The notes beneath the pieces were generated by a model. It was not told the DNA's origin and searched no databases. It saw nothing but the letters and a program-made list of their open reading frames with translations. Positions 1-64,000 of a stretch of 64,000 bases of DNA are shown one piece after another. The DNA is taken from NCBI RefSeq assembly GCF_947496985.1, contig NZ_CANMEZ010000003.1, positions 372,001 to 436,000 of the forward strand, in the 5' to 3' direction. The translations under genes were made by a program, and so were the position numbers. The DNA is from an uncultured Kordia sp. (GTDB taxonomy: Bacteria > Bacteroidota > Bacteroidia > Flavobacteriales > Flavobacteriaceae). Numbering within the stretch: the stretch's first letter is position 1; every line of letters starts with the position of its first letter.

Positions 1-278
1 ATTTTTCCAATCGTAGTATGAGCAGCTCTGCAATAATTGCATTCATTTACTTCACTTACAATTAAATTAATGGCTTCTTTTTCTTTATTACTCAATGAAG
101 ATTTCTCGTTTTGAAAAGAGATATAACGATTCAATCCATTATCAGATAATCCTAATGTTGCAAAAAGATTTGGCATAAAACCTACCGATTTTATGATTGC
201 GTCATACACAGGTAAATTGTCTATAGACATTTGTTCCCTTTTAGGAACCTCGAAGTTAATTTTTAAATTTTTTTTCAT
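1..278 (-). CDS. Carboxymuconolactone decarboxylase / AhpD-like protein (partial)
   Basis: Only the N-terminal 92 residues are inside the window; the 3' end runs off the left edge. The reading ends in NECNYCRAAHTTIGK, the CxxC(x3)H signature (C80, C83, H87) of AhpD-type peroxidase-related proteins, where the two cysteines form the redox centre. The family reduces alkyl hydroperoxides or acts as a general thiol-disulfide reductase. The start is the ATG at 278-276; M17 is an alternative. It lies 93 bp downstream of the Crp/Fnr gene on the same strand, so the two may be co-transcribed or the regulator may control it; that is inference. Confidence 0.8.
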   Translation of the reverse strand, partial: MKKNLKINFEVPKREQMSIDNLPVYDAIIKSVGFMPNLFATLGLSDNGLNRYISFQNEKSSLSNKEKEAINLIVSEVNECNYCRAAHTTIGK

Positions 279-371
279 TTTTTTGTATCTTATTTTGCAA
301 AGATGGAGATACAAAAAACGTTGTGAATTCAGCTATCTGAAGAAATTTTGTTCAGGTAGTTGAACATTTTA

Positions 372-959
372 TCAATTGGAAGTTAATAGATTGCGTATTT
401 CACTTAGATACTGTTTAGATATACCTAAGTAAGATGCTATCATATATTGTGGTATTCGTTGCTCAAATGCTTTATATTCTTTTCTAAATAATAAATATCT
501 TTCTTTGGCAGGAAGGCTTAAATTATTAATGATACGCTTTTCAAGAGTTATAGAAACTTTTTGAAAAAGAAGACGAAAAAAATGCTCGAATTGAGGAATT
601 TCAAGATTTAAACACTCAAAGGCTTGCAATGAAATTTGAATAACTTCTGTATTTTCTAAACATTGAATATTTGTATTGGCAATATCTTGATTAATAAAAC
701 TTGGTAAGTCGGTAGCCCACCAATTTTCAATTGCAAATCGAAAAATATGCTCGTTGCCTTCACTATCTATATGAAAAGTTTTTGTGACACCAGAAACAAC
801 AAAATTTAATGTTTTACAAGGATCTCCTTGTTGTAATATATATTGACCTTTTAAATACGTTCTGTTATTTATTTTAGATACTAATAACGATTCCTCTTTA
901 TTAGAAAGTGGAATGGAATTTTTTATATAACGTATAAAGTTAGAAGTATTCGTTTTCAT
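372..959 (-). CDS. Crp/Fnr family transcriptional regulator
   Basis: 195 aa. The N-terminal half has the cyclic-nucleotide-binding jelly-roll pattern (QGDPCKTLNFVVSGVTK around residues 44-60). The C-terminus carries a helix-turn-helix (PQYMIASYLGISKQYLSEIR, about 170-189). There is no Fnr-type cysteine cluster, so a [4Fe-4S] oxygen sensor is unlikely. The length and the short 'LGIS' HTH match the many small Crp-like regulators of Bacteroidetes, whose ligands are mostly unknown. It precedes the AhpD-like gene on the same strand and is divergent from the MoxR gene across a 304-bp gap. Confidence 0.88.
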   Translation of the reverse strand: MKTNTSNFIRYIKNSIPLSNKEESLLVSKINNRTYLKGQYILQQGDPCKTLNFVVSGVTKTFHIDSEGNEHIFRFAIENWWATDLPSFINQDIANTNIQCLENTEVIQISLQAFECLNLEIPQFEHFFRLLFQKVSITLEKRIINNLSLPAKERYLLFRKEYKAFEQRIPQYMIASYLGISKQYLSEIRNLLTSN

Positions 960-1263
960 TATTGGATACAGCGCTTAGTGAGTGAAAAGTTAAGTTCGAT
1001 ATAGTTTTTTCTAAAATACAAATTAAAAATATGACAGATCATCATTTAATGTCTAATAACAATCTTACGATATTATTTGAATCACTTGTATAAAGTTATG
1101 TCGAATCTAAAAGACAAATTATACATTAATAATATAGATAATTAACGTTGAATATCTTTTTTCGAGAATTCTTAACGAAAAACACTCACTATATTTAGAA
1201 AAAAGAACGTTATACATTAATTTTATAGAGTTCTATACGACTACTGAAAAAGAATAAAAAAAT
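960..1263. other. Intergenic region with 12-bp direct repeat
   Basis: AT-rich divergent promoter region between the Crp-like regulator and the MoxR ATPase. It holds two exact copies of TTATACATTAAT at 1119-1130 and 1210-1221, 91 bp apart, which could be operator half-sites. No convincing gene: the best reading frame is only 20 codons (ATG at 1031). Confidence 0.4.
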
Positions 1264-2715
1264 ATGCAAAAAGAAATCACACTCAAAGAATTAAAAAATT
1301 CTGGATACATCAATAAAACCATTAGTGAAGAATTACAAGCAAACTTAATAGCTCGAATCAAAGCAAATGAACCTATTTTTGAAGGATTGTTAGGTTATGA
1401 AGATACCGTAATTCCACAACTGAAAAAAGCAATTTTAGCCGGACATCATATCAATCTATTAGGACTGCGTGGACAAGCTAAAACACGAATTGCGCGTAGC
1501 ATGGTAGACTTACTCGATGAATATATGCCAATTGTGAAAGGTTCTGAAATCAATGATAGTCCGTTTCAACCAATTTCTAAATATGCAAGAGATTTACTAG
1601 CAGAACACGAAGATGAAACGCCAATAGCTTGGGTGCATCGTTCAGAACGTTTCTTTGAAAAATTAGCCACACCAGATGTAAATGTATCTGATTTAATTGG
1701 AGATATTGACCCAATTAAAGCGGCAACTTTAAAATTACCGTATTCAGACGAACGCGTATTGCATTATGGCATGATTCCACGTGCAAATCGATCGATATTT
1801 GTAATTAATGAATTGCCAGATTTACAAGCACGTATTCAAGTGTCATTATTCAATATTTTACAAGAAGGAGATGTTCAAATTCGTGGTTTTCAGTTACGAA
1901 TGCCGTTAGATATTCAATTTGTTTTTACGGCTAATCCAGAAGATTATACGAATAGAGGAAGTATAGTAACACCATTAAAAGATAGAATTGGTTCACAGAT
2001 ATTTACACACTATCCAAAAACAATTAAGTTGGCACGTGAAATTACAGCACAAGAAGCAAATGTTTCTAAAGAAGACAAATTAGCAATACAAATTCCGAAT
2101 CTTGCAAAAGATTTACTTGAAGAAGTAGCTTTTGCAGCACGAAATAGTGAATATGTAGATGCAAAAAGTGGTGTAAGTGCACGTTTAACTATTAGTGCCA
2201 TGGAAAACTTGATGGCTGCTGCCAAATTGCGATTGATAGAAACTGGCGATGAAAAAACAACGATTCGTTTGGTAGATTTTATGTCGATCATACCTTCCAT
2301 TACTGGAAAAATAGAATTGGTATATGAAGGCGAACAAGAAGGCGCTGATGAGGTTGCCAAGCTATTGATTGATGATGCCGTAATGACACAGTTTGAAGAC
2401 ATCTTTCCACGTGTTCCAAAGCTTGAAAAAGAAGGCGTGAAAACAACGTATACGGATGTTATTGATTGGTTTGAAGATAACTTTATAGAACTAAATTATA
2501 CAGCATCAGATGAAGAATTCTACGCAAGTATCAATTCAGTTACACCACTAAAAGCGATCATTGATGAATATGCTGCTGATTATAGCAAAGAAGATCAAAC
2601 ATTTTGTATGGAATTGATTCTTTGGGCGTTGACCATTAATAACAAACTAGACAAATCAGAAAACAGTACAGCATTTACATTTGATTCTATTGGTTTTGGA
2701 AAGCACTTTTTATAA
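1264..2715 (+). CDS. MoxR-family / magnesium chelatase subunit I-like AAA+ ATPase
   Basis: 483 aa. It has a P-loop variant GLRGQAKTRIAR (residues about 67-78), an acidic Walker-B-like segment with NELPDLQARIQVSLFNILQEG (about 182-202, NELP typical of MoxR/ChlI), and sensor-1-like FVFTANPEDYTNRGSIVTPLKDRIG (about 219-243). These proteins are AAA+ chaperones that usually work with a VWA-domain partner, often encoded next door. Here the next gene is an unrelated AraC regulator on the opposite strand, so the partner must be elsewhere. Automatic annotation as magnesium chelatase would be misleading, because there is no chlorophyll or B12 chelatase context at this site. Confidence 0.85.
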   Translation: MQKEITLKELKNSGYINKTISEELQANLIARIKANEPIFEGLLGYEDTVIPQLKKAILAGHHINLLGLRGQAKTRIARSMVDLLDEYMPIVKGSEINDSPFQPISKYARDLLAEHEDETPIAWVHRSERFFEKLATPDVNVSDLIGDIDPIKAATLKLPYSDERVLHYGMIPRANRSIFVINELPDLQARIQVSLFNILQEGDVQIRGFQLRMPLDIQFVFTANPEDYTNRGSIVTPLKDRIGSQIFTHYPKTIKLAREITAQEANVSKEDKLAIQIPNLAKDLLEEVAFAARNSEYVDAKSGVSARLTISAMENLMAAAKLRLIETGDEKTTIRLVDFMSIIPSITGKIELVYEGEQEGADEVAKLLIDDAVMTQFEDIFPRVPKLEKEGVKTTYTDVIDWFEDNFIELNYTASDEEFYASINSVTPLKAIIDEYAADYSKEDQTFCMELILWALTINNKLDKSENSTAFTFDSIGFGKHFL

Positions 2716-2750
2716 GAATATGTAGTTATGTGTTATTACACATTATTTAA

Positions 2751-3608
2751 TTATAATTCATAATTTTTCAATAATTGTTTCTGTAATTCAGAAGGGTTTA
2801 ATCCTGTTTGTGACTTTACAAACAAGCTAAAATTAGAAGGAGAATCAAAATTGTAATTATAAGCAATCTCTTTATGGCTTAATTCTTTAAACGTAAGATC
2901 CCGTTTAATCTCTGTAAGTAATTGTTTGTGAATATACTTTAGTGGTGTTAGTCCTAATTGTTTTTTGGTTATTTGCGCTAGCTTTTTTGTAGAAACATTC
3001 AACAAATTAGCATATTCTTGAACAGATAACGTTGTCATATTTATTTCGATAAGATTGGCGAAATTGGTAATTAAATCACTAGTAATACGAGTTTCTTCTT
3101 GCGTATTTTTTTGTATAGACTCTTCAATGTTATATAAAAGAGTACAAAGTTCATGTGCTATTTTTTGTTTATAGTACATGAATTTTTCGTTTGACAATTG
3201 CTTTATATCCTCTAAAGCAACTATAAAAAAATCGGTCAATACTTTATTGTATTCAAAAACTATAGGTTGGATGTGACGTTTATCCAAAATAGATAATGAT
3301 TTTTTCAATACATCAGGAAAAATCATTGTTTCTGTAAACTGAATCAACAAACCGTCTGCTTTTTCTTCTCGTCTTATTAAATGTACTTGTCTTGGTTTTA
3401 CAATGTAACAGCTATTAGAATGTATTGGATACTTTTTAAAATCAATAATTTGATAACCGCCACCATGCGTAAAGAATAAAACTTCATAATAATTATGTCT
3501 ATGAATGGCTTTATAATCATAACTATTAGTATGTGATATAAACTCAATATTGATACTATCTATAGTAGATAAATCATGCGTAGGTATTTCATTTACTGTA
3601 TTAAACAT
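2751..3608 (-). CDS. AraC family transcriptional regulator
   Basis: 285 aa. The N-terminal cupin-like sensing domain includes HRHNYYEVLFFTHGGGYQII (about 37-56). The C-terminal double HTH is typical of AraC (SVQEYANLLNVSTKKLAQ and FKELSHKEIAYNYNFDSPSN) and ends with the GLNPSELQKQ tail. It is divergent from the ankyrin-DOMON pair with 146 bp between the starts, so that pair is its most likely target; the inducer is unknown. Confidence 0.9.
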   Translation of the reverse strand: MFNTVNEIPTHDLSTIDSINIEFISHTNSYDYKAIHRHNYYEVLFFTHGGGYQIIDFKKYPIHSNSCYIVKPRQVHLIRREEKADGLLIQFTETMIFPDVLKKSLSILDKRHIQPIVFEYNKVLTDFFIVALEDIKQLSNEKFMYYKQKIAHELCTLLYNIEESIQKNTQEETRITSDLITNFANLIEINMTTLSVQEYANLLNVSTKKLAQITKKQLGLTPLKYIHKQLLTEIKRDLTFKELSHKEIAYNYNFDSPSNFSLFVKSQTGLNPSELQKQLLKNYEL

Positions 3609-3754
3609 AGTTTGGGGTATAAATTAATATGTAAAACTCTTTTTTTCATATCACATTACTACATGTAAACAAATAGTTTTGTAATACTAGTTTGTTGTAT
3701 ATGAGTTTCTAAGAGATTATACCCTAATAGAACAGTTTAAAACCAATTTACCCT

Positions 3755-4279
3755 ATGCGCAAAATCATAACAATTCTTTTTTTGTTGAATGTAATATTCA
3801 TTCATGCACAAGAAGATGTATTCACAGTAGCTAGAAGTGGAAGTAAAGCACAAATAGCAAAAATTTATAAAGAGACACCTGAAATGATTAATTTAAAAAA
3901 TGATGTTGGATATACCCCATTTTTACTAGCATGCTATAATGGAAACGCTGAGGTTGTTGAGTTTTTAATAAACAAGGTAGAAAATATAAATAGTGTTACT
4001 TCATACGGAACTCCACTAATGGCAGCTGTATATAAAAAGGACGAAAAAATTATTGACATATTATTAAAACATAATGTAGATGTGAACAAAACTGATGAAA
4101 ACGGTACAACGGCTTTACATTATGCAACATTATTTAATAATACGAGTATTGCTGAAAAATTGATTAATTCTGGAGCAAAAGCAAATAAAAAAGATGGTAG
4201 TGGAAAGACAGCTTTAGATTATGCAATCAATTACAACAATCAAAAAATTATTACACTTATCAAAAACAAAGCGCTATGA
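3755..4279 (+). CDS. Secreted ankyrin-repeat protein
   Basis: 174 aa. A Sec signal peptide (MRKIITILFLLNVIFIHAQ) is followed by about four ankyrin repeats, with recognisable cores GYTPFLLACYNGNAEVVEFL, GTPLMAAVYKKDEKIIDILL, GTTALHYATLFNNTSIAEKL and GKTALDYAINYNNQKIITLI. It probably acts in the periplasm as a binding or chaperone protein. Its stop codon overlaps the start of the DOMON gene (ATGA at 4276-4279), which implies translational coupling and joint function. Confidence 0.85.
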   Translation: MRKIITILFLLNVIFIHAQEDVFTVARSGSKAQIAKIYKETPEMINLKNDVGYTPFLLACYNGNAEVVEFLINKVENINSVTSYGTPLMAAVYKKDEKIIDILLKHNVDVNKTDENGTTALHYATLFNNTSIAEKLINSGAKANKKDGSGKTALDYAINYNNQKIITLIKNKAL

Positions 4280-5037
4280 AAAAAATTACATTTTTTATTT
4301 TCTTATTATCCATAAGTTTCTGTCTTGGACAATCTTGGAGTACAGGAACAGTTTCTTTAGCTTCAGATTTTACCGTAAAGTTTGATGTAGATTCTTCCAC
4401 ATCATTGGTTACGATGACTTTGATTGGTCCTTCAAATGTATGGTTAGGAGTTGCTCCAGGAGTTGCCGCAGGTAATATGATGGGAAATGCAGGAGATGAT
4501 GCAATTGTGTATAATTCAATTGGATTACAAGACAGGAATATGTTAGCGGGGAATGGAATGCCTAATTTAGATGGTAGTCAAGACTGGACTGTAGTTAGTA
4601 ATACAATTCTAATAGGAGTAAGAACTTTAGTTGCCACGAGAGCTATAAATACTGGAGATGCTAATGATTATGTATTTCCAACAACAACAGGACCTATCCC
4701 TTTGTTGTGGGCAAAAGGCGGAGGATTAGCTTTTGGATATCATTCTGGAGGACGAGGAGGAACTGTTGCTAATTTGACACTTGGAGTTGACCGTTTTGCA
4801 TTAACAAACTTTTCAATAAGCCCGAATCCTTCAACTTCTAACTTTACAATTACACTACCGAACAAAAATAGTGTGGCAAAAGTTGAAATTTATAATATGT
4901 TAGGAAAACAAATTTTAATAAAAAAACTAGAGGAAAAACAAACTAATATTGAAGTTTCCGAATGGAATAGTGGAATATACTTGATTAAAGTTACTGCGGG
5001 TAATTTTACACAAACGAAGCGTTTTGTAAAAAGTTGA
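4276..5037 (+). CDS. DOMON-like domain protein with type IX secretion C-terminal sorting domain
   Basis: 253 aa with a signal peptide (about 1-18). The central domain has the DOMON spacing: a VWLGVAPG strand, a MMGNAGDDAIVYNS segment, GSQDWTV, TRAINTGDANDYVFP, then WAKGGGLAFGYHSGGRGG. DOMON domains bind haem or sugars outside the cytoplasm. The last 75 residues are a T9SS type A sorting domain (SISPNPSTSNFTI through SGIYLIKVTAG to KRFVKS), so the protein should be exported and anchored or released at the cell surface. It is translationally coupled to the upstream ankyrin gene. The DOMON call is by pattern recognition. Confidence 0.75.
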   Translation: MKKITFFIFLLSISFCLGQSWSTGTVSLASDFTVKFDVDSSTSLVTMTLIGPSNVWLGVAPGVAAGNMMGNAGDDAIVYNSIGLQDRNMLAGNGMPNLDGSQDWTVVSNTILIGVRTLVATRAINTGDANDYVFPTTTGPIPLLWAKGGGLAFGYHSGGRGGTVANLTLGVDRFALTNFSISPNPSTSNFTITLPNKNSVAKVEIYNMLGKQILIKKLEEKQTNIEVSEWNSGIYLIKVTAGNFTQTKRFVKS

Positions 5038-5064
5038 ATAGTACAGTAGTAATGATTAATGAAG

Positions 5065-5093
5065 AAAAACACTCCAAATAGGAGTGTTTTTTT
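5065..5093 (+). terminator. Rho-independent terminator
   Basis: Stem ACACTCC / GGAGTGT with loop AAATA and a run of seven T, 30 bp after the DOMON gene stop. An A-tract on the other side makes it potentially bidirectional, facing the lipase gene. Confidence 0.85.
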
Positions 5094-5129
5094 ATAATTA
5101 AAGGTTGGTTAGTCACTATTCTAAATAGT

Positions 5130-6413
5130 CTAGTGATTATCTTTTGCAATTGTTAATGCGGCTTCATCAATCTTTTGTAAATCGATTTTCGCAATTTCTT
5201 TTACGGCATATTCGTAATCTTCTAAAACATCTTGTTCTTTTGGTTTATTAGCTTTCAATATTTTTTCATATTCAGCCATAAATGGAACAATATCTAATAA
5301 TTTATGATATTCACTAGTGTGTTGTACAGCCGCTTGTGCTGCGAAACGTGCTAAATTTCTCAAATACACAGCATACTTTCCTAAAGCTAATGGCAATACC
5401 AAATTAATGTATTTTAATTTTTCAGAAATTTTATCGTCCATTTCTGTATTAAAAGTACCATCAAGTGTCGTAGACGGACTTATCTGTTGATAGCGATTTA
5501 CAGGAACACCAATAATATTTTTAGTAGCTAATGCATTCAAGGCAGCAGCACTTGCTAAAGTACCAGTAATGGTTTCTGCAGGGTTTGCATCACTTGGTTG
5601 CTTTATATAATCTTGATAAATAGTTGGTATTTTTTCAATATCTTCTTTTTGCCAAGCATGTGGTACTACATCAATAGCATTATGCTGACTTAGATAATAT
5701 ATTTTATCAGCGGCAATTTGTTTTTCATAATACGAAGCAAAAGCTTCATCACCAGGCGTTGGACCTGCCGTTGGAAACGCACCAATAGAGGTCATTCCAT
5801 TCGGATCCCAATCAGATTTTGTATCAGAAAGAAATAGTGCTAAAGTAGGAGACAAGGCACCACCTAAACTATGTCCAGCTACAGCGACTTGCATTCCTGT
5901 TAAGCTAGGGTTTTCACTCAAAAAGTTTTTTAGAGCAGCAGTAACAGTTTCTTTTTTACTGTTTTTCATTTCACGTAAAATAGATAAACCTACATACGTT
6001 CCGTTTGATATATTTCCTGAACTAGGAACTCCAGTTACGGTTTCCCATGATTTGGTAGTATGTACTGAAAAATCTTCTACAAACCAACCAAATGGAGAGT
6101 TTACATTTGTTCCAGCAATCGCAATTACCATTACATTTTCATCCGAATTATAATACATTCCCATAGTGTTATCGGCATGTACAGAAGTGGATGTAGGATC
6201 ATTTGCATACACAATTGGTCCCCAAATTGCTTTCCAATTACCAATAATAGAAGCAGTTTCTGACAGAACAGCTGCCGCTACTTTTTTTATATACGCTTGC
6301 ATTTCAACCATACCGCTTTTGCAATCGGTTTGTTTCCATGATAGGTTAGATGCTGAATTTACTGAGAAAGATAGGCTATAAATTTGTTTTAAAAGTTCAT
6401 TAGATGGATTCAT
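5130..6413 (-). CDS. Lipase class 3 family alpha/beta hydrolase
   Basis: 427 aa. The nucleophile elbow GHSLGGALSPTLALFL (about residues 180-195) is the lipase-3 pentapeptide GxSxG. The later DVVPHAW is a good candidate for part of the Asp/His triad. No signal peptide is visible, so the enzyme is cytoplasmic or exported by another route. Substrates are probably acylglycerols or related esters, but this is family-level inference. It stands alone between two convergent or divergent genes, with its own 200-bp upstream region. Confidence 0.8.
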   Translation of the reverse strand: MNPSNELLKQIYSLSFSVNSASNLSWKQTDCKSGMVEMQAYIKKVAAAVLSETASIIGNWKAIWGPIVYANDPTSTSVHADNTMGMYYNSDENVMVIAIAGTNVNSPFGWFVEDFSVHTTKSWETVTGVPSSGNISNGTYVGLSILREMKNSKKETVTAALKNFLSENPSLTGMQVAVAGHSLGGALSPTLALFLSDTKSDWDPNGMTSIGAFPTAGPTPGDEAFASYYEKQIAADKIYYLSQHNAIDVVPHAWQKEDIEKIPTIYQDYIKQPSDANPAETITGTLASAAALNALATKNIIGVPVNRYQQISPSTTLDGTFNTEMDDKISEKLKYINLVLPLALGKYAVYLRNLARFAAQAAVQHTSEYHKLLDIVPFMAEYEKILKANKPKEQDVLEDYEYAVKEIAKIDLQKIDEAALTIAKDNH

Positions 6414-6621
6414 AAATTATGTTTTCTTTTTCTTGAATTACTAAGTGTGATTACAAACAAAGTAACTATTTTCCATATGTTTGTGATAGAAGACTTACAC
6501 GCGAATATAGAAACAGGTATTTCTACTGATAAAAAATAAAAAATGCATATGAGAATGTTAAAAAAATGTCATATTTGTAAATAATTATTATTTTTGTAAT
6601 ATATAACCCAAATCAGAAAGA

Positions 6622-6951
6622 GTGAAGCTAAAAATACTCATTACAATTTTATTATTTTCTTTCGGTACTGCAATGTTTGCTCAAAACAATAGTAGTGTCG
6701 CATTAGCTTCTTCGACGGAAATTGTTTTTAACATTCTACCAAACCCTGGAATCAACGAATTAAACATTAGACTTACGCAAAAGAAAAACGCCGCAGTTGA
6801 AGTGTATAATTTATTGGGTAGAAAAATCTACACAGGGAAATTAACGGCTTTACACAACGCAATTGATATTACTTCTTGGAAGTCTGGAATTTACTTAGTT
6901 AAAGTTATTACAGATAAAAAATCGATTACGAAGCGTTTTGTGAAGAAGTAA
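6622..6951 (+). CDS. Minimal T9SS C-terminal sorting-domain protein
   Basis: 109 aa, starting at a GTG (6622). After a signal peptide (MKLKILITILLFSFGTAMFAQ) only about 15 residues separate it from a complete type A sorting domain (NILPNPGINELNIRLTQKKN to SITKRFVKK). There is thus almost no cargo. It could be a surface-displayed peptide, a decoy or regulator of the T9SS machinery, or the remnant of a larger secreted protein. The sorting domain closely resembles that of the DOMON protein 1.6 kb upstream (both end in KRFVK). Confidence 0.75.
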   Translation: MKLKILITILLFSFGTAMFAQNNSSVALASSTEIVFNILPNPGINELNIRLTQKKNAAVEVYNLLGRKIYTGKLTALHNAIDITSWKSGIYLVKVITDKKSITKRFVKK

Positions 6952-7013
6952 TCTTTCTCTATAAGAATTTTATATTTATAAAAATCGATTACTTTTAAGA
7001 TCCAAGACCAAGT

Positions 7014-7571
7014 CTAAATTTCGTCTGTACACGTTACTTTTATTTTATATTTTTCTAAATCAGCAAGATAATCTTTTGGAACAAAATCTTCATGATCAAA
7101 TTCTTCGCGTCGTTTGCGTTTCATTTCTATACGTTTCAATGCTTTTAAAAAACGTTTAATTGCAGTAACATCATTTAAAATTAAACCATCTACTTCTATC
7201 CCTTTTCCACTATCATCACGTGCTACCATTGTAAAATATGAAGAATTACAATGTTTGATTACACCAGTTTGAATGTTTTCAGCTTCAACTCGAATTCCGA
7301 CGACCATAGACGTTCGTCCGACATAATTTATAGAAGCACGCATTGTAACCAATTCGCCCACTTCAATCGGATTCAAAAAATCTACAGTATCAACAGAAGC
7401 CGTTACACAATATGCTCTAGAATGCTTGGAAGCGCAGGCAAATGCAATCTGATCTAACAAAGAAAGTACATAACCTCCGTGAATTTTGCCACTAAAATTT
7501 GAATGTGATGGTAACATCAATTCAGAAATAATAACTCTTGATTCTTCGGCAGATTTGTATCGTATACTCAT
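7014..7571 (-). CDS. Acyl-CoA thioesterase (hotdog fold)
   Basis: 185 aa. The N-terminal 125 residues match the YciA/BFIT type acyl-CoA hydrolase: NFSGKIHGGYVLSLLDQIAF (the hotdog helix) and a following VDTVDFLNPIEVGELVTM strand. The family hydrolyses acyl-CoA thioesters to free acid and CoA in the cytoplasm. The last 60 residues form a charged tail (RIEMKRKRREEFDHEDF) seen in flavobacterial members. Monocistronic by position. Confidence 0.88.
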   Translation of the reverse strand: MSIRYKSAEESRVIISELMLPSHSNFSGKIHGGYVLSLLDQIAFACASKHSRAYCVTASVDTVDFLNPIEVGELVTMRASINYVGRTSMVVGIRVEAENIQTGVIKHCNSSYFTMVARDDSGKGIEVDGLILNDVTAIKRFLKALKRIEMKRKRREEFDHEDFVPKDYLADLEKYKIKVTCTDEI

Positions 7572-7665
7572 AATTGATTCGCTATAAATGTTAGTCTTTT
7601 CTTCAGCTATTTAAAGCTAAGTTACTAACTAATATATTAAATCTTAACATACGTGTATAAAGATA

Positions 7666-9351
7666 TTACTGCTGAACTTCTAAATTTTTCACAGCATTAT
7701 CCATAAAACTTAATCGTTCCTTTATCTTTTCACGTACTTGTTCTGGTGTAAAACGATTTCCATAATGGAATTTATCTTCGCTTTCCCAACGCAAACTATC
7801 TTTTTTATAAATTTCTCCAGAGCGTAATACGGCAATTAATTTGTCTGTTCTTGATAAGATATTTTCATCAGATAATACAGGATTTTTTCCACCGTTACCA
7901 GTTCTCCAATCATTATATTGATTTTTAAACATGTTAACGTTCTGCGGACTTTTCATATAATCTTTCATTAACAAAAAACGATTTAAACCAAGTAAATCTC
8001 CGTATTTAGGATTCCCATACATCAATTCACTATTGGGAGCATAATTTCGACTTGCTGCCCAAGAAGAACAAGATGGTGTTTTAGGGTAACAAGATTCTAC
8101 ACCAATAGGAGAATAAATATAACACCAAGGATTATTGCCATCACATACATAATAAGGTGTTCCAAACGACCATATATAATCCCAAATAACAGGTTCTAGC
8201 TTGTCATCTTTATTATAAAAATAAAATACATTTTTCCCATTATAGTAACTATCTGGGTTTGCGAATACATCGGTAATAATAAAATAATCAATCTCTGTAG
8301 ATTCAGCCACGTAGTTTGGCCAATCTAAACCTTTCAATACTTTCTCCTCATACAAATTTATCTTTTCTTGAATATCATTCTTTTGTTCAAGAGTTGCATC
8401 TTCATTATCTGGATATTCATATTGGAACCTTCTTCCTGTAATTGTTACAAAATTAGGTTCACTATCTACTTCTTTTACTATAAAACCGCCTTCACTTTTC
8501 TTAGCTGTATCTACATGGTTTTTTCCTTGTTGTATCTTTTCTCCAAATGTATATAATCCCCAATATTGATTATTCAAAAATACTTGTACATGCCTGCTTT
8601 GCGGTCCATAATGTCCCATATCTGCATAGGTGTCATATGATACTTTATTACATAATTGAGAAGTATCAACCCAATTACCAATCATTACCCATTTGTGACT
8701 TTCAGGCATTCCCATGATGGATAGTGGATTCTCTTTTCCAAAATTTAATGAAAAACTTTTCTTTGGAAACCCCAGACTTCCTTGACCTCTTGCATGAATG
8801 GTTCCTGAGCTTGCTTGATATGGACCAGACATACTGTATAAGCCATCTTCTCGAACATCATAAAACTTAAACTCTGCATCTATTCGTGTTCTGTCTACCG
8901 GATTTACTCCATCTTTGGTAGTAATTACAACATATGGAATTGGAGCAGTAGCGTCATATAAGTATTGTATATCATGTACAATTTTTTTACTAACTCCATC
9001 ACCAATCAAAGTGACATCTAAGTCTAAATCTTGGTTGGTATATTTTTTAAGCGTTGCATTTTTTTTCAAGTTAATTGAAAATTCTTTAGAAAGCTTAAGA
9101 GTGTCATTTGTATGCACTTTTCCATTTCTATTACTCAATGTATATGTATAATGTGAATACTTATTCAGATCACTCAAAGTAATGTTTACTATTGCATTAT
9201 CATCATCAATGATAGCAATAGAATCACTAGTAATACCATATTCGGTATTGAATGATATAGTTGGGTCAATGTTTGTTTTACAAGAGGTAATAGTACTTAT
9301 AAGTACTATACAAAATATTATTTTCTGTAGAAGATTGATGGTAGGTTTCAT
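7666..9351 (-). CDS. CotH kinase family lipoprotein
   Basis: 561 aa. A lipobox (TITSCKTN, Cys24) predicts a lipoprotein. The N-terminal third is beta-rich. The CotH core follows: WVMIGNWVDTSQLCNKVSYD, an RHVQVFLNNQYWGLYTFGEK strand pair, GGFIVKEVDSE, and VIWDYIWSFG near residue 380. CotH proteins are atypical secreted kinases; in Bacillus CotH phosphorylates spore coat proteins. In Bacteroidetes the substrates are unknown, and this copy may phosphorylate surface proteins or glycans. The exact catalytic residues were not verified. Confidence 0.85.
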   Translation of the reverse strand: MKPTINLLQKIIFCIVLISTITSCKTNIDPTISFNTEYGITSDSIAIIDDDNAIVNITLSDLNKYSHYTYTLSNRNGKVHTNDTLKLSKEFSINLKKNATLKKYTNQDLDLDVTLIGDGVSKKIVHDIQYLYDATAPIPYVVITTKDGVNPVDRTRIDAEFKFYDVREDGLYSMSGPYQASSGTIHARGQGSLGFPKKSFSLNFGKENPLSIMGMPESHKWVMIGNWVDTSQLCNKVSYDTYADMGHYGPQSRHVQVFLNNQYWGLYTFGEKIQQGKNHVDTAKKSEGGFIVKEVDSEPNFVTITGRRFQYEYPDNEDATLEQKNDIQEKINLYEEKVLKGLDWPNYVAESTEIDYFIITDVFANPDSYYNGKNVFYFYNKDDKLEPVIWDYIWSFGTPYYVCDGNNPWCYIYSPIGVESCYPKTPSCSSWAASRNYAPNSELMYGNPKYGDLLGLNRFLLMKDYMKSPQNVNMFKNQYNDWRTGNGGKNPVLSDENILSRTDKLIAVLRSGEIYKKDSLRWESEDKFHYGNRFTPEQVREKIKERLSFMDNAVKNLEVQQ

Positions 9352-9503
9352 ATGGCTAGTTTAAAATGATTATCAATTATTTCCATTGGTTAAATATAGA
9401 AGAAAAAAGAATTTCTTTATAGGAAATAGTGTGTAATCATTTGTAAATCAGTTAAAAACAGGTGTTTCTGCTTGAAGAGAAATAAGTTGTATTTAATTTT
9501 TAA

Positions 9504-11687
9504 CTAAAAATCAAACCTATAATTCATTTTAAAAGCTACGCCCCAATTTTCACGTACAATGTCTTGATTATAGTTATCCGAAATTACTAAATAGATATAT
9601 GACAATGGTTTATATTCCCATTGTAAACGACTATTAATGTTAAAATTATCAAATTGAGTATTGTACTGTAAATAAGTAGTCCAACTCAATCGATTGGAAA
9701 AGAAAACTTCACTCGTAAAACGTGCTAAATGAAACGTTTCACTTCCCAATTCTTTTAAATCTATATGATTTCGTTCGTATCGAATTTGTAAACGGGCTAA
9801 CGGCATTAATCTGTATTGAGCATTTACACTAACTCTATTTTTATGCCCGCTATAATAGCTGCCATAACTTGCATTACCACCATATTGAAACTTTTTATTA
9901 TCGGCAGAAGAATACCCAAAACCAAGATCTAAGTATCTGTATTTGTCTGCTACAATTGCATTTCCATTATTCAATGGATCAAAAGCATATTTAAGGTTTA
10001 CGTATTCATATCTCATTCCACCATACAAAAATGACTGATTTTTAAATACTAAATCATTGTTTAGCACTACTGTTGATTGTGCTACATTACCTTGATCATC
10101 CCAATAGGTGTTATTCCATAGATTAAGATAGCGATGATTGTCAATAATTTTAGAATCCTTATAGAATTTAGTCAAACTAATACGACCTCTAGCTTGTGTA
10201 TAACCTTCTCTTATAACACTTTCTGAAATAGCATCATAATTGTATAAACGTGGAACAAAACCAACATCAGTAATATAATTTTTTTCTACTTTTCTAATAC
10301 CAACATATCCAGCAGCATTTATAGTATTGTACCAAACTCCTAAGTTGTAAAAGTTAGTATCACCTGAAATATTGTTAGTAGCACTGTTTGCAAAATTTGC
10401 AAGCCCAGACCATTTGTTATTTTTAGATTGATAGTTTATGTTAAGTCCTGCTACTCTATTATAATCATCTAAAAACGAAAAACCATCTGTTTCCTGTCTG
10501 TTAATGAGAAACCCTGTTGCTGTAAAAGATTTTGACAATTGTTGCTGTACTACCAAAGCCCCATAATTTTGTGCAGGATTAGCATCTTTGGCTTTTGTAG
10601 CTACATTCAGTACACCTAAACGTGTTTTCTCAGCAATATTTCCAGATAGTTTTAATCCGAACAATATGTCGCTGTCTGCACCAATACGTCTGGAATAAAA
10701 CGGGTTTACGCCAACAACTCCAAGATTTGTAAAAAGATCGCTATTTTCTAAAAAGAAATTACGTCGCTCTGGAAAAAACACTGAAAATCGGCTTAAATTA
10801 GTTACTTGTCTATCCACATCTATCTGTGAAAAATCAGGATTAATTGTAGCATCTAATTTTAAGGAAGAACTTACATTGTATTGAATATCCACGCTAGGTT
10901 TTACTGTTGTATCTTTACTATTACTTGCAACATCTTCTGTATGATTTAACGTTACAGATGGCGTTACAGCAAATCGAGATGATTTGTTTTCCGAAAGGTT
11001 TTCCATTTTAAAGGTTTTGGTAAATCGTAAATCGAATTGCGAATAGTTACGATCTATTGGTGTGTTTGTAGTCCATTCATTTAATTTAATATTTCTCGTA
11101 TGAAACATAATTCCCCATTCAGAAGTATCTGCTTTATAACCTAGCGCCTTTAAAGGAATCTCTATTTCAAATACTTTTAAATTCCCTTTTGCAGAAGTTT
11201 TAGCGTTCCACACCGTATTCCAACTAGTGCTTACATCAAAACCATCTCCACTTCTAGAAACTAACGCGTCTATTAACGCGCCGCCCATATTGACAATAAA
11301 GAAATATCCCGATTGTTGTTGATTATACGTATCCAAAATTATGGCAAATGAATCACTATCCGCTCCAGAAGTTCCAATATCATCTCGTTTTAAGGACCCA
11401 ATTTGTACATCAGGAGTTGTATCATAATACACAGCACTTATGTACAAGCTTTTCCCGTTATGAAACATTTTTACTTCCGTTTTATTGGAAGCCAAATCTC
11501 CATTGTTTGGTATATAATTAAGGAATCCACCTTCAGGAATAAGATCATTCCATATAGATTCGTTTAGTTCTCCATCTAATTGAATATTACTGTTGCTAAA
11601 AACTATTTTGCTTGAAGCTAACTCAGACTGAGCTAGAACATGAAACATTCCAAAAACTAATAGTATAAGAAATACAATTCTCTTCAT
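9504..11687 (-). CDS. DUF5916 / CBM9-like domain outer-membrane protein
   Basis: 727 aa with a signal peptide ending at VLAQS. Residues about 20-230 resemble a carbohydrate-binding family 9-like domain (QLDGELNESIWNDLIPEGGF, VKMFHNGKSLYISAVYYD). The rest (VKPSVDIQYNVSSSLKLDAT, the FPERRNFFLENSDLF signature, many alternating aromatic strands, terminal phenylalanine MNYRFDF) looks like an outer-membrane beta-barrel. This is the DUF5916 architecture common in Bacteroidetes; function unknown, possibly glycan capture. It is divergent from the LytS-type kinase, which may regulate it. Confidence 0.85.
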   Translation of the reverse strand: MKRIVFLILLVFGMFHVLAQSELASSKIVFSNSNIQLDGELNESIWNDLIPEGGFLNYIPNNGDLASNKTEVKMFHNGKSLYISAVYYDTTPDVQIGSLKRDDIGTSGADSDSFAIILDTYNQQQSGYFFIVNMGGALIDALVSRSGDGFDVSTSWNTVWNAKTSAKGNLKVFEIEIPLKALGYKADTSEWGIMFHTRNIKLNEWTTNTPIDRNYSQFDLRFTKTFKMENLSENKSSRFAVTPSVTLNHTEDVASNSKDTTVKPSVDIQYNVSSSLKLDATINPDFSQIDVDRQVTNLSRFSVFFPERRNFFLENSDLFTNLGVVGVNPFYSRRIGADSDILFGLKLSGNIAEKTRLGVLNVATKAKDANPAQNYGALVVQQQLSKSFTATGFLINRQETDGFSFLDDYNRVAGLNINYQSKNNKWSGLANFANSATNNISGDTNFYNLGVWYNTINAAGYVGIRKVEKNYITDVGFVPRLYNYDAISESVIREGYTQARGRISLTKFYKDSKIIDNHRYLNLWNNTYWDDQGNVAQSTVVLNNDLVFKNQSFLYGGMRYEYVNLKYAFDPLNNGNAIVADKYRYLDLGFGYSSADNKKFQYGGNASYGSYYSGHKNRVSVNAQYRLMPLARLQIRYERNHIDLKELGSETFHLARFTSEVFFSNRLSWTTYLQYNTQFDNFNINSRLQWEYKPLSYIYLVISDNYNQDIVRENWGVAFKMNYRFDF

Positions 11688-11926
11688 TTAGATAAATTAA
11701 AAAGTTGAACAAGGTGTGATTTTCTAAAAACACATTTAGTAAACAAAACTATTGTCCGCATACATTGCTATTTAAAAAAGTAGACTAATACAATATTTTT
11801 ATGTTTGGAAAGTGATATTTGAAAGAAATAAAGTTTCGTCTATGGTATATTTAGTTTTAACTACAAAAATCCAGTTTTAAGCTACTTTTAATTTACATCT
11901 TCATTAAAATTGTATTTTAGGCGCAT

Positions 11927-12991
11927 ATGAGTAGTTTAAAAAAACGATCGACATTTTTTAGCATTCCAATAGTCAAGCATATGTTGTTTTGGCTTGTTGT
12001 GTATATCTACTTTGTCGGCACTGTGAATATGGATTATTATAGCGGTTATCAGGAAGCTATAGAACATTACGCTATATATGTCCTATGTCAAATTATTGTG
12101 GGGTACACGTGTTTATATATTTTAATACCACGTTTCTTAGCACCGAAAAAAAATATTCAATTTGCAATAAGCTTATTGTTGTTATTAGCTGTAGTATTTG
12201 TCATTTTTGTAGGGCTTCACGAATATTATCACATACCTAAATATTTTGAGTCATCAGATAACTCTGTATATGAATCCAATAAAATCTTCTGGAAAAAATT
12301 ATTAAGCCTACGCATTTTCTTAGGAAAGTCTACAATACTATTAACACCGACTATACTATTAGTCATAGCTAAATTTTACAAAGAGAAACAAACCTATTTA
12401 CAGCTAAATGAGCAAAAGGTATCTACAGAATTATCAGCATTAAAGCATCAATTAAATCCACATTTTTTGTTTAATACACTAAACAATTTATATGCTTTAT
12501 CCATAAACAAATCTGATGAAGCACCTGAAGTAATAGCAAAACTTTCTGAGATGTTAGATTATATGTTATATGGTTGTAATGAAAAATATGTATCCTTGAA
12601 TAAGGAAATAGAACTCATAGAAAATTATCTTGCTTTGGAAAAAGTTCGATATGATGAACGTGTAGTTATTAATTTTCATAGAAATGTGGAAACCGACGTT
12701 AAAATTGCACCGTTAATTCTTTTAACCTTTATTGAAAACGCTTTTAAACATGGTGTTTCTCAAGAACTAAAGAAAGCATACATCGATATAAAGATATCAG
12801 TAGATGGGAAGTTCATTCAGTTTAATATTACCAACTCAATAGCCAAAAATAGAGTTCCAATCAATAAAGAACCCATTGGATTAACCAACGTGAAAAAACA
12901 ACTGAAATTAGTATATTTAGAAAGTTATTCTCTAGACATTAAAGAAGAAACAAATAGCTTTAACGTACATTTAAAATTGCCTATAAAATGA
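11927..12991 (+). CDS. LytS/YehU-type sensor histidine kinase
   Basis: 354 aa. Four hydrophobic segments span about residues 15-150. The His_kinase domain has the phospho-acceptor in LKHQLNPHFLFNTLNNLYAL (about 180-199) and the N-box FIENAFKHGV (about 268-277), as in the LytS family. The membrane region is the presumed sensor. Its stop overlaps the start of the LytTR regulator gene (ATGA at 12988), forming a classic two-component operon. Confidence 0.93.
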   Translation: MSSLKKRSTFFSIPIVKHMLFWLVVYIYFVGTVNMDYYSGYQEAIEHYAIYVLCQIIVGYTCLYILIPRFLAPKKNIQFAISLLLLLAVVFVIFVGLHEYYHIPKYFESSDNSVYESNKIFWKKLLSLRIFLGKSTILLTPTILLVIAKFYKEKQTYLQLNEQKVSTELSALKHQLNPHFLFNTLNNLYALSINKSDEAPEVIAKLSEMLDYMLYGCNEKYVSLNKEIELIENYLALEKVRYDERVVINFHRNVETDVKIAPLILLTFIENAFKHGVSQELKKAYIDIKISVDGKFIQFNITNSIAKNRVPINKEPIGLTNVKKQLKLVYLESYSLDIKEETNSFNVHLKLPIK

Positions 12992-13704
12992 CATACAAAT
13001 GTTTAATAGTTGATGATGAAAAGTTGGCAAGAGGACTTATAAAAACACATTTGTCTCAATTGGATAATTTTGAATTGATTGCTTCTTGTGGAAGTGCCAT
13101 TGAAGCTAGTAAAATACTTCAAGAAGAAACAATAGATTTACTGTTTTTAGATATTGAAATGCCAGTTTTAAAAGGAACTGATTTTTTTAAAAACCTCATA
13201 CATAAGCCTAAAGTTATATTTACGACAGCCTACAGAGATTACGCTGTTGAAGGATTTGAGCTAAATGCAGTTGATTATATTTTAAAACCTATAACTTTTC
13301 AACGTTTCTTTAATGCCATAGAAAAATTTAGAATTTTGCAAAGAAATGCTATAGTCGATCCAATTGTGATTGCTACTTCTGAAAATAAAGCTGCGTTTAT
13401 TTACATACGAAAAGATAGAAAGCAGGTAAAAGTGTATTTAGATGCTATTTTGTATATAGAAAGTTTAAAAGATTATGTCAAAATACATGTAGAGAAAGAA
13501 AATCATGTTACGAAATCTAGTATATCTGCCTTTGAAGAAAAACTAGACAAACGTTTTGTACGAGTACATCGTTCATACATTATCAATAAAGATAAAATTA
13601 CGGCATACACAAAAAATGATCTTGAAATTGGAGAAATAGAAATTCCAATTGGAGAAAACTTCAGAAATAATCTCACTACTTTTTTAAATGAAACAAGTTC
13701 ATAA
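12988..13704 (+). CDS. LytTR-family response regulator
   Basis: 238 aa. Receiver domain with acidic cluster CLIVDDEKLAR and the phospho-acceptor Asp in LLFLDIEMPVLKG (D57 by rough count), T/K switch residues IFTTAYRDYA and DYILKPI. The C-terminal LytTR DNA-binding domain includes FIYIRKDRKQVKVYL, ILYIESLKDYVKIHV and FVRVHRSYIINKDKI. It is the cognate partner of the overlapping kinase gene and ends inside the next gene (17-nt overlap). Confidence 0.94.
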   Translation: MTYKCLIVDDEKLARGLIKTHLSQLDNFELIASCGSAIEASKILQEETIDLLFLDIEMPVLKGTDFFKNLIHKPKVIFTTAYRDYAVEGFELNAVDYILKPITFQRFFNAIEKFRILQRNAIVDPIVIATSENKAAFIYIRKDRKQVKVYLDAILYIESLKDYVKIHVEKENHVTKSSISAFEEKLDKRFVRVHRSYIINKDKITAYTKNDLEIGEIEIPIGENFRNNLTTFLNETSS

Positions 13705-14206
13705 AACGAAACGTTACAAAAGACATTTTATCTGTTTTAAATGTCGTAAAAACTTCAAGCAGCCCAATGAAAAAGACTTAGCCGAAAAGGATGGCGAATT
13801 GTCTTTATTACTTAATGCTTTCTATTTCTCTAAACCAAAGAAAAAAATATCAAAAGATATAGTAGCATATTTAAACAATAAATATTTTAGACAAACTATA
13901 AATTGCCCAGAATGTAGAACAGAAATGGTTGAAGTTTCTATGTCATTTGAAACTCCAGCAAAAAAGTATATTAAAAAATGGGAAATTTTAGAATCTCATT
14001 ACAGAGCCGAAGGGTTTATACATAATAGTTTGCCAAACAAAATGAAAGACTATATACGATTATTGGAAAATAGTCATAAATGGCATATTCAGATGCTTCA
14101 AAATGCTGAAAATCATAAAGCATATGGAGAAAGTAGCGCGGAAGCTAAGACAAGACTACAAGAAAATATAGCTGCTTTGGAAAATGAGTTAAAAAAATTA
14201 TGCTAG
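13688..14206 (+). CDS. Zinc-ribbon hypothetical protein
   Basis: 172 aa, not recognised. Two CxxC knuckles (CFKCRKNF near residue 18 and CPECRTEM near residue 77) suggest one zinc ribbon split by about 55 residues. A helical charged C-terminus (KTRLQENIAALENELKKLC) may form a short coiled coil. It overlaps the LytTR gene by 17 nt, so it is the third gene of the two-component operon. It could be a nucleic-acid or protein binding accessory; function unknown. Confidence 0.7.
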   Translation: MKQVHKTKRYKRHFICFKCRKNFKQPNEKDLAEKDGELSLLLNAFYFSKPKKKISKDIVAYLNNKYFRQTINCPECRTEMVEVSMSFETPAKKYIKKWEILESHYRAEGFIHNSLPNKMKDYIRLLENSHKWHIQMLQNAENHKAYGESSAEAKTRLQENIAALENELKKLC

Positions 14207-14227
14207 AGTATTATTACTTAAAATATG

Positions 14228-14271
14228 TTCACTTTCGTGAGATGAATCTCGTTACAAAACGAATTCTAGAT
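14228..14271. repeat. 44-bp direct repeat, copy 1
   Basis: Identical base for base to 15599-15642. It begins TTCACTTTCG, contains the small palindrome GAGATGAATCTC and the inverted pair CGTT/AACG, and ends in CGAATTCTAGAT. It sits 7 bp beyond the 3' end of the HEAT gene; the other copy lies beyond its 5' end. Confidence 0.9.
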
Positions 14272-14278
14272 AATTGTT

Positions 14279-15511
14279 TTAAGTTGCCGAATTTAAATCA
14301 TCTAAAGTATTTTGGAGTAATTTTGTGAGGTAATTTGCAGAGTTCTTATGTTTCTGAATTTGAAACTCAATATGTGGAATAAAACTCTTATCATTTAGAT
14401 TTTCAATTGCATCTAAGATGAGACGACCTTGTCCGTCGATCTTTTGAAGTTCTTTGAGTAGTATATCTTTTAGATCTTCTTCTTTTCGTTCAGACAAAGC
14501 TAAAATTGCCGTATGTCTTACCTCTTTATTTTTATCATGAACGCTATTCCAAAGTGCTTCTAAAAGCTTTACATTCGCTGATTCTGTAAGATTTCCTAAT
14601 TTAGATACTGCTGTTTCTCGTACCTCATAATTTTTATCTTTTGAAAATTCAATCAAGACGTCAATAACTTTTTCATTTTCAATCCAAGAAAAAGCATCCA
14701 TCAAATTCAGCTTTACGTCATCTCTGTAGTTTTTAAACTTACATAGGAATTCGATTTGCTGCTCACTAAAATTCTTGTTTATACTATCCAAAGTATTTAG
14801 TATAAGACTAATAATTTCTTCATTATCTTCTAATTTTAATATGTCAAAAAAGAGAATAAAAATTTCCGAAGATTCATAATCTGAATAATATAGCTTTACC
14901 AAAATCTCACAACCAATCATTCTTTGATGATGTGCGTCAGATACAATGAATGTTTTTGCTTTAGAAAATGCTTCTTCTGGTTTTCGATCTATCAATTCTC
15001 TGATAAGTTTCCAACGCATTTCCATATTTGCTTCTTCGTCAATTTTCTTAAAAATACTTGTAATAGTATCTTTGGTGACTGTAATCCATTGATCTTCCTG
15101 AGAGAAATTTACATGTCTTTTTATGTTGCCGCTAGCTATTTCCTCAGTTACGGAAGTAAAAATGTTATTAGAACCTTGTTGCCATTGTCGATCAATAAAA
15201 ATCAACTTAAAATACATGTATCGTTCTATTGGGTGTATAATGCTAATACTTAAAGAATCTCTTTCCGAAGGTTCATAATCAAAATCAAAAGTAGTAAGGT
15301 CTGAATTTAGTTGTTCACAGATGGCATCTAAAGTAATTCCATTTCCCAAATCTTTTGTAGGCATCATAATTTTACCTCTTATTCTAGATTCTTTCGAACC
15401 AAGATATCGTATCAAAGTCCAAATGTAATATACTGTAAGCTCATCAGTAGAAGGATCTTCATTCTTATCTGAACAGCTACAAAATATAAAACGGTTATTT
15501 GCTTGACACAT
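14279..15511 (-). CDS. HEAT-repeat protein
   Basis: 410 aa. No clear signal peptide (starts MCQANNRFIFCSCSDKNED). The C-terminal half consists of HEAT/PBS-lyase-like repeats, e.g. VIDVLIEFSKDKNYEVRETA followed by VSKLGNLTE and LLEALWNSVHDKNKEVRHTA followed by ILALSERKE. The N-terminal 180 residues are not recognised. HEAT repeats form protein-binding solenoids. The gene is bracketed by perfect 44-bp direct repeats, so it may have been inserted between the zinc-ribbon gene and the VIT-VWA gene. It is transcribed against its neighbours. Confidence 0.75.
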   Translation of the reverse strand: MCQANNRFIFCSCSDKNEDPSTDELTVYYIWTLIRYLGSKESRIRGKIMMPTKDLGNGITLDAICEQLNSDLTTFDFDYEPSERDSLSISIIHPIERYMYFKLIFIDRQWQQGSNNIFTSVTEEIASGNIKRHVNFSQEDQWITVTKDTITSIFKKIDEEANMEMRWKLIRELIDRKPEEAFSKAKTFIVSDAHHQRMIGCEILVKLYYSDYESSEIFILFFDILKLEDNEEIISLILNTLDSINKNFSEQQIEFLCKFKNYRDDVKLNLMDAFSWIENEKVIDVLIEFSKDKNYEVRETAVSKLGNLTESANVKLLEALWNSVHDKNKEVRHTAILALSERKEEDLKDILLKELQKIDGQGRLILDAIENLNDKSFIPHIEFQIQKHKNSANYLTKLLQNTLDDLNSAT

Positions 15512-15598
15512 ATTTTTTTTTAAAAGAATTTCAATTTAGTAAAAATAATACGAATGGAAATAAATTATAGCCATTATCTAGTTATGCTCTTTTTATTT

Positions 15599-15642
15599 TT
15601 CACTTTCGTGAGATGAATCTCGTTACAAAACGAATTCTAGAT
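15599..15642. repeat. 44-bp direct repeat, copy 2
   Basis: Exact copy of 14228-14271, 1,371 bp away. Its last 13 bases (ACGAATTCTAGAT) are also the first 13 bases of the 72-bp upstream element shared with the lipoprotein gene at 19116. Confidence 0.9.
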
Positions 15643-15701
15643 CATAAGTAACGAATACTAAAACGACACAAATTCTACCACAGTTTCATAGGATATTTGA
15701 A
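15630..15701 (+). promoter_or_regulatory. 72-bp upstream element of the VIT-VWA gene (copy A)
   Basis: Aligns without gaps to 19009-19080 upstream of the lipoprotein gene, about 57 of 72 bases identical by hand count. Fully conserved blocks are ACGAATTCTAGAT, AACGAATACTAAA, CAGTTTC and ATATTTGAA, with variable bases between them. The block spacing is what a promoter plus operator would give. It ends 34 bp before the chosen ATG. Confidence 0.65.
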
Positions 15702-15735
15702 TCATCAAGAACAAAAAAATCAAAAATCCAACACC

Positions 15736-17892
15736 ATGAAACATATTTGTATACTCATCATCGCGTTCATTTCCAGTTTAGGATTTGCGCAAAAAACAGA
15801 GAGTCCTTTCCTAGAAGTATTAACTCCAAATGCAATCATTCCGTTAAAATCTACAAAAGCAGACGTGAAAATTTCAGGAAACATTGCACATGTGCATATT
15901 ACACAAACGTATCAAAACATAGGAAGTATTCCTATAGAAGCAAAATATGTATTCCCATTGTCAACACAAGCAGCAGTTCATAAAATGCAAATGACAATTG
16001 GCGATCGAACTATCAATGCTAAAATCTTCGAAAAGCAAGAAGCACAACGCGTATACGATAAAGCATTAAAAGAAGGAAAACGAGCTGCCAAACTTGATCA
16101 ACATCGACCAAATGTATTTCAAATGAATGTTGGAAACATTATACAAAATGATATTGTCACAATTGATATCTATTATACAGAAATGCTCGTTCCAGTTGCC
16201 GGACAATACGAATTTGTATTTCCAGGCGTTGTAGGACCACGATTTACAGGTGAAAATACTTCTGGCGAAAAAGTGTTTAATCAACCTTATACAAAAAGTG
16301 GTGTAAATGATACCTTCAAGTTTGATTTAACAGCACAAATTAACTCAGGAATTCCAATTGCAGATGTTTCATCCAATACGCACAAAATCAAGGTGCATTA
16401 TCCTAATACACGTGTTGCAGAAATCTCCTTGACAAAGGAAAACAAAAATCCTTCTAACCGTGATTTTACCTTAAAATACGGAATGCGCGGAAATGAAATT
16501 CAAACAGGATTATTACTATACGAACACGAAGATGAAAAGTTTTTTGCCTACATGATGGAACCGCCAAAAGTTGATGCAAAAGTAAAACCAACGGCAAAAG
16601 AGTATTTGTTTGTTGTAGATATTTCAGGCTCTATGAACGGATTTCCAATGCAAGTTTCTAAAAAACTACTCCGTAATTTATTGGTAAATCTGCCAAAAAC
16701 GGATCATTATAATATTTTGTTCTTCGCTGGCGGATCAAAAATATTATCTTCAGAACCTATGCCATGTACGATGGAAAATATTCAAAAAGGACTTAATTTC
16801 TTAACGAATATTCGCGGTGGCGGTGGAACAAATTTGCTCAATGCACTTGAAACTGCTTACAGATTGCCAAGAATGAATAAAACAAGCGCACGATCAATGG
16901 TTGTAATTACTGATGGTTATATAAGTGTGGAAAGAGAAGCATTCGACTTAATCGAAAAAAACCTTGGAGAAGCAAATGTTTTTACGTTTGGAATTGGTTC
17001 AGGTGTGAATAGATATTTATTAGAAGGTATGGCTAAAGTGGGTAATAGCGAATCGTTTATTGTTATGCATAATAATGAAGCAGATATTATGGCAGAAAAA
17101 TTTAGAAATTATATAAAATCACCATTATTAACGCAAATTCGCATCAAAACAGAAGGTTTTGAAGCCTATGATGTAACACCAAGTAGTATTCCAGATGTAT
17201 TTGCATCTCGACCAATTTTACTTTTTGGGAAATATAAAGGAGATCTAAATGGAAAACTCATCATTACAGGGCAACAAGGCAATGGAATCTTCAAAAAAGA
17301 ATTCAATGTTGCAGACGGTATGTTGAGCAAAGACAATATAGCCCTACGTTATTTATGGGCACGTAAAAAAATAGAACGTTTGGACGATTACAGAAAACGT
17401 TTTGGAAACAATAGTAAACAAGAAGTAATCAATTTAGGATTGAAATATAACTTGGTAACACAATACACTTCTTTCGTAGCTATAGACAATGAAGTTGTAA
17501 ATAAAAATGGAAAGCAAAAAACAGTAAAACAATCGTTGCCTATGCCAAAGAACGTGAATAATAGTGCAGTTGGAGCAGCAGCTTCTGTAAAAGGGAAAAC
17601 ATTTATAAAAAGAAAGAAGAAAGCAACGAAAACTATTGCTGATAATTTAGAAGCAACCGAATGGTTTACATTAAATTACACACAAATTATTGAGAAATAC
17701 TTAGCTAAATATGATGGAATACAAGTGCATTTAGATGCCAAAGGAATTATTTATAAAGTAGAAATTTTAGTAAACAACACATGGATTACTAATGAAGTAT
17801 TGCTTGAAAAAATACTTACTATCACAGATGTAGAAACATTTTCAAAAGGCAAAAAAATAGTTATAACTATTAAAAGTAAGCAAGATGCGTAA
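15736..17892 (+). CDS. Secreted VIT and VWA domain protein
   Basis: 718 aa from the ATG at 15736, which places a clean signal peptide (MKHICILIIAFISSLGFAQ) at the N-terminus; an in-frame ATG at 15697 would add 13 polar residues. Residues about 25-150 form a VIT domain (KISGNIAHVHITQTYQNIGS, KRAAKLDQHRPNVFQMNVGN). Residues about 290-460 form a VWA domain with an intact MIDAS motif DISGS (295-299) and a TDG loop (VVITDGYISV). A C-terminal domain (about 640-718) is shared with the lipoprotein at 19116. VIT-VWA proteins resemble inter-alpha-trypsin inhibitor heavy chains and bind ligands through a metal ion. It overlaps the next gene by 8 nt. Confidence 0.88.
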   Translation: MKHICILIIAFISSLGFAQKTESPFLEVLTPNAIIPLKSTKADVKISGNIAHVHITQTYQNIGSIPIEAKYVFPLSTQAAVHKMQMTIGDRTINAKIFEKQEAQRVYDKALKEGKRAAKLDQHRPNVFQMNVGNIIQNDIVTIDIYYTEMLVPVAGQYEFVFPGVVGPRFTGENTSGEKVFNQPYTKSGVNDTFKFDLTAQINSGIPIADVSSNTHKIKVHYPNTRVAEISLTKENKNPSNRDFTLKYGMRGNEIQTGLLLYEHEDEKFFAYMMEPPKVDAKVKPTAKEYLFVVDISGSMNGFPMQVSKKLLRNLLVNLPKTDHYNILFFAGGSKILSSEPMPCTMENIQKGLNFLTNIRGGGGTNLLNALETAYRLPRMNKTSARSMVVITDGYISVEREAFDLIEKNLGEANVFTFGIGSGVNRYLLEGMAKVGNSESFIVMHNNEADIMAEKFRNYIKSPLLTQIRIKTEGFEAYDVTPSSIPDVFASRPILLFGKYKGDLNGKLIITGQQGNGIFKKEFNVADGMLSKDNIALRYLWARKKIERLDDYRKRFGNNSKQEVINLGLKYNLVTQYTSFVAIDNEVVNKNGKQKTVKQSLPMPKNVNNSAVGAAASVKGKTFIKRKKKATKTIADNLEATEWFTLNYTQIIEKYLAKYDGIQVHLDAKGIIYKVEILVNNTWITNEVLLEKILTITDVETFSKGKKIVITIKSKQDA

Positions 17893-18892
17893 TATATGCT
17901 TCATATTCTTATGGTGTTACTCAGTTTCCGCTTTCGCGGGAACTGAAACGGTACAAAATTTATTAGGCAAGCCACAACCAATCGTTTTTATTGCTGGATT
18001 TGATGAAGGCGAGAATACGTATTACACAAACGCAAAAAACTATTTTAGCAACGCAAATTATCAAGTAATTGATGATGTACAAACGTTTGCTGAAATTCTC
18101 AATTGGATTCGATTGCACTATGACAAATATACATATGGAGATATTCATATTGTAAGTCATAGCAATCCTTGGCGTGGTTTATCAATGAAAACTTCCAAAG
18201 AAGGCGAACGTATTACAGAAGCTACTTTGCAAGAAGCAATTCAGACTAAAAAAATAATTCCCTTAACTTCAAACATCTTAATGAAACAAACAAAAATTAT
18301 TTTTCACTCTTGTGGATTGGGAAAGAATAAAACCTTATTAGCAAGTTTAAAAAAGGCGTTTACATATAATAAAACTGTAGAAATATATGCTTCTGCCTAT
18401 TTTAATGTATTTGGAGGGAAATATACAGGACATTATTTAGCAAAAACCTATTATGGCTATTATCCAACAGCACATTCGCCAGGTCCGAGAGCATTGGCAA
18501 TGGAATTCAAAAAAAGATATCCAAGCGTAAAAACAGATTGGGAAATCGTTTTAAAAACACGCGCTGAACAATTGCAAGGTGAAATGTATACCTATCGTTT
18601 CAATATTCCTGTAGAATGGGAATTTGAGTTTGAAGACAAAGCAGACATTCCAGATTTTGAAAACAAAAAAGAAATCATGGATTGGATTTCAGAAGATGAA
18701 AATTTAGCGGATGTGATTAAGGAGTTTAACATTCCAATAGAAAAGTTTAGATGGTTGACTAAAGTGCGAGGCAATACATTATTCATTAAAGGAAAAACAA
18801 CAGTTTTATGCGTAATGCAACCCGTGATGAAACAACATTCGAAAGAATACCTTCCAATAAATATTTTAGGAGAAAGTTATACAAAACTATAA
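17885..18892 (+). CDS. Putative secreted caspase-fold (clan CD-like) protein
   Basis: 335 aa with a signal peptide (MRNICFIFLWCYSVSAFAG). I do not recognise a named family. Two hydrophobic strands each end in a candidate catalytic residue: YGDIHIVSHSNPWRG (H92) and TKIIFHSCGLGKN (C143), about 50 residues apart with an ITEATLQEAI segment between them. That is the His-Cys layout of CHAT, gingipain and metacaspase proteins. The C-terminal 120 residues are unassigned. It overlaps the VIT-VWA gene by 8 nt, so the two are translationally coupled. The protease assignment is inference; an inactive fold is possible. Confidence 0.55.
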   Translation: MRNICFIFLWCYSVSAFAGTETVQNLLGKPQPIVFIAGFDEGENTYYTNAKNYFSNANYQVIDDVQTFAEILNWIRLHYDKYTYGDIHIVSHSNPWRGLSMKTSKEGERITEATLQEAIQTKKIIPLTSNILMKQTKIIFHSCGLGKNKTLLASLKKAFTYNKTVEIYASAYFNVFGGKYTGHYLAKTYYGYYPTAHSPGPRALAMEFKKRYPSVKTDWEIVLKTRAEQLQGEMYTYRFNIPVEWEFEFEDKADIPDFENKKEIMDWISEDENLADVIKEFNIPIEKFRWLTKVRGNTLFIKGKTTVLCVMQPVMKQHSKEYLPINILGESYTKL

Positions 18893-18928
18893 AAAATATA
18901 AACCGAGATATTTTACATTAACATGAAG

Positions 18929-18964
18929 AAAACCCTTGATAAATATGTGTTTATCAAGGGTTTT
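18929..18964 (+). terminator. Rho-independent terminator
   Basis: Long stem AACCCTTGATAAA / TTTATCAAGGGTT with a short TATGTG loop, A-tract before and T-tract after. It closes the VIT-VWA/caspase-like operon. Confidence 0.9.
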
Positions 18965-19008
18965 ACGTGTGTGCTATACAATAATGATCTTCAAATACAT
19001 GTTTTTCA

Positions 19009-19080
19009 ACGAATTCTAGATAACTCTTAACGAATACTAAAGCTACCCAAATTGTTCGTCAGTTTCGTCGCATATTTGAA
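19009..19080 (+). promoter_or_regulatory. 72-bp upstream element of the lipoprotein gene (copy B)
   Basis: Ungapped counterpart of 15630-15701 with the same four conserved blocks. It ends 35 bp before the ATG at 19116, nearly the same distance as at the VIT-VWA gene. This suggests that the two transcription units answer to one regulator. Confidence 0.65.
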
Positions 19081-19115
19081 CTATAAATAAAGCATAACAC
19101 TTAAAAACTATAATT

Positions 19116-19691
19116 ATGAAACGAACAACATTCACAGTATTAGGATTAGTAGCATTAGCATTTACAGCATGCAATTTTTCAACAAAACAAGAAGTAACAG
19201 AAGAAAAAGTTGCTGTAGAAACCACAATTCCAGTAGCAACAGAAACTACTAGCGAATTTGAAGCAAAAGCATTAAAAGAATGTATTGCAATTGCACAAAT
19301 GATGGACGAAGTAAAATTAATGGAAGCACAAGCCGAACAACGATTAAACGATAGTTTAGTAAAAGCAGAAGAAGAGTTAAGACTTGCATTAGAAAAATCA
19401 ATTGCAGCAAAAGAAGAAAGAGCAAGAACACCTGAGCAATTAGCAAAAGAAGCAAAAAGGGCTGAACGTTGGTTCCAAGAAAACTATGCTTCTGTAATGG
19501 AAAAAAATAACCTTAACTATAAAGGATTACGTATCAAATTTGCAACAAATGGAGAAATGTATGATGTACTAACTTTAGTAAATGGAGAATGGAAAAAAGA
19601 TGAAAAATTATTGAAAATCCTTGAAAAAGTAGAAGTAAACAAAGATTTAAGTATAGGAAACGCTGTTTCAATTACCGTAAGTCAGGTATAA
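19116..19691 (+). CDS. Lipoprotein with C-terminal domain shared with the VIT-VWA protein
   Basis: 191 aa. Lipobox LAFTAC (Cys19). Residues about 40-115 are a Glu/Lys/Ala-rich helix, probably a coiled coil. Residues about 112-191 (AERWFQENYASVMEKNNLNY, LRIKFATNGEMYDVLTLVNG, then EWKKDEKLLKILEKVEV) match the last 80 residues of the VIT-VWA protein (TEWFTLNYTQIIEKYLAKYD, QVHLDAKGIIYKVEILVNNT). No named domain is recognised. Shared domain and shared upstream element argue that it works with the VIT-VWA/caspase-like pair. Confidence 0.7.
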   Translation: MKRTTFTVLGLVALAFTACNFSTKQEVTEEKVAVETTIPVATETTSEFEAKALKECIAIAQMMDEVKLMEAQAEQRLNDSLVKAEEELRLALEKSIAAKEERARTPEQLAKEAKRAERWFQENYASVMEKNNLNYKGLRIKFATNGEMYDVLTLVNGEWKKDEKLLKILEKVEVNKDLSIGNAVSITVSQV

Positions 19692-19725
19692 AATGGAGAA
19701 TTTACCAAATGAATGCCAGCGTAAC

Positions 19726-19765
19726 AAAAACACCTTATCAAACTCGCAGATAAGGTGTTTTTTTT
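19726..19765 (+). terminator. Rho-independent terminator
   Basis: Stem ACACCTTATC / GATAAGGTGT followed by eight T, 35 bp after the lipoprotein stop. Confidence 0.9.
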
Positions 19766-19889
19766 GTTCTTGCGTAAGTGGGAATTTATATTCATTATAT
19801 CTTAGATTCTATATCAGGTGCGGAATAATATAAATTGTATAGAAAAGGATTAAAAAATAACTCCTCAATATTAATATCTCACTACTTTT

Positions 19890-21311
19890 TTACAACAGCC
19901 TTCTTGGTTCTTCATCTTGATTAAGTTCAGGATCACTTTCAGCACGTTTGATGATTGCATCAGGAAGTGACTTTTTAGCCTTAGCACCCATTTTCTTGAT
20001 TTTTTCAATACTTTTAATGATATTTCCACGACCTTCAAAAAGCTTATTCATTGCCGAAGTATAGTCAGATTTGGTTGCGTCAATCTTTTTGCCAATTCCA
20101 ATGAGGTCAGTCATAAAACCTTCAAATTTATCATACAATGCGCCTGCTTGTCGTGCAATTTCAATAGCATTTCGTTGTTGTTTTTCATTATTCCACATCG
20201 TATCAATTGTACGTAATGTAGCTAATAAAGTTGTGGGCGTTACAATGATAATATTCTGTTCGAAAGCTTTACTATATAAGGTGTTATCTGTATTTACTGC
20301 AATTGCGAAAGCAGGTTCTATCGGAACAAACATTAATACAAAATCAGGGCTTTCCATTTCGTATAAATCTTCGTATTTCTTAGCAGAAAGCTGATCTACG
20401 TGACGTTTGATAGATGTTAAGTGTTCTTTTAAACTCAGTTCTCTTTCTTCATCTTCACTATTTACATAACGTTCGTAAGCCGTCAAAGAAACTTTTGCAT
20501 CAATGATCATTTTCTTATTATTCGGCAAATTAATAATCACATCAGGTAATACACGTGAACCGTCTTCTCGCGTAAAATTTTGTTGAACAACATATTCACG
20601 ATCTTTCTCTAAACCACTTTTTTCAAGGACGCGTTCCAAGACTAATTCACCCCAATTTCCTTGCATTTTACTATCACCTTTCAACGCCTTCGTTAAGTTG
20701 ATTGCTTCTTGACTGATTTGTAAATTGGCTTTACTGAGTTCTGAAAGCTTTTCTTTCAATGCTGAATGAATGCTGATATTTTCTTTTTGACTGTCTTCTA
20801 CTTTCTTTTCAAAATGTTGAATCTTCTCTTGAAGTGGCGTCAAAATATTTTTAATATTCTCTTTATTTTGTTCTGTAAATTTAGATGACTTTTCTTCCAG
20901 AATTTTATTTGCTAACAATTCAAAATCTTTGCGAAGTTGCTCTTGTTGTATTTTTAAAGCTTCATCACGTTCTCGACTTTGTTTTTGAAGATTTTCAAAT
21001 TCAGAATTTTTTCGTGCGAGTTCAACATTCAAGAAATCTTTCTCTCTACGAATCTCCTCACGCTCTTTTTCTGTTTTTGTAAGATTGTTTTTGACGTCGT
21101 TTAATTGTTGCAGAAACGATTCGTTTTGCTTTGTTGTTTCAGTTATAGCAGATTGTTTTAAATCATCAAACTGTGACTGTAATTGACGATTACGTTCGTG
21201 CATACCTTCCTGTTGTGCTTTTGTTTTTAGGTTTCCGATGTACATTCCTAAGAAAATACCAATAGCTGAAAACAGGACAATAAGAACAATATAAATAACG
21301 ATTTCTGACAT
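19890..21311 (-). CDS. rmuC: DNA recombination protein RmuC
   Basis: 473 aa. An N-terminal membrane anchor (IVIYIVLIVLFSAIGIFLGM) is followed by a long coiled coil (about 30-200) and the RmuC nuclease-like domain, with GNWGELVLERVLEKSGL, PDVIINLPNNKKMIIDAKVS and FVLMFVPIEPAFAIAV. RmuC limits inversions and rearrangements at short inverted repeats; the domain is related to restriction endonuclease folds. Complete and of usual length. Its 3' end faces the lipoprotein terminator. Confidence 0.95.
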   Translation of the reverse strand: MSEIVIYIVLIVLFSAIGIFLGMYIGNLKTKAQQEGMHERNRQLQSQFDDLKQSAITETTKQNESFLQQLNDVKNNLTKTEKEREEIRREKDFLNVELARKNSEFENLQKQSRERDEALKIQQEQLRKDFELLANKILEEKSSKFTEQNKENIKNILTPLQEKIQHFEKKVEDSQKENISIHSALKEKLSELSKANLQISQEAINLTKALKGDSKMQGNWGELVLERVLEKSGLEKDREYVVQQNFTREDGSRVLPDVIINLPNNKKMIIDAKVSLTAYERYVNSEDEERELSLKEHLTSIKRHVDQLSAKKYEDLYEMESPDFVLMFVPIEPAFAIAVNTDNTLYSKAFEQNIIIVTPTTLLATLRTIDTMWNNEKQQRNAIEIARQAGALYDKFEGFMTDLIGIGKKIDATKSDYTSAMNKLFEGRGNIIKSIEKIKKMGAKAKKSLPDAIIKRAESDPELNQDEEPRRLL

Positions 21312-21359
21312 GAATTAGATTTTGCGTAAAGATACTATTCCATTTTAGAATAGTGCAAA

Positions 21360-21644
21360 TCATTCAGTATTCAATTCTTGAAATTGTATAAAAATGGAGA
21401 TCAAATAAAAAATAAACCAAATACTATTTACGACAATCATTCCAAGATGTAGCTTGCGTGTTTTTTCAAATGCTAAGTTGAAAGTGTTTACTAATCCCCA
21501 AATTAGTGATATAAAAAGTATGGTCATTATAGTTAGGTACTTGGGCATAAGTACATTTGTACTAGTAACCCATAAAGAAATTAAAATGATGATTGAGTGA
21601 ACAAGTAAGCCCACTAAAAGTCCTTTTTTAAAATTTCGATGCAT
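21360..21644 (-). CDS. Small membrane protein (tandem paralogue 1)
   Basis: 94 aa with three to four hydrophobic segments. It resembles the neighbour at 21686 in layout and sequence: a basic start MHRNFKKGLLVGLLVH versus MHPQRKKGIIIGASIY, and a matching C-terminal motif HLGMIVVNSIWFIFYL versus QMGFLIINGTYILFCL. An ancient tandem duplication is likely. Function unknown. Confidence 0.65.
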   Translation of the reverse strand: MHRNFKKGLLVGLLVHSIIILISLWVTSTNVLMPKYLTIMTILFISLIWGLVNTFNLAFEKTRKLHLGMIVVNSIWFIFYLISIFIQFQELNTE

Positions 21645-21685
21645 ATTATGTTAGTATCAAAACTCAATAATAAGTAACAATAATG

Positions 21686-21991
21686 CTAATAATTCAGTTT
21701 GTGGCCAACTATAATATATAAAAGGAATACTAGGCAGAATAAAATATATGTGCCATTTATAATTAAGAAACCCATTTGTAAAGGACGATTTTTATGTAGT
21801 GCGATCAATATTATTGAAATAATACACCAAATTACTGCCAAATAAAACAATAAAATCAACACAGCTTGATGCACACTAGGTGCATGTGCGTATGTGTTTT
21901 CTAGAGTTAGATATATAATAAACGCAGTGACGAAACCGATTCCGTAAATACTAGCACCAATGATAATTCCTTTTTTTCGTTGTGGATGCAT
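21686..21991 (-). CDS. Small membrane protein (tandem paralogue 2)
   Basis: 101 aa, about four membrane segments, no recognised family. It is the partner of the 94-aa protein just downstream, and both follow the GNAT gene on the same strand with short gaps (15-41 bp). The three probably form one transcription unit. Confidence 0.65.
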   Translation of the reverse strand: MHPQRKKGIIIGASIYGIGFVTAFIIYLTLENTYAHAPSVHQAVLILLFYLAVIWCIISIILIALHKNRPLQMGFLIINGTYILFCLVFLLYIIVGHKLNY

Positions 21992-22006
21992 TATTTTATG
22001 TATAAA

Positions 22007-22507
22007 TCATGAAAATAATAAAACCGTATCATCTTCAGATAGTTGCAACTCTTTTTCAAACTGCAAGCCTATTTTGTTAAGCAAACCAATAGATGCCGCA
22101 TTTTTAGTATCAGTAATGGCAACTATTTTTTGAATATTTAAAGTGTCTTTAGCATAATTAAGTGTTGCTTTTGCTGCTTCAAAAGTATATCCTTTTCGTC
22201 CATATTCAGGTAATAAAGCAAAACCAATATCAACATCTTCTAAAGTATCTCTTTTCACTAAACCACACATTCCAATCGGTTTTGAAGTTTCTTTCAATTT
22301 CATAAGCCACAAACCAAAACCATTTGTAGCATAACTTTTCATCAAACTATTTTCAATATAATCTTGCGCAGCTGTTTCAGTTTTAATATTTCGATCACCG
22401 ATAAATTCTATCCAAGTAGGTGTATTAACGAGTTGTATTACAAATGCAACATCTTCTATGATGAATTCACGTAGAACCAGTCGTTCAGTTTCAAGTATAT
22501 TTTTCAA
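22007..22507 (-). CDS. GNAT family N-acetyltransferase (RimJ/RimL-like)
   Basis: 166 aa. It starts with the RimJ/RimL-type signature ETERLVLREFIIEDV and contains GMCGLVKRDTLEDVDIGFAL, LPEYGRKGYTFEA (the acetyl-CoA pyrophosphate loop R/QxxGxG/A, here with GRKGY) and TKNAASIGLLNKIGLQFE. It transfers an acetyl group from acetyl-CoA to an amine on a protein or small molecule; the substrate is unknown. Confidence 0.9.
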   Translation of the reverse strand: MKNILETERLVLREFIIEDVAFVIQLVNTPTWIEFIGDRNIKTETAAQDYIENSLMKSYATNGFGLWLMKLKETSKPIGMCGLVKRDTLEDVDIGFALLPEYGRKGYTFEAAKATLNYAKDTLNIQKIVAITDTKNAASIGLLNKIGLQFEKELQLSEDDTVLLFS

Positions 22508-22574
22508 GAGAATTGTATTAATTCATAAAAATATTGAATTCTATTTCAAACAAAAAACATACAAGACACTATTT

Positions 22575-22590
22575 TTGGCACGATACTTGT
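22575..22590 (+). promoter_or_regulatory. Sigma-54-like promoter of sRNA copy A
   Basis: TTGGCACG-N4-TTG with the -24 GG at 22577-22578 and the -12 G at 22589, the exact GG-N10-G spacing of RpoN promoters. The base after the -12 G is T rather than the usual C. The predicted start falls near 22601. Confidence 0.65.
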
Positions 22591-22600
22591 TTTATATGAT

Positions 22601-22715
22601 AACGTAACGCGGTGAGGACATTACACAGAGCTGGTTACTCGAAGTAAAGAGAGTCGCATTACATTTTGGTTGGTTAGTTTTAAAAAAACACTTCACGCTT
22701 GTGAAGTGTTTTTTT
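22601..22715 (+). ncRNA. Structured sRNA, copy A of four
   Basis: About 115 nt between a sigma-54-like promoter and an intrinsic terminator (stem ACACTTCAC / GTGAAGTGT, loop GCTT, then T7 ending near 22715). It shares with copies B-D the core GAGCTGGTTACT, GTAAAGAGAGTC and TTTTGGTTGGTTAGTTT. A basal helix forms between GTAACGCGG (22604-22612) and the TCGCATTAC just 3' of the GAG core. An internal hairpin TTACT-CGA-AGTAA is present. No open frame is conserved among copies. It is the most diverged member and lies 103 bp upstream of the propeller-LytTR gene. Confidence 0.75.
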
Positions 22716-22818
22716 GTATGTGACATTTACTATGTATTCGTAACTGTTAAATTGATTTTAATATATTAGCTGAGATGTAAAAATATACTTCAATAGCACT
22801 AACCACTTTTAACCACGT

Positions 22819-25416
22819 ATGAATTCTCGATTTTTTACTTTTCTTTTTCTGTGTTTCTTCAAGTTTTCGTTTTCTCAAGATTGTATTTATACTGAATTTG
22901 GTATCAATGACGGATTACCTAGTTTGGAAATATATGATTTGTATCAAGATAAAAACGGTAATATTTGGTCAGCTTCCGATAGAGGATTAGCAGCGTATAA
23001 TGGATATGAATTCAAAGAGTATGGGATTAAAGATGGTATTTTAAATCATGTTATACTTGATTTTTACCCTCAAAAAGACGGAAATATCTATTGTAGTACT
23101 TTTGATAATCAGTTATTTTATTTTAATGAAGAATTTAATGGATTTAAACCGTATGCATACAATTCTATACTGAAACAAGAACTAAGGTTTCAACAACATA
23201 TTAATAGCCTATACGTTGATTCAGAAGGAAGTTTGCATATTAGTTGTGATGTTATGTTTGGCAAACTCATTATTTCTAAAAATGGTGACATCATTGAAAA
23301 ACCTAAACTGTATTCAATAAATGAAAAAAAACGTTATTGGATGGATCTACAAGTTAAGGGAGACGATTCATTTTTTCAATATTATACAAATGATAGTATT
23401 AAAAATGATAAAAATACGCTAAAATTCTCCGTAGATGGAACAATGAATAATGAAGCCATTTTTTTGAAAGGCAGTGAAAATACTGTTTTAAAAAATTCAA
23501 AAGAAATTCGTTTAGTAAATAAATATGGGAATATTGTAAAAACGATAAAAATGGATAACGCTCCAATCTCAATTAAAAAAATAGATGATAATCACTTTTT
23601 TACAGGTTATTTTTTTGGAGGAGGAATTATTAGAGATAAAGATGGAAATATTGTTGAGCATTTTTTAAAAGATAAGTCGGTTTCTGATTTTCTTATAGAT
23701 AATGAAGGTGGTTATTGGTTTTCAACACTTCATAGCGGTATGTTTTATGTAAAAGAACCGAGCATAAAGTTTGTAAAAACCAATGTGCATTCTCCTATAT
23801 GGACATTAACAAAAAATAGTGAAAACGAATTATACGTAGGCTATAGTACTGGTGAAGTAATAAAACTAGATACGAATTACAACACAACATACGAACAAGA
23901 ATTTGCAAATAATTCCAAAGCATTTGTAGAATTTGATGCTATAAACAAGCAACTATACGTGCATTCAAACGAAATCTTTTACAAAAAGAAGCATCAAAGT
24001 GATGCTAAAATCTATTTTAAAGATTCTTTAACCTTGAGTTATGCCGTAAAATTATCAGAACCTTCAACACAAGGAATGGTTATTTCACAACGGTCAAAAT
24101 TTACCATTTTACAAAATGATGCATCAGCAACACATATAACGACACCTTTTAGAACGCAAGATGCTGCAATTTGGAATGATGAAACTTATTTAGGAACGCC
24201 ATTAGGTGTTTATATCTCTAAAAATGATACTATAATTTCTTTGGCAGAAACGAATTCAATATTTAAAAACAGAGTTGATGACATTGATATAAATGAACAA
24301 CGAAAAGAACTCTACTTTGCTACGCTAGGCGCTGGAATTATTCTTTACGATATAGAAACAAAAGAAGTACGAAATATTACTAAACAAGACGGTTTGTCAA
24401 GTGATATTATCAATGAATTATACATTGAAAATAAAAATGAATTGTGGGTTTGTACAAATGCTGGATTAAATAAAATACTGTTTCATGAAAATAATACTTA
24501 TGAAATCACAGGTTTAAAAAGTGTTAATGGTTTATTAAATGATGGAATTAAAGATGTAGAAGTAATCAATAATACCGTTTGGATTGCTTCCAGAAAAGGA
24601 CTCATTCATGCGCCAAAATATTTATTCGATCAAAAAAATGAAACAAATTCATACTATCTCAGAATAAAAAACTGTTTTGTGAATGATATGGTTGCTACAC
24701 CAGAAAAGTTAAAAAATCTGTCGTATACAGAAAATAGATTAGAGTTTTTAGTAGAAGGTGTTTCTTTTAAAAAATCTAATGAATTATTATATAAATATAA
24801 AGTAGAAGGTTTGGATACCAAATGGTATTACACCAAAAATAGAAGCATATCGTATCCTGTGTTACCTTATGGGAATTATACATTTAAAGTTGCAGCCACT
24901 ATTTCTAAAAACAATGAAAATCTAACATTTTTAGAAATTCCTATTCATATAACTGCTCCGTTTTGGAAACAGGCTTGGTTTATCATTTCTGTAATTTTTG
25001 CTATCGGATTATTAATATTTCTATTCTTTAAGTATAGAATTCTTTCTTATAACAGACATATTATACGTGAACTATTACGTTTGATTGTCAAAAAAATTAA
25101 ACGAAAAGAAAAATACTTTACATTCAAAGAGGCTGGTAAAGAAATCAGAATCAAAACAGATACAATTTTATATGTAAAGTCTTCTGGAAACTATATCGAA
25201 TTGATTACAGAAACTAAAAACTATACTATTCGTAAAAAAATAGGAGAGTTCATTGATTTAATGCCAGATCCATTAGAATATTTACGAATTCATCGATCGT
25301 ACATTATACGCATGGAAAAAGTAGCTGAAAAAAATAATAAAGAAGTAACCATTAACGACGAAAAATTACCTGTAAGTAATACGTATGTAGAAGAATTAAA
25401 TAATTTAATTTTTTAG
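22819..25416 (+). CDS. Membrane-tethered beta-propeller LytTR transcriptional regulator
   Basis: 865 aa. Signal peptide (1-19), then two-component-regulator propeller repeats (FGINDGLPSLEIYDLYQDKN, GNIWSASDRGLAAYNG, further DGLSSDIINELYIENKNELW), a Y_Y_Y domain (about 640-710), one membrane helix (WFIISVIFAIGLLIFLFF, about 721-738) and a cytoplasmic LytTR domain (KTDTILYVKSSGNYIELITE, YLRIHRSYIIRMEKV). It lacks histidine kinase and receiver domains, so the propeller sensor is wired directly to the DNA-binding domain. Two GG-leader peptide genes follow at 156 bp, and sRNA copies flank the group. Confidence 0.9.
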   Translation: MNSRFFTFLFLCFFKFSFSQDCIYTEFGINDGLPSLEIYDLYQDKNGNIWSASDRGLAAYNGYEFKEYGIKDGILNHVILDFYPQKDGNIYCSTFDNQLFYFNEEFNGFKPYAYNSILKQELRFQQHINSLYVDSEGSLHISCDVMFGKLIISKNGDIIEKPKLYSINEKKRYWMDLQVKGDDSFFQYYTNDSIKNDKNTLKFSVDGTMNNEAIFLKGSENTVLKNSKEIRLVNKYGNIVKTIKMDNAPISIKKIDDNHFFTGYFFGGGIIRDKDGNIVEHFLKDKSVSDFLIDNEGGYWFSTLHSGMFYVKEPSIKFVKTNVHSPIWTLTKNSENELYVGYSTGEVIKLDTNYNTTYEQEFANNSKAFVEFDAINKQLYVHSNEIFYKKKHQSDAKIYFKDSLTLSYAVKLSEPSTQGMVISQRSKFTILQNDASATHITTPFRTQDAAIWNDETYLGTPLGVYISKNDTIISLAETNSIFKNRVDDIDINEQRKELYFATLGAGIILYDIETKEVRNITKQDGLSSDIINELYIENKNELWVCTNAGLNKILFHENNTYEITGLKSVNGLLNDGIKDVEVINNTVWIASRKGLIHAPKYLFDQKNETNSYYLRIKNCFVNDMVATPEKLKNLSYTENRLEFLVEGVSFKKSNELLYKYKVEGLDTKWYYTKNRSISYPVLPYGNYTFKVAATISKNNENLTFLEIPIHITAPFWKQAWFIISVIFAIGLLIFLFFKYRILSYNRHIIRELLRLIVKKIKRKEKYFTFKEAGKEIRIKTDTILYVKSSGNYIELITETKNYTIRKKIGEFIDLMPDPLEYLRIHRSYIIRMEKVAEKNNKEVTINDEKLPVSNTYVEELNNLIF

Positions 25417-25571
25417 CGCTAAAAATTCATCCCAGAAATATTCAATTTCATCACACTTCATTTTTTATTCATCACTATTTATACGGTAAATCATCACAAA
25501 GCCCTATAAATAGAACGATTTCGTTTTTCATAGCGATACTTTTGAGTTGTTAACTTAAATTTATAACCAAA

Positions 25572-25757
25572 ATGAAAAACCAACAATTCACAACTCTAGA
25601 CAAAGAGTTTACATTACAAATTTTGGGAGGAATTACTGATCCAAACTTGGATCCAGACGCAGGTTATGTAGAACCAGCGGACGATCCTGTATCAACGGAT
25701 GATCCTGTAGATACAACGCCAGTTGATACAGCTCCTGGACCTAGAAGATCACGATAA
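25572..25757 (+). CDS. Double-glycine leader peptide with Asp/Pro/Thr-rich core
   Basis: 61 aa. The first 20 residues look like a leader (MKNQQFTTLDKEFTLQILGG) cut after G19-G20. The core has no cysteine but short repeats (DDPVSTDDPVDTTPVDTAPG) and ends in a basic RRSR. This composition is not that of a lanthipeptide. An ester- or amide-linked peptide rich in acidic and hydroxyl residues is conceivable, but no modification enzyme is encoded in the window. It lies 43 bp upstream of a second leader peptide. Confidence 0.65.
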   Translation: MKNQQFTTLDKEFTLQILGGITDPNLDPDAGYVEPADDPVSTDDPVDTTPVDTAPGPRRSR

Positions 25758-25799
25758 AATTACCTAAACCTAAATACATTAATCTAAACAATTTAAACG

Positions 25800-25988
25800 A
25801 TGAAAAAACAAAACATTAAATCTCTAAAATTAAACAAGAAATCAATTTCTAATTTTCAAATTAATGGTGGGCAACGTCCTACTTCAGCTAATTGTGCACC
25901 TGTAAGATCAGACAATAATCATACTTGCGGACCAATTGAACCTAATTGGGTAAGTATAGGAGGATTTATTTGTTGGGTAACTAATTAA
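25800..25988 (+). CDS. Class I lanthipeptide-like precursor peptide
   Basis: 62 aa. The leader IKSLKLNKKSISNFQINGG has the KLxLNKxxISxL...GG pattern that marks natural-product precursors of Bacteroidetes, often tagged as class I lanthipeptides. Cleavage after G23-G24 would leave a 38-residue core with three cysteines (32, 43, 58) and six Ser/Thr residues (28, 29, 37, 42, 52, 61), adequate for lanthionine rings. No LanB dehydratase, LanC cyclase or peptidase-transporter lies in the window, so processing would rely on enzymes elsewhere. Confidence 0.7.
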   Translation: MKKQNIKSLKLNKKSISNFQINGGQRPTSANCAPVRSDNNHTCGPIEPNWVSIGGFICWVTN

Positions 25989-26128
25989 TACAACTTGCTA
26001 AAAAACTAAGTATTTCGTCTAAAGTCACAAGATAGTATTGCTGTTTTTTTGATGAAATATGTAACTAATCAATCACGAGTAAACAATAATGCTCATTTTG
26101 GCTAAAATTTAATAGTTAACATATTATT

Positions 26129-26144
26129 TTGGCACGGAAGTTGG
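26129..26144 (+). promoter_or_regulatory. Sigma-54-like promoter of sRNA copy B
   Basis: TTGGCACG-GAAG-TTG, -24 GG at 26131-26132 and -12 G at 26143; next base G. Predicted start near 26155. Confidence 0.65.
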
Positions 26145-26154
26145 ATTATATAAA

Positions 26155-26271
26155 ACGTATTATGATGATGACGTTACAAAGAGCTGGTTACTTGCGTAAA
26201 GAGAGTCATAATATAATTTTTGGTTGGTTAGTTTAGTAAAAAAACGTTTCACGCTTGTGAAGCGTTTTTTT
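26155..26271 (+). ncRNA. Structured sRNA, copy B
   Basis: About 117 nt. The basal helix pairs TATTATGA (26158-26165) with TCATAATA (26206-26213), where copies C and D have TACGA with TCGTA: a C-G pair replaced by T-A. Core GAGCTGGTTACTTGCGTAAA includes the hairpin TTAC-TTGC-GTAA. The terminator stem CGTTTCAC / GTGAAGCG with loop GCTT is followed by T7. Confidence 0.8.
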
Positions 26272-26283
26272 GTTAGTGAAACT

Positions 26284-26350
26284 CACCATTGAAAAGTCAG
26301 GATGACGCATTCAATGGTGTAAGTTGAACTAATCCTGCTGTATAGCAGGA
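26284..26350 (+). other. Conserved hairpin pair in spacer of unit B
   Basis: Two perfect hairpins after the sRNA terminator: CACCATTGAA / TTCAATGGTG (26284-26319, 16-nt loop) and TCCTGCT-GTAT-AGCAGGA (26333-26350). Both recur with pair-preserving changes in unit C, so this part may also be an RNA element. Confidence 0.55.
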
Positions 26351-26417
26351 TCTCTTTAAGATTTTCTAACTTTATTTAACAGAATAGTAATTCTTTTTTA
26401 AGGTTTCATACAATATT

Positions 26418-26433
26418 TTGGCACGGAAGTTGT
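26418..26433 (+). promoter_or_regulatory. Sigma-54-like promoter of sRNA copy C
   Basis: TTGGCACG-GAAG-TTG, -24 GG at 26420-26421 and -12 G at 26432; next base T. Predicted start near 26444. Confidence 0.65.
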
Positions 26434-26443
26434 TCTATATAAA

Positions 26444-26558
26444 GTGTATTACGATGATGACAGTACTAAGAGCTGGTTACTTGCGTAAAGAGAGTCGTAT
26501 TACATTTTGGTTGGTTAGTTTAGTAAAAAAACGTTTCACGCTTGTGAAGCGTTTTTTT
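26444..26558 (+). ncRNA. Structured sRNA, copy C
   Basis: About 115 nt. The basal helix TGTA-T-TACGA (26445-26454) pairs with TCGTA-T-TACA (26495-26504), leaving a single T-T mismatch. The core, hairpin and terminator are those of copy B. Confidence 0.8.
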
Positions 26559-26570
26559 GTTATTGAAACT

Positions 26571-26636
26571 CACCATTGAAAAGTCAGTATGACGCACTTA
26601 ATGGTATAAGTTGAACTAACCCTGTTGCATAGCAGG
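26571..26636 (+). other. Conserved hairpin pair in spacer of unit C
   Basis: Counterpart of 26284-26350. The first stem is slightly weaker, and the second is CCTGTT-GCAT-AGCAGG, where a C-G pair became a T-G wobble. Confidence 0.5.
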
Positions 26637-26705
26637 ATCTTTTTAAGATTTTCCTAACTTATATTTAACAATTGTACGATTTTTTTTAAGAAAACGTGTA
26701 ACAAA

Positions 26706-26721
26706 TTGGCACGGAAGTTGT
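26706..26721 (+). promoter_or_regulatory. Sigma-54-like promoter of sRNA copy D
   Basis: TTGGCACG-GAAG-TTG, -24 GG at 26708-26709 and -12 G at 26720; next base T. Predicted start near 26732. Confidence 0.65.
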
Positions 26722-26731
26722 CTTATATAAT

Positions 26732-26850
26732 GTGTATTACGATGATGACAGTACAGAGAGCTGGTTACTTGCGTAAAGAGAGTCGTATTACATTTTGGTT
26801 GGTTAGTTTTTATAAAGCGCTTTATCTTTTGATAAGGCGCTTTTCTTTTT
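26732..26850 (+). ncRNA. Structured sRNA, copy D with a different terminator
   Basis: About 119 nt. The basal helix (26733-26742 with 26783-26792) is as in copy C. The core is unchanged, but the terminator is unrelated to those of A-C: stem GCGCTTTATC / GATAAGGCGC with loop TTTT, then a T-rich tail. It ends 9 bp before the ABC ATPase stop codon on the other strand and may terminate both transcripts. Confidence 0.8.
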
Positions 26851-26858
26851 AGGGAAAA

Positions 26859-27656
26859 TCAATTATTTTTCACCTTAAAACTACCAGAAGTTGCATCAAA
26901 AGTGATCAAATCATTTGGAAATAATGCTTCAAAAATACCTTGTTCAATTAATTCGCAAGGTGTTCCCGAAAATACGTTGCCATCATGCATCACAATCATT
27001 TCATCACACAATTGAATAGCCAAATCAATTTCATGTGTAGAAAACAACATCGTTTTTTTTGTGTCGTGTGCTAATTTTTTGAGTAAATTCAACACATATG
27101 CTTTATGATACATATCTAAATGTGTAGTGGGTTCATCCAAAATAATCATGGAAGTATCTTGCGCCAAAGCACGTGCAATCATTACTTTTTGCAACTGTCC
27201 ATCACTTAAGGTGTAACACTTTCTATGCTTTAATTCTTGCAAATTGGTTTTTCGCAAAGCACTTTCAATAATGGTATGATCATGCTTTGAAAGATTTCCA
27301 ATCCAATTGGTATAGGGTTGGCGTCCAAGCGCGATTAATTCCAATACAGTCAAATTTTTAGATGGTAATTGTTCCGTTAATACCAAACCAATTTCTTTTG
27401 CTAAATCACCATTTGAATAGGAGTGAAGCGACTTGTTTTGCAATAAAACTTCTCCTGTAAGTGGTTGTTGAATTTTGGCTAACGTACGTAATAACGTAGA
27501 TTTTCCAATTCCATTAGCTCCAACCAATGCAACTAATTTCCCTTTAGAAATACTAAAATTAATAGCTTCCGCAATCACTTTTGTATTGTTCTTATCTTGA
27601 TAACCAATACTTAGTGCTGTAGCTTGTAAAACTGGATATGTGTTTGTTGTAGAAAT
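26859..27656 (-). CDS. ABC transporter ATPase, probable vitamin B12 importer (BtuD-like)
   Basis: 265 aa if read from an ATT at 27656. Walker A GANGIGKST, Q-loop region LVLTEQLPSKNLTV, signature LSDGQLQKVMIARALAQ, Walker B MIILDEP, switch His FSTHEID. The conventional start would be the GTG at 27578 (239 aa), but that removes the first strand VLQATALSIGY that homologues have. No ATG, GTG or TTG exists upstream in frame before the stop. It energises the permease encoded just upstream. B12 is inferred from the divergent riboswitch and receptor; a siderophore is the alternative. Confidence 0.85.
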   Translation of the reverse strand: MSTTNTYPVLQATALSIGYQDKNNTKVIAEAINFSISKGKLVALVGANGIGKSTLLRTLAKIQQPLTGEVLLQNKSLHSYSNGDLAKEIGLVLTEQLPSKNLTVLELIALGRQPYTNWIGNLSKHDHTIIESALRKTNLQELKHRKCYTLSDGQLQKVMIARALAQDTSMIILDEPTTHLDMYHKAYVLNLLKKLAHDTKKTMLFSTHEIDLAIQLCDEMIVMHDGNVFSGTPCELIEQGIFEALFPNDLITFDATSGSFKVKNN

Positions 27657-27762
27657 AGGTTTTAATTTGAATTGACTAAAGTACGAATTATTATTAGTAG
27701 TTAGTATTGAGAAATTAGTATTGAGTTATGTGAGAAGTCTAAAAATTTAATAACGAATCTAA

Positions 27763-28794
27763 TTAAAAAATCATCTTTCGTTTACGAACTAATAACCAAA
27801 TTACAATAGGTGCGCCAATAATAGAGGTAATCGCATTAATTGGTAACGTGATTTCATGAAAAGGAACTTGCGCAATACTATCACAAATCAACATTAAAAT
27901 TCCACCAATCAAACAAACACTTGGAACCAATATTCGATGATTTGTAGTATTAAAAAATAAACGTGTAATATGCGGAACAGCTAAACCTATAAACGCAATT
28001 GGTCCTACGAAAGCAGTACAACTTCCAGCCATCAAACTAGTCGCGATAATAATAATTAAACGCGATTTGTTAATATTAACACCTAAACTTCTAGCATAAT
28101 TTTCACCTAAAAGAAATGCATCTAAGGACTTTATTGCCCAAATGCTTAATCCAATACCAAGCACTACTAAGAATGCAAGAATACTTAATTCTTCAGGATT
28201 TAAATTTCCTAAAGAGCCTAATGTCCACATCATAAATTGTTTTAATTCATCAGCATCACTAAAATAGGTCAAAACACTTACAATAGCACCAGTTATGCTT
28301 CCAAACATCAATCCAATAATAAGAATAGACATAGTATCTTTTACACGAAAGGAAACTGCCATCACAGTTAATAAAACGAGTAAACTTCCAATACTTGCTG
28401 CAATAACCAAACTATAACTTGATAGTAATAACGTTCCGAAAAATCCACCAAATACAGAAGCGCCCATAATTAATAAAGCTACGCCTAAACTTGCGCCAGA
28501 ACTTAATCCAAGAACAAAAGGTCCTGAAAGTGGATTTCTGAATAAAGTTTGCATTAACAAACCACTTAATGATAAACCGAAACCAACTAAAATTGCAGCA
28601 ATTGCTTTTGGTAAACGAATGCTTAAAATAGTAATTCGCCATGTTTCTTTATCAATATCGCCACCTGTAAACGCTGCAAAAATCCCTTTTAACGGAATGG
28701 CTACTGAACCTAAACTTATATTCATCAGAAAACAACTGATTAATAATAAGCTAAGTACAATAAACGTAATGCTATATGACGATTGATTTGGCAA
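27763..28794 (-). CDS. FecCD/BtuC-type ABC permease
   Basis: 343 aa with about ten membrane helices. The FecCD family core is clear: SIRLPKAIAAILVGFGLSLS, LMQTLFRNPLSGPFVLGLSS and CTAFVGPIAFIGLAVPHITR (the coupling-helix region). It forms the inner-membrane channel for cobalamin or iron-chelate uptake. Its start codon directly abuts the stop of the binding-protein gene (28794/28795), so the operon is binding protein, permease, ATPase. Confidence 0.92.
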   Translation of the reverse strand: MPNQSSYSITFIVLSLLLISCFLMNISLGSVAIPLKGIFAAFTGGDIDKETWRITILSIRLPKAIAAILVGFGLSLSGLLMQTLFRNPLSGPFVLGLSSGASLGVALLIMGASVFGGFFGTLLLSSYSLVIAASIGSLLVLLTVMAVSFRVKDTMSILIIGLMFGSITGAIVSVLTYFSDADELKQFMMWTLGSLGNLNPEELSILAFLVVLGIGLSIWAIKSLDAFLLGENYARSLGVNINKSRLIIIIATSLMAGSCTAFVGPIAFIGLAVPHITRLFFNTTNHRILVPSVCLIGGILMLICDSIAQVPFHEITLPINAITSIIGAPIVIWLLVRKRKMIF

Positions 28795-29967
28795 TTATAA
28801 TAAAGGTTTAAAAAAGAATGGTTCGTAATCTGGTAAAATCGCTGGATGAATAGCTTTAATAATATCTTTTAGAACAATATCTGGTCGTGTTGGTGCGAGT
28901 TCATAATACATAGTTCCACCAGTTTTTCCGACTGTATTTGCAGCAGAAAATATTTTTTTATGTTGAAAAGGAGCAAACTCAGCATACGTTTTACTAGCTT
29001 TTTCCAAATCATCATACGTTTTAAAACGTCCAGGTCCAATCCAAATATCTGCGTTTGCAGCTTTATCTAGCACACTTTCTATACTAAGCGACAAACTTCC
29101 AGTACCATCAGAATCTGTCCAAATATAATTTGCATTGGCATCTTTTAAATATTGTGCCTGAAAACTTTCACCAGCTGGCAAATACCAAATGTCTTTATAC
29201 ATAGCGCCTGCTAAAACGGTTGGTTTTTTATTTATTTTGAGCGCTAACTTTTTAGCTTCTAGGTAATTGTGTTCAATTAATGCAAATACTTCTTTCGCTT
29301 TGGCTTCTTTTTGGAAAAAAGGCGCAAAGAATTTTACCCATTCTGCTCTTCCTAAAGGAGTTCCTTCTGTCCAATCACCATTATAAACAACAGGAATATG
29401 CACATCTTCAATCTTTTTATAGGTAGGATTTGAATTGTTGATAGAAAAACCAATCACTAATTCTGGTTGTAAATCGATCAATAATTCCATATTTATTTGA
29501 TCATTTTGACCAATGTCTTTTACTTTTTTAGTATCAATTAAAGCTCTTGTCTTTTCAGAAGAAATATAATCAGTATCAGGAAAACCAACTAATTTATCTT
29601 CTACACCAAGCATTTCCAATGTTGGAATATGTGTGGTAGAAGTTACCACAATACGTTCTACCGGAGTTAAAATAATAGCATCATATGCATCGCGGTTTAG
29701 CGTAATGGAAGCTGCTTTTTCTCTAGGAATTAAGGCATATGTGAAATTTTTATCAGCATCTGGCCAAGGAGAAAATACAGTAATTACCGTAATATCTCCT
29801 GTTTTTTCAATAGCAAACTTTTTAGCATGCGCTAATGATACGTTTGTATTGGCTATTTTTTGTATAGGTGAAAATTCTTGTTTTGGTTCTTTCTTCTCGG
29901 TTTTACACGAAAAAGAAAGTGTACAAAGTATAATGAAAAGACAATAAAATGATTTGAAAGATTGCAT
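28795..29967 (-). CDS. ABC transporter substrate-binding lipoprotein (BtuF/FecB-like)
   Basis: 390 aa. Lipobox LSFSC (Cys21). Type III periplasmic-binding fold: ERIVVTSTTHIPTLEMLGVE (residues about 108-127) and LIDLQPELVIGFSINN, the usual first-lobe signature. It delivers ligand to the FecCD permease. The divergent cobalamin riboswitch and receptor point to B12. The length exceeds BtuF because of an N-terminal extension of about 90 residues before the first signature. Confidence 0.88.
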   Translation of the reverse strand: MQSFKSFYCLFIILCTLSFSCKTEKKEPKQEFSPIQKIANTNVSLAHAKKFAIEKTGDITVITVFSPWPDADKNFTYALIPREKAASITLNRDAYDAIILTPVERIVVTSTTHIPTLEMLGVEDKLVGFPDTDYISSEKTRALIDTKKVKDIGQNDQINMELLIDLQPELVIGFSINNSNPTYKKIEDVHIPVVYNGDWTEGTPLGRAEWVKFFAPFFQKEAKAKEVFALIEHNYLEAKKLALKINKKPTVLAGAMYKDIWYLPAGESFQAQYLKDANANYIWTDSDGTGSLSLSIESVLDKAANADIWIGPGRFKTYDDLEKASKTYAEFAPFQHKKIFSAANTVGKTGGTMYYELAPTRPDIVLKDIIKAIHPAILPDYEPFFFKPLL

Positions 29968-30038
29968 ATATGGTTTCGCTAGTTTTTTTCAAAAGTAATA
30001 TTATTTCATCTTTTAGTAGATAGATTCTAAAGAATGTT

Positions 30039-30046
30039 TATTTTTG
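30039..30046 (+). promoter_or_regulatory. Bacteroidetes-type -7 box for the riboswitch transcript
   Basis: TATTTTTG, matching TAnnTTTG, placed just before the 5' end of the cobalamin riboswitch. The -33 element is weak. Confidence 0.55.
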
Positions 30047-30052
30047 CGCCGA

Positions 30053-30265
30053 ATTTTGGTTTCAAACATACAATAGTATGTGCGAATTAAAAGGGAATCA
30101 AGTGAAAAGGTAGCAAACCTTCATTCTTGAACTGTTCCCGCAACTGTAAACATGTGCTGATATTGTTCAGTACCTCATTTCAAAAATGAGTTGTTATAAC
30201 TACAAGACCACTGAATATTCGGGAAGGTATATAGCAAATTGTAAGTCAGGAGACCTGCCAATTTT
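30053..30265 (+). promoter_or_regulatory. Cobalamin (adenosylcobalamin) riboswitch
   Basis: Contains the class-defining blocks in order: AAAAGGGAATCAAGTGAAAA (30089 onward), TTCCCGCAACTGTAAAC (about 30133) and the B12 box AAGTCAGGAGACCTGCC (30243-30259). The outer ends TTGG and CCAA can pair as P1. It controls the TonB receptor that begins 77 bp downstream; B12 binding normally lowers expression. An open frame through the aptamer (ATG at 30186) is incidental. Confidence 0.95.
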
Positions 30266-30341
30266 TCAAATGAAATGTCAAACTTTCGGGATAAAAGTTT
30301 GCGTATGGAAACCCATACTTTTTCCCATAAAACGAAAACAA

Positions 30342-32207
30342 ATGAAAAAAACTGTACTATCAGTTAGTGCTTTGTTATTGGCTTGTACTACCGTATTTGC
30401 ACAAGAACAAGATGACAAAAAAGAACAACTTGATGAAGTTGTGATCTCTGATTCACGTCATGCTTTAAAACGTGAAAACTCTGGAAAAACAGTAATTTCT
30501 ATCTCTAGTGAAGAAATTGCAAGAAGCCAAGGAAAAACAATTGCTGAGGTAATTAATACGAAAAGTGGAATTGAGATTTTAGGAAGTAGAAGTAATGCTG
30601 GACAAAATCTAAGTTATTTTGTACGTGGTGGTAACAACCGTCAGGTATTAATTTTAATTGATGGAATTCAAGTAAATGATCCTTCTTCTATTGCAAATGA
30701 TTTCGATTTACGTTTGGTATCTTTAGATCGTATTGAATCTATTGAAATCATCAAAGGAGCTTCAAGTACTTTATACGGAAGTGGTGCTGCAACTGCTGTA
30801 ATTAATATTACAACAAAAAAAGCATCTAAAAATGATATCGCTTTAACGGTAAACAGTTCTTTCGGAACAAACCAATCACAAGACGATTCAAACTATAATA
30901 TCAACGATTTTTCAAACAGTGCTCGTATTGATGGAACTGTTGATAAATTAAGCTATGTAGTTGGCTTTGGTCACCAAAGTACAGATGGTTTGTCTGCTGT
31001 AATCGGTGAAGAAAGTGATCCTTTTTCAAGAATTAACACGAATGTAAAAGTAGGATATAAATTTTCTGAAGCTTTTGAAGCTAGTATTTACGGTACGTTA
31101 GATAAATTTAAAAATGACTTTGATAATTCCTCTCCAAGAGGAGATGCAAACTTTGAAGCAGATAGTGAACAATATCGTTTTGGAGTTGCTCCAAAGTATA
31201 CATATAAAAATGGTAGTGTAACGTTAAATGCTGCGTATACTTCAATTGAGCGTAGATTCTTTTCAAACTTTCCATCTAATTTTGAAGGTGAAACAATAGC
31301 ATTGGATATCTATAACAAATACAACTTCAACAATCAGTTTTATACAGTTGTTGGTTTAAATTATATTGACAATCAAACTTTATTTGCTGAAGAGCAATCT
31401 TCTTCAATTGTAGATCCATATGTAAATGTTGTATATGTTTCTGATTTCGGTTTAAATGTTAATGCAGGAGCGAGAATGAATAACCATAGCGAATATGGAA
31501 GTCACTTTACCTATAACTTCAACCCATCATACCGTATGCCTTTAGGAAAAGGATATGTAAAAGCATTTGCTTCTTATAGTACTTCATTTATTGCACCATC
31601 ATTATCACAATTATTTGGAAACTTTGGACCAAATCCAAACTTAGAGCCAGAAGAAAATACAACTATAGAAGGTGGAGTAGAAGTAAAGTTATCTGAAAAA
31701 TTACGTGCAAGTGCTGTGTATTTTAACAGAGATGAACAAAACTTTATCAACTATGTCGTAACTGATTTTGTAACCTTTGCTGGAGAATATCAAAATGTAA
31801 GTCAAGATTTTACAGTAAATGGTTTCGAATTTGAAGTAGCAGCAACTCCAATTAAAAACTTAACAGTTGATGCAAACTATACATTTACAGAGAAGAAAGA
31901 TGTAAAAGTATTACGTATACCAAAGCACAAAGCAAATTTAAATGTTGGATATGCTTTTACGCAAAAAACAAATGCTGCAGTATCATATCAGTTTACATCT
32001 GAGCGTTTAGATACAGATTTTGCAACATTTCAAGATGTAACCTTAGAATCATTTAGCTTAATCGGAGCAAACGTAAACCATAAGTTTAACAAGCGTTTAA
32101 GTGGATTTTTAGCAGTATCTAATATTTTCAATGAAGAATATACAGAGATTACAGGATTTACAACAAGAGGAACAAACGTTCGCGTTGGTTTTTCTTTAAA
32201 CCTGTAG
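30342..32207 (+). CDS. btuB: TonB-dependent cobalamin receptor (BtuB-like)
   Basis: 621 aa from the ATG at 30342, which follows the riboswitch and gives a proper signal peptide ending at VFAQE. Plug domain: KEQLDEVVISDSRH (TonB-box region), FVRGGNNRQVLILIDGIQVN and IEIIKGASSTLYGSGAATAV. A 22-strand barrel ends with VRVGFSLNL, a typical C-terminal strand. It imports B12 across the outer membrane. The riboswitch makes the substrate call strong. It is divergent from the ABC importer operon. Confidence 0.93.
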   Translation: MKKTVLSVSALLLACTTVFAQEQDDKKEQLDEVVISDSRHALKRENSGKTVISISSEEIARSQGKTIAEVINTKSGIEILGSRSNAGQNLSYFVRGGNNRQVLILIDGIQVNDPSSIANDFDLRLVSLDRIESIEIIKGASSTLYGSGAATAVINITTKKASKNDIALTVNSSFGTNQSQDDSNYNINDFSNSARIDGTVDKLSYVVGFGHQSTDGLSAVIGEESDPFSRINTNVKVGYKFSEAFEASIYGTLDKFKNDFDNSSPRGDANFEADSEQYRFGVAPKYTYKNGSVTLNAAYTSIERRFFSNFPSNFEGETIALDIYNKYNFNNQFYTVVGLNYIDNQTLFAEEQSSSIVDPYVNVVYVSDFGLNVNAGARMNNHSEYGSHFTYNFNPSYRMPLGKGYVKAFASYSTSFIAPSLSQLFGNFGPNPNLEPEENTTIEGGVEVKLSEKLRASAVYFNRDEQNFINYVVTDFVTFAGEYQNVSQDFTVNGFEFEVAATPIKNLTVDANYTFTEKKDVKVLRIPKHKANLNVGYAFTQKTNAAVSYQFTSERLDTDFATFQDVTLESFSLIGANVNHKFNKRLSGFLAVSNIFNEEYTEITGFTTRGTNVRVGFSLNL

Positions 32208-32234
32208 AGTTTATTTAATACCTATCATAAGTTG

Positions 32235-32262
32235 AAAGCCATTGGGAAACCAATGGCTTTTG
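32235..32262 (+). terminator. Rho-independent terminator
   Basis: Stem AAAGCCATTGG / CCAATGGCTTT with a GAAA loop, 27 bp after the btuB stop. Confidence 0.85.
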
Positions 32263-32293
32263 TTATTTACAATGATTAATTTATATAAAGAAA

Positions 32294-32923
32294 CTAATCA
32301 ATCAAGAAAACTACATCAAAAAAATGTAATGTTGGTTTATCGGGAGCTTTTACAAGGATTTTTTCTAAAATAGTTTCTTGTGTTTTACTCTTGGTAACTC
32401 GTACTTGTAAACCTCTTTCTCTAACTTCTAATCTTTTTAGAAATTCAGATCTTTCAAGTGCATCTACAATATCGAGTCCAATATTAGAATCTGTAATATC
32501 AGCTAGCAATTCGTTTTCATCATAAACAGCTTTTGATGGTATACGTATAGTAAGTTCGCCAGTTTTAATTAATGCTAGATTTTTGAAAAACGCGAGCATA
32601 ATGCTTCGTACAGCATTTTTAATACAAGCGCCAAACCAGCCACCTGTTAAGGTAATTTCTGCTCCGTGTAATACATATGTATTATTTACTCCATTTGGTG
32701 CATCTTGTTGACTTAGGTTTATACTTAAAGGCGGAATTTCAATAATTGATGTCGGATTACTAGTTGTAATATCTTCCCAAAAACTAACATGCATATTTGC
32801 TTTGAGCGCGTTCTTTATCATTGGTTCGAGAGTCGTTTTCACGGTGTCTTTAATATCTTTATTTGTTTTGTCAAAAAAGCTTTCTTGAAAATGGACAATA
32901 ATTAAATCATTTATGGGTTCCAT
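32294..32923 (-). CDS. Hypothetical protein, 209 aa
   Basis: Not recognised. No signal peptide; one moderately hydrophobic stretch (AVRSIMLAFFKNLALI, about residues 104-119) after a GGWFGACIKN turn. The ends are strand-rich (LIIVHFQES at the start, LHFFDVVFLID at the end). It is divergent from the GH64-like gene (227 bp between starts), so the two may share control. Base composition and codon use look like the neighbours. Confidence 0.6.
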   Translation of the reverse strand: MEPINDLIIVHFQESFFDKTNKDIKDTVKTTLEPMIKNALKANMHVSFWEDITTSNPTSIIEIPPLSINLSQQDAPNGVNNTYVLHGAEITLTGGWFGACIKNAVRSIMLAFFKNLALIKTGELTIRIPSKAVYDENELLADITDSNIGLDIVDALERSEFLKRLEVRERGLQVRVTKSKTQETILEKILVKAPDKPTLHFFDVVFLID

Positions 32924-33150
32924 GGTTTCTAAATTTTATTAATTGTACCAAAATTAAATGAAGATTATATTGTGTAAAACACATAATAGTAGGGTTTTGC
33001 ATCACCAATTTATGTGATTTTCTGGTTTAGCAGAATAAAAAAGAGAATATGTCAGAATCTTTCAAATTTAGTAATTACGTATAAGTACGTTGCATATTTC
33101 AATATAGTTATGTTACCTTGTTGTACTAACTTTTTTAAACCATATTACTT

Positions 33151-34398
33151 ATGAGTAGCCCAAACCCGTTTCCAATTACGATTGCAAATAATTCAGGATC
33201 AGATGAGGAATTGTATATTACAATAAAAGGAATGAATGCTTCTATTGAAAACAACAAAAAGCAACAATTTTATAACTTAACAACCAAAACATGGAGTGAT
33301 AACGCAGTTGCTTTAAATGTAGGAAAGGTTAAAGAGAAAGTGATTAACATTCCAAATATAGACTCTGGAATTGTATACCTTTCTTTTGGAAGTGCGTTAA
33401 AATTTGCTGATCGAATTTCTCCACCAAATATTGGAAATCCTTCTGATCCAAGTTTTCATGTAATTTATGATAAGTTTGAAATTTCTTTTCTACCAAAAGA
33501 TGGTTTTCCTTTTATAGACATAACGAATGTTGATTTTTTCTGTGTTCCTTTAAAATTAGAAGAAAAACTGCCAAACGGAACTACAAATGGACCTAAAGGG
33601 TTTTTAAAAACACGAAAAGAAATTTTTAAATCTTTTGAAGATGGACTTGATGGACATTGGGCAAATATTGTACAAACACCAAAAGGAAATGATGAAGAAA
33701 CAATACGAATTATTGCCCCAAATAAAGCATTAGTAAATATACCAGATGTCATAAATAATGATTTTGACGCTTCTAGTTTTCAAAATTATATAGATGCTGT
33801 TTGGGATTTTTATGCAGAAGGAAAAAATAAATCGGTTCAAGTAGATATGTCTGAAATTGCAGAATTTAATCCAGGTTATGAAAATATTGTTTTTGAAGGA
33901 ATTGTAAAAAATGGAAAGTTCATATTCTCTGAAAAAGGAGGAACAGGAAAATTACCAAGTATTTCGTTTGACAAACCATCGGGAAGTAGTCAAATAAAAG
34001 GAAGTGTTTTTGGTTGCGAAGATTTATTTGCTGCGCCAAATAAAACGCCACAATCTGTTCCTGCTAAAAACTTAGGAGCTGCCTTTAATGTTGGAATCTT
34101 AGCACATCCAAATATTAAAGATAATACGTTGTTTTTGATGCCACCAACAACTAAAACACAAGATAAAAACTGGACAACATACAAAGATGAAAAAGTTTTT
34201 TATACTAATACAATGAAATTAACAGATGGAAGTACATTAGATTGTTACAATGTATATTCAAAATACATTCATGAAAATGCTATTGATAGTGATGACTATG
34301 CTTTTGCTTTTGACGATGTAACACAAAGTGATTCTACATTAGCAGACAAAGATGCAACAAGTGCTATTGTTACAATTCAGAACATTAAGTTATCATAA
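33151..34398 (+). CDS. GH64-like beta-1,3-glucanase domain protein
   Basis: 415 aa. The N-terminus FPITIANNSGSDEELYITIK and the signatures GIVYLSFGSALKF, PSDPSFHVIYDKFEISF and DITNVDFFCVPLKLEE follow the family 64 (thaumatin-like) laminaripentaose-producing glucanase pattern, as does FQNYIDAVWDFYAEG. Such enzymes act on beta-1,3-glucan. Unusually there is no signal peptide (starts MSSPNPF), so it is either cytoplasmic, exported in another way, or not a true hydrolase. Catalytic Glu and Asp were not assigned. Confidence 0.75.
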   Translation: MSSPNPFPITIANNSGSDEELYITIKGMNASIENNKKQQFYNLTTKTWSDNAVALNVGKVKEKVINIPNIDSGIVYLSFGSALKFADRISPPNIGNPSDPSFHVIYDKFEISFLPKDGFPFIDITNVDFFCVPLKLEEKLPNGTTNGPKGFLKTRKEIFKSFEDGLDGHWANIVQTPKGNDEETIRIIAPNKALVNIPDVINNDFDASSFQNYIDAVWDFYAEGKNKSVQVDMSEIAEFNPGYENIVFEGIVKNGKFIFSEKGGTGKLPSISFDKPSGSSQIKGSVFGCEDLFAAPNKTPQSVPAKNLGAAFNVGILAHPNIKDNTLFLMPPTTKTQDKNWTTYKDEKVFYTNTMKLTDGSTLDCYNVYSKYIHENAIDSDDYAFAFDDVTQSDSTLADKDATSAIVTIQNIKLS

Positions 34399-34409
34399 AT
34401 ATAAAGCAT

Positions 34410-34441
34410 AAAAAAACGCTTCTAAGAAATTAGAAGCGTTT
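34410..34441. terminator. Bidirectional terminator
   Basis: Stem AAAACGCTTCTAA / TTAGAAGCGTTTT with a GAAA loop, A- and T-tracts on both sides, between the convergent GH64-like and S41 genes. Confidence 0.9.
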
Positions 34442-34463
34442 TCTAGTAATAAACTGATATGTA

Positions 34464-35978
34464 TTATTCTTGTGGAATAATTAATTTATGATTTTGTAAA
34501 GCATCGTCATTATCTCCAACTTTTAAGTCGATATACATACGATCTGCTGTGATAGTTCGCAATTTAGTATCTGTAATAGCATCAATTGGTACAATTTTCA
34601 TTGGATTAATATTTAACGGTCTTCCAGCATTTGCAATACTATTTAATGCTGCAGCTAGTAAAGGTTCTGTTTCATCACCTAGTACGCCTAAATTTGTTAA
34701 ATCTTCTGCAATATTAATATCTGGAGTTAATCCGTCTGTATAGTTTGAGAAACCTGCGCTATTTTCCAATCTAGAAATTAGTGGTTGCATTGCCCATTTG
34801 TGATTTGGGTTTAATTGTGAATCACTAAATGTCCAAGAAGGAGAATCATATAAGGAAACAGAAGCTTCATTTTTTCCTCTTGAAGTTGTTCCTACTTGAA
34901 CTACATCAATATAAGGTTCTAAAGAATTAATAACCAATTCACTTGCAGAAGCTGTACTTCCTGTAGTAATAACATATACTTTGGTTAAGCCCAAACTATT
35001 AATAGCTGCTCCAGTACTTAACGCATTTACAAAATATCTGTTTTCTTGTGCATCTGTTAATTGTGGTTGAATTTTATTATTGTAACGAAACTTTGTGAAT
35101 AACTGTCCATCAAATTGTCCTGTAGCCATACTTCCTAAAGCAATAGCTGAACTTACGAATCCACCTGGATTATAACGAAAATCTAACACTAATTCTGTAA
35201 CACCTTCTGCTTGAAAAGTAGCAAAAGCACCATTTAGTTGTGTATCAAAAGTAGAAATAAATTGATTGTACATTAAATACCCAACTTTTTTAGGTCCAAC
35301 ATCAATAGTAGAAGCAATATGTACAGGGTTTTCAGTAATGTTTGTTTTTGTTAAATCGATATTTCTTCCGTTTGGTGTTATAGAACGTACACCATTTGTA
35401 ACCGTTAAATCAGCTAAGTTATACGTAGTATTTGTAGGATCGAGTAAATTTAAATTATTATCTGTTTCTGAGTTGAAGAATAAACTTTGTCCATTTACAC
35501 CATAAATAATATCTCCTCTACGAATATCTTTTCCGTCAGCATCAGAGTTTGGTACAATATAGCGTACATATCCAATAACTTCTGAACTTCCGCTATTTAA
35601 AAAGATATAACGTGCGTCTACTCCGTTAGAATCTGAATTTCCCTGTTGGGAAGCTTGTAATTCATCATAATCGCTTACAATAACACTAAAACGATCATCA
35701 GGATGGCGTAAGTGTTCAAATAAATCAGCAGGATTTGGATAACTGCTTAAAAAAGAAATGTAATCACCACTATTATCTAACTTGCTATCTGCTAAATCTG
35801 TTACTTCGGCTTGCCAAAAATACCAAAGGTTTAGTCCTTTCCATACAAAGTCTTGGACTTCTAAATCGGCAGGTACACTAAACAGGTTGTCATCTTGATC
35901 TGTACAGCTTACTGTAATAACAGAAGCCGCAACAAATAAGAAGAGCAATTTCTTTATATTCATAATTTTCTTCATCAT
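34464..35978 (-). CDS. S41 family C-terminal processing peptidase lipoprotein
   Basis: 504 aa. Lipobox near VITVSC. A PDZ-like segment (GYVRYIVPNSDADGKDIRRG, GDIIYGVNGQ) precedes the S41 catalytic core: ELVLDFRYNPGGFVSSAIAL, TTGSTASASELVINSL (nucleophile Ser) and GTTSRGKNEAS (general-base Lys). It cleaves proteins in the periplasm or at the outer membrane. Start chosen at the first Met; M6 is also possible. Divergent from the ECF sigma operon. Confidence 0.9.
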   Translation of the reverse strand: MMKKIMNIKKLLFLFVAASVITVSCTDQDDNLFSVPADLEVQDFVWKGLNLWYFWQAEVTDLADSKLDNSGDYISFLSSYPNPADLFEHLRHPDDRFSVIVSDYDELQASQQGNSDSNGVDARYIFLNSGSSEVIGYVRYIVPNSDADGKDIRRGDIIYGVNGQSLFFNSETDNNLNLLDPTNTTYNLADLTVTNGVRSITPNGRNIDLTKTNITENPVHIASTIDVGPKKVGYLMYNQFISTFDTQLNGAFATFQAEGVTELVLDFRYNPGGFVSSAIALGSMATGQFDGQLFTKFRYNNKIQPQLTDAQENRYFVNALSTGAAINSLGLTKVYVITTGSTASASELVINSLEPYIDVVQVGTTSRGKNEASVSLYDSPSWTFSDSQLNPNHKWAMQPLISRLENSAGFSNYTDGLTPDINIAEDLTNLGVLGDETEPLLAAALNSIANAGRPLNINPMKIVPIDAITDTKLRTITADRMYIDLKVGDNDDALQNHKLIIPQE

Positions 35979-36050
35979 AGTAATATCTTAACTTGTGGGT
36001 TTACTAATAAACACTAAAAATAGCTACATTATTGCAAAATAAAAATTATT

Positions 36051-36076
36051 TGTAACAAATTTGTAACTGGCTCGTC
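36051..36076 (+). promoter_or_regulatory. Candidate ECF-sigma promoter upstream of the sigma gene
   Basis: TGTAAC (36051-36056), 16 bp, then CGTC (36073-36076): the classical shape and spacing of ECF promoters. It lies 40 bp before the sigma factor ATG, so the factor probably drives its own operon. A second TGTAAC is at 36062. Confidence 0.5.
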
Positions 36077-36115
36077 TTCCTTATAAGCAATCAAAAAACA
36101 AAAACAACCATCACA

Positions 36116-36625
36116 ATGAAACAGGCAGATTTTTTACATATGATATTGCCGTTCAAAGATAAACTCTACAGATTGGCAAAGCGCTTGCTAGTTTCAAATG
36201 AAGAAGCAGAAGACGCAACCCAAGAAGTATTGTTGAAATTATGGTCAAAAAAAACAAAGATTGCAGAGTTTAACAATGTAGAAGCTTTTGCAATGACGAT
36301 GACTAAAAATTATTGTTTGGACAAATTAAAATCGAAACAAGCAAGTAATTTAAAATTAGTTCATAGTAACTATAAAGACGAACACACGTCTTTACAAAAA
36401 CAAGTAGAAGTAAGAGATAGTGTTAATTTTGTGCATCAGATTTTAGAAGAACTACCACCGCAACAAAAAATTATTATTCAGCTTAGAGATGTAGAGCAAT
36501 ATGATTTTGAAGAAATAGCAAAGGTGGTAAATATGAATCCGACAGCAATTAGAGTAGCATTATCTAGAGCAAGAAAGTACGTTAGACAAGAACTTATAAA
36601 AAAACACAACTATGGAGTTAGCTAA
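36116..36625 (+). CDS. ECF RNA polymerase sigma factor
   Basis: 169 aa with sigma region 2 (LAKRLLVSNEEAEDATQEVL, LLKLWSKKTK) and region 4 (LEELPPQQKIIIQLRDVEQY, FEEIAKVVNMNPTAIRVALS). There is no FecR-type partner; the next gene, overlapping by 14 nt, encodes a small membrane protein that is likely its anti-sigma. The group sigma, membrane protein, two DUF4252 proteins is a recurrent arrangement in Flavobacteria. Confidence 0.92.
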   Translation: MKQADFLHMILPFKDKLYRLAKRLLVSNEEAEDATQEVLLKLWSKKTKIAEFNNVEAFAMTMTKNYCLDKLKSKQASNLKLVHSNYKDEHTSLQKQVEVRDSVNFVHQILEELPPQQKIIIQLRDVEQYDFEEIAKVVNMNPTAIRVALSRARKYVRQELIKKHNYGVS

Positions 36626-37043
36626 CATAGAAAAATTATTAGAGAAGTATTTTGAAGCAACAACAACGGTTCAAGAAGAACAAGAGTTACAGTTGTATTT
36701 TTCGCAAGACAATGTGGCGCCGCATTTGCAAGAATATCAACCAATGTTTCAGCACTTTGCTAATTTACTAGAAGAACAATATACACGAAACGTTCCATTA
36801 CAACCTAGAAAAAACTATTTAAAATGGATTTCTGTTGCCGCTGTATTTATCTTCATGAGTACCATTGGAATTACCTATTATGTAGACGCTCAGGAAAGAG
36901 CAAAAGCAGAAATAGCGTATGCACAATTTAAAGAAAGTATGACCTTAGTTTCCGAGAGTTTCAATACGGGAGCTAGTCACATCAATCATTTAAATCAATT
37001 TACAGAAACAACTAACAAATTTATTATAACAGAAAATAATTAA
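36612..37043 (+). CDS. Putative anti-sigma factor, single-pass membrane protein
   Basis: 143 aa. A cytoplasmic N-terminus (LEKYFEATTTVQEEQELQLY, an anti-sigma zinc-less helical type) is followed by one membrane helix (WISVAAVFIFMSTIGITYYV, about 76-95) and a short periplasmic tail. The 14-nt overlap with the sigma gene supports the anti-sigma role; no ZAS cysteine motif is present. Confidence 0.7.
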   Translation: MELANIEKLLEKYFEATTTVQEEQELQLYFSQDNVAPHLQEYQPMFQHFANLLEEQYTRNVPLQPRKNYLKWISVAAVFIFMSTIGITYYVDAQERAKAEIAYAQFKESMTLVSESFNTGASHINHLNQFTETTNKFIITENN

Positions 37044-37046
37044 AAC

Positions 37047-37589
37047 ATGAGAAAGATAGTAATTTTAGTAATCTTAATGGCGTTGCCATTAGTTACATTC
37101 GGACAAGGAATTTTTGAAAAATACGCAGATAGTGAAGACGTAGCATACGTATCTATAAAGCCAAGAATGTTTAAAATGCTTGCAACAATGGGATTAGATT
37201 CAGACGATCCTGATGCAAAAGAATTTTTAAAAATGGTGAATAGTATCACAAGTTTTAAAACAATTGCAACAAGTAATCCAAAGATATCATCAGACATTCA
37301 AAAGTGGGTTGGAAAACGCTCTAACGAATTAGAAGAATTAATGGTTGTAAGAGAAGGAAATACACGTATGAAGTTCTACGTAAAATCAGGGAGAAATGAT
37401 TCACAAGTAAAAGAATTATTAATGTTTATTACGGGAATCGAAGACAAAGTAAAAGTTAGCGAAACAGAAATTAATACAGTTGTTGTATCTTTAACAGGAG
37501 ATATTGATTTAAATCAGATTTCTAAACTTACAAGTCAAATGGACATTCCAGGTGGAGAACACTTAAAAAATGCGAAAAAGAAAAACTAA
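37047..37589 (+). CDS. DUF4252 domain protein (first)
   Basis: 180 aa, signal peptide ending at TFGQG. The DUF4252 pattern is visible: FEKYADSEDVAYVSIKPRMF, KFYVKSGRNDSQVKELLMFI and VVVSLTGDIDLNQISKLTSQ. Probably an envelope protein, function unknown. It follows the anti-sigma gene by 3 bp in the ECF operon and is a paralogue of the next gene. Confidence 0.85.
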   Translation: MRKIVILVILMALPLVTFGQGIFEKYADSEDVAYVSIKPRMFKMLATMGLDSDDPDAKEFLKMVNSITSFKTIATSNPKISSDIQKWVGKRSNELEELMVVREGNTRMKFYVKSGRNDSQVKELLMFITGIEDKVKVSETEINTVVVSLTGDIDLNQISKLTSQMDIPGGEHLKNAKKKN

Positions 37590-37605
37590 ATAACGTTCTA
37601 ATTTT

Positions 37606-37644
37606 AAGCGCATCAATGGCATTTGTCTATTGATGCGCTTTTTT
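37606..37644 (+). terminator. Terminator or attenuator between DUF4252 genes
   Basis: Stem AAGCGCATCAAT / ATTGATGCGCTT with an 11-nt loop and a T-run. It separates the second DUF4252 gene from the operon, so that gene may be read at lower level or from its own promoter. Confidence 0.8.
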
Positions 37645-37659
37645 GCTTTTTTTATATTA

Positions 37660-37700
37660 TCATCAATCATCAATCATCAATCAAATCAATCAAATCAATC
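37660..37700 (+). repeat. Simple repeat in 5' leader
   Basis: Short tandem motifs of type ATCATCA then ATCAA, directly before the second DUF4252 start. Such tracts can change length by slippage and so alter leader spacing. Confidence 0.7.
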
Positions 37701-37705
37701 AAAAA

Positions 37706-38251
37706 ATGAAAACTTTACAATCAATTATTTCAGTATTTGTATTGCTTATATGTTTTAGTAGTTGTTCTAATAAGAATAGCTTACAGAACTATATTTTAGC
37801 AAACGCTGAAAACAGCGGATTTTCTTCAAGTAGCATTCCTAAAAGCGTTTTAAAACCAATTGCTTCACAAATGAATGAAGCACAAACAGAAGCTTATGAA
37901 GCTATAGAACGTGTAAATGTATTGGCGTTTAGAGTATCAGAAACAACAAAAGATGCCTATACTGAAGAAAACAAAAAAATTAAATCCATCTTAAAACAAG
38001 AGCAGTACCAAGAACTTATTAGCATGGGATCACGCGGTATTGTAAAATATACAGGCGATGAAAATTCTATTGATGAAATTGTCATCTTTTATACTGATAA
38101 AAATATTGGTTTTGCTGTAGCACGTATCATTGGAGATGATATGACTATGAATAAGTTTATGGAATTATACCAATTAGTAGCCCAGCAAGATTTTAGTGAA
38201 GATGGCATGGATTTAGGTGTGTTTTCAAACTTCATAAATATGGCACAATAA
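37706..38251 (+). CDS. DUF4252 domain lipoprotein (second)
   Basis: 181 aa from the ATG at 37706, which gives a lipoprotein signal (LICFSSC). An upstream in-frame start at 37643 would encode the ATC-repeat tract and is rejected. The DUF4252 domain is visible in ERVNVLAFRVSETTKDAYTE and DEIVIFYTDKNIGFAVARII. Paralogue of the preceding gene; the role in the envelope is unknown. Confidence 0.82.
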   Translation: MKTLQSIISVFVLLICFSSCSNKNSLQNYILANAENSGFSSSSIPKSVLKPIASQMNEAQTEAYEAIERVNVLAFRVSETTKDAYTEENKKIKSILKQEQYQELISMGSRGIVKYTGDENSIDEIVIFYTDKNIGFAVARIIGDDMTMNKFMELYQLVAQQDFSEDGMDLGVFSNFINMAQ

Positions 38252-38294
38252 AAAATTGGATAAATGTAGAGTAGTATACATTTATCCAATTTTA
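38251..38294. terminator. Bidirectional terminator
   Basis: Long stem AAAATTGGATAAATGTA / TACATTTATCCAATTTT between convergent genes. Confidence 0.9.
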
Positions 38295-38314
38295 TATTCT
38301 TATTATTCTATTTT

Positions 38315-38857
38315 TTATCTCGAAAACAAGTAAATACTAATAATTGCTATGACAAAGAGGATTACGAAAAAAGTAATTTCACGTATCTCTCTTTTCTTGA
38401 TAGCCATACGGTTTTGAAGCTCAATTTCCGTTAACTCTTCATTTGCTTTTTTATTATAGATGTTCAAGAAAGAAGTTTCTAACTTTCGAATTCCATTCAT
38501 AAAATCCTCAGAGTCTATACCATCTTTTGCAACAAACGTACATGTGAAACTTTCATATAAGCCAAAGTTTGAAAATTCATTTTGATTCTCGTTTATTCCA
38601 GCAAGCTTGTTTACATCAATAGCAGGTAATTTTAATGAACTCACCATGATGTTATCTAATGACAAGTCTTTTAAAATTTCTTTTAGATTATTATTCATAC
38701 TTCCAAAATGAACTCCAGTTTCGTAGTTTTCTTGGATATATGATTTGATGGCTTTATTAAAAATAGCCTTCTTAATCTGTAATCGTCCTTTATTTTCTTC
38801 GGTAGTCAAGCTTTCGTATTTTTTTTGATTCTTCAGTTTAATACTTAAACTATTCAT
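38315..38857 (-). CDS. Tail-anchored hypothetical membrane protein
   Basis: 180 aa, not recognised. Soluble charged N-terminal part with a helical middle, ending in a single membrane helix (ITFFVILFVIAIISIYLFSR, last 20 residues) after a basic stretch (RMAIKKREIRE). This is the layout of a C-terminally anchored protein. It lies between the DUF4252 operon and purB, with no evident partner. Confidence 0.65.
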   Translation of the reverse strand: MNSLSIKLKNQKKYESLTTEENKGRLQIKKAIFNKAIKSYIQENYETGVHFGSMNNNLKEILKDLSLDNIMVSSLKLPAIDVNKLAGINENQNEFSNFGLYESFTCTFVAKDGIDSEDFMNGIRKLETSFLNIYNKKANEELTEIELQNRMAIKKREIREITFFVILFVIAIISIYLFSR

Positions 38858-38919
38858 TATTTACACATTTTAACAACTCAACAAAATTAGCAAAAAAAAA
38901 TTGGGAAACTAGCTTTTAT

Positions 38920-40263
38920 TTAAATTCCAGTATAATTACTTGGATTTATGAATTTTAACTCAGATTTGATGTTGTGGGAAATTTCCAGTGTATCAATAAA
39001 AGCAGCTATAGATTTTTGCGTTATTTTCTCATTAGTTCTTGTTAATCCCTTTAAAGCTTCGTATGGATTTGGGTAGCTTTCTCTTCGTAATATTGTTTGA
39101 ATTGCTTCTGCTACAACAGCCCAGTTATTTTCTAAATCTTGTTCAAATTTTTCAGCATTCAATAATAACTTGTTCAATCCTTTTAAAGTGGATTGAAATC
39201 CTATAATAGTATGCCCAAATGGAACTCCTACATTTCGTAATACAGTAGAATCTGTTAAATCACGTTGCAAACGCGAAATGGGAAGTTTTGCCGCTAAATG
39301 TGTAAATATAGCATTGGCAATTCCTAGATTTCCTTCACTGTTTTCAAAATCAATAGGATTTACTTTATGTGGCATTGCAGATGAACCTACTTCGCCAGCT
39401 TTAATTTTTTGTTTAAAATAATCCATAGAAATATATGTCCAAAAATCTCTATCCAAATCAATTAAAATCGTATTGATACGTTTTAATCCATCAAAAATTC
39501 CGGCAACATGATCGTAATGTTCTATTTGTGTTGTTGGGAATGAATGGTGTAACCCTAAAATTCGCTCTACGAAGTCATTTCCGAACGCTTTCCAATCAAT
39601 TGATGGGTATGCAACTTTATGTGCATTAAAGTTTCCTGTAGCACCTCCAAACTTCGCAGCATGTGGAATTCCTGAAATTGATTCAACCTGAGCTTCAATA
39701 CGTGTAATAAATACTTCAATTTCTTTCCCTAAACGTGTTGGAGAAGCAGGTTGTCCGTGCGTTCTAGCTAACATAGGAATTTCTGACCATTCATTTGACA
39801 GTTCTTTCAATTTTTCCAAAACAGTTATCAATTCTGGAAGATATACATCTTGCAATGCTTCTTTTATAGAAAGTGGAATAGCAGTATTGTTAATGTCTTG
39901 AGACGTTAATCCGAAGTGGATAAACTCTTTGTATTGTGAAATTTCTAATTTGTCAAATTTCTCTTTAATAAAATATTCAACTGCTTTTACATCATGATTG
40001 GTTACTTTTTCAATGTCTTTGATTGCTTGTGCATCTTCAGCAGAAAAGTTTTCATAAATACTGCGTAAATCATCAAATAATGAAGCGTCAAAATTTTCTA
40101 GTTGAGGTAATGGTACATTGCACAAAGCAATAAAGTATTCAATTTCTACCAATACACGGTATTTAATCAAAGATTCTTCACTGAAATAGTTGGCTAAAGC
40201 GATAGTTTTGTTACGATATCTTCCATCAATAGGAGAAATTGCGTTAAGCGGAGTAAGCGTCAT
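38920..40263 (-). CDS. purB: Adenylosuccinate lyase
   Basis: 447 aa. The fumarase/lyase superfamily signature GSSAMPHKVNPIDFENSEGN is intact, along with THGQPASPTRLGKEI (catalytic His) and LTSQDINNTAIPLSI. It splits SAICAR and adenylosuccinate in purine synthesis. A TATATTTG -7 box lies on the minus strand at 40291-40298. The 5' leader is an AAC/ACA tract. Confidence 0.96.
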   Translation of the reverse strand: MTLTPLNAISPIDGRYRNKTIALANYFSEESLIKYRVLVEIEYFIALCNVPLPQLENFDASLFDDLRSIYENFSAEDAQAIKDIEKVTNHDVKAVEYFIKEKFDKLEISQYKEFIHFGLTSQDINNTAIPLSIKEALQDVYLPELITVLEKLKELSNEWSEIPMLARTHGQPASPTRLGKEIEVFITRIEAQVESISGIPHAAKFGGATGNFNAHKVAYPSIDWKAFGNDFVERILGLHHSFPTTQIEHYDHVAGIFDGLKRINTILIDLDRDFWTYISMDYFKQKIKAGEVGSSAMPHKVNPIDFENSEGNLGIANAIFTHLAAKLPISRLQRDLTDSTVLRNVGVPFGHTIIGFQSTLKGLNKLLLNAEKFEQDLENNWAVVAEAIQTILRRESYPNPYEALKGLTRTNEKITQKSIAAFIDTLEISHNIKSELKFINPSNYTGI

Positions 40264-40342
40264 TGTTGTTGTGTTGTTGTTTTAAGCTGACAAATATACT
40301 TGTTCCGTTTTATGAAATAAAATTTATTGCGTTACATTTTAA

Positions 40343-40915
40343 TTACTTAGCACTTTTTTTAATGCGTTTAATTAAATCGCGTGCTCTTGCTTTAAAAGCA
40401 GCACTTTGCGAAACATAATCACGTTCTAAAATAATGATGAGTTCTTCATGAATCCAATCGAATTCTTTTCCTAATAAAAATAAGGAACGCATGGAATACG
40501 CTTTTACCGCTACTTTTTGATCGCTTATCATCCAATCGAAACAAGTTTCTGTAATTTTTTCACGATGAACTAACGTTAACTTATCTTTTGTCTTATTTAT
40601 TGATTTATGATAATAAGCTTCAATTAAATACTCAGCTACTTTTGCGATTGGTCGTACAGCAGGATCTAAATGTACAGTTTGCATTTTTTCTGTGTAATTG
40701 TCCAAATGTGGAAGAATAGCGTCTAGGTTTTCACGCGCTACAAATTCAAATAGCCAAGCGGCTCTTGCCGAAATTTTATCATCAACTCTAAACACGACAT
40801 CCAGTAAAGTTGGAAGCAATGTTAAGTTGTTTAAAACGATATTTGCATAGTAGTTTCGCTTTTCGCGAGAATGATTTACGTAATTTAGCTCCGAATAGAG
40901 TTGTTCAAATGTCAT
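40343..40915 (-). CDS. HEAT-like hypothetical protein
   Basis: 190 aa from the ATG at 40915; a longer start at 40951 would leave no room for the divergent gene's promoter. All-helical, with ISARAAWLFEFVARENLDAI and VAVKAYSMRSLFLLGKEFDW resembling HEAT/adaptin repeats, ending in a basic helix (RARDLIKRIKKSAK). A homologue beside purB is common in Flavobacteriaceae as far as I recall; function unknown. Confidence 0.75.
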   Translation of the reverse strand: MTFEQLYSELNYVNHSREKRNYYANIVLNNLTLLPTLLDVVFRVDDKISARAAWLFEFVARENLDAILPHLDNYTEKMQTVHLDPAVRPIAKVAEYLIEAYYHKSINKTKDKLTLVHREKITETCFDWMISDQKVAVKAYSMRSLFLLGKEFDWIHEELIIILERDYVSQSAAFKARARDLIKRIKKSAK

Positions 40916-40952
40916 ACTTTTTATACTTTTAAAACCAAATAAGAATAACAAG

Positions 40953-41429
40953 ATGAAGATACTTAAAAAGATAGCAGTTTTAGCATTATTTATATTGATA
41001 ATTTTACAATTTTTTGGACCTGAAAAAAATATCGGCGATGTTTCTGATTTAGAGCCTTTTATAACAGAAACAAATCCGTCAGCTTCGGTGCAAACAATAT
41101 TAAAAACAGCTTGCTATGATTGCCATTCAAGTAATACACGTTATCCTTGGTATAGCAACATAGAGCCTGTTTCTTATTGGATGAACGATCATGTAAAGCA
41201 TGGAAAAGATGAATTAAATTTTTCAGAATGGAGTACATATTCAGTAAAAAGAAAAGATCATAAGTTAGAAGAAGTTATTGAAGAAGTAGAAGAAGGACAT
41301 ATGCCAATTTCTTCATATACTTGGACACATGGCGATGCCGTATTAACAGAAGCTCAAATTAAAGAACTTGCGGATTGGGTTACAGAAGCAAGAGCTGTGT
41401 TGGCAATAGGAAAGGAACAAGCTAATTAA
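40953..41429 (+). CDS. Haem-binding domain protein (c-type CxxCH)
   Basis: 158 aa. An N-terminal membrane anchor (KIAVLALFILIILQFFG) precedes the covalent haem motif CYDCHSS (about residues 54-60), followed by TRYPWYSNIEPVSYWMNDHV with further conserved His and Met, as in the Haem_bd family. It is probably a periplasm-facing haem protein with an unknown redox partner. Confidence 0.85.
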   Translation: MKILKKIAVLALFILIILQFFGPEKNIGDVSDLEPFITETNPSASVQTILKTACYDCHSSNTRYPWYSNIEPVSYWMNDHVKHGKDELNFSEWSTYSVKRKDHKLEEVIEEVEEGHMPISSYTWTHGDAVLTEAQIKELADWVTEARAVLAIGKEQAN

Positions 41430-41460
41430 TGTATCAGTTTAAAAATGAATTGTTTGTAAA

Positions 41461-42150
41461 TTAGTGAATTAATAAATCCACAACTTTTGGAACGCCTACA
41501 GAACCATTTTCGGAAATTACGGTTAGGTTTTTATAAAAGCTATTCGGAACAGCAGGATTTGGATCAATGAAATAAATTGGTGTGTTTTTAGGAACATAAT
41601 CGATCAAGCTAGCTGCAGGGTATACTTGCATGGAAGTACCAATAATGATTAATATATCTGCTAATAAGCATTCAGTTATAGCAGTTTCAATCATAGGAAC
41701 AGCTTCACCAAACCAAACGATATGTGGGCGCAATTGTGCTTCATTTTCACAGAAATCACCTAATACAATATCTTTTGTGCAATCATATATTTTATAAGGA
41801 GCTATTGTGCTTCTCGATTTTACAAGTTCACCATGTAAATGAATAATATTGCTACTTCCAGCACGTTCGTGTAAATTATCAACATTTTGTGTAATGATGG
41901 TAACATCGTATTTTTTTTCTAACGCAACCAATGCTTTGTGTCCTTCATTTGGATGCACTTCTTTTAATTGTTGTCTGCGTTGATTGTAAAAATCTAACAC
42001 TAATGCAGGATTTTTTTCAAAACCTTCAGGAGAAGCAACTTCCATAATATCATGTCCTTCCCATAATCCGTCAGCATCACGAAATGTCTTGATACCACTT
42101 TCTGCGCTTATTCCAGCACCTGTGAGTACAACTATTTTTTTTCTTTCCAT
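41461..42150 (-). CDS. Sir2-family NAD-dependent protein deacylase
   Basis: 229 aa. NAD-binding motif TGAGISAESGIKTFRDADG (residues 10-28), TQNVDNLHERAG and catalytic His in HLHGEL. The zinc module normally has four cysteines; only YDC and GDFC are visible here, so zinc binding may be lost or partial. It removes acyl groups from lysines using NAD. It overlaps the preceding TPR gene by 19 nt. Confidence 0.9.
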   Translation of the reverse strand: MERKKIVVLTGAGISAESGIKTFRDADGLWEGHDIMEVASPEGFEKNPALVLDFYNQRRQQLKEVHPNEGHKALVALEKKYDVTIITQNVDNLHERAGSSNIIHLHGELVKSRSTIAPYKIYDCTKDIVLGDFCENEAQLRPHIVWFGEAVPMIETAITECLLADILIIIGTSMQVYPAASLIDYVPKNTPIYFIDPNPAVPNSFYKNLTVISENGSVGVPKVVDLLIH

Positions 42151-43328
42151 TCTTTATAAAGTTGAGCAGTTGTTATATTTTTAAGTTCGTTTTCGGTATT
42201 ATCAATAAAGTTAATTAAGTCTTGTTTGGAGTAAAAATCATTTGCAATAAATTCTTCAAGCATGGAAATGCAAGCTTCAACCATTTTTGCTTCATCATAC
42301 ATATACAATAAATTCAAACGGGCAGCTTCAAAATCGGGATATTCTGCCATTGTCGCTTTATAAGCTTTTTCAGCTCCTTCATAATCATTAAATTCCCAAG
42401 ATAGATTTCCACGCATGTACTCAATAAATGTATCACTCGTTGCAATTTCTAATGCGTCTAAAGCTGTCATGGTAGCATTATAATCTTTTAACATAACATA
42501 ATAATCTACCGCCATTAATTGCGTAGATGGATCATTGGGGAATTTTTTTAGTAATTCATCAATTGCTTCCATATAATAAACTTCGTTAATCGCGGAAGCC
42601 ACTTGAATTTTCATTATGTAAATTATTTTTTGCTCTTTAATATCTCCTTTTAATGTCGACAACAAATCAAAAGCTTCTTTGTATTTTTCTTTTGCGATTA
42701 ATTTTTGATAACTGTAAAAGAAAGCAATATTTTCTAACCGATCTTCTTTGGCGTCAATACCATCTATGTAGGTTTTTGGCAAGTTGATTAAGTATAATTG
42801 TTTGATGGTGTCACTTAAATATTCGCCAGTTGTATAGATGTAAATATCTTCAATTTTGAACTTTTCGTTTGCATAATTCAATTGATAATCATGATAATTT
42901 AGTCCATCATTATCCGAATATGTTCTGAATAACAAATGATATTTTTTTTCGAGATCATCGTAATAATAATTCACCACATCATAGGAAGAATCATTTTGAA
43001 TACTCTGTGTTATTTTTACAGGAAATAGATCAAATTTCTTTAGAAAACCATCCTGAAATGCTTTGTTAAAGGTTTGAATATCTTTGTTTTCTAGAGATTT
43101 TTTATCATTCAAAATTACTTTATTTGCAAAAGATTCAGCATTAAAATTATCTAAAAAGAATTTCGTTTCAAGCTTGTATAAAGATGCTTGAAGTAAGTCT
43201 GCAAATTTAAGTACTTTCGCATCATTGATCGTATCATTTGCAGCAAAATTAACGGTAAATTCTTCAGGGTTTTGTGCAAAAGATGTATCCATACAAAGTA
43301 TGAGTACCAATAATGCAATGTATTTCAT
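42132..43328 (-). CDS. Tetratricopeptide-repeat protein
   Basis: 398 aa from the ATG at 43328, which gives a signal peptide (MKYIALLVLILCMDTSFAQ); the longer start at 43379 adds a poor 17-residue extension. The C-terminal half has TPR-like helices (TFIEYMRGNLSWEFNDYEGA, EKAYKATMAEYPDFEAARLN). The N-terminal half is not recognised. Likely periplasmic; coupled to the sirtuin gene by overlap. Confidence 0.78.
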   Translation of the reverse strand: MKYIALLVLILCMDTSFAQNPEEFTVNFAANDTINDAKVLKFADLLQASLYKLETKFFLDNFNAESFANKVILNDKKSLENKDIQTFNKAFQDGFLKKFDLFPVKITQSIQNDSSYDVVNYYYDDLEKKYHLLFRTYSDNDGLNYHDYQLNYANEKFKIEDIYIYTTGEYLSDTIKQLYLINLPKTYIDGIDAKEDRLENIAFFYSYQKLIAKEKYKEAFDLLSTLKGDIKEQKIIYIMKIQVASAINEVYYMEAIDELLKKFPNDPSTQLMAVDYYVMLKDYNATMTALDALEIATSDTFIEYMRGNLSWEFNDYEGAEKAYKATMAEYPDFEAARLNLLYMYDEAKMVEACISMLEEFIANDFYSKQDLINFIDNTENELKNITTAQLYKEWKEKK

Positions 43329-43392
43329 TCGGCAATAATTTTTTAAGGTTAAATTAAGGAAATTACTCAGATATCTCAAATGTTTTCAACTA

Positions 43393-43424
43393 TTTTGCTC
43401 CAATATCTTTTTATGATAGTTTTG
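43393..43424 (+). promoter_or_regulatory. Promoter of trmH, probably leaderless
   Basis: -33 TTTTG (43393-43397), 19 bp, then -7 TAGTTTTG (43417-43424). The ATG follows after only 4 bp, so transcription should begin at or next to the start codon. Confidence 0.65.
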
Positions 43425-43428
43425 CAAC

Positions 43429-44088
43429 ATGATTGATAAAGACTTATTAGCACATTTAGAAGGATATCTTACCGAACGCAGACGCGGATTGTTTACAAAA
43501 GTTTTAGCACAGCGTACACGGCATTTTACAGTAGCTGTAGAAGATGTGTATCAATTACATAATACGAGTGCTGTATTGCGTAGTTGTGATGTTTTTGGTT
43601 TGCAAGATGTACATGTGGTAGAAGCGCAATTGGGTAAAAAAATGGACAGAGAAATTGCTATGGGTGCACAAAAGTGGGTTGATATTCATAGATATAATCA
43701 AACGCAAACCTGCATTGATACTTTAAAAAGTCAGGGATATCGTATTGTAGCCACAACGCCACATGAAAATTCTCAATACTTACATGAGTTTGATGTTACG
43801 CAAAAAGCCGCTTTCTTTTTTGGTAAAGAAACTGAAGGTTTAAGTGAAGAAGTATTAGCTCAAGCTGATGAGTTTTTAAAAATTCCAATGGTAGGTTTTA
43901 CAGAAAGTCTTAATATTTCTGTTTCAGCAGCAATTACGATTCAACATGTCACAAATTTGTTGCGTAATTCAGATATTCCTTGGAAATTAACTGAAGAAGA
44001 AAACCTTGAAAAGCGAATGGATTGGTGTAAAAAGTCAATAAAAAGTATCAATGATATTTTAAAAAGATATGAAGAAGAAAGTTTGTAA
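43429..44088 (+). CDS. trmH: tRNA (guanosine(18)-2'-O)-methyltransferase
   Basis: 219 aa SPOUT enzyme. Motif 1 region LHNTSAVLRSCDVFGLQDVH, motif 2 FFFGKETEGLSEEVL and motif 3 KIPMVGFTESLNISVSAAIT form the knotted SAM site. The N-terminal RRRGLFTKVLAQRTRHFTVA is typical of TrmH. It 2'-O-methylates G18 in the tRNA D-loop. Confidence 0.93.
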   Translation: MIDKDLLAHLEGYLTERRRGLFTKVLAQRTRHFTVAVEDVYQLHNTSAVLRSCDVFGLQDVHVVEAQLGKKMDREIAMGAQKWVDIHRYNQTQTCIDTLKSQGYRIVATTPHENSQYLHEFDVTQKAAFFFGKETEGLSEEVLAQADEFLKIPMVGFTESLNISVSAAITIQHVTNLLRNSDIPWKLTEEENLEKRMDWCKKSIKSINDILKRYEEESL

Positions 44089-44141
44089 AATATACTAGAG
44101 TTTTATTTTTTTGAGTGCATCTTTTTTCATTAGTACAAAAG

Positions 44142-44165
44142 ATGGTCGAAATTTCTTCCGACCAT
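44142..44165 (-). terminator. Possible terminator of the metallopeptidase gene
   Basis: Stem ATGGTCG / CGACCAT with an 11-nt loop region; on the minus strand it is followed by CTTTTG. Moderate match. Confidence 0.45.
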
Positions 44166-44189
44166 ACTTGAGTTAGCTGTTACTTTAAT

Positions 44190-45500
44190 TTATTTAGCAG
44201 TCTTAAATTTTATGGTATAAGGTTTTAAAGGGAAAAAGCGTTTAGTTCTATACCCAAAATTAATTACCATTTCATACTCGGTATTGGGTTTTAATTTTTT
44301 AATAGTATAAAGTATTGACTTACCATCTTGAGAAAAATCTGCAGAAATTGTTTGAGGACAATGATCAGCTCCTAGACTTCCATAACCTGTCGATTTAAAT
44401 CTCTGATCCATTTCATTCGAAAATAAAACTTTAAACTGTGTTGTACTTGTAGATACGTTTTGACTTCCGTTTTTTAGACCTTCAATACCTATTACTGTAG
44501 GTCTATTTTTCTCATATTCATTTTTATAATATTGTAATGGTTTTGAAAAATACGCAGTGCTTTCTACAAATGCTTCAATTACTTCTGGTTTTGTATAATC
44601 TAATTCTATGATTTCTTTTATTGCTTTTTCTTTATCTGTAGCTTTATTGTAATGCTTTTTTACGATTGCATAACCAATATAATATCCTAAATCTCTTGTG
44701 TTAAACTCATTGTTAGTATTGTTCCATATCCAATTATATACAGATTGAACAAACATCTCTTTTTCAAATTTAGATTTTACTTTTTCATCATTTTCAATAC
44801 CATAACCTATTGCAGTATTAATTGATGGTTTTTCTGTTGCAATTTCTGCTATAAACTCTGCAGATCCTTCAAAAACACTTTGTGATAACAAATCGTATGC
44901 CCAACTTACATTTTGTTGTGTATGTACATATTCATGAACATTTAAAAAGGCTAAATCTTTTACAGGATTTAATTTAGCTAAGTTTTTAACATTATTAAGC
45001 TTTTGAGGTAATTCATCAGTATGTACGGTTTCATCCGTCATTGCAATCTCTGAACCAATAAGCACTAAACTATCTAATGCGGTTCCTCCAGTCCTAAAAA
45101 CACCTATTTCAAAAAATACTTTTGCAGGTTTAAAGTCAGGATATATTTTTTTAAAATTGTCAATTCCTCCTTGAATGTCTTCAGCATATTCATGTACAGA
45201 ATTTGTATTCTCTCTTATAGATTTCCAAAACTTGGGATAGTTATTTATTGCTTCTAGATATTCAGAAGGCTTGTATCTCCTTACTTGCATTATAGCTTTT
45301 AATCCAGTTGTACCTTTATCTAAAAATAATTCTTTCAGATATTTCATTTGTTGTACTGAATCTTTTGTAGTTTGAATTTTATCGTATGCTGTCCAGAAAT
45401 TATCAATATCTGTAGTAACAATATTATCTGTCTGTATTTTTGTTTCACAAGAAACAAAAACTATTACCACTAAAAATAGGAAGCTTATTTTTTTTAACAT
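44190..45500 (-). CDS. Lipoprotein zinc metallopeptidase with C-terminal Ig-like domain
   Basis: 436 aa. Lipobox FVSC (Cys18 region). The gluzincin motif NVHEYVHTQQ (HExxH, about residues 189-193) is followed about 28 residues later by FEGSAEFIAE, whose Glu may be the third zinc ligand. This resembles DUF2268/GldB-related proteins. The last 100 residues look like an SbsA-type Ig-like domain (FKVLFSNEMDQRFKSTGYGS, KLKPNTEYEMVINFGY). An AraC regulator gene lies just upstream on the same strand. Confidence 0.78.
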   Translation of the reverse strand: MLKKISFLFLVVIVFVSCETKIQTDNIVTTDIDNFWTAYDKIQTTKDSVQQMKYLKELFLDKGTTGLKAIMQVRRYKPSEYLEAINNYPKFWKSIRENTNSVHEYAEDIQGGIDNFKKIYPDFKPAKVFFEIGVFRTGGTALDSLVLIGSEIAMTDETVHTDELPQKLNNVKNLAKLNPVKDLAFLNVHEYVHTQQNVSWAYDLLSQSVFEGSAEFIAEIATEKPSINTAIGYGIENDEKVKSKFEKEMFVQSVYNWIWNNTNNEFNTRDLGYYIGYAIVKKHYNKATDKEKAIKEIIELDYTKPEVIEAFVESTAYFSKPLQYYKNEYEKNRPTVIGIEGLKNGSQNVSTSTTQFKVLFSNEMDQRFKSTGYGSLGADHCPQTISADFSQDGKSILYTIKKLKPNTEYEMVINFGYRTKRFFPLKPYTIKFKTAK

Positions 45501-45599
45501 TTTAAGTTTAATTAGATTATTTTTTTCTAAAGCTTGTTTTTATCAAAAGCTAGTGCAAAGAAATAATAGATATAAATCTAAAAATTGTAAAAATGTAAA

Positions 45600-46451
45600 C
45601 TACTTAATATTCCAGTTTAATAATCCATCTTGAATATCTTTATTATTTTTAAAAAAAATGGAAGGAGACATTTTTGAAAAAGAACTAAAATCCTTAATTA
45701 AATGTGATTGATCATAATATAAACTTTCATACGTCAAATCAGTTAAAGATTGATTCATTTCTTTTGACTTTGAATAATTTTTTAATGCATTTCTAAAACG
45801 TTGTACTTTTTTAAATTCACTTGGGGATTTACATAAATGTAATTTGAAAAGTTTATTTAAATATTGTCGAGAGATGTTATATTTTTCAGATAAAAAATTT
45901 ATCTCAATAGTTGGATTTTGTTTAAGTTCTGTAATAATGCTTTTTAAGTTTTCATTTTTAAAACCAATATATTTTGGAAGCCAATAATTTTCTATTTCTT
46001 TTACAATAGTAGCTTCGTTAGTAGCTTCTAAAATTACGGCTATCATTTTATGGTAATCCTCAAATTGATTAAATGGAGTGTAATTTCCGACACCTATTTT
46101 CAAATTAAAAAGTGATTCTTTAATCAGTGCATTGAAACCTAAAGATTTAAATACAAAATTAACTTCTTTGTAAGTTCCTTTAGAATTGAATTTTATAGGT
46201 TTACTGTAGGAGCATATGATATTCGTTGAAATACTATGTTGCTTTTTTGAAGGTAATATGGTTACTGAATGTTCTGGGAAATTTGCGATATAGTCATATT
46301 TTGTAATACTTGTAACAACAACAAGATTACTTGGGAAAATTTTATATTCTATTGGAGTATTAAAATCTGCAATATAACATCCTTCCATGATTTCTTGTAA
46401 AATAGGATGTTTAGGTTTTATGAATTTTATATCCATTAAATGTTTTTTCAA
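45600..46451 (-). CDS. AraC-type HTH regulator
   Basis: 283 aa (or 278 from the second Met). The N-terminal region is DUF6597-like (YIADFNTPIEYKIFPSNLVV). The C-terminal AraC HTH is visible in INFLSEKYNISRQYLNKLFK, LTDLTYESLYYDQSHLIKDF and FSSFSKMSPSIFFKNN. It lies 99 bp upstream of the metallopeptidase gene, its likeliest target. Confidence 0.87.
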   Translation of the reverse strand: MKKHLMDIKFIKPKHPILQEIMEGCYIADFNTPIEYKIFPSNLVVVTSITKYDYIANFPEHSVTILPSKKQHSISTNIICSYSKPIKFNSKGTYKEVNFVFKSLGFNALIKESLFNLKIGVGNYTPFNQFEDYHKMIAVILEATNEATIVKEIENYWLPKYIGFKNENLKSIITELKQNPTIEINFLSEKYNISRQYLNKLFKLHLCKSPSEFKKVQRFRNALKNYSKSKEMNQSLTDLTYESLYYDQSHLIKDFSSFSKMSPSIFFKNNKDIQDGLLNWNIK

Positions 46452-46539
46452 CTTAATTTGTAAGACGAAAGTTAGTATTACGTTCTATACTATATTCATA
46501 ATAAGTAATTTAATACTTTTTCTTTTTACTGGGTCAAAA

Positions 46540-46998
46540 TTACTTCTTCTTTACATTTGCTTCATAGATATCAATCCAATCTTGAGGAGACATTTTTGTT
46601 GCCAATTCAGCAATTAAATCATACGGAATATCATCCATCTTTTTGAAACGAATACAGCTTTTTCCCATATCTAATTTACGTTTGCAATGTTTCGGATATT
46701 CGGCTGTAAACCATTCCATAAGCTCTGGATTGGCATAAATTCCCATATGATATAGAGCAACAAAATTCTTTTGTGAAGCATAACTTATAAAAGGTAATGG
46801 TAATTTTGGATCACAATGATAACCACCAGGATATGTGTCATGTGAAACAACAAACGATGGCATTTTATAATTAATTGCTTCTGAGAAACCTGCGGGTAAA
46901 TTTTCTGTAAGGATGGTTCTCAGTTTTGTAATTACTTCTTTACGTTCTTCGGGTAGTTGTGAGATATAATCATCAATTGAATGTGCGTCGTATGTCAT
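46540..46998 (-). CDS. DUF1801 (YdhG-like) protein
   Basis: 152 aa. LPEERKEVITKLRTILTENL, SEAINYKMPSFV, FVALYHMGIYANPELMEWF, then GKSCIRFKKMDDIPYDLI match the DUF1801 family, small alpha/beta proteins related to an iron-chaperone-like fold; biological role not established. Confidence 0.9.
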   Translation of the reverse strand: MTYDAHSIDDYISQLPEERKEVITKLRTILTENLPAGFSEAINYKMPSFVVSHDTYPGGYHCDPKLPLPFISYASQKNFVALYHMGIYANPELMEWFTAEYPKHCKRKLDMGKSCIRFKKMDDIPYDLIAELATKMSPQDWIDIYEANVKKK

Positions 46999-47106
46999 GC
47001 TGTTCGATTTTTTAAAGATTTAAATGTACTAAATTTTTAAAATAGATATCATTTTTGAAACAAAATAAAAAGTATCTTTAAAAAAATATTTTTAAAATTT
47101 TACGAT

Positions 47107-47472
47107 ATGATTGCATGGTTTGAAATTCCTGTTGTAGACATGGATCGCGCACAAAAGTTTTATGAAACGGTATTTAAAGTAGCTATCAAAGTACAAGATT
47201 TTGGAGGCGTATTATACGGTTGGTTTCCACCAAAAGCAGCTCCTGAAAATTGTACTGGTGCTTTAATAAAGCAAGAGTCTTATATTCCTAGTAAAACGGA
47301 TGGGACATTGGTCTATTTTGCTTCGGACGATGTAGCCAATGAGCTAGCACTTATTATAGAAGCAGGCGGAACTATTATACAAGGGAAAACTCAAATTTCT
47401 CCAGAAACAGGATATATGGCAGTTTTTATTGATACAGAAGGAAATAGAGTAGCGTTGTTTTCGAAACCGTAA
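47107..47472 (+). CDS. VOC/glyoxalase family protein
   Basis: 121 aa. A single glyoxalase/bleomycin-resistance module pair: WFEIPVVDMDRAQKFYETVF and TQISPETGYMAVFIDTEGNR followed by VALFSKP. Family members bind a divalent metal and act on diverse substrates; the substrate here is unknown. The start at 47107 places the first beta strand at the N-terminus as usual. Confidence 0.9.
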   Translation: MIAWFEIPVVDMDRAQKFYETVFKVAIKVQDFGGVLYGWFPPKAAPENCTGALIKQESYIPSKTDGTLVYFASDDVANELALIIEAGGTIIQGKTQISPETGYMAVFIDTEGNRVALFSKP

Positions 47473-47475
47473 AAA

Positions 47476-47501
47476 GCAAAGCGAACCGAAGTTCGCTTTG
47501 C
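47476..47501. terminator. Bidirectional terminator
   Basis: Perfect 11-bp stem GCAAAGCGAAC / GTTCGCTTTGC with a CGAA loop. The minus-strand reading is followed by a T5 run, so it serves the small peptide gene best. Confidence 0.9.
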
Positions 47502-47508
47502 ATCTATT

Positions 47509-47673
47509 TTATGTTGGTTGATAACAAGAATTAACTCTAATATTACAAAGTTCATGTGCATAGCAATCTTCATTTGAATCGCATTCATAAGGACGATGTT
47601 TTACACCTCCGTTGATGGCTTTTTGTTTGGCTTTGTTTAATACTGATCCTAGGTTTTCAATGTTTTTTAACAT
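47509..47673 (-). CDS. Double-glycine leader peptide with four cysteines
   Basis: 54 aa, found by reading the minus strand. Leader MLKNIENLGSVLNKAKQ continuing KAINGG (GG at 22-23) is of the ComC/bacteriocin type used by many Flavobacteriaceae. The 31-residue core has cysteines at 31, 37, 43 and 50, spaced 5-5-6, suitable for disulfides or other cross-links. It has its own terminator at 47476-47501. No transporter-peptidase is encoded nearby. Confidence 0.7.
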   Translation of the reverse strand: MLKNIENLGSVLNKAKQKAINGGVKHRPYECDSNEDCYAHELCNIRVNSCYQPT

Positions 47674-47789
47674 ACTAAAAAGTTTTTAAGTTAATAATGT
47701 TTCAAATGAATAGAAAATTATTAATGAAGACAATTATAGTAAGTCGTGGTTTACGTAAATCCGATATATAAATACTTGAATTGTATTTG

Positions 47790-49430
47790 TTACAAGTGTA
47801 ATAATACAATTGTAAACTCAGAGTCAATTGTTACTTTTCCATTTTCTACAGTTACTGTTTTTCCAGAATAATGATCGGTTATGGTAGTACCATTTTCAAA
47901 ATTATCACCAACAATGATTTCTTTATTTCCTTTTACTAAATCTAATCCAATGATAACTATATCGTCTCTGTAAGTTCTTGAAAATACATATGGATTATTA
48001 GATAACATTTTGTGAGTTCCAGCACCAATTGATGGGTGTGCTTTACGGAATGTTCCAAGTTTTTGCCAATGCTCTAATAAGTCTTTTATTTCAGTATTGT
48101 TGAGATCTTCCCAATTCATAAATGAACGTAGTGTAGCATCGCCATTTGTTCCTTCAATACGTAAAGAACGCTGTGTCTCATCACCATAATATATTTGTGA
48201 AATCCCTGGTGTTAATAGTAATTTAGTAGCTGATTCATAAGTTTTAGTTCTATCTTTATCAAACGGTTCTCCATCGTCATGCGAACTAATATAATTCATG
48301 ATACTTTTCCCTTTTAATTCATTTTGAAGAATAGAATCATAGGTAGCAAAAATATCTTCATAATTTTTATGAGCATCACTTTTAAATTGAAAATTGATTA
48401 AATTATTGAAACCATTTGCATAATAATCTACTTTCTTATCACCAAAATCATAGAAACGTTTTTGCGAAATTCCATATCCGTATAATTCACCAAGCATAAA
48501 GAATTCGTTATTATCTAAAACAGCTTCAGGATGTGCTTTTTTCCATTCAGCGAAAGCGATTTTAGCCTGATTATTTAAAGAATTCCAAGCATTTTCCTCC
48601 ACATGTTTTACCGTATCAACTCTGTAACCATCTATACCATATTCTCGTACATAATCCGTTAACCATTTAATGATATAATTTTTTGGACTTCTTGTTACCC
48701 CTGTTTTTTGGAAGAATTCATCTAACTCTTTCATTTCTTGCTCATAACGACCTTCTGCTTTCCATTTTTTCACCAAAGCTGTTGGTAAATCACTAGCTTC
48801 TTCACGATTTGTCAATACGTCTGGAAGATTCTTTACTAATGTACAACTTACAGCAGTATCGTAATTTTGATAGCTACAACCAGGTTCAGTTCGAACCCAA
48901 TTATTGTCCCAAACAGGATCTTTTTCAGTTACTGGACCTGTATGATTCATAACAACGTCCATCAGAATTCGGATTCCGTGTTCGTGTGCTGTTTTTATTA
49001 ATTGAGCAAAATCGGCTTCTGTTCCAAAATTCGCATCAAAATTTGTCCAATCTTTTGTCCAATATCCATGAAAAGCATATGTATTTCCTGTTCCTTCGTC
49101 TGTACTATCGTGAATTTGTTCTAAAACTGGTGAAAACCAAATTGCATTTATACCTAACTCATCAAAATATCCTTCTTTGATTTTTTGTGTAATTCCTGCC
49201 ATATCGCCACCCATAAAACCACGTAGTTTTGCAGGTTCATTAGTTCTGTCATATGCTAAATCATTTGCTTTATTTCCATTATTGAAACGATCTGTCAACA
49301 TGAAATATACATTGGCAGCTTCCCAAACAAATGGCTGTTGTTTAGGAGTTGTTTTTACAACTTCAGAAGAGTTAGATTTGCATCCAAAAATAAATAGAGA
49401 AAGTATACAGAATAAAAATAAATGCTTCAT
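47790..49430 (-). CDS. GH13 alpha-amylase family lipoprotein
   Basis: 546 aa. Lipobox FIFGC (Cys17). The four GH13 conserved regions are present: DVVMNHTG, GYRVDTVKHV (nucleophile Asp), EFFMLGELYG (acid Glu) and YISSHDDG (transition-state Asp). QIYYGDETQ and a C-terminal beta domain follow. It hydrolyses alpha-1,4-glucans at the cell surface or in the periplasm. It stands alone, without the SusCD pair that often accompanies such enzymes. Confidence 0.93.
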   Translation of the reverse strand: MKHLFLFCILSLFIFGCKSNSSEVVKTTPKQQPFVWEAANVYFMLTDRFNNGNKANDLAYDRTNEPAKLRGFMGGDMAGITQKIKEGYFDELGINAIWFSPVLEQIHDSTDEGTGNTYAFHGYWTKDWTNFDANFGTEADFAQLIKTAHEHGIRILMDVVMNHTGPVTEKDPVWDNNWVRTEPGCSYQNYDTAVSCTLVKNLPDVLTNREEASDLPTALVKKWKAEGRYEQEMKELDEFFQKTGVTRSPKNYIIKWLTDYVREYGIDGYRVDTVKHVEENAWNSLNNQAKIAFAEWKKAHPEAVLDNNEFFMLGELYGYGISQKRFYDFGDKKVDYYANGFNNLINFQFKSDAHKNYEDIFATYDSILQNELKGKSIMNYISSHDDGEPFDKDRTKTYESATKLLLTPGISQIYYGDETQRSLRIEGTNGDATLRSFMNWEDLNNTEIKDLLEHWQKLGTFRKAHPSIGAGTHKMLSNNPYVFSRTYRDDIVIIGLDLVKGNKEIIVGDNFENGTTITDHYSGKTVTVENGKVTIDSEFTIVLLHL

Positions 49431-49889
49431 GTTTTGGCGTAAATTGAGTTAAGAATTACTGCAATATAAGTGTTAGGATATTATTTTCATACCTAGAAAT
49501 AGTGAATAGCGTAAAAAACAACAACTACATCGATTGAGTTAATTATTTTCTTAATAAAAAGTTCTTAGTAAAACGATTATATTAATCATTTATAACCAAA
49601 ATGATTAGGATTTATATGATAACTGAATATATGTTTTTTTAAATCTCAGTGTTAAAAATCTTATGTAGAATTTTGATGTTGGTTAAGTTTATTATAGATT
49701 TGATACGACTAGTAGTATTGAGTTTATGTAGTTTATATATAAAGAAGCTACAAAATATACAAACTCTTTACAGTTCCCAAGCAAGATTCAATATATTATT
49801 AGCAAGTGGAGACTTGACTCCATTGAAAAAAACGGGGCGAAACCAAAAAGCCATACGAGTAGGACAAAATAATAATAAAAAAACTAACA
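49431..49889 (+). other. 459-bp region upstream of the TM2 operon
   Basis: No convincing gene; a frame starting with GTG near 49649 has no domain features and runs into the TM2 gene. A small hairpin TGGAG-ACTTGA-CTCCA lies at 49807-49822, followed by AACGGGGCGAAACC, which is G-rich against the surroundings and could belong to a leader RNA. Confidence 0.4.
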
Positions 49890-50228
49890 ATGGAAGCACA
49901 AAAAGTCGACATGTTCATTATGACGAACAGTAAATTCTTCGAAGGTCATCAAATTAACGCTATTAGAGAAAAACTAATTGCATTAGATGATTCAAAATGG
50001 GCGATGTTATCAACAGTTCAATTTAAAGATCCAACAACTACACTTATTGTATCAATTTTGGCAGGTAGTTTAGGTATAGATCGATTTATGATTGGAGATA
50101 CTGGACTCGGAGTAGGTAAACTATTAACTTGCGGAGGATTTGGTATTTGGGCAATCATTGATTGGTTCATGATTCAAGGAGCTACGAGAGAAAAGAATAT
50201 GCAAAAAATTAGACAATTTCTAAACTAA
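49890..50228 (+). CDS. TM2 domain membrane protein
   Basis: 112 aa. TM2 signature: LIVSILAGSLGIDRFMIGDT, GLGVGKLLTCGGFGIWAIID and WFMIQGATREKN, two membrane helices joined by a DRF turn. First gene of a three-gene membrane operon (TM2, DUF2752, DUF4870), a familiar trio in Bacteroidetes. The function is not established. The true start may be one of the internal Mets before FFEGHQ. Confidence 0.88.
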   Translation: MEAQKVDMFIMTNSKFFEGHQINAIREKLIALDDSKWAMLSTVQFKDPTTTLIVSILAGSLGIDRFMIGDTGLGVGKLLTCGGFGIWAIIDWFMIQGATREKNMQKIRQFLN

Positions 50229-50644
50229 GAGCACTCAACAGGAATAGGCTATATCTACTATTATTTATAGCTTGTATAGCAGGGTATATTTGGTTATATT
50301 TTAATATTGCTACTACTTCAACTGATACTACATCAGTAAGTGCTTGTTTTATAAAAAATATTACAAGTATACCTTGTCCTTCTTGTGGAACTACACGTTC
50401 AGTTATTTCACTAACTAAAGGTGATTTTTTTGACGCAATGACTATAAATCCATTGGGTTTTATAGTTGGAATAATAATGTTAATTGCGCCAATTTGGATA
50501 CTTTTTGATATACTAACAAAACGAAGTTCCTTATTTAATTTCTATAAAAAAATAGAAACTTATTTACAAAAAACAACGTACGCAATACCATTGATACTAT
50601 TTATTGTGATCAATTGGATTTGGAATATAACAAAAGGATTATGA
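50216..50644 (+). CDS. DUF2752 membrane protein with non-canonical start
   Basis: 142 aa if begun at the ATT at 50216. The family motif SIPCPSCGTTRSVISL and an N-terminal membrane helix (LYLLLFIACIAGYIWLYF) lie upstream of the first in-frame ATG (50438). No ATG, GTG or TTG occurs between the frame's stop (50210) and the motif. The ATT start, overlapping the TM2 gene by 13 nt, would give MSKLRALNRNRLYLLLF. A sequencing error or a rare initiation codon must be considered. It overlaps the DUF4870 start. Confidence 0.75.
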   Translation: MSKLRALNRNRLYLLLFIACIAGYIWLYFNIATTSTDTTSVSACFIKNITSIPCPSCGTTRSVISLTKGDFFDAMTINPLGFIVGIIMLIAPIWILFDILTKRSSLFNFYKKIETYLQKTTYAIPLILFIVINWIWNITKGL

Positions 50645-51102
50645 TACGCACTAAAGAATTTGATTACGCTCCGCAAGAGCACGAAGCAGAAGCAGCTTCA
50701 AATAGTTATTTAATTTCCTTAGTTGTAATTGTAGTTGGACTTCCACTACCAATAGCGACGCTTATTGCTACAATTATTTATTACTTTGCTAACCGAAAAT
50801 CTTCTTCATATTTTGTACGTTGGCACTGTACACAAGCTTTATTATCACAATTGACTTTATTTTTTATCAATAGTATTGGTTTCTGGTGGACTATTTCCAT
50901 TCTCTATGCAAATGTTTCAGTTACTACAAACTATATTGTTTACATAGCTATTTTATTGCTTTTGAATTTAACAGAATTTATAGCAACTATTTATACAGCT
51001 ATTGAAACGCGTAAAGGAATTCATGTAGAATGGGTAATTTATGGTGATTTAACCAATAAAGTGTGCAAGCCTCAAGAACACAAGCATAAGTATTTAAAAT
51101 AA
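50641..51102 (+). CDS. DUF4870 (Tic20-like) membrane protein
   Basis: 153 aa from the ATG at 50641 that overlaps the DUF2752 stop (ATGA). An upstream in-frame ATG at 50614 would read through the DUF2752 gene. NRKSSSYFVRWHCTQALLSQ is the DUF4870 core, with three to four membrane helices. Third gene of the operon. Confidence 0.87.
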   Translation: MIRTKEFDYAPQEHEAEAASNSYLISLVVIVVGLPLPIATLIATIIYYFANRKSSSYFVRWHCTQALLSQLTLFFINSIGFWWTISILYANVSVTTNYIVYIAILLLLNLTEFIATIYTAIETRKGIHVEWVIYGDLTNKVCKPQEHKHKYLK

Positions 51103-51219
51103 GCGTTAAACGCGATAAAACTCTATGCAATCAAATTAGTATCTGATACATTTTATTAGTAAAAGATAGATCAAAATAATATGAGTTGGTATATCTAAAT
51201 AGAGGAGAGTTTAAAAAAA

Positions 51220-52002
51220 TTACTTCTTTTTCTGTCTGCTTAAAACTTTATATTCTTCATAACAATCATTAATTGCATCTAAGATTTGAAGATCATTAGC
51301 TGTTGTAATGAAAGTTTTTGAATAATTACATAAAGAAAGAATTTCATCAATATCAACGCGTTCTACCTGTAGTAATTCACGAAGCATTTGACGGTCAAAT
51401 TTTGATGAAAGTAAATTTCTAATTTCATCATCTTCTTTCATTTGACGTAATTTACGCATCTGCGCAGGTTTTTTACCAAATAAGTTTTGAAGAAAATCAC
51501 CAGGATTAAAAATAGCACCTAAGACCGTAGAAATGGCGCCAGGAGCGTTTCCACCAGCTTCATAACCAGAAGAAAGTCCAGCAATGCGGTAACGGTAATT
51601 TGGTCTAATAGGAACATTTTTAGCATCAATATCTAAATATCCTGTCAATTGATAAGGTGTAACTACTACTTTCTCTAGCGCATACGCAAGTTCTGTTAAT
51701 CGAATCGTAGATGAACCTTTGTATTTTAACATGTCATTAGTCACTCTAACTTTTATCGACTTAAAACCAAGAAACGAAAAGAACAATTCATCATCTGCTT
51801 TTGCAGTCAGTTCAAATTCTCCTTTTTCATTAGTAATAACACCTTTAATTGTGGTTAAATTAACAACATGTACATTTGGCATTGGCTTGTCATCAGCGTC
51901 ATTGACAACCTTGGCATACAATTTTTTATTTTTTTGCACAGTCTGTGCAGAAATTGTAGTAATGGCTAAAAATAAAATTAGAAAAGTAAATGCCTTCTTC
52001 AT
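51220..52002 (-). CDS. Carboxypeptidase-regulatory-like domain protein
   Basis: 260 aa, signal peptide ending at ISAQT. A CarboxypepD_reg-like domain (YAKVVNDADDKPMPNVHVVN, GVITNEKGEFELTAKADDEL, FFSFLGFKSIKVRV) is followed by a helical region without known domain (KPAQMRKLRQMKEDDEIRNL, LLQVERVDIDEILSLCNYSK). Envelope protein of unknown role, common in Flavobacteriia. Confidence 0.85.
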   Translation of the reverse strand: MKKAFTFLILFLAITTISAQTVQKNKKLYAKVVNDADDKPMPNVHVVNLTTIKGVITNEKGEFELTAKADDELFFSFLGFKSIKVRVTNDMLKYKGSSTIRLTELAYALEKVVVTPYQLTGYLDIDAKNVPIRPNYRYRIAGLSSGYEAGGNAPGAISTVLGAIFNPGDFLQNLFGKKPAQMRKLRQMKEDDEIRNLLSSKFDRQMLRELLQVERVDIDEILSLCNYSKTFITTANDLQILDAINDCYEEYKVLSRQKKK

Positions 52003-52063
52003 GTATGCAATTTTTAAAATTAGCCTAACTGACTAAATTTTATATAAAAATACTAAACAAAAC

Positions 52064-52090
52064 TAAAAAAAGCGCGCCGTAGCGCACTTT
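52064..52090 (-). terminator. Terminator of the DEAD-box helicase gene
   Basis: On the minus strand AGTGCGC-TACG-GCGCGCT followed by T6, 26 bp after the helicase stop. GC-rich stem with one G-T pair. Confidence 0.88.
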
Positions 52091-52115
52091 TTACTTAATA
52101 TTAACAATATTGTTG

Positions 52116-53915
52116 TTATTTCCTTCTAGATCTCCCTCTAAATCCGCCGCCATCATTTCGGTCACTTCTACGGCGTCTTCCACCATCTGAAGATGAGTTT
52201 TCACTTCGTCTGCTTCTTCTACGATCGCCGCCGCCGCTGTTTCCACCGCCATCTCTACGACGTCTTCCACCGCCACCATCTCTACGGCGTCTTCCGCCAC
52301 CACCGCCACCGCCAGTGTTGGTAGATTCTTCAACATTTACAAAACGTCCATCAACTTTAAAGTCAGTAAAATGAGCTAAAACTTTCTCTTTCTTATCATT
52401 ATCGGTGTTAAAGAATGAAAAACTTTCTTTTACATCAACTTTGTATACATCATCACGTCCTAAATCTAAGGTTTCTTTTAAGAAATCTTTCAAGCGCATC
52501 CAGTCATATCCATCCTTTTCACCAACGTTAATGAAGTAACGTGTACTATGATCATTGCTTGCGCCACGAGAAGAACGTTCTTCACTGTTTCCTTTCGGTT
52601 GATTTAAATCGCGTTTATTGTTGTAATAGTTATAAAACCTGTTGAACTCAACAGAAACCATACGTTTGATCAAATCTTCTTTTGAAGTATCTTCAAAGAT
52701 TTCCATAATAGCAGGTAAATATTCATCTACTTGTTCATTTACTTCTGTATTATGAATTTTGTTTGCTAAATGAAACAATTGAACTTGACAAATTTCAATT
52801 CCAGTTGGAATGGCTTTTTGTTCAAATTTCTTTTGAATTTTACGCTCAATCGATTTGATTTTACGCATTTCACTTTTTGTTACAATTACCATAGAAACTC
52901 CATCTTTTCCAGCTCTACCAGTACGACCACTTCGGTGTGTATAGGTTTCTATTTCATCAGGAAGTTGGTAATTGATTACGTGTGTAATATTGTCAACGTC
53001 AATTCCACGAGCCGCTACATCTGTAGCAACTAACATTTGAATTTGACGTGTACGGAATGATTTCATTACTAAATCACGTTGATTCTGACTTAAGTCACCA
53101 TGAATCGCAGCAGCATTGTAACCATCTTCAATTAATTTTTCAGCGACACTTTGTGTATCACGTTTTGTTCTGCAAAAAACAACTGAAAATATATCTGGAT
53201 TGGCATCAGCCAAACGTTTTAAAGCTAAATAACGATCTCTTCCACTTACTGCATAAAATTCGTGACGAACTTTATCTGAACCAGAATTACGCGATCCCAC
53301 AGTAATTTCTTGTGGTGTGTGCATAAACTTCTTAGCAATGTTAGAAACTTCTCTAGGCATAGTTGCAGAGAATAACCAAGTACTTTTGTCATCAGGTGTG
53401 TGCGATAGGATAGAAGTAATATCTTCATAGAATCCCATGTTTAACATTTCATCAGCTTCATCCAATACACAATATTCTATTTTTGTAATATCAACCAATC
53501 TACGATTGATCATATCTTGCATACGTCCTGGAGTTGCCACAACAATTTGTGCACCTTTCTTTACTTGTCTTGCTTGATCAGTAATACTTGCTCCACCATA
53601 AATAGCGACAACATTAATGTTTTCGTATTTAGAATAGTTTTTAAGTTCGTTTGTAATTTGCAGGCATAATTCACGAGTAGGAGATAAAATTAATCCCTGT
53701 GTAGTACGGCTTTCTGCATTTATTTTTTGAATTAACGGAAAACCAAAGGCAGCTGTTTTACCAGTTCCTGTTTGGGCAAGTGCCACAATATCAGTTTCTT
53801 CGTTAAGTAAAATTGGAATTGCTTTTTCTTGAACTTCACTAGGCGTTTCAAAGCCCATATCTTGAATTGCGCGCAAAAGCGTGTCTTGAAGACCTAATTC
53901 TTCAAATTTTGTCAT
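52116..53915 (-). CDS. DEAD-box RNA helicase with DbpA-like and Gly/Arg-rich tail
   Basis: 599 aa. Q motif, AQTGTGKTAAFGFP (motif I), PTRELCLQI (Ia), DEADEMLNMGF (II), SAT (III), ARGIDVDNI (V) and HRSGRTGRAGK (VI). A DbpA-type RNA-binding domain (RYFINVGEKDGYDWMRLKDF) lies around residues 455-530, and the last 65 residues are Gly/Arg repeats (GGGGGGGRRRRDGG). It remodels RNA, probably in ribosome assembly or cold adaptation. A structured 115-nt leader precedes it. Confidence 0.95.
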   Translation of the reverse strand: MTKFEELGLQDTLLRAIQDMGFETPSEVQEKAIPILLNEETDIVALAQTGTGKTAAFGFPLIQKINAESRTTQGLILSPTRELCLQITNELKNYSKYENINVVAIYGGASITDQARQVKKGAQIVVATPGRMQDMINRRLVDITKIEYCVLDEADEMLNMGFYEDITSILSHTPDDKSTWLFSATMPREVSNIAKKFMHTPQEITVGSRNSGSDKVRHEFYAVSGRDRYLALKRLADANPDIFSVVFCRTKRDTQSVAEKLIEDGYNAAAIHGDLSQNQRDLVMKSFRTRQIQMLVATDVAARGIDVDNITHVINYQLPDEIETYTHRSGRTGRAGKDGVSMVIVTKSEMRKIKSIERKIQKKFEQKAIPTGIEICQVQLFHLANKIHNTEVNEQVDEYLPAIMEIFEDTSKEDLIKRMVSVEFNRFYNYYNNKRDLNQPKGNSEERSSRGASNDHSTRYFINVGEKDGYDWMRLKDFLKETLDLGRDDVYKVDVKESFSFFNTDNDKKEKVLAHFTDFKVDGRFVNVEESTNTGGGGGGGRRRRDGGGGRRRRDGGGNSGGGDRRRSRRSENSSSDGGRRRRSDRNDGGGFRGRSRRK

Positions 53916-54043
53916 ATTGTAATTTTAAAAGGTTCGAACAGCTTCTTGCTGTCTTGAGAAGTTACATGGAGCGTTACGACCTAATAAAATACCCTGACGC
54001 TGCATAACTTCATCCCGCTCTGGGATTTCAAGGCGCAAAGGTA
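53916..54043 (-). promoter_or_regulatory. Structured 5' leader and promoter of the helicase gene
   Basis: A TACCTTTG -7 box (complement of 54036-54043) starts a leader of about 115 nt, far more GC-rich than the flanks. Reading the minus strand, three stems follow in order: ATCCC-AGAGC-GGGAT, AGCGT with ACGCT enclosing about 22 nt, and ACAGC-AAGA-AGCTGT. A self-regulatory or cold-responsive leader is plausible by analogy with other helicase genes; no known riboswitch is recognised. Confidence 0.6.
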
Positions 54044-54116
54044 GTGTTTTATTTTGAAATAACTAATTTATGTGTAATTTGTTGATCTTTAGGTGATTTT
54101 AATAGAAATATGATTG

Positions 54117-55106
54117 TTATTTGGTTTCTGAGAGTCTAATTTCTATTTGTGGATAATCAATTCCGAATGCTTTTTGATTTTTGAATGGAATTTTTAGCGT
54201 GTCTATTTCTCCAAATGGAATCCAAATTTCGAGATTATCGAGGTTTTTGAGTGTATATTCTTTAAATGGTTTAGAGCGCGTTTCGGTTTCAGGCTTTTTA
54301 TTATTTTTAAACTTTAGGTGAAAATTTTCTTCATAACGCATATTGTGGTCAATATTAGAAATATTTACATATTGTCTATCTTTATTTTTATTTTGAATAA
54401 CAATTGTGGGCGCGTCATATACCTCGTTCTTTAAAGCACTAATCAAATAATGATTATTTTCTGTTTTTATTGATTTGATATTATCATTTGAGCGTAATAG
54501 TGAATATCCTCTTAAATTAAATAATTCATATTCAGATGAACTGGTGCAACATCCATGTTTTATTGCGACAAGGTATCCTTCATCTTCATAAACTATGAGA
54601 GCATCAGTATAAAAATCAAGTTCATATACTGGAGTATGTGTATAATTAGGATTGATAAATTGTAAATTATGTTTAGTCCCAGAAAGTCCAGATACTTTGA
54701 AATCGTAATATCTTTGTGTGAGCTTTTTTAAAGTGTATATTTTTTCAGTTTTTTTTGAATCTAAAGAGTGTATAATGTTTATGACTTTAGTTTCTTGAAT
54801 ATATTCGTCATGCGCTCCAACTTTAATGTGTTTGTCTTCAAAAGTAGCCTGAATATTATAAATACTATCAAATCTATCAAAAGATGGCTTTTGACTATAT
54901 CTTTCCTCAGAAGAATATGTACTATCTTTCCGTATGATTTTAAATCGATGAAATCTATTGTTTTCTTTAGGTGTGGTAACTTCTAATAAAGTATCATTCA
55001 CTTTTTGTAAATACACAATTTCTTTTTCAATTACAGTTTCAGTAACTATTTCAGTACAAGAAATTAGAAATGTAGAGAGTAAACAAAGTAAAAAACGAAA
55101 CTTCAT
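54117..55106 (-). CDS. Hypothetical lipoprotein
   Basis: 329 aa. Lipobox FLISC (Cys17). No recognised domain. Strand-rich, with conserved-looking aromatic patches (FHRFKIIRKDSTYSSEERYS) and a CCTSSSEYELFNLRGYSLL stretch. Probably an envelope protein. It precedes rdgB in reverse orientation order (10 bp after rdgB), so it is likely the last gene of rlmH-rdgB-lipoprotein. Confidence 0.65.
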   Translation of the reverse strand: MKFRFLLCLLSTFLISCTEIVTETVIEKEIVYLQKVNDTLLEVTTPKENNRFHRFKIIRKDSTYSSEERYSQKPSFDRFDSIYNIQATFEDKHIKVGAHDEYIQETKVINIIHSLDSKKTEKIYTLKKLTQRYYDFKVSGLSGTKHNLQFINPNYTHTPVYELDFYTDALIVYEDEGYLVAIKHGCCTSSSEYELFNLRGYSLLRSNDNIKSIKTENNHYLISALKNEVYDAPTIVIQNKNKDRQYVNISNIDHNMRYEENFHLKFKNNKKPETETRSKPFKEYTLKNLDNLEIWIPFGEIDTLKIPFKNQKAFGIDYPQIEIRLSETK

Positions 55107-55115
55107 GAGAATTGA

Positions 55116-55694
55116 CTATTTTTTGGTGTTCAAAAAATCAATCAATTTTTGTACCGCTTTTCCACGATGTCCCACACGATTTTTTTCTGCTAATGAAATT
55201 TGTGCAAATGTTTCTTTAAATCCATTTGCCATAAATATTGGATCGTAGCCAAAACCCTTTCCGCCTCTTTTTTCTTCAATAATCGTTCCTTCGCAAATAC
55301 CTGTGAATGTATGCTGTTCGCCATTTAAAATTAAGGCAACTACCGTTTTGAAATGTGCCGAACGATCTTTTTTGTCTTGAAGTTCATCCAACAACTTATT
55401 CATATTGTCATCTGCATTTCGTTGTGAACCAGCATAACGTGCCGAAAAAACGCCTGGTTCGCCATTTAGCGCATTCACTTCTAAGCCTGTATCGTCAGCA
55501 AAACAATCATGGCCATAATGTTCTTTTACATATTGTGCTTTCTGAATAGCGTTTCCATCAATAGTAGGTTGCGTTTCAGGAATATCTTCTTCACAACCGA
55601 TATCTTTTAAACTTAAAATAGTAATATGATTTGGTAATAACGATTGTACTTCGTTTACTTTATTTTGATTGTTTGTGGCAAATACGAGTTTCAT
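55116..55694 (-). CDS. rdgB: Non-canonical purine NTP pyrophosphatase
   Basis: 192 aa. FATNNQNKVNEVQSLLP at the N-terminus, CFADDTGLEVNALNGEPG in the middle and RGGKGFGYDPIFMANGF near residue 145 are the Ham1/RdgB motifs. It hydrolyses ITP, dITP and XTP to monophosphates and so protects DNA and RNA from deaminated purines. Confidence 0.96.
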   Translation of the reverse strand: MKLVFATNNQNKVNEVQSLLPNHITILSLKDIGCEEDIPETQPTIDGNAIQKAQYVKEHYGHDCFADDTGLEVNALNGEPGVFSARYAGSQRNADDNMNKLLDELQDKKDRSAHFKTVVALILNGEQHTFTGICEGTIIEEKRGGKGFGYDPIFMANGFKETFAQISLAEKNRVGHRGKAVQKLIDFLNTKK

Positions 55695-55706
55695 AAATTT
55701 ATATTT

Positions 55707-56180
55707 TTATCGATGATGATACGGTTCATTTTTTAGAATTGTAAAAGCTCTGTAAATTTGTTCTACAACAAACAAACGTACCATTTGGTGTGAAAAAGTC
55801 ATTTTAGATAAAGATACTTTTCCTTGTGCTTTTGCATAAATGGCCTCAGAAAAACCATAAGGACCACCAATTACAAATACTAGAGTTTTAATGCCTGAGT
55901 TCATTTTTTTTTGTAAATAATTCGAAAAATCTACGGAAGTGAACTGTTTTCCGTTTTCATCTAACAAAATCAAAGCATCTGTTGGAGAAAGTTTTTTCAA
56001 AATCAATTCACCTTCTTTTTCTTTCTGCTGTGCTTCACTCAAACTTTTTGTGTTTTTGAGATCAGGAATAATATCCAATTCAAACTTTACATAATGTGAT
56101 AAACGCTTTACATACAACTCAATGAGTTGTTGCAATTGCTTATCATCTGTTCGCCCTATGGCGAGTACTTTAATATTCAT
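55707..56180 (-). CDS. rlmH: 23S rRNA (pseudouridine1915-N3)-methyltransferase
   Basis: 157 aa SPOUT protein. FVIGGPYGFSEAIYAKAQGK holds the SAM-binding GGP(Y/F)G loop, and MTFSHQMVRLFVVEQIYRAF with the tail NEPYHHR is the RlmH C-terminus. It methylates pseudouridine 1915 of 23S rRNA on the 70S ribosome. First gene of the unit, 12 bp before rdgB. Confidence 0.96.
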   Translation of the reverse strand: MNIKVLAIGRTDDKQLQQLIELYVKRLSHYVKFELDIIPDLKNTKSLSEAQQKEKEGELILKKLSPTDALILLDENGKQFTSVDFSNYLQKKMNSGIKTLVFVIGGPYGFSEAIYAKAQGKVSLSKMTFSHQMVRLFVVEQIYRAFTILKNEPYHHR

Positions 56181-56330
56181 GCTTCAAAAATAATAGAAAT
56201 CATATAAAATATTGGTAAATTAACTGTTTTTAGGCTTTCTTGATCGGAATCAGAAAAATAATGAGAGGTCAATTTTGATATGCAATATAAACTTTGCAAT
56301 TTTGAAGTAAATATTATTTATCTTAAAAGA

Positions 56331-57191
56331 ATGATTTCAGAAACGCAATTTCAAAAAGAATTAGAATTAATAATTTCAAATGCTATCCGTGAAGATGTAG
56401 GAGATGGTGATCATAGCTCATTAGCCTGTATTCCAGTATCTGCAACTGGGAAAGCAAAACTATTAGTAAAAGATGAAGGAATTATTGCAGGAATTGAATT
56501 TGCAAAAATGGTTTTTGAATATGTCGATCCTGAAATGAAAGTGGAAACACTAATCGAAGATGGAAGTAAAGTGAAGTACGGTGACATTGCTTTTTATGTA
56601 ACAGGAAAATCACAATCTATTCTAAAGGCGGAACGTTTAGTGTTAAATGCTATGCAACGTATGAGTGCTATTGCAACGAAAACAAACATGTTTGTAGCAC
56701 TTTTAGAAGGAACCGGAACAAAAATATTAGACACACGAAAAACGACACCTGGTATTAGAGCTTTAGAAAAGTGGGCGGTGAAAATTGGTGGCGGTGTAAA
56801 TCATCGTTTTGCATTGTACGATATGATAATGCTGAAAGATAATCATATAGATTTCTGTGGCGGAATTACACAAGCAATTACACAAACAAAAGCATATCTA
56901 AAAGAAAACAATCGTGATTTAAAAATAATTGTAGAAGCACGTGATTTAAAAGAAATAGAAGAAATTCTTCAAACTGATGGCGTGTACAGAATTTTAATAG
57001 ACAACTTCAATTATGAAGATACACGAAAGGCAGTACAAATGATTGGTGATACCTGTTTGACAGAATCTTCAGGAGGAATCAATGAAAAAACCATTCGCGA
57101 ATATGCGCTTTGTGGAGTCGATTACATTTCTTCTGGTGCATTGACGCACTCTGTATACAATTTAGATTTAAGTCTAAAAGCCGTTGAATAA
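56331..57191 (+). CDS. nadC: Nicotinate-nucleotide pyrophosphorylase (carboxylating)
   Basis: 286 aa from the ATG at 56331 (MISETQFQKELELI); a longer frame from 56280 adds 17 atypical residues. EDVGDGDHSSLACIP, LDTRKTTPGIRALEKWAVKI, GGGVNHRFALYDMIMLKDNH and ESSGGINEKTIREYA are all typical. It converts quinolinate and PRPP to NaMN in NAD synthesis. Its stop overlaps the next start by 1 nt. Confidence 0.95.
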   Translation: MISETQFQKELELIISNAIREDVGDGDHSSLACIPVSATGKAKLLVKDEGIIAGIEFAKMVFEYVDPEMKVETLIEDGSKVKYGDIAFYVTGKSQSILKAERLVLNAMQRMSAIATKTNMFVALLEGTGTKILDTRKTTPGIRALEKWAVKIGGGVNHRFALYDMIMLKDNHIDFCGGITQAITQTKAYLKENNRDLKIIVEARDLKEIEEILQTDGVYRILIDNFNYEDTRKAVQMIGDTCLTESSGGINEKTIREYALCGVDYISSGALTHSVYNLDLSLKAVE

Positions 57192-58132
57192 TGTCTAAAG
57201 ACATCGAAGACAAATTAGCCAAAATTCCGCTGCTAAACATTTTAGCGGCTTTGCTCAAGAAAATAAAACTTCCTGGACTCGAAGGCTTGTCTATCTATGA
57301 TCTTTTAGAAATGTACATTTTAGGAATTATGAATGGTGCGTTAACATCGCGCGCTGGTGCAATTGCCTTTAGTTTCTTTATGGCAATATTTCCATCCTTA
57401 CTATTTGTGCTGAATCTATTACCATTTGTTCCTATTGAAAATTTTCAAGCAGATTTCATAAGTACTATAACCTCTTTTTTACCAGATGAAACGGCTACCT
57501 TTTTAAATGAAATTATTGTGGATATTGTAAAAAACAAGCGTGGAGGATTACTATCTACAACATTTTTACTATCCATCTTTTTAATGGCGAATGGTGTCAA
57601 TGCTATCTTTGCAGGATTTGAAAACTCCTATTATATTCAAAAAAGAAGAAACTTTCTACAACAATATCTATATGCATTAAGTGTTGGGTTAATTTTGGCA
57701 TTGTTATTGATTTTTACCATTGTAGTATTAGGATATGTAGAAATATCTGTGATTCCATACATAAGTGATTTGGCAGGGAAAACAACAGGCATCAAAGTAG
57801 CAAGTGGTAATGAAATAGCCATCAACATTGCAAAATACCTGTTCATCATTCTCATGGTGTACATAGGAACGGCAATTCTATACTATTTTGGAACGTATCA
57901 AGGAAGAAGAGCAAAATTTTTCTCACCAGGTGTGTTACTAACAACAGTACTTATTGTGTTAACGTCGTATCTGTTCGGAATCTATATTTCAAACTTTTCA
58001 CAATACAATGAGTTATATGGTTCTATAGGAGCGTTATTAATTCTGATGATGTATATATGGTTGAATGCTAATATACTACTGCTTGGATTTGAGTTGAATG
58101 CTTCTTTAGATATGTTGAAAAAGAATAAATAG
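57191..58132 (+). CDS. YihY/BrkB family membrane protein
   Basis: 313 aa with six membrane helices. Family features include SRAGAIAFSFFMAIFPSLLF, LPFVPIENFQADF and the C-terminal LYGSIGALLILMMYIWLNAN followed by ILLLGFELNASL. The role of the family is uncertain; it is not an RNase BN as once annotated. Coupled to nadC (ATG overlaps TAA), a pairing seen in other Flavobacteria as far as I recall. Confidence 0.92.
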   Translation: MSKDIEDKLAKIPLLNILAALLKKIKLPGLEGLSIYDLLEMYILGIMNGALTSRAGAIAFSFFMAIFPSLLFVLNLLPFVPIENFQADFISTITSFLPDETATFLNEIIVDIVKNKRGGLLSTTFLLSIFLMANGVNAIFAGFENSYYIQKRRNFLQQYLYALSVGLILALLLIFTIVVLGYVEISVIPYISDLAGKTTGIKVASGNEIAINIAKYLFIILMVYIGTAILYYFGTYQGRRAKFFSPGVLLTTVLIVLTSYLFGIYISNFSQYNELYGSIGALLILMMYIWLNANILLLGFELNASLDMLKKNK

Positions 58133-58208
58133 GTAGACTAATTTATTATGTTTGCATAATAAAAAATGCTATATTACAACACGAAATTATAAATAAACCC
58201 AATATAAA

Positions 58209-58775
58209 ATGAAAAAGACAATTTATGCGTTATTCGCTTTTCTAATCGTAGGTATGAGTGTTTCACAAGCACAAATAGAAATTGGTTCAGCGACACTTCC
58301 TGAAACAGTAACCTTTGAAGGTCAAGAGCTCGTATACAATGGAGCAGGAGTAAGAAAGAAAGCTTGGTTTAAATTATATTCAGGCGGATTATACTTAGTG
58401 AAAAAGTCTAGTGATGCAAAAGATATCATGGAAGCTGATGAGTCTATGGCTATCAAATTGCACATTACATCACGCTTAATCTCAAGTAAAAAAATGATCA
58501 ACGCTGTAAATGATGGTTTTGAGAATTCTACAAACGGAAACACAGCACCAATCGCAACAGAAATAGAAAAATTCAAAGGATTCTTTAGTGATGAAATCAA
58601 TGACGGTGACATCTTTGATATTGTATATACAAAAGGAAATGGCGTAACTGTTTACAAAAACGGAACAAAAAAAGGAACAATCTCAGGATTGGAGTTTAAA
58701 AAAGCGCTGTTTGGAATTTGGTTATCTGATAAACCAGCAGATAAAAAGCTAAAAAAAGGAATGTTAGGTAAATAG
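58209..58775 (+). CDS. Chalcone isomerase-like secreted protein
   Basis: 188 aa with a signal peptide (ending VSQAQ). The domain TFEGQELVYNGAGVRKKAWF, KLYSGGLYL, FKGFFSDEINDGDIFDIVYT and LEFKKALFGIWLSDKPADKK matches the bacterial chalcone-isomerase-like family. Most bacterial members are probably non-enzymatic lipid- or fatty-acid-binding proteins. Followed by a DUF2147 gene in 18 bp. Confidence 0.9.
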   Translation: MKKTIYALFAFLIVGMSVSQAQIEIGSATLPETVTFEGQELVYNGAGVRKKAWFKLYSGGLYLVKKSSDAKDIMEADESMAIKLHITSRLISSKKMINAVNDGFENSTNGNTAPIATEIEKFKGFFSDEINDGDIFDIVYTKGNGVTVYKNGTKKGTISGLEFKKALFGIWLSDKPADKKLKKGMLGK

Positions 58776-58793
58776 TCTAAAAACATTCATAAA

Positions 58794-59225
58794 ATGAAAA
58801 ATACACTTTACATATTCATAAGTTTACTATTTCTTAGTTTTCAAGTTGTTATTGCGCAAAGCGTAGAAGGTAAATGGAAAACAATAGACGACGAAACAGG
58901 TGAAGCAAAATCCATTGTAGAAATCTATGAAAAAGATGGAAAAATCTATGGGAAAGTGATTGAAATTCTAAATCCTGCAAAACGTGATGGAATATGTGAA
59001 AAATGTAAAGATGATCGGAAAAATAAGCCAGTTATAGGAATGGTTATTATCAATGGGCTTACCAAAGATGACAATGAGTATTCAAGAGGAAAGATTTTAG
59101 ATCCAGAAAAAGGAAAAGAATATAAATGTAAACTTTGGCTCGATTCCGACGATAAAAATAAATTATACGTGCGTGGTTATGTCGCGTTTTTATACCGAAC
59201 TCAAAACTGGTATCGCGTAAATTAA
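58794..59225 (+). CDS. DUF2147 secreted protein
   Basis: 143 aa with a signal peptide (ending VIAQS). SVEGKWKTIDDETGEAKSIV, EIYEKDGKIYGKVIEI and the CEKCKDDRKNKPVIGMVI core are DUF2147 hallmarks, with a terminal WYRV. A small lipocalin-like periplasmic protein of unknown ligand, co-transcribed with the chalcone-isomerase-like gene. Confidence 0.92.
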   Translation: MKNTLYIFISLLFLSFQVVIAQSVEGKWKTIDDETGEAKSIVEIYEKDGKIYGKVIEILNPAKRDGICEKCKDDRKNKPVIGMVIINGLTKDDNEYSRGKILDPEKGKEYKCKLWLDSDDKNKLYVRGYVAFLYRTQNWYRVN

Positions 59226-59242
59226 CAACATATACAAATCAT

Positions 59243-59271
59243 AAAACCACTCTTCTCGGAGTGGTTTTTTT
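59243..59271 (+). terminator. Rho-independent terminator
   Basis: Stem AAACCACTC / GAGTGGTTT with loop TTCTCG and T-run. Confidence 0.9.
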
Positions 59272-59380
59272 ATGTAAAAAAAGTATTTTTGAAATATGAT
59301 TCTGGAATTGTAAGTAAAATAGATCATCATACACTTATGAAAATGATCAAAGAATAGTGTTTCCTTTTATAGAAAGTATT

Positions 59381-59388
59381 TACCTTTG
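59381..59388 (+). promoter_or_regulatory. -7 box of priA, probably leaderless
   Basis: TACCTTTG with only AACA before the ATG at 59393, the same 4-bp spacing as at trmH. No strong -33 box is visible. Confidence 0.55.
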
Positions 59389-59392
59389 AACA

Positions 59393-61846
59393 ATGTCTTA
59401 CTTCATTGATGTCATATTGCCAATTCCGCTACAACGACTCTTTACGTATAGCGTAACTGAAGCTGAAGCACAATTTCTGCAACAAGGAATGCGTGTAGCT
59501 GTTCCGTTTGGAAAAAGCAAGGTATACACAGCATTAGTGTATAAAATTCATCAAACAGCGCCAGAAGTCTACGAGGCAAAAGAAATTCAGCAAATTCTTG
59601 ATGAGCAACCAATCATTACGAAACAACAACTACAACATTGGGAATGGATTGCAGGCTATTATATGTCGAGCTTAGGAGAGGTGTTTCGTTCGGCAGTTCC
59701 AAGCGCTTTTCTGTTAGAAAGTGAAACAATTATTTCCAAACGAGTTGATGTTGAAATTGATGAAAGTAAATTAAAAGATGATGAGTTTTTAATCTTTGAA
59801 GCATTACAACATCAATCACTATTAAAAATTCAAGAAATCAGTAGTATCCTTGGAAAGAAAAAAGTAGTACCGGTCTTAACTCGATTGATTGAAAAAGAAG
59901 TCATTCAAGTATATGAAGAAATCTACGAACAATACAAGCCAAAATTAGTAAGGTATGTAAAGCTTCATGCAAAATATACAAGTGAAGAAAGTCTTCAAAT
60001 CTTACTTGATTCATTAAATAGAGCTAAAAAACAGCGCGAAGTTATACTAACATTATTTTCGCTTACAGCAACTTCAAAACGACCAATTACTGTAAAAGAG
60101 TTGACGAAAGAAAGTAGAACGAGTTCTGCTGTCATAAAAGCGTTAATTGATAAAGAAATCCTAGAAGAATACTACATCCAAAGGGATAGAGTTGAATATG
60201 ATGGAGAAGAAGTAGAAGCTTCGAAAAAACTCAATGAATATCAAGTAGAAGCCTATGAAACTATAAAAACAGCTTTTACAATGCAAGATGTGTGTTTGTT
60301 ATACGGAATAACATCTTCAGGAAAGACGGAAGTCTATGTAAAACTCATTGAAGAAATCATTGCAATAGGAAAACAAGTTTTATATCTATTGCCAGAAATT
60401 GCATTAACAACACAGCTTATAGAAAGATTGCAAAACTATTTTGGTGAAAAAGTTGCAATTTACCATTCCAAGTACTCTATTCATGAACGTGTTGAGGTTT
60501 GGAATAATGTGTTGGAAAACAAGCCGAAAGCGCAAATTGTCTTAGGTGCGCGTTCATCGTTGTTTTTACCGTTTTCTAACTTAGGGCTAATCATAGTAGA
60601 TGAAGAGCATGAAACGTCCTTTAAGCAATTTGATCCTGCACCACGTTATCATGCACGTGATGCAGCTATAGTATTAGCAAAGCTACACAAAGGAAAAATT
60701 GTATTGGGTTCGGCAACGCCAAGTGTAGAAAGTTATTATAATGCACAAACTAATAAATATGCAATCGCAACGATTAAAAGACGTTATGGGAATGTTTTGT
60801 TGCCAGATATGGAGTTAGTTGACATCAAGGAAAAGCATCGTAAAAAACGTATGAAAGGACACTTTTCAGATCGTTTACTAGAAGAAATAGAAGAGACAAT
60901 CGGAAATGGAGAACAGGTTATTTTATTTCAAAATAGACGCGGTTATGCGCCAATTATAGAATGTAATACATGTGGACATTCGCCTCAATGTCCAAATTGC
61001 GATGTAAGCCTTACGTATCATCACTACAAAAATCAATTGCGATGTCATTATTGTAGTCATCACATTGCAATGCAACAACAATGTTTAGCTTGTGGAAGTC
61101 ACGAGTTGGATTCCAAAGGTTTTGGAACGCAGCAAATAGAGGAGGAATTGAAAGAAATATTACCGAATGTGAAAGTTGGGCGAATGGATTTAGACACCAC
61201 ACGTGGAAAATATGGATATCAAAAAATCATTTCAGCATTTGAACAGCAAGAAATTCAAATTTTAGTAGGAACGCAAATGCTAACCAAAGGACTAGATTTT
61301 AGAAATGTAAATTTAGTAGGAATCATGAATGCGGATAGCATGCTAAACTTTCCAGATTTTAGAGCGCATGAACGTAGTTTTCAATTAATTCAGCAAGTTG
61401 CCGGTCGAGCCGGAAGAACCAAAAAACAAGGAAAGGTCATTGTGCAAACGTACAATCCGTATCATCAAATATTGCAACAAGTTTCAGTTGGTGATTACGA
61501 AGGAATGTTTAAAGATCAATTAAATGACAGGCGTCAATTTCATTATCCGCCTTTCTATAGATTGATTAAAATTACACTAAAACACAAGGAGTACAATCGT
61601 GTCAATGAAAGTGCGGCTTGGTTTGGTAAATCACTTCGTAACAGTTTTGGGGAAAACGTCTTAGGTCCAGAATTTCCGCCAGTAGCACGCATTCGAAACT
61701 TATACTTAAAACATATTTTGCTAAAAATACCAAAGCAACAATCATTAGCTAAAACAAAAGACGTTATAATGCGTGTGAAAAATAGCTTCTCTTCTATAGC
61801 AAATTACAGAAGTGTTCGCGTTATCATTGATGTGGATACAGTTTAA
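59393..61846 (+). CDS. priA: Primosomal replication restart helicase PriA
   Basis: 817 aa. Walker A GITSSGKTEVY (about residues 305-315), DEEH box VDEEHETSFKQ, zinc-binding cysteines in CNTCGHSPQCPNCD, CHYC and CLACG, motif V GTQMLTKGLDF and motif VI QQVAGRAGRTKKQG. The N-terminal 3'BD fold starts YFIDVILPIPLQRLFTY. It reloads the replisome at stalled forks. Monocistronic. Confidence 0.96.
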   Translation: MSYFIDVILPIPLQRLFTYSVTEAEAQFLQQGMRVAVPFGKSKVYTALVYKIHQTAPEVYEAKEIQQILDEQPIITKQQLQHWEWIAGYYMSSLGEVFRSAVPSAFLLESETIISKRVDVEIDESKLKDDEFLIFEALQHQSLLKIQEISSILGKKKVVPVLTRLIEKEVIQVYEEIYEQYKPKLVRYVKLHAKYTSEESLQILLDSLNRAKKQREVILTLFSLTATSKRPITVKELTKESRTSSAVIKALIDKEILEEYYIQRDRVEYDGEEVEASKKLNEYQVEAYETIKTAFTMQDVCLLYGITSSGKTEVYVKLIEEIIAIGKQVLYLLPEIALTTQLIERLQNYFGEKVAIYHSKYSIHERVEVWNNVLENKPKAQIVLGARSSLFLPFSNLGLIIVDEEHETSFKQFDPAPRYHARDAAIVLAKLHKGKIVLGSATPSVESYYNAQTNKYAIATIKRRYGNVLLPDMELVDIKEKHRKKRMKGHFSDRLLEEIEETIGNGEQVILFQNRRGYAPIIECNTCGHSPQCPNCDVSLTYHHYKNQLRCHYCSHHIAMQQQCLACGSHELDSKGFGTQQIEEELKEILPNVKVGRMDLDTTRGKYGYQKIISAFEQQEIQILVGTQMLTKGLDFRNVNLVGIMNADSMLNFPDFRAHERSFQLIQQVAGRAGRTKKQGKVIVQTYNPYHQILQQVSVGDYEGMFKDQLNDRRQFHYPPFYRLIKITLKHKEYNRVNESAAWFGKSLRNSFGENVLGPEFPPVARIRNLYLKHILLKIPKQQSLAKTKDVIMRVKNSFSSIANYRSVRVIIDVDTV

Positions 61847-61944
61847 TCAAAAACATGAAATGAAATCTAAGCGAATCCGAATATGGTTCAATTAAAGCCT
61901 AGAGGTAATCGAAATATGGTATCTGAATGAAATCGAAGATAAGG

Positions 61945-62637
61945 CTAAATATTAGAAAGAGCTTCAGAAAGTTCTACCTTCTTGTTTCTGCTCAATGGAA
62001 TCAATTGACCAGAAATCTCAACATTTTTACTGTTAAAGCGATCAACTTTATCCAAATTCACGATGTAAGATTTGTGAATTCGTAAAAATTTATTCTCAGG
62101 TAATTGCTTTTCAAAAGCTTTCATGGTAGATAAAACCACAATATTACTATCATCAGTAACTAGCTTTACGTAATCTCCTAAAGCTTCAATCCATTTGATA
62201 CTGTTTAAGATTACTTTACGTTTCTTCAAATTACTTTTTACAAAAATATGATCATCGTCTTCAGCACTTTTTGTTCCATAATTAGATTTATCCAATGCTC
62301 GAGCAATGGCTTTGTCAAAACGATCTTTTGTTAAAGGTTTGTGTAGGAAGTCAGTAACATCGTAGTTAAATGCTTTAAAAGCATATTCTGTTTTTCCGGT
62401 AACCATGATTACTTGTGGTGGATTTTTCAAAGACTCAAGCAAGTCAAATCCATTTAAAACAGGCATTTCTATATCCAAAAAGATTAAATCTACATTATTT
62501 GTCTTTAGTCCATTCTTAGCCTCTATAGCATTGCTATACTCAGCAATTAAGTTTAGAGAAGGATGGTTTAGCGTCAACTTCGCCACAGCCATTCGCTGTA
62601 TGGAAGAATCATCTACTATAATACAGTTAAGCTTCAT
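61945..62637 (-). CDS. LytTR-family response regulator (orphan)
   Basis: 230 aa from the ATG at 62637 (MKLNCIIVDDSSIQRM); a start at 62670 adds 11 residues. Receiver domain with LIFLDIEMPVLNGFDLL and DFLHKPLTKDRF; LytTR domain with IKWIEALGDYVKLVTDDS and FLRIHKSYIVNLDKVDRF. No histidine kinase gene is adjacent, so its partner is elsewhere. Divergent from the rpsF operon. Confidence 0.93.
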   Translation of the reverse strand: MKLNCIIVDDSSIQRMAVAKLTLNHPSLNLIAEYSNAIEAKNGLKTNNVDLIFLDIEMPVLNGFDLLESLKNPPQVIMVTGKTEYAFKAFNYDVTDFLHKPLTKDRFDKAIARALDKSNYGTKSAEDDDHIFVKSNLKKRKVILNSIKWIEALGDYVKLVTDDSNIVVLSTMKAFEKQLPENKFLRIHKSYIVNLDKVDRFNSKNVEISGQLIPLSRNKKVELSEALSNI

Positions 62638-62764
62638 ATGCAAAAGCGATTTTTTCAAATTTGGGTACATGCAATGTTATAAAAAATAAATCAAAGACAC
62701 AACAAAAACGGGGATTTATTACGGATTTTATTACATATTTGCGAAAAAAAAAGATGGTTTTTTA

Positions 62765-62795
62765 TTTGTATTCAAACAATAAAACAGTACTTTTG
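62765..62795 (+). promoter_or_regulatory. rpsF operon promoter
   Basis: TTTG (62765-62768), 19 bp, TACTTTTG (62788-62795): a textbook Bacteroidetes sigma-A promoter. The leader is about 25 nt. Confidence 0.75.
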
Positions 62796-62824
62796 CGCTC
62801 AATTTTAATTAAAAAATAGTATTT

Positions 62825-63163
62825 ATGAATCATTATGAAACTGTTTTCATTTTAAATCCCGTTTTATCTGAAACTCAGATAAAGGAAACAGTAAAGAAAT
62901 TTGAAGATTTCGTTGTTTCTAGAGGTGGAAAAATGATTTCAAAAGAAGATTGGGGACTAAAAAAGTTAGCGTATCCAATTCAGCACAAAAAGAGTGGTTT
63001 CTATCACTTATTCGAATTCCAAGCACCAGGAGAAGTAATTACTCCTTATGAACTAGAATTTAGACGTGACGAGCGTATCATGCGTTATTTAACTGTGAGG
63101 TTAGACAAACATGCAATCGCTTGGGCAGAGAAAAGAAGAAATAGAAAAACCGCTAAATCTTAA
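62825..63163 (+). CDS. rpsF: 30S ribosomal protein S6
   Basis: 112 aa. [40 protein letters not shown] and the C-terminal [20 protein letters not shown] are typical S6. It binds 16S rRNA together with S18 in the platform of the small subunit. First gene of rpsF-rpsR-rplI. Confidence 0.97.
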
Positions 63164-63168
63164 GAAAT

Positions 63169-63465
63169 ATGTCTTCAATAGAACAACAAGCAAAAGGAAA
63201 AAAAGAAGGAGAAATTAGATATTTAACTCCTTTAAACATAGAAACTACGAAGGCAAAGAAATATTGCCGTTTTAAGAAATCTGGTATCAAGTATATCGAT
63301 TATAAAGATCCTGACTTCTTATTAAAATTCGTAAACGAGCAAGGTAAATTATTACCACGTCGTTTAACAGGAACTTCATTAAAGTATCAACGAAAAGTGT
63401 CTGTAGCTGTAAAAAGAGCGCGTCACTTAGCATTAATGCCATATGTTGGCGATATGTTAAAATAA
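63169..63465 (+). CDS. rpsR: 30S ribosomal protein S18
   Basis: 98 aa. [40 protein letters not shown] and [14 protein letters not shown] are the S18 signature. It pairs with S6 on 16S rRNA. 5 bp after rpsF. The single Cys in YCRFKK is of the non-zinc type. Confidence 0.97.
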
Positions 63466-63479
63466 AATAGAGACAGATT

Positions 63480-63929
63480 ATGGAACTTATTTTAAGACAA
63501 GACGTTGAAAATTTAGGATTTAAAGATGATATTGTAACAGTGAAAAACGGTTACGGAAGAAACTATTTAATTCCTCAAGGATTTGCAACATTAGCAACAA
63601 GTTCAGCTAAAAAAGTTTTAGCAGAGAACTTGAAACAAAAAGCATACAAAGAACAAAAATTAGTTGATGAGGCTAATGCAACTGCGAAAGCATTGTTAGA
63701 CTTAGAGATTAAAATTACTGCAAAAACTGGTGCTGGAACTAAACTTTTTGGTTCTGTTAACAACATTGATTTAGTTGAAGCATTAGAAAAAGCTGGTCAC
63801 GGAATCGAAAGAAAATTCATCAAAGTTATTGGTGGAAGCGTGAAAAGAACAGGTAAGTACGAAGCGAAAGTTAGATTACACAGAAGTGTAGTTGTAGACT
63901 TACCATTCGAAGTTATTGCAGAAGCATAA
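63480..63929 (+). CDS. rplI: 50S ribosomal protein L9
   Basis: 149 aa. The N-domain MELILRQDVENLGFKDDIVT, NGYGRNYLIPQGFATLAT (the L9 signature), a connecting helix and the C-domain KLFGSVNNIDLVEALEKAGH. It binds domain V of 23S rRNA near the L1 stalk. Last gene of the operon. Confidence 0.97.
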   Translation: MELILRQDVENLGFKDDIVTVKNGYGRNYLIPQGFATLATSSAKKVLAENLKQKAYKEQKLVDEANATAKALLDLEIKITAKTGAGTKLFGSVNNIDLVEALEKAGHGIERKFIKVIGGSVKRTGKYEAKVRLHRSVVVDLPFEVIAEA

Positions 63930-63956
63930 TAATAAACGATAAACGTTTTTATATAG

Positions 63957-63987
63957 AAAGCCACTCAAAATTGAGTGGCTTTTTTTG
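63957..63987 (+). terminator. Rho-independent terminator of rpsF-rpsR-rplI
   Basis: Stem AAGCCACTCA / TGAGTGGCTT with an AAAT loop and a T-run. Confidence 0.92.
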
Positions 63988-64000
63988 TACGTATTTGTAC

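What the first reader, a model, noticed from the sequence alone, without database searches (positions are those of the whole stretch)
22575..26850. Four-copy family of small RNAs behind sigma-54-like promoters
Four intergenic loci (A near 22.6 kb; B, C, D in 26.1-26.85 kb) have the same layout: TTGGCACG-N4-TTG with RpoN spacing, then about 115 nt with a conserved core (GAGCTGGTTACT, GTAAAGAGAGTC, TTTTGGTTGGTTAG), then an intrinsic terminator. No reading frame is conserved. The predicted start lies at the 5' edge of the basal helix in every copy. sRNAs under sigma-54 are known in enterobacteria (GlmY/GlmZ), but I know of no such multicopy family in Flavobacteria. It might coincide with a catalogued motif such as Flavo-1.
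Basis: partly seen in the sequence, partly recalled or inferred. Interest (0 to 1): 0.85.

Follow-up and report, generated by a model that had tools for sequence, protein, structure and literature searches.

The report
Sigma-54 small RNA family of Flavobacteriaceae
Four repeated stretches in this marine bacterium look like genes for one small regulatory RNA switched on by the special sigma-54 machinery, and what looks like the same RNA turns up in many related genera, so it is probably an unrecognised regulator of this bacterial family.

Summary
The host is a Kordia. The window holds four copies, the genome a fifth. A covariance model without the promoter finds 50 copies in 11 of 11 Kordia genomes. 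Including five copies from three other genera, 54 of 55 carry TGG(C/T)A(C/T)-N5-TTG at a fixed place upstream, 55 have a terminator-like hairpin (control 295 of 2000), and 14 of 16 pairs show compensatory changes. No reading frame is conserved family-wide, though copies B-D have one. Promoter, spacing and tail (GGTTGGTTAG) together occur in 97 of 397 Flavobacteriaceae genomes, reversed control 0, at one syntenic locus in 31 of 35 examined, and in 1 of 381 genomes outside the family. No Rfam family matches, Flavo-1 included. An uncharacterised sigma-54 RNA, Rfp36, is published for Flavobacterium psychrophilum; homology could not be tested. rpoN and three strong activators are present; Hfq was not found. 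Most likely a trans-acting sRNA working through its single-stranded tail. Targets and activator are unknown; expression is unproven.

The parts
22575..22589 (+). copy A: sigma-54-type -24/-12 promoter TTGGCACGATACTTG
   Evidence: exact match
22601..22716 (+). copy A: predicted sRNA from about +1 to terminator end
   Evidence: 95.3 bits
22631..22637 (+). copy A: conserved 7-nt apical loop CTGGTTA
   Evidence: TGGTTAC in 53 of 55 copies
22664..22677 (+). copy A: conserved single-stranded tail TTTTGGTTGGTTAG
   Evidence: exact GGTTGGTTAG in 53 of 55 copies
22681..22716 (+). copy A: intrinsic terminator
26129..26143 (+). copy B: sigma-54-type promoter TTGGCACGGAAGTTG
26155..26273 (+). copy B: predicted sRNA
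   Evidence: 95.8 bits
26184..26190 (+). copy B: apical loop CTGGTTA
26217..26231 (+). copy B: tail TTTTTGGTTGGTTAG
26237..26272 (+). copy B: intrinsic terminator
26418..26432 (+). copy C: sigma-54-type promoter TTGGCACGGAAGTTG
26444..26560 (+). copy C: predicted sRNA
   Evidence: 105.9 bits
26473..26479 (+). copy C: apical loop CTGGTTA
26505..26518 (+). copy C: tail TTTTGGTTGGTTAG
26524..26559 (+). copy C: intrinsic terminator
26706..26720 (+). copy D: sigma-54-type promoter TTGGCACGGAAGTTG
26732..26852 (+). copy D: predicted sRNA
   Evidence: 107.6 bits
26761..26767 (+). copy D: apical loop CTGGTTA
26793..26806 (+). copy D: tail TTTTGGTTGGTTAG
26814..26843 (+). copy D: intrinsic terminator
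22819..25416 (+). 865-aa LytTR / Reg_prop / Y_Y_Y regulator between copies A and B; frequent but not constant neighbour in Kordia

Best explanation
Each copy is an independent gene for a noncoding RNA of about 115-120 nt. RNA polymerase with sigma-54 (RpoN) and an enhancer-binding activator starts transcription about 12 nt after the TTG of the -24/-12 promoter; the RNA folds into one long irregular hairpin ending in a CUGGUUA loop, continues in a single-stranded UUUUGGUUGGUUAG tail and stops at its own terminator. Comparison shows the gene layout, the hairpin and the constancy of loop and tail. Inferred: transcription and sigma-54 dependence (0.9), that the RNA acts in trans through the tail and perhaps the loop (0.75), and that it does so by short-seed pairing with AACC-containing mRNA segments rather than by holding a protein (about 0.55). 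Kordia multiplied the ancestral copy, and its paralogue types have different upstream elements, so one RNA output may answer several signals, much as Qrr RNAs do in Vibrio, but without Hfq.
For: Promoter, absent from model R1, at fixed distance in 54 of 55 copies; terminator-like hairpin 55 of 55 against 295 of 2000 control windows; changes on both sides at 14 of 16 pairs, 0 of 500 shuffles as good, slid controls 25-44% paired against 90%; P1 pairs 12-60 and 13-59 rank first in an APC-corrected G-test on a sequence-only alignment; 50 copies in 11 of 11 Kordia; promoter+tail pattern in 97 of 397 family genomes with 0 reversed controls; same synteny in 31 of 35 examined; one rpoN and three strong activators; TGGCACN5TTG 26 times in the genome against 3 reversed, one of them 144 nt before a Lon gene, as in the sigma-54 regulon mapped in F. 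psychrophilum, which includes Lon and a putative RNA (PMC9723704). Tail exact in 53 of 55 and kept where the hairpin differs.
Against: No transcript data. The C that usually follows TTG in sigma-54 promoters (recalled consensus) is present in only 1 of 54 copies. The complement of the tail (12 nt, up to 1 mismatch) is not enriched in 11 Kordia genomes. No common upstream activator site was found. In one search the tail was part of the search pattern, so its constancy there is by construction, and 300 of 397 family genomes gave no match; of 25 flanks then examined in 30 such genomes only 2 held a variant. Half of the copies (27 of 55) also have an ATG frame running into the tail.
Confidence: 0.7

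Rival explanations
1. Protein-titrating RNA: the repeated UGGUU motifs (one in the loop, two overlapping in the tail) bind and sequester an RNA-binding protein, as CsrB-type RNAs do (recalled); copy number sets the dose.
For: Same short motif in loop and tail, both kept while the stems change; complement of the tail not enriched; multiple copies; no Hfq found in 11 of 11 Kordia; Bacteroides has the protein RbpB that binds single-stranded parts of a multicopy sRNA family (PMC11697453, passages).
Against: No protein known to bind this motif; about three motifs per RNA is few for a sponge (judgement); RbpB-like proteins were not searched for in Kordia.
Confidence: 0.3
2. A small sigma-54-dependent messenger for a peptide (MMTV-RAGYLRKES... 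in B-, C- and D-type copies, MTFSKAGYFL... in some E-type copies).
For: In the frame of GCT-GGT-TAC, 27 of 27 B- and C/D-type Kordia copies have an upstream ATG and 21 of those 27 stay open into the tail; 5 of 11 E-type copies do both.
Against: 0 of 12 A-type copies have both ATG and an open frame (11 of 12 have a stop before the tail), 6 of 11 E-type lack an ATG, and 4 of the 5 copies outside Kordia have a stop before the tail; 27 of 55 in all have both. Within each type the tail is read in two or three different frames, and variable columns show no third-position excess (positions 1/2/3: E 1/5/6, B 4/3/3, C/D 2/5/4). Compensatory pair changes.
Confidence: 0.06
3. Cis element: a leader or attenuator for the gene downstream.
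For: Copy A lies about 100 nt before the 865-aa LytTR regulator on the same strand.
Against: Copies at that place persist where the regulator gene was not found (L062, L063, L064, and L066 with another large ORF); copy D faces an opposite-strand ABC transporter gene; copy E lies between genes read on the other strand; every copy has a terminator-like hairpin.
Confidence: 0.05
4. Mobile or passive intergenic repeat.
For: Tandem copies with a 182-nt repeated flank in the window; 4-6 copies per genome.
Against: Recurrent syntenic sites across Kordia and across genera, constant promoter and terminator, covariation.
Confidence: 0.02

Closest known systems
Rfp36 (THC0290_N_0510) of Flavobacterium psychrophilum, PMC9723704
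   Same: Putative regulatory RNA behind a mapped start with a sigma-54 motif in the same bacterial family
   Different: Sequence not held, so homology is untested; seen only as one table row, no function given in the parts read
Qrr1-5 sRNAs of Vibrio (PMC2680268, passages)
   Same: Multicopy sRNAs under sigma-54 and the activator LuxO, with extra upstream sites at only some paralogues
   Different: No Rfam family matches these copies, no Hfq found in Kordia, different phylum, activator and target unknown
FopS/GibS sRNAs of Bacteroides thetaiotaomicron (PMC11697453, passages)
   Same: Multicopy paralogous sRNA family in Bacteroidota with a conserved single-stranded segment and a terminator
   Different: Canonical housekeeping-type promoters, seed in the 5' part, described in Bacteroidaceae
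GlmY/GlmZ of enterobacteria
   Same: Sigma-54-dependent sRNA genes
   Different: No Rfam family matches these copies; a pair of RNAs, not a tandem family (recalled)
Flavo-1 motif (described in a passage of PMC9723704)
   Same: RNA motif of Flavobacteriaceae
   Different: No match at gathering in the window or 15 related loci, nor at E up to 10 in 22500-26900 (that Flavo-1 is in the library is recalled)

Membership tests
Sigma-54-dependent sRNA (functional class) | -24/-12 promoter at the right distance from the RNA start | tested here: met
   54 of 55 copies; the C after TTG is present in only 1 of 54
Sigma-54-dependent sRNA (functional class) | RpoN and AAA+ activators in the genome | tested here: met
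   1 rpoN; 10 PF00158 matches over cut-off, of which 3 at 221-242 bits, confirmed as activators
Sigma-54-dependent sRNA (functional class) | Discrete transcript, lost without rpoN | not testable with these tools
   needs RNA-seq
Flavo-1 | Rfam covariance match | tested here: not met
   (presence in the library recalled)
Qrr | Rfam covariance match | tested here: not met
   no Rfam family reached its threshold on the copies (that Qrr is in the library is recalled)
Qrr | Hfq-dependent pairing | tested here: not met
   Hfq PF17209 in 0 of 11 Kordia; 5 of 14 control genomes ring
Qrr | sigma-54 promoter and several copies | tested here: met
GlmY/GlmZ | Rfam covariance match | tested here: not met
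   (presence in the library recalled)
FopS | Housekeeping-type promoter and single-stranded 5' part before the terminator | tested here: not met
   sigma-54-type promoter and 5' hairpin instead
Rfp36 | Sequence homology | not testable with these tools
   sequence not in the text read, supplement look-ups capped at 0; of 4 papers holding the word only PMC9723704 concerns flavobacteria

The most novel reading that the evidence does not exclude
A Hfq-independent sigma-54 sRNA with a variable hairpin and a near-invariant UUUUGGUUGGUUAG tail is the RNA arm of the envelope and protein-quality sigma-54 response across Flavobacteriaceae; a new RNA-binding protein or short-seed pairing rule reads the tail, and Kordia has built a Qrr-like multi-input array from it with paralogue-specific upstream modules.
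Probability: 0.45. Interest if true: 0.85.

Novelty: new variant of a known kind. Interest (0 to 1): 0.72.

Why it matters
Little is known of post-transcriptional control in Flavobacteriaceae (my judgement; few papers came up), and no Hfq was found in Kordia. An RNA gene kept at one locus in many genera, with a strict promoter and a near-invariant tail, gives a direct handle on how sRNAs work in this group and on the output of its sigma-54 system. The Kordia array is a possible independent parallel to Qrr, useful for asking why bacteria multiply sigma-54 sRNAs.

Tried and rejected
Flavo-1 and other Rfam families: no match. Below-threshold Rfam lines (RefA9 35.5 bits against 49, SpF11 21.6 against 54, Chlorobi-1 17.5 against 50) lie on the terminator of copy A. 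The first hairpin model (TTAC/GTAA stem, R1) was wrong; replaced by P1-P2-P3 (R2). Peptide: disfavoured, but on recheck weaker than I first wrote: ATG frames are common in B-, C/D- and some E-type copies, so I raised that rival from 0.03 to 0.06. Extended antisense targets: the tail complement with up to 1 mismatch counted 63 against 51 reversed in the own genome and below the control in the ten others (the sRNA copies themselves are counted; the listing was cut and individual hits were not followed). rpoN co-occurrence: no use, rpoN is in 394 of 397 family genomes. Common activator site: none seen; instead TTTAACA lies within 90 nt upstream of 17 of 18 C/D-type and 0 of 32 other Kordia copies (chosen after looking, tandem duplicates not independent). 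A paralogue tree had too few columns (6 of 51 inner branches starred). Literature searches; I saw no report of this RNA in their listings. Of PMC9723704 I saw the outline with abstract, section 15 part 1, section 17 part 1 of 5 and passages; of PMC11697453 passages; of PMC2680268 passages.
Full report
Observation. The window (G000:C3:372001-436000) has four zero-mismatch TTGGCACGNNNNTTG sites, at 22575, 26129, 26418 and 26706, all on +. Each is followed by an 80-nt core that aligns with 61 invariant columns of 85 and by a terminator-like hairpin. B, C and D are tandem units about 288 nt apart, repeated flank included. The host is a Kordia: the regulator beside copy A finds K. zhangzhouensis and a Kordia MAG, and the contig of that K. 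zhangzhouensis locus has the same length (405,274 bases) as a contig of same-genus genome G010.

Family in Kordia. A BLAST of the own genome gave a fifth copy, E, on another contig (C13:27488). Model R1, built from the five cores without promoter or terminator, found 50 copies in 11 of 11 Kordia genomes, 4-6 each, and hits in 3 of the 285 other genomes (G158; G178; G078, where three tandem copies were seen). Of these 55 copies, 54 have TGG(C/T)A(C/T)-N5-TTG with its T 24 or 25 nt upstream of the model start; the exception is one of the three G078 copies. The base after TTG is C in only 1 of 54, a departure from the textbook sigma-54 consensus (recalled). All 55 have a terminator-like hairpin by a home-made test that also fires in 295 of 2000 random windows.

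Structure. Folding with the loop held open suggested one long hairpin: P1, an internal loop with a conserved GAC, P2, P3 and a 7-nt CUGGUUA loop. With model R2 all 55 copies were aligned and counted: 90.2% of cells pair against 78.1% in shuffles; 14 of 16 pairs have changes on both sides; 0 of 500 shuffles reach any of the five observed measures; sliding the partner drops pairing to 25-44%. P2 is the weakest helix (78.6% of cells paired). This alignment was fitted to the model and the sequences are related, so the count leans towards the structure; on a sequence-only alignment two P1 pairs still rank first, but the third and fourth ranks are not pairs of the structure and P2 is mixed with such signals. 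The tail GGTTGGTTAG is exact in 53 of 55 and TGGTTAC in 53 of 55.

Coding potential. Only 21 of 55 cores have any frame open throughout, 0, 4 and 18 in the three frames set by the loop (a copy can count twice), and the loop-to-tail distance varies from 33 to 42 without regard to threes. In the frame of GCT-GGT-TAC, an upstream ATG and an open frame into the tail occur together in 21 of 27 B- and C/D-type, 5 of 11 E-type, 0 of 12 A-type Kordia copies and 1 of 5 others, 27 of 55 in all; the tail is then read in different frames, and there is no third-position excess of variation. I hold the RNA reading, but a peptide from some copies is not excluded.

Synteny and origin. In the window the cluster lies between a GNAT gene and an ABC-transporter ATPase gene, probably of B12 uptake (inference from the neighbouring riboswitch). 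Other Kordia loci share this setting in large part, mostly with the LytTR regulator; that regulator was not found in L062, L063, L064 and L066, where copies remain. Copy E lies between a Band_7 gene and an AlkB-like gene (whole in L075; only short ORFs of it are listed in the own genome), with D-Ala-D-Ala dipeptidase, DUF819 and DUF4369 genes nearby. The copies of the three other genera sit in the same setting as E, so E is probably the ancestral locus and the cluster a Kordia expansion (inference).

Family-wide search. The pattern TTGGCA-N6-TTG-N{66,96}-GGTTGGTTAG hits 97 of 397 Flavobacteriaceae genomes (65 of 237 genera in the tool's tally), the pattern read backwards none. In the class sample it hits 3 of 395: the own genome, one family member and one of the 381 genomes outside the family, the last with an unlike sequence. 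I examined loci from 35 of the 97 genomes: 31 are at the E setting; L126, L131 and L138 share a second setting between ORFs of 756-767 and 422-427 aa; L141 is different. Hairpins vary much; the loop is often GUGGUUACY but absent in several; by eye a terminator follows the tail. The tail's constancy here is by construction. Of 30 genomes without a pattern match, 25 have the DUF819 neighbour; 2 of these 25 flanks hold a variant with the same tail (L164, L165), the other 23 show no tail within the 1.5 kb or so fetched on each side.

Regulatory setting. The own genome has one rpoN and, among ten PF00158 matches over the cut-off, three at 221-242 bits: a response regulator beside a mechanosensitive-channel gene, one without a receiver domain upstream of LptE, SecG and chaperonin-60 genes, and a response regulator beside a histidine kinase. 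TGGCACN5TTG occurs 26 times against 3 for the reversed pattern. Of the 21 sites besides the five sRNA promoters, 15 lie inside ORFs; of the 6 others one is 144 nt before a Lon gene, four are 44-89 nt before ORFs that look secreted or lipoprotein-like (my reading), and one has no near ORF (Lon by Pfam). In F. psychrophilum 5'-end sequencing linked sigma-54 motifs to groESL, lon, dnaK, clpB, the gliding operon and the putative RNA Rfp36, and three activators are noted there too (PMC9723704, section 15 part 1). Hfq was not found in 11 of 11 Kordia. Upstream elements differ by paralogue type: TTTAACA within 90 nt in 17 of 18 C/D-type copies and in none of 32 others (exploratory, types assigned by me).

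Mechanism. The gene layout, the RNA fold and the constancy of loop and tail are shown by comparison; transcription, sigma-54 control and trans action are inferred. I favour short-seed pairing by the tail over protein titration, narrowly; the complement of the tail is not enriched, which speaks against long pairing targets but does not test 6-8-nt seeds.

Known or new. No Rfam family matches. It resembles the Qrr RNAs of Vibrio in promoter type and copy number (PMC2680268) but is not a Qrr. Bacteroides has multicopy FopS RNAs (PMC11697453) with another promoter type. Rfp36 may be the first transcribed member; that could not be tested. I rate it a new variant of a known kind.

Noticed in passing
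window 30040-30276 +: Cobalamin riboswitch (79.2 bits) overlapping the start of a TonB-receptor-like ORF, next to a probable B12 ABC uptake operon on the other strand (names by my reading of the ORFs).
   Followed up: no
window 49801-49869 +: DUF805 RNA motif (68.9 bits).
   Followed up: no
window 25572-25757 and 25800-25988 +: Two short peptides with GG-type leader-like stretches beside the sRNA cluster; similar ones lie near copy E and in other Kordia loci. They recall leader peptides of modified peptides (recalled, not tested).
   Followed up: partly
L126, L131, L138: Second class of sigma-54-type promoter plus the same tail, in a different setting between ORFs of 756-767 and 422-427 aa, without the GUGGUUAC loop.
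   Followed up: partly
L066:7041-11900: A 1619-aa ORF stands where other Kordia carry the LytTR regulator between the sRNA copies.
   Followed up: no
L012, about 5740-6176: The AlkB-like gene next to copy E appears only as short ORFs in the own genome, while it is whole in L075.
   Followed up: no
L092 (sites at 926 and 1991 of its reverse strand), L096, L103: Sigma-54-type sites 44-89 nt before ORFs that look like secreted or lipoprotein products in the same genome.
   Followed up: partly
upstream of C/D-type Kordia copies: TTTAACA upstream element in 17 of 18 C/D-type copies, 0 of 32 others; A- and B-type copies show other shared blocks, perhaps separate activator sites.
   Followed up: partly
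L073:4419-4505: Middle copy of a tandem triplet keeps hairpin and tail but lacks the -24/-12 promoter match, perhaps a decaying copy.
   Followed up: no
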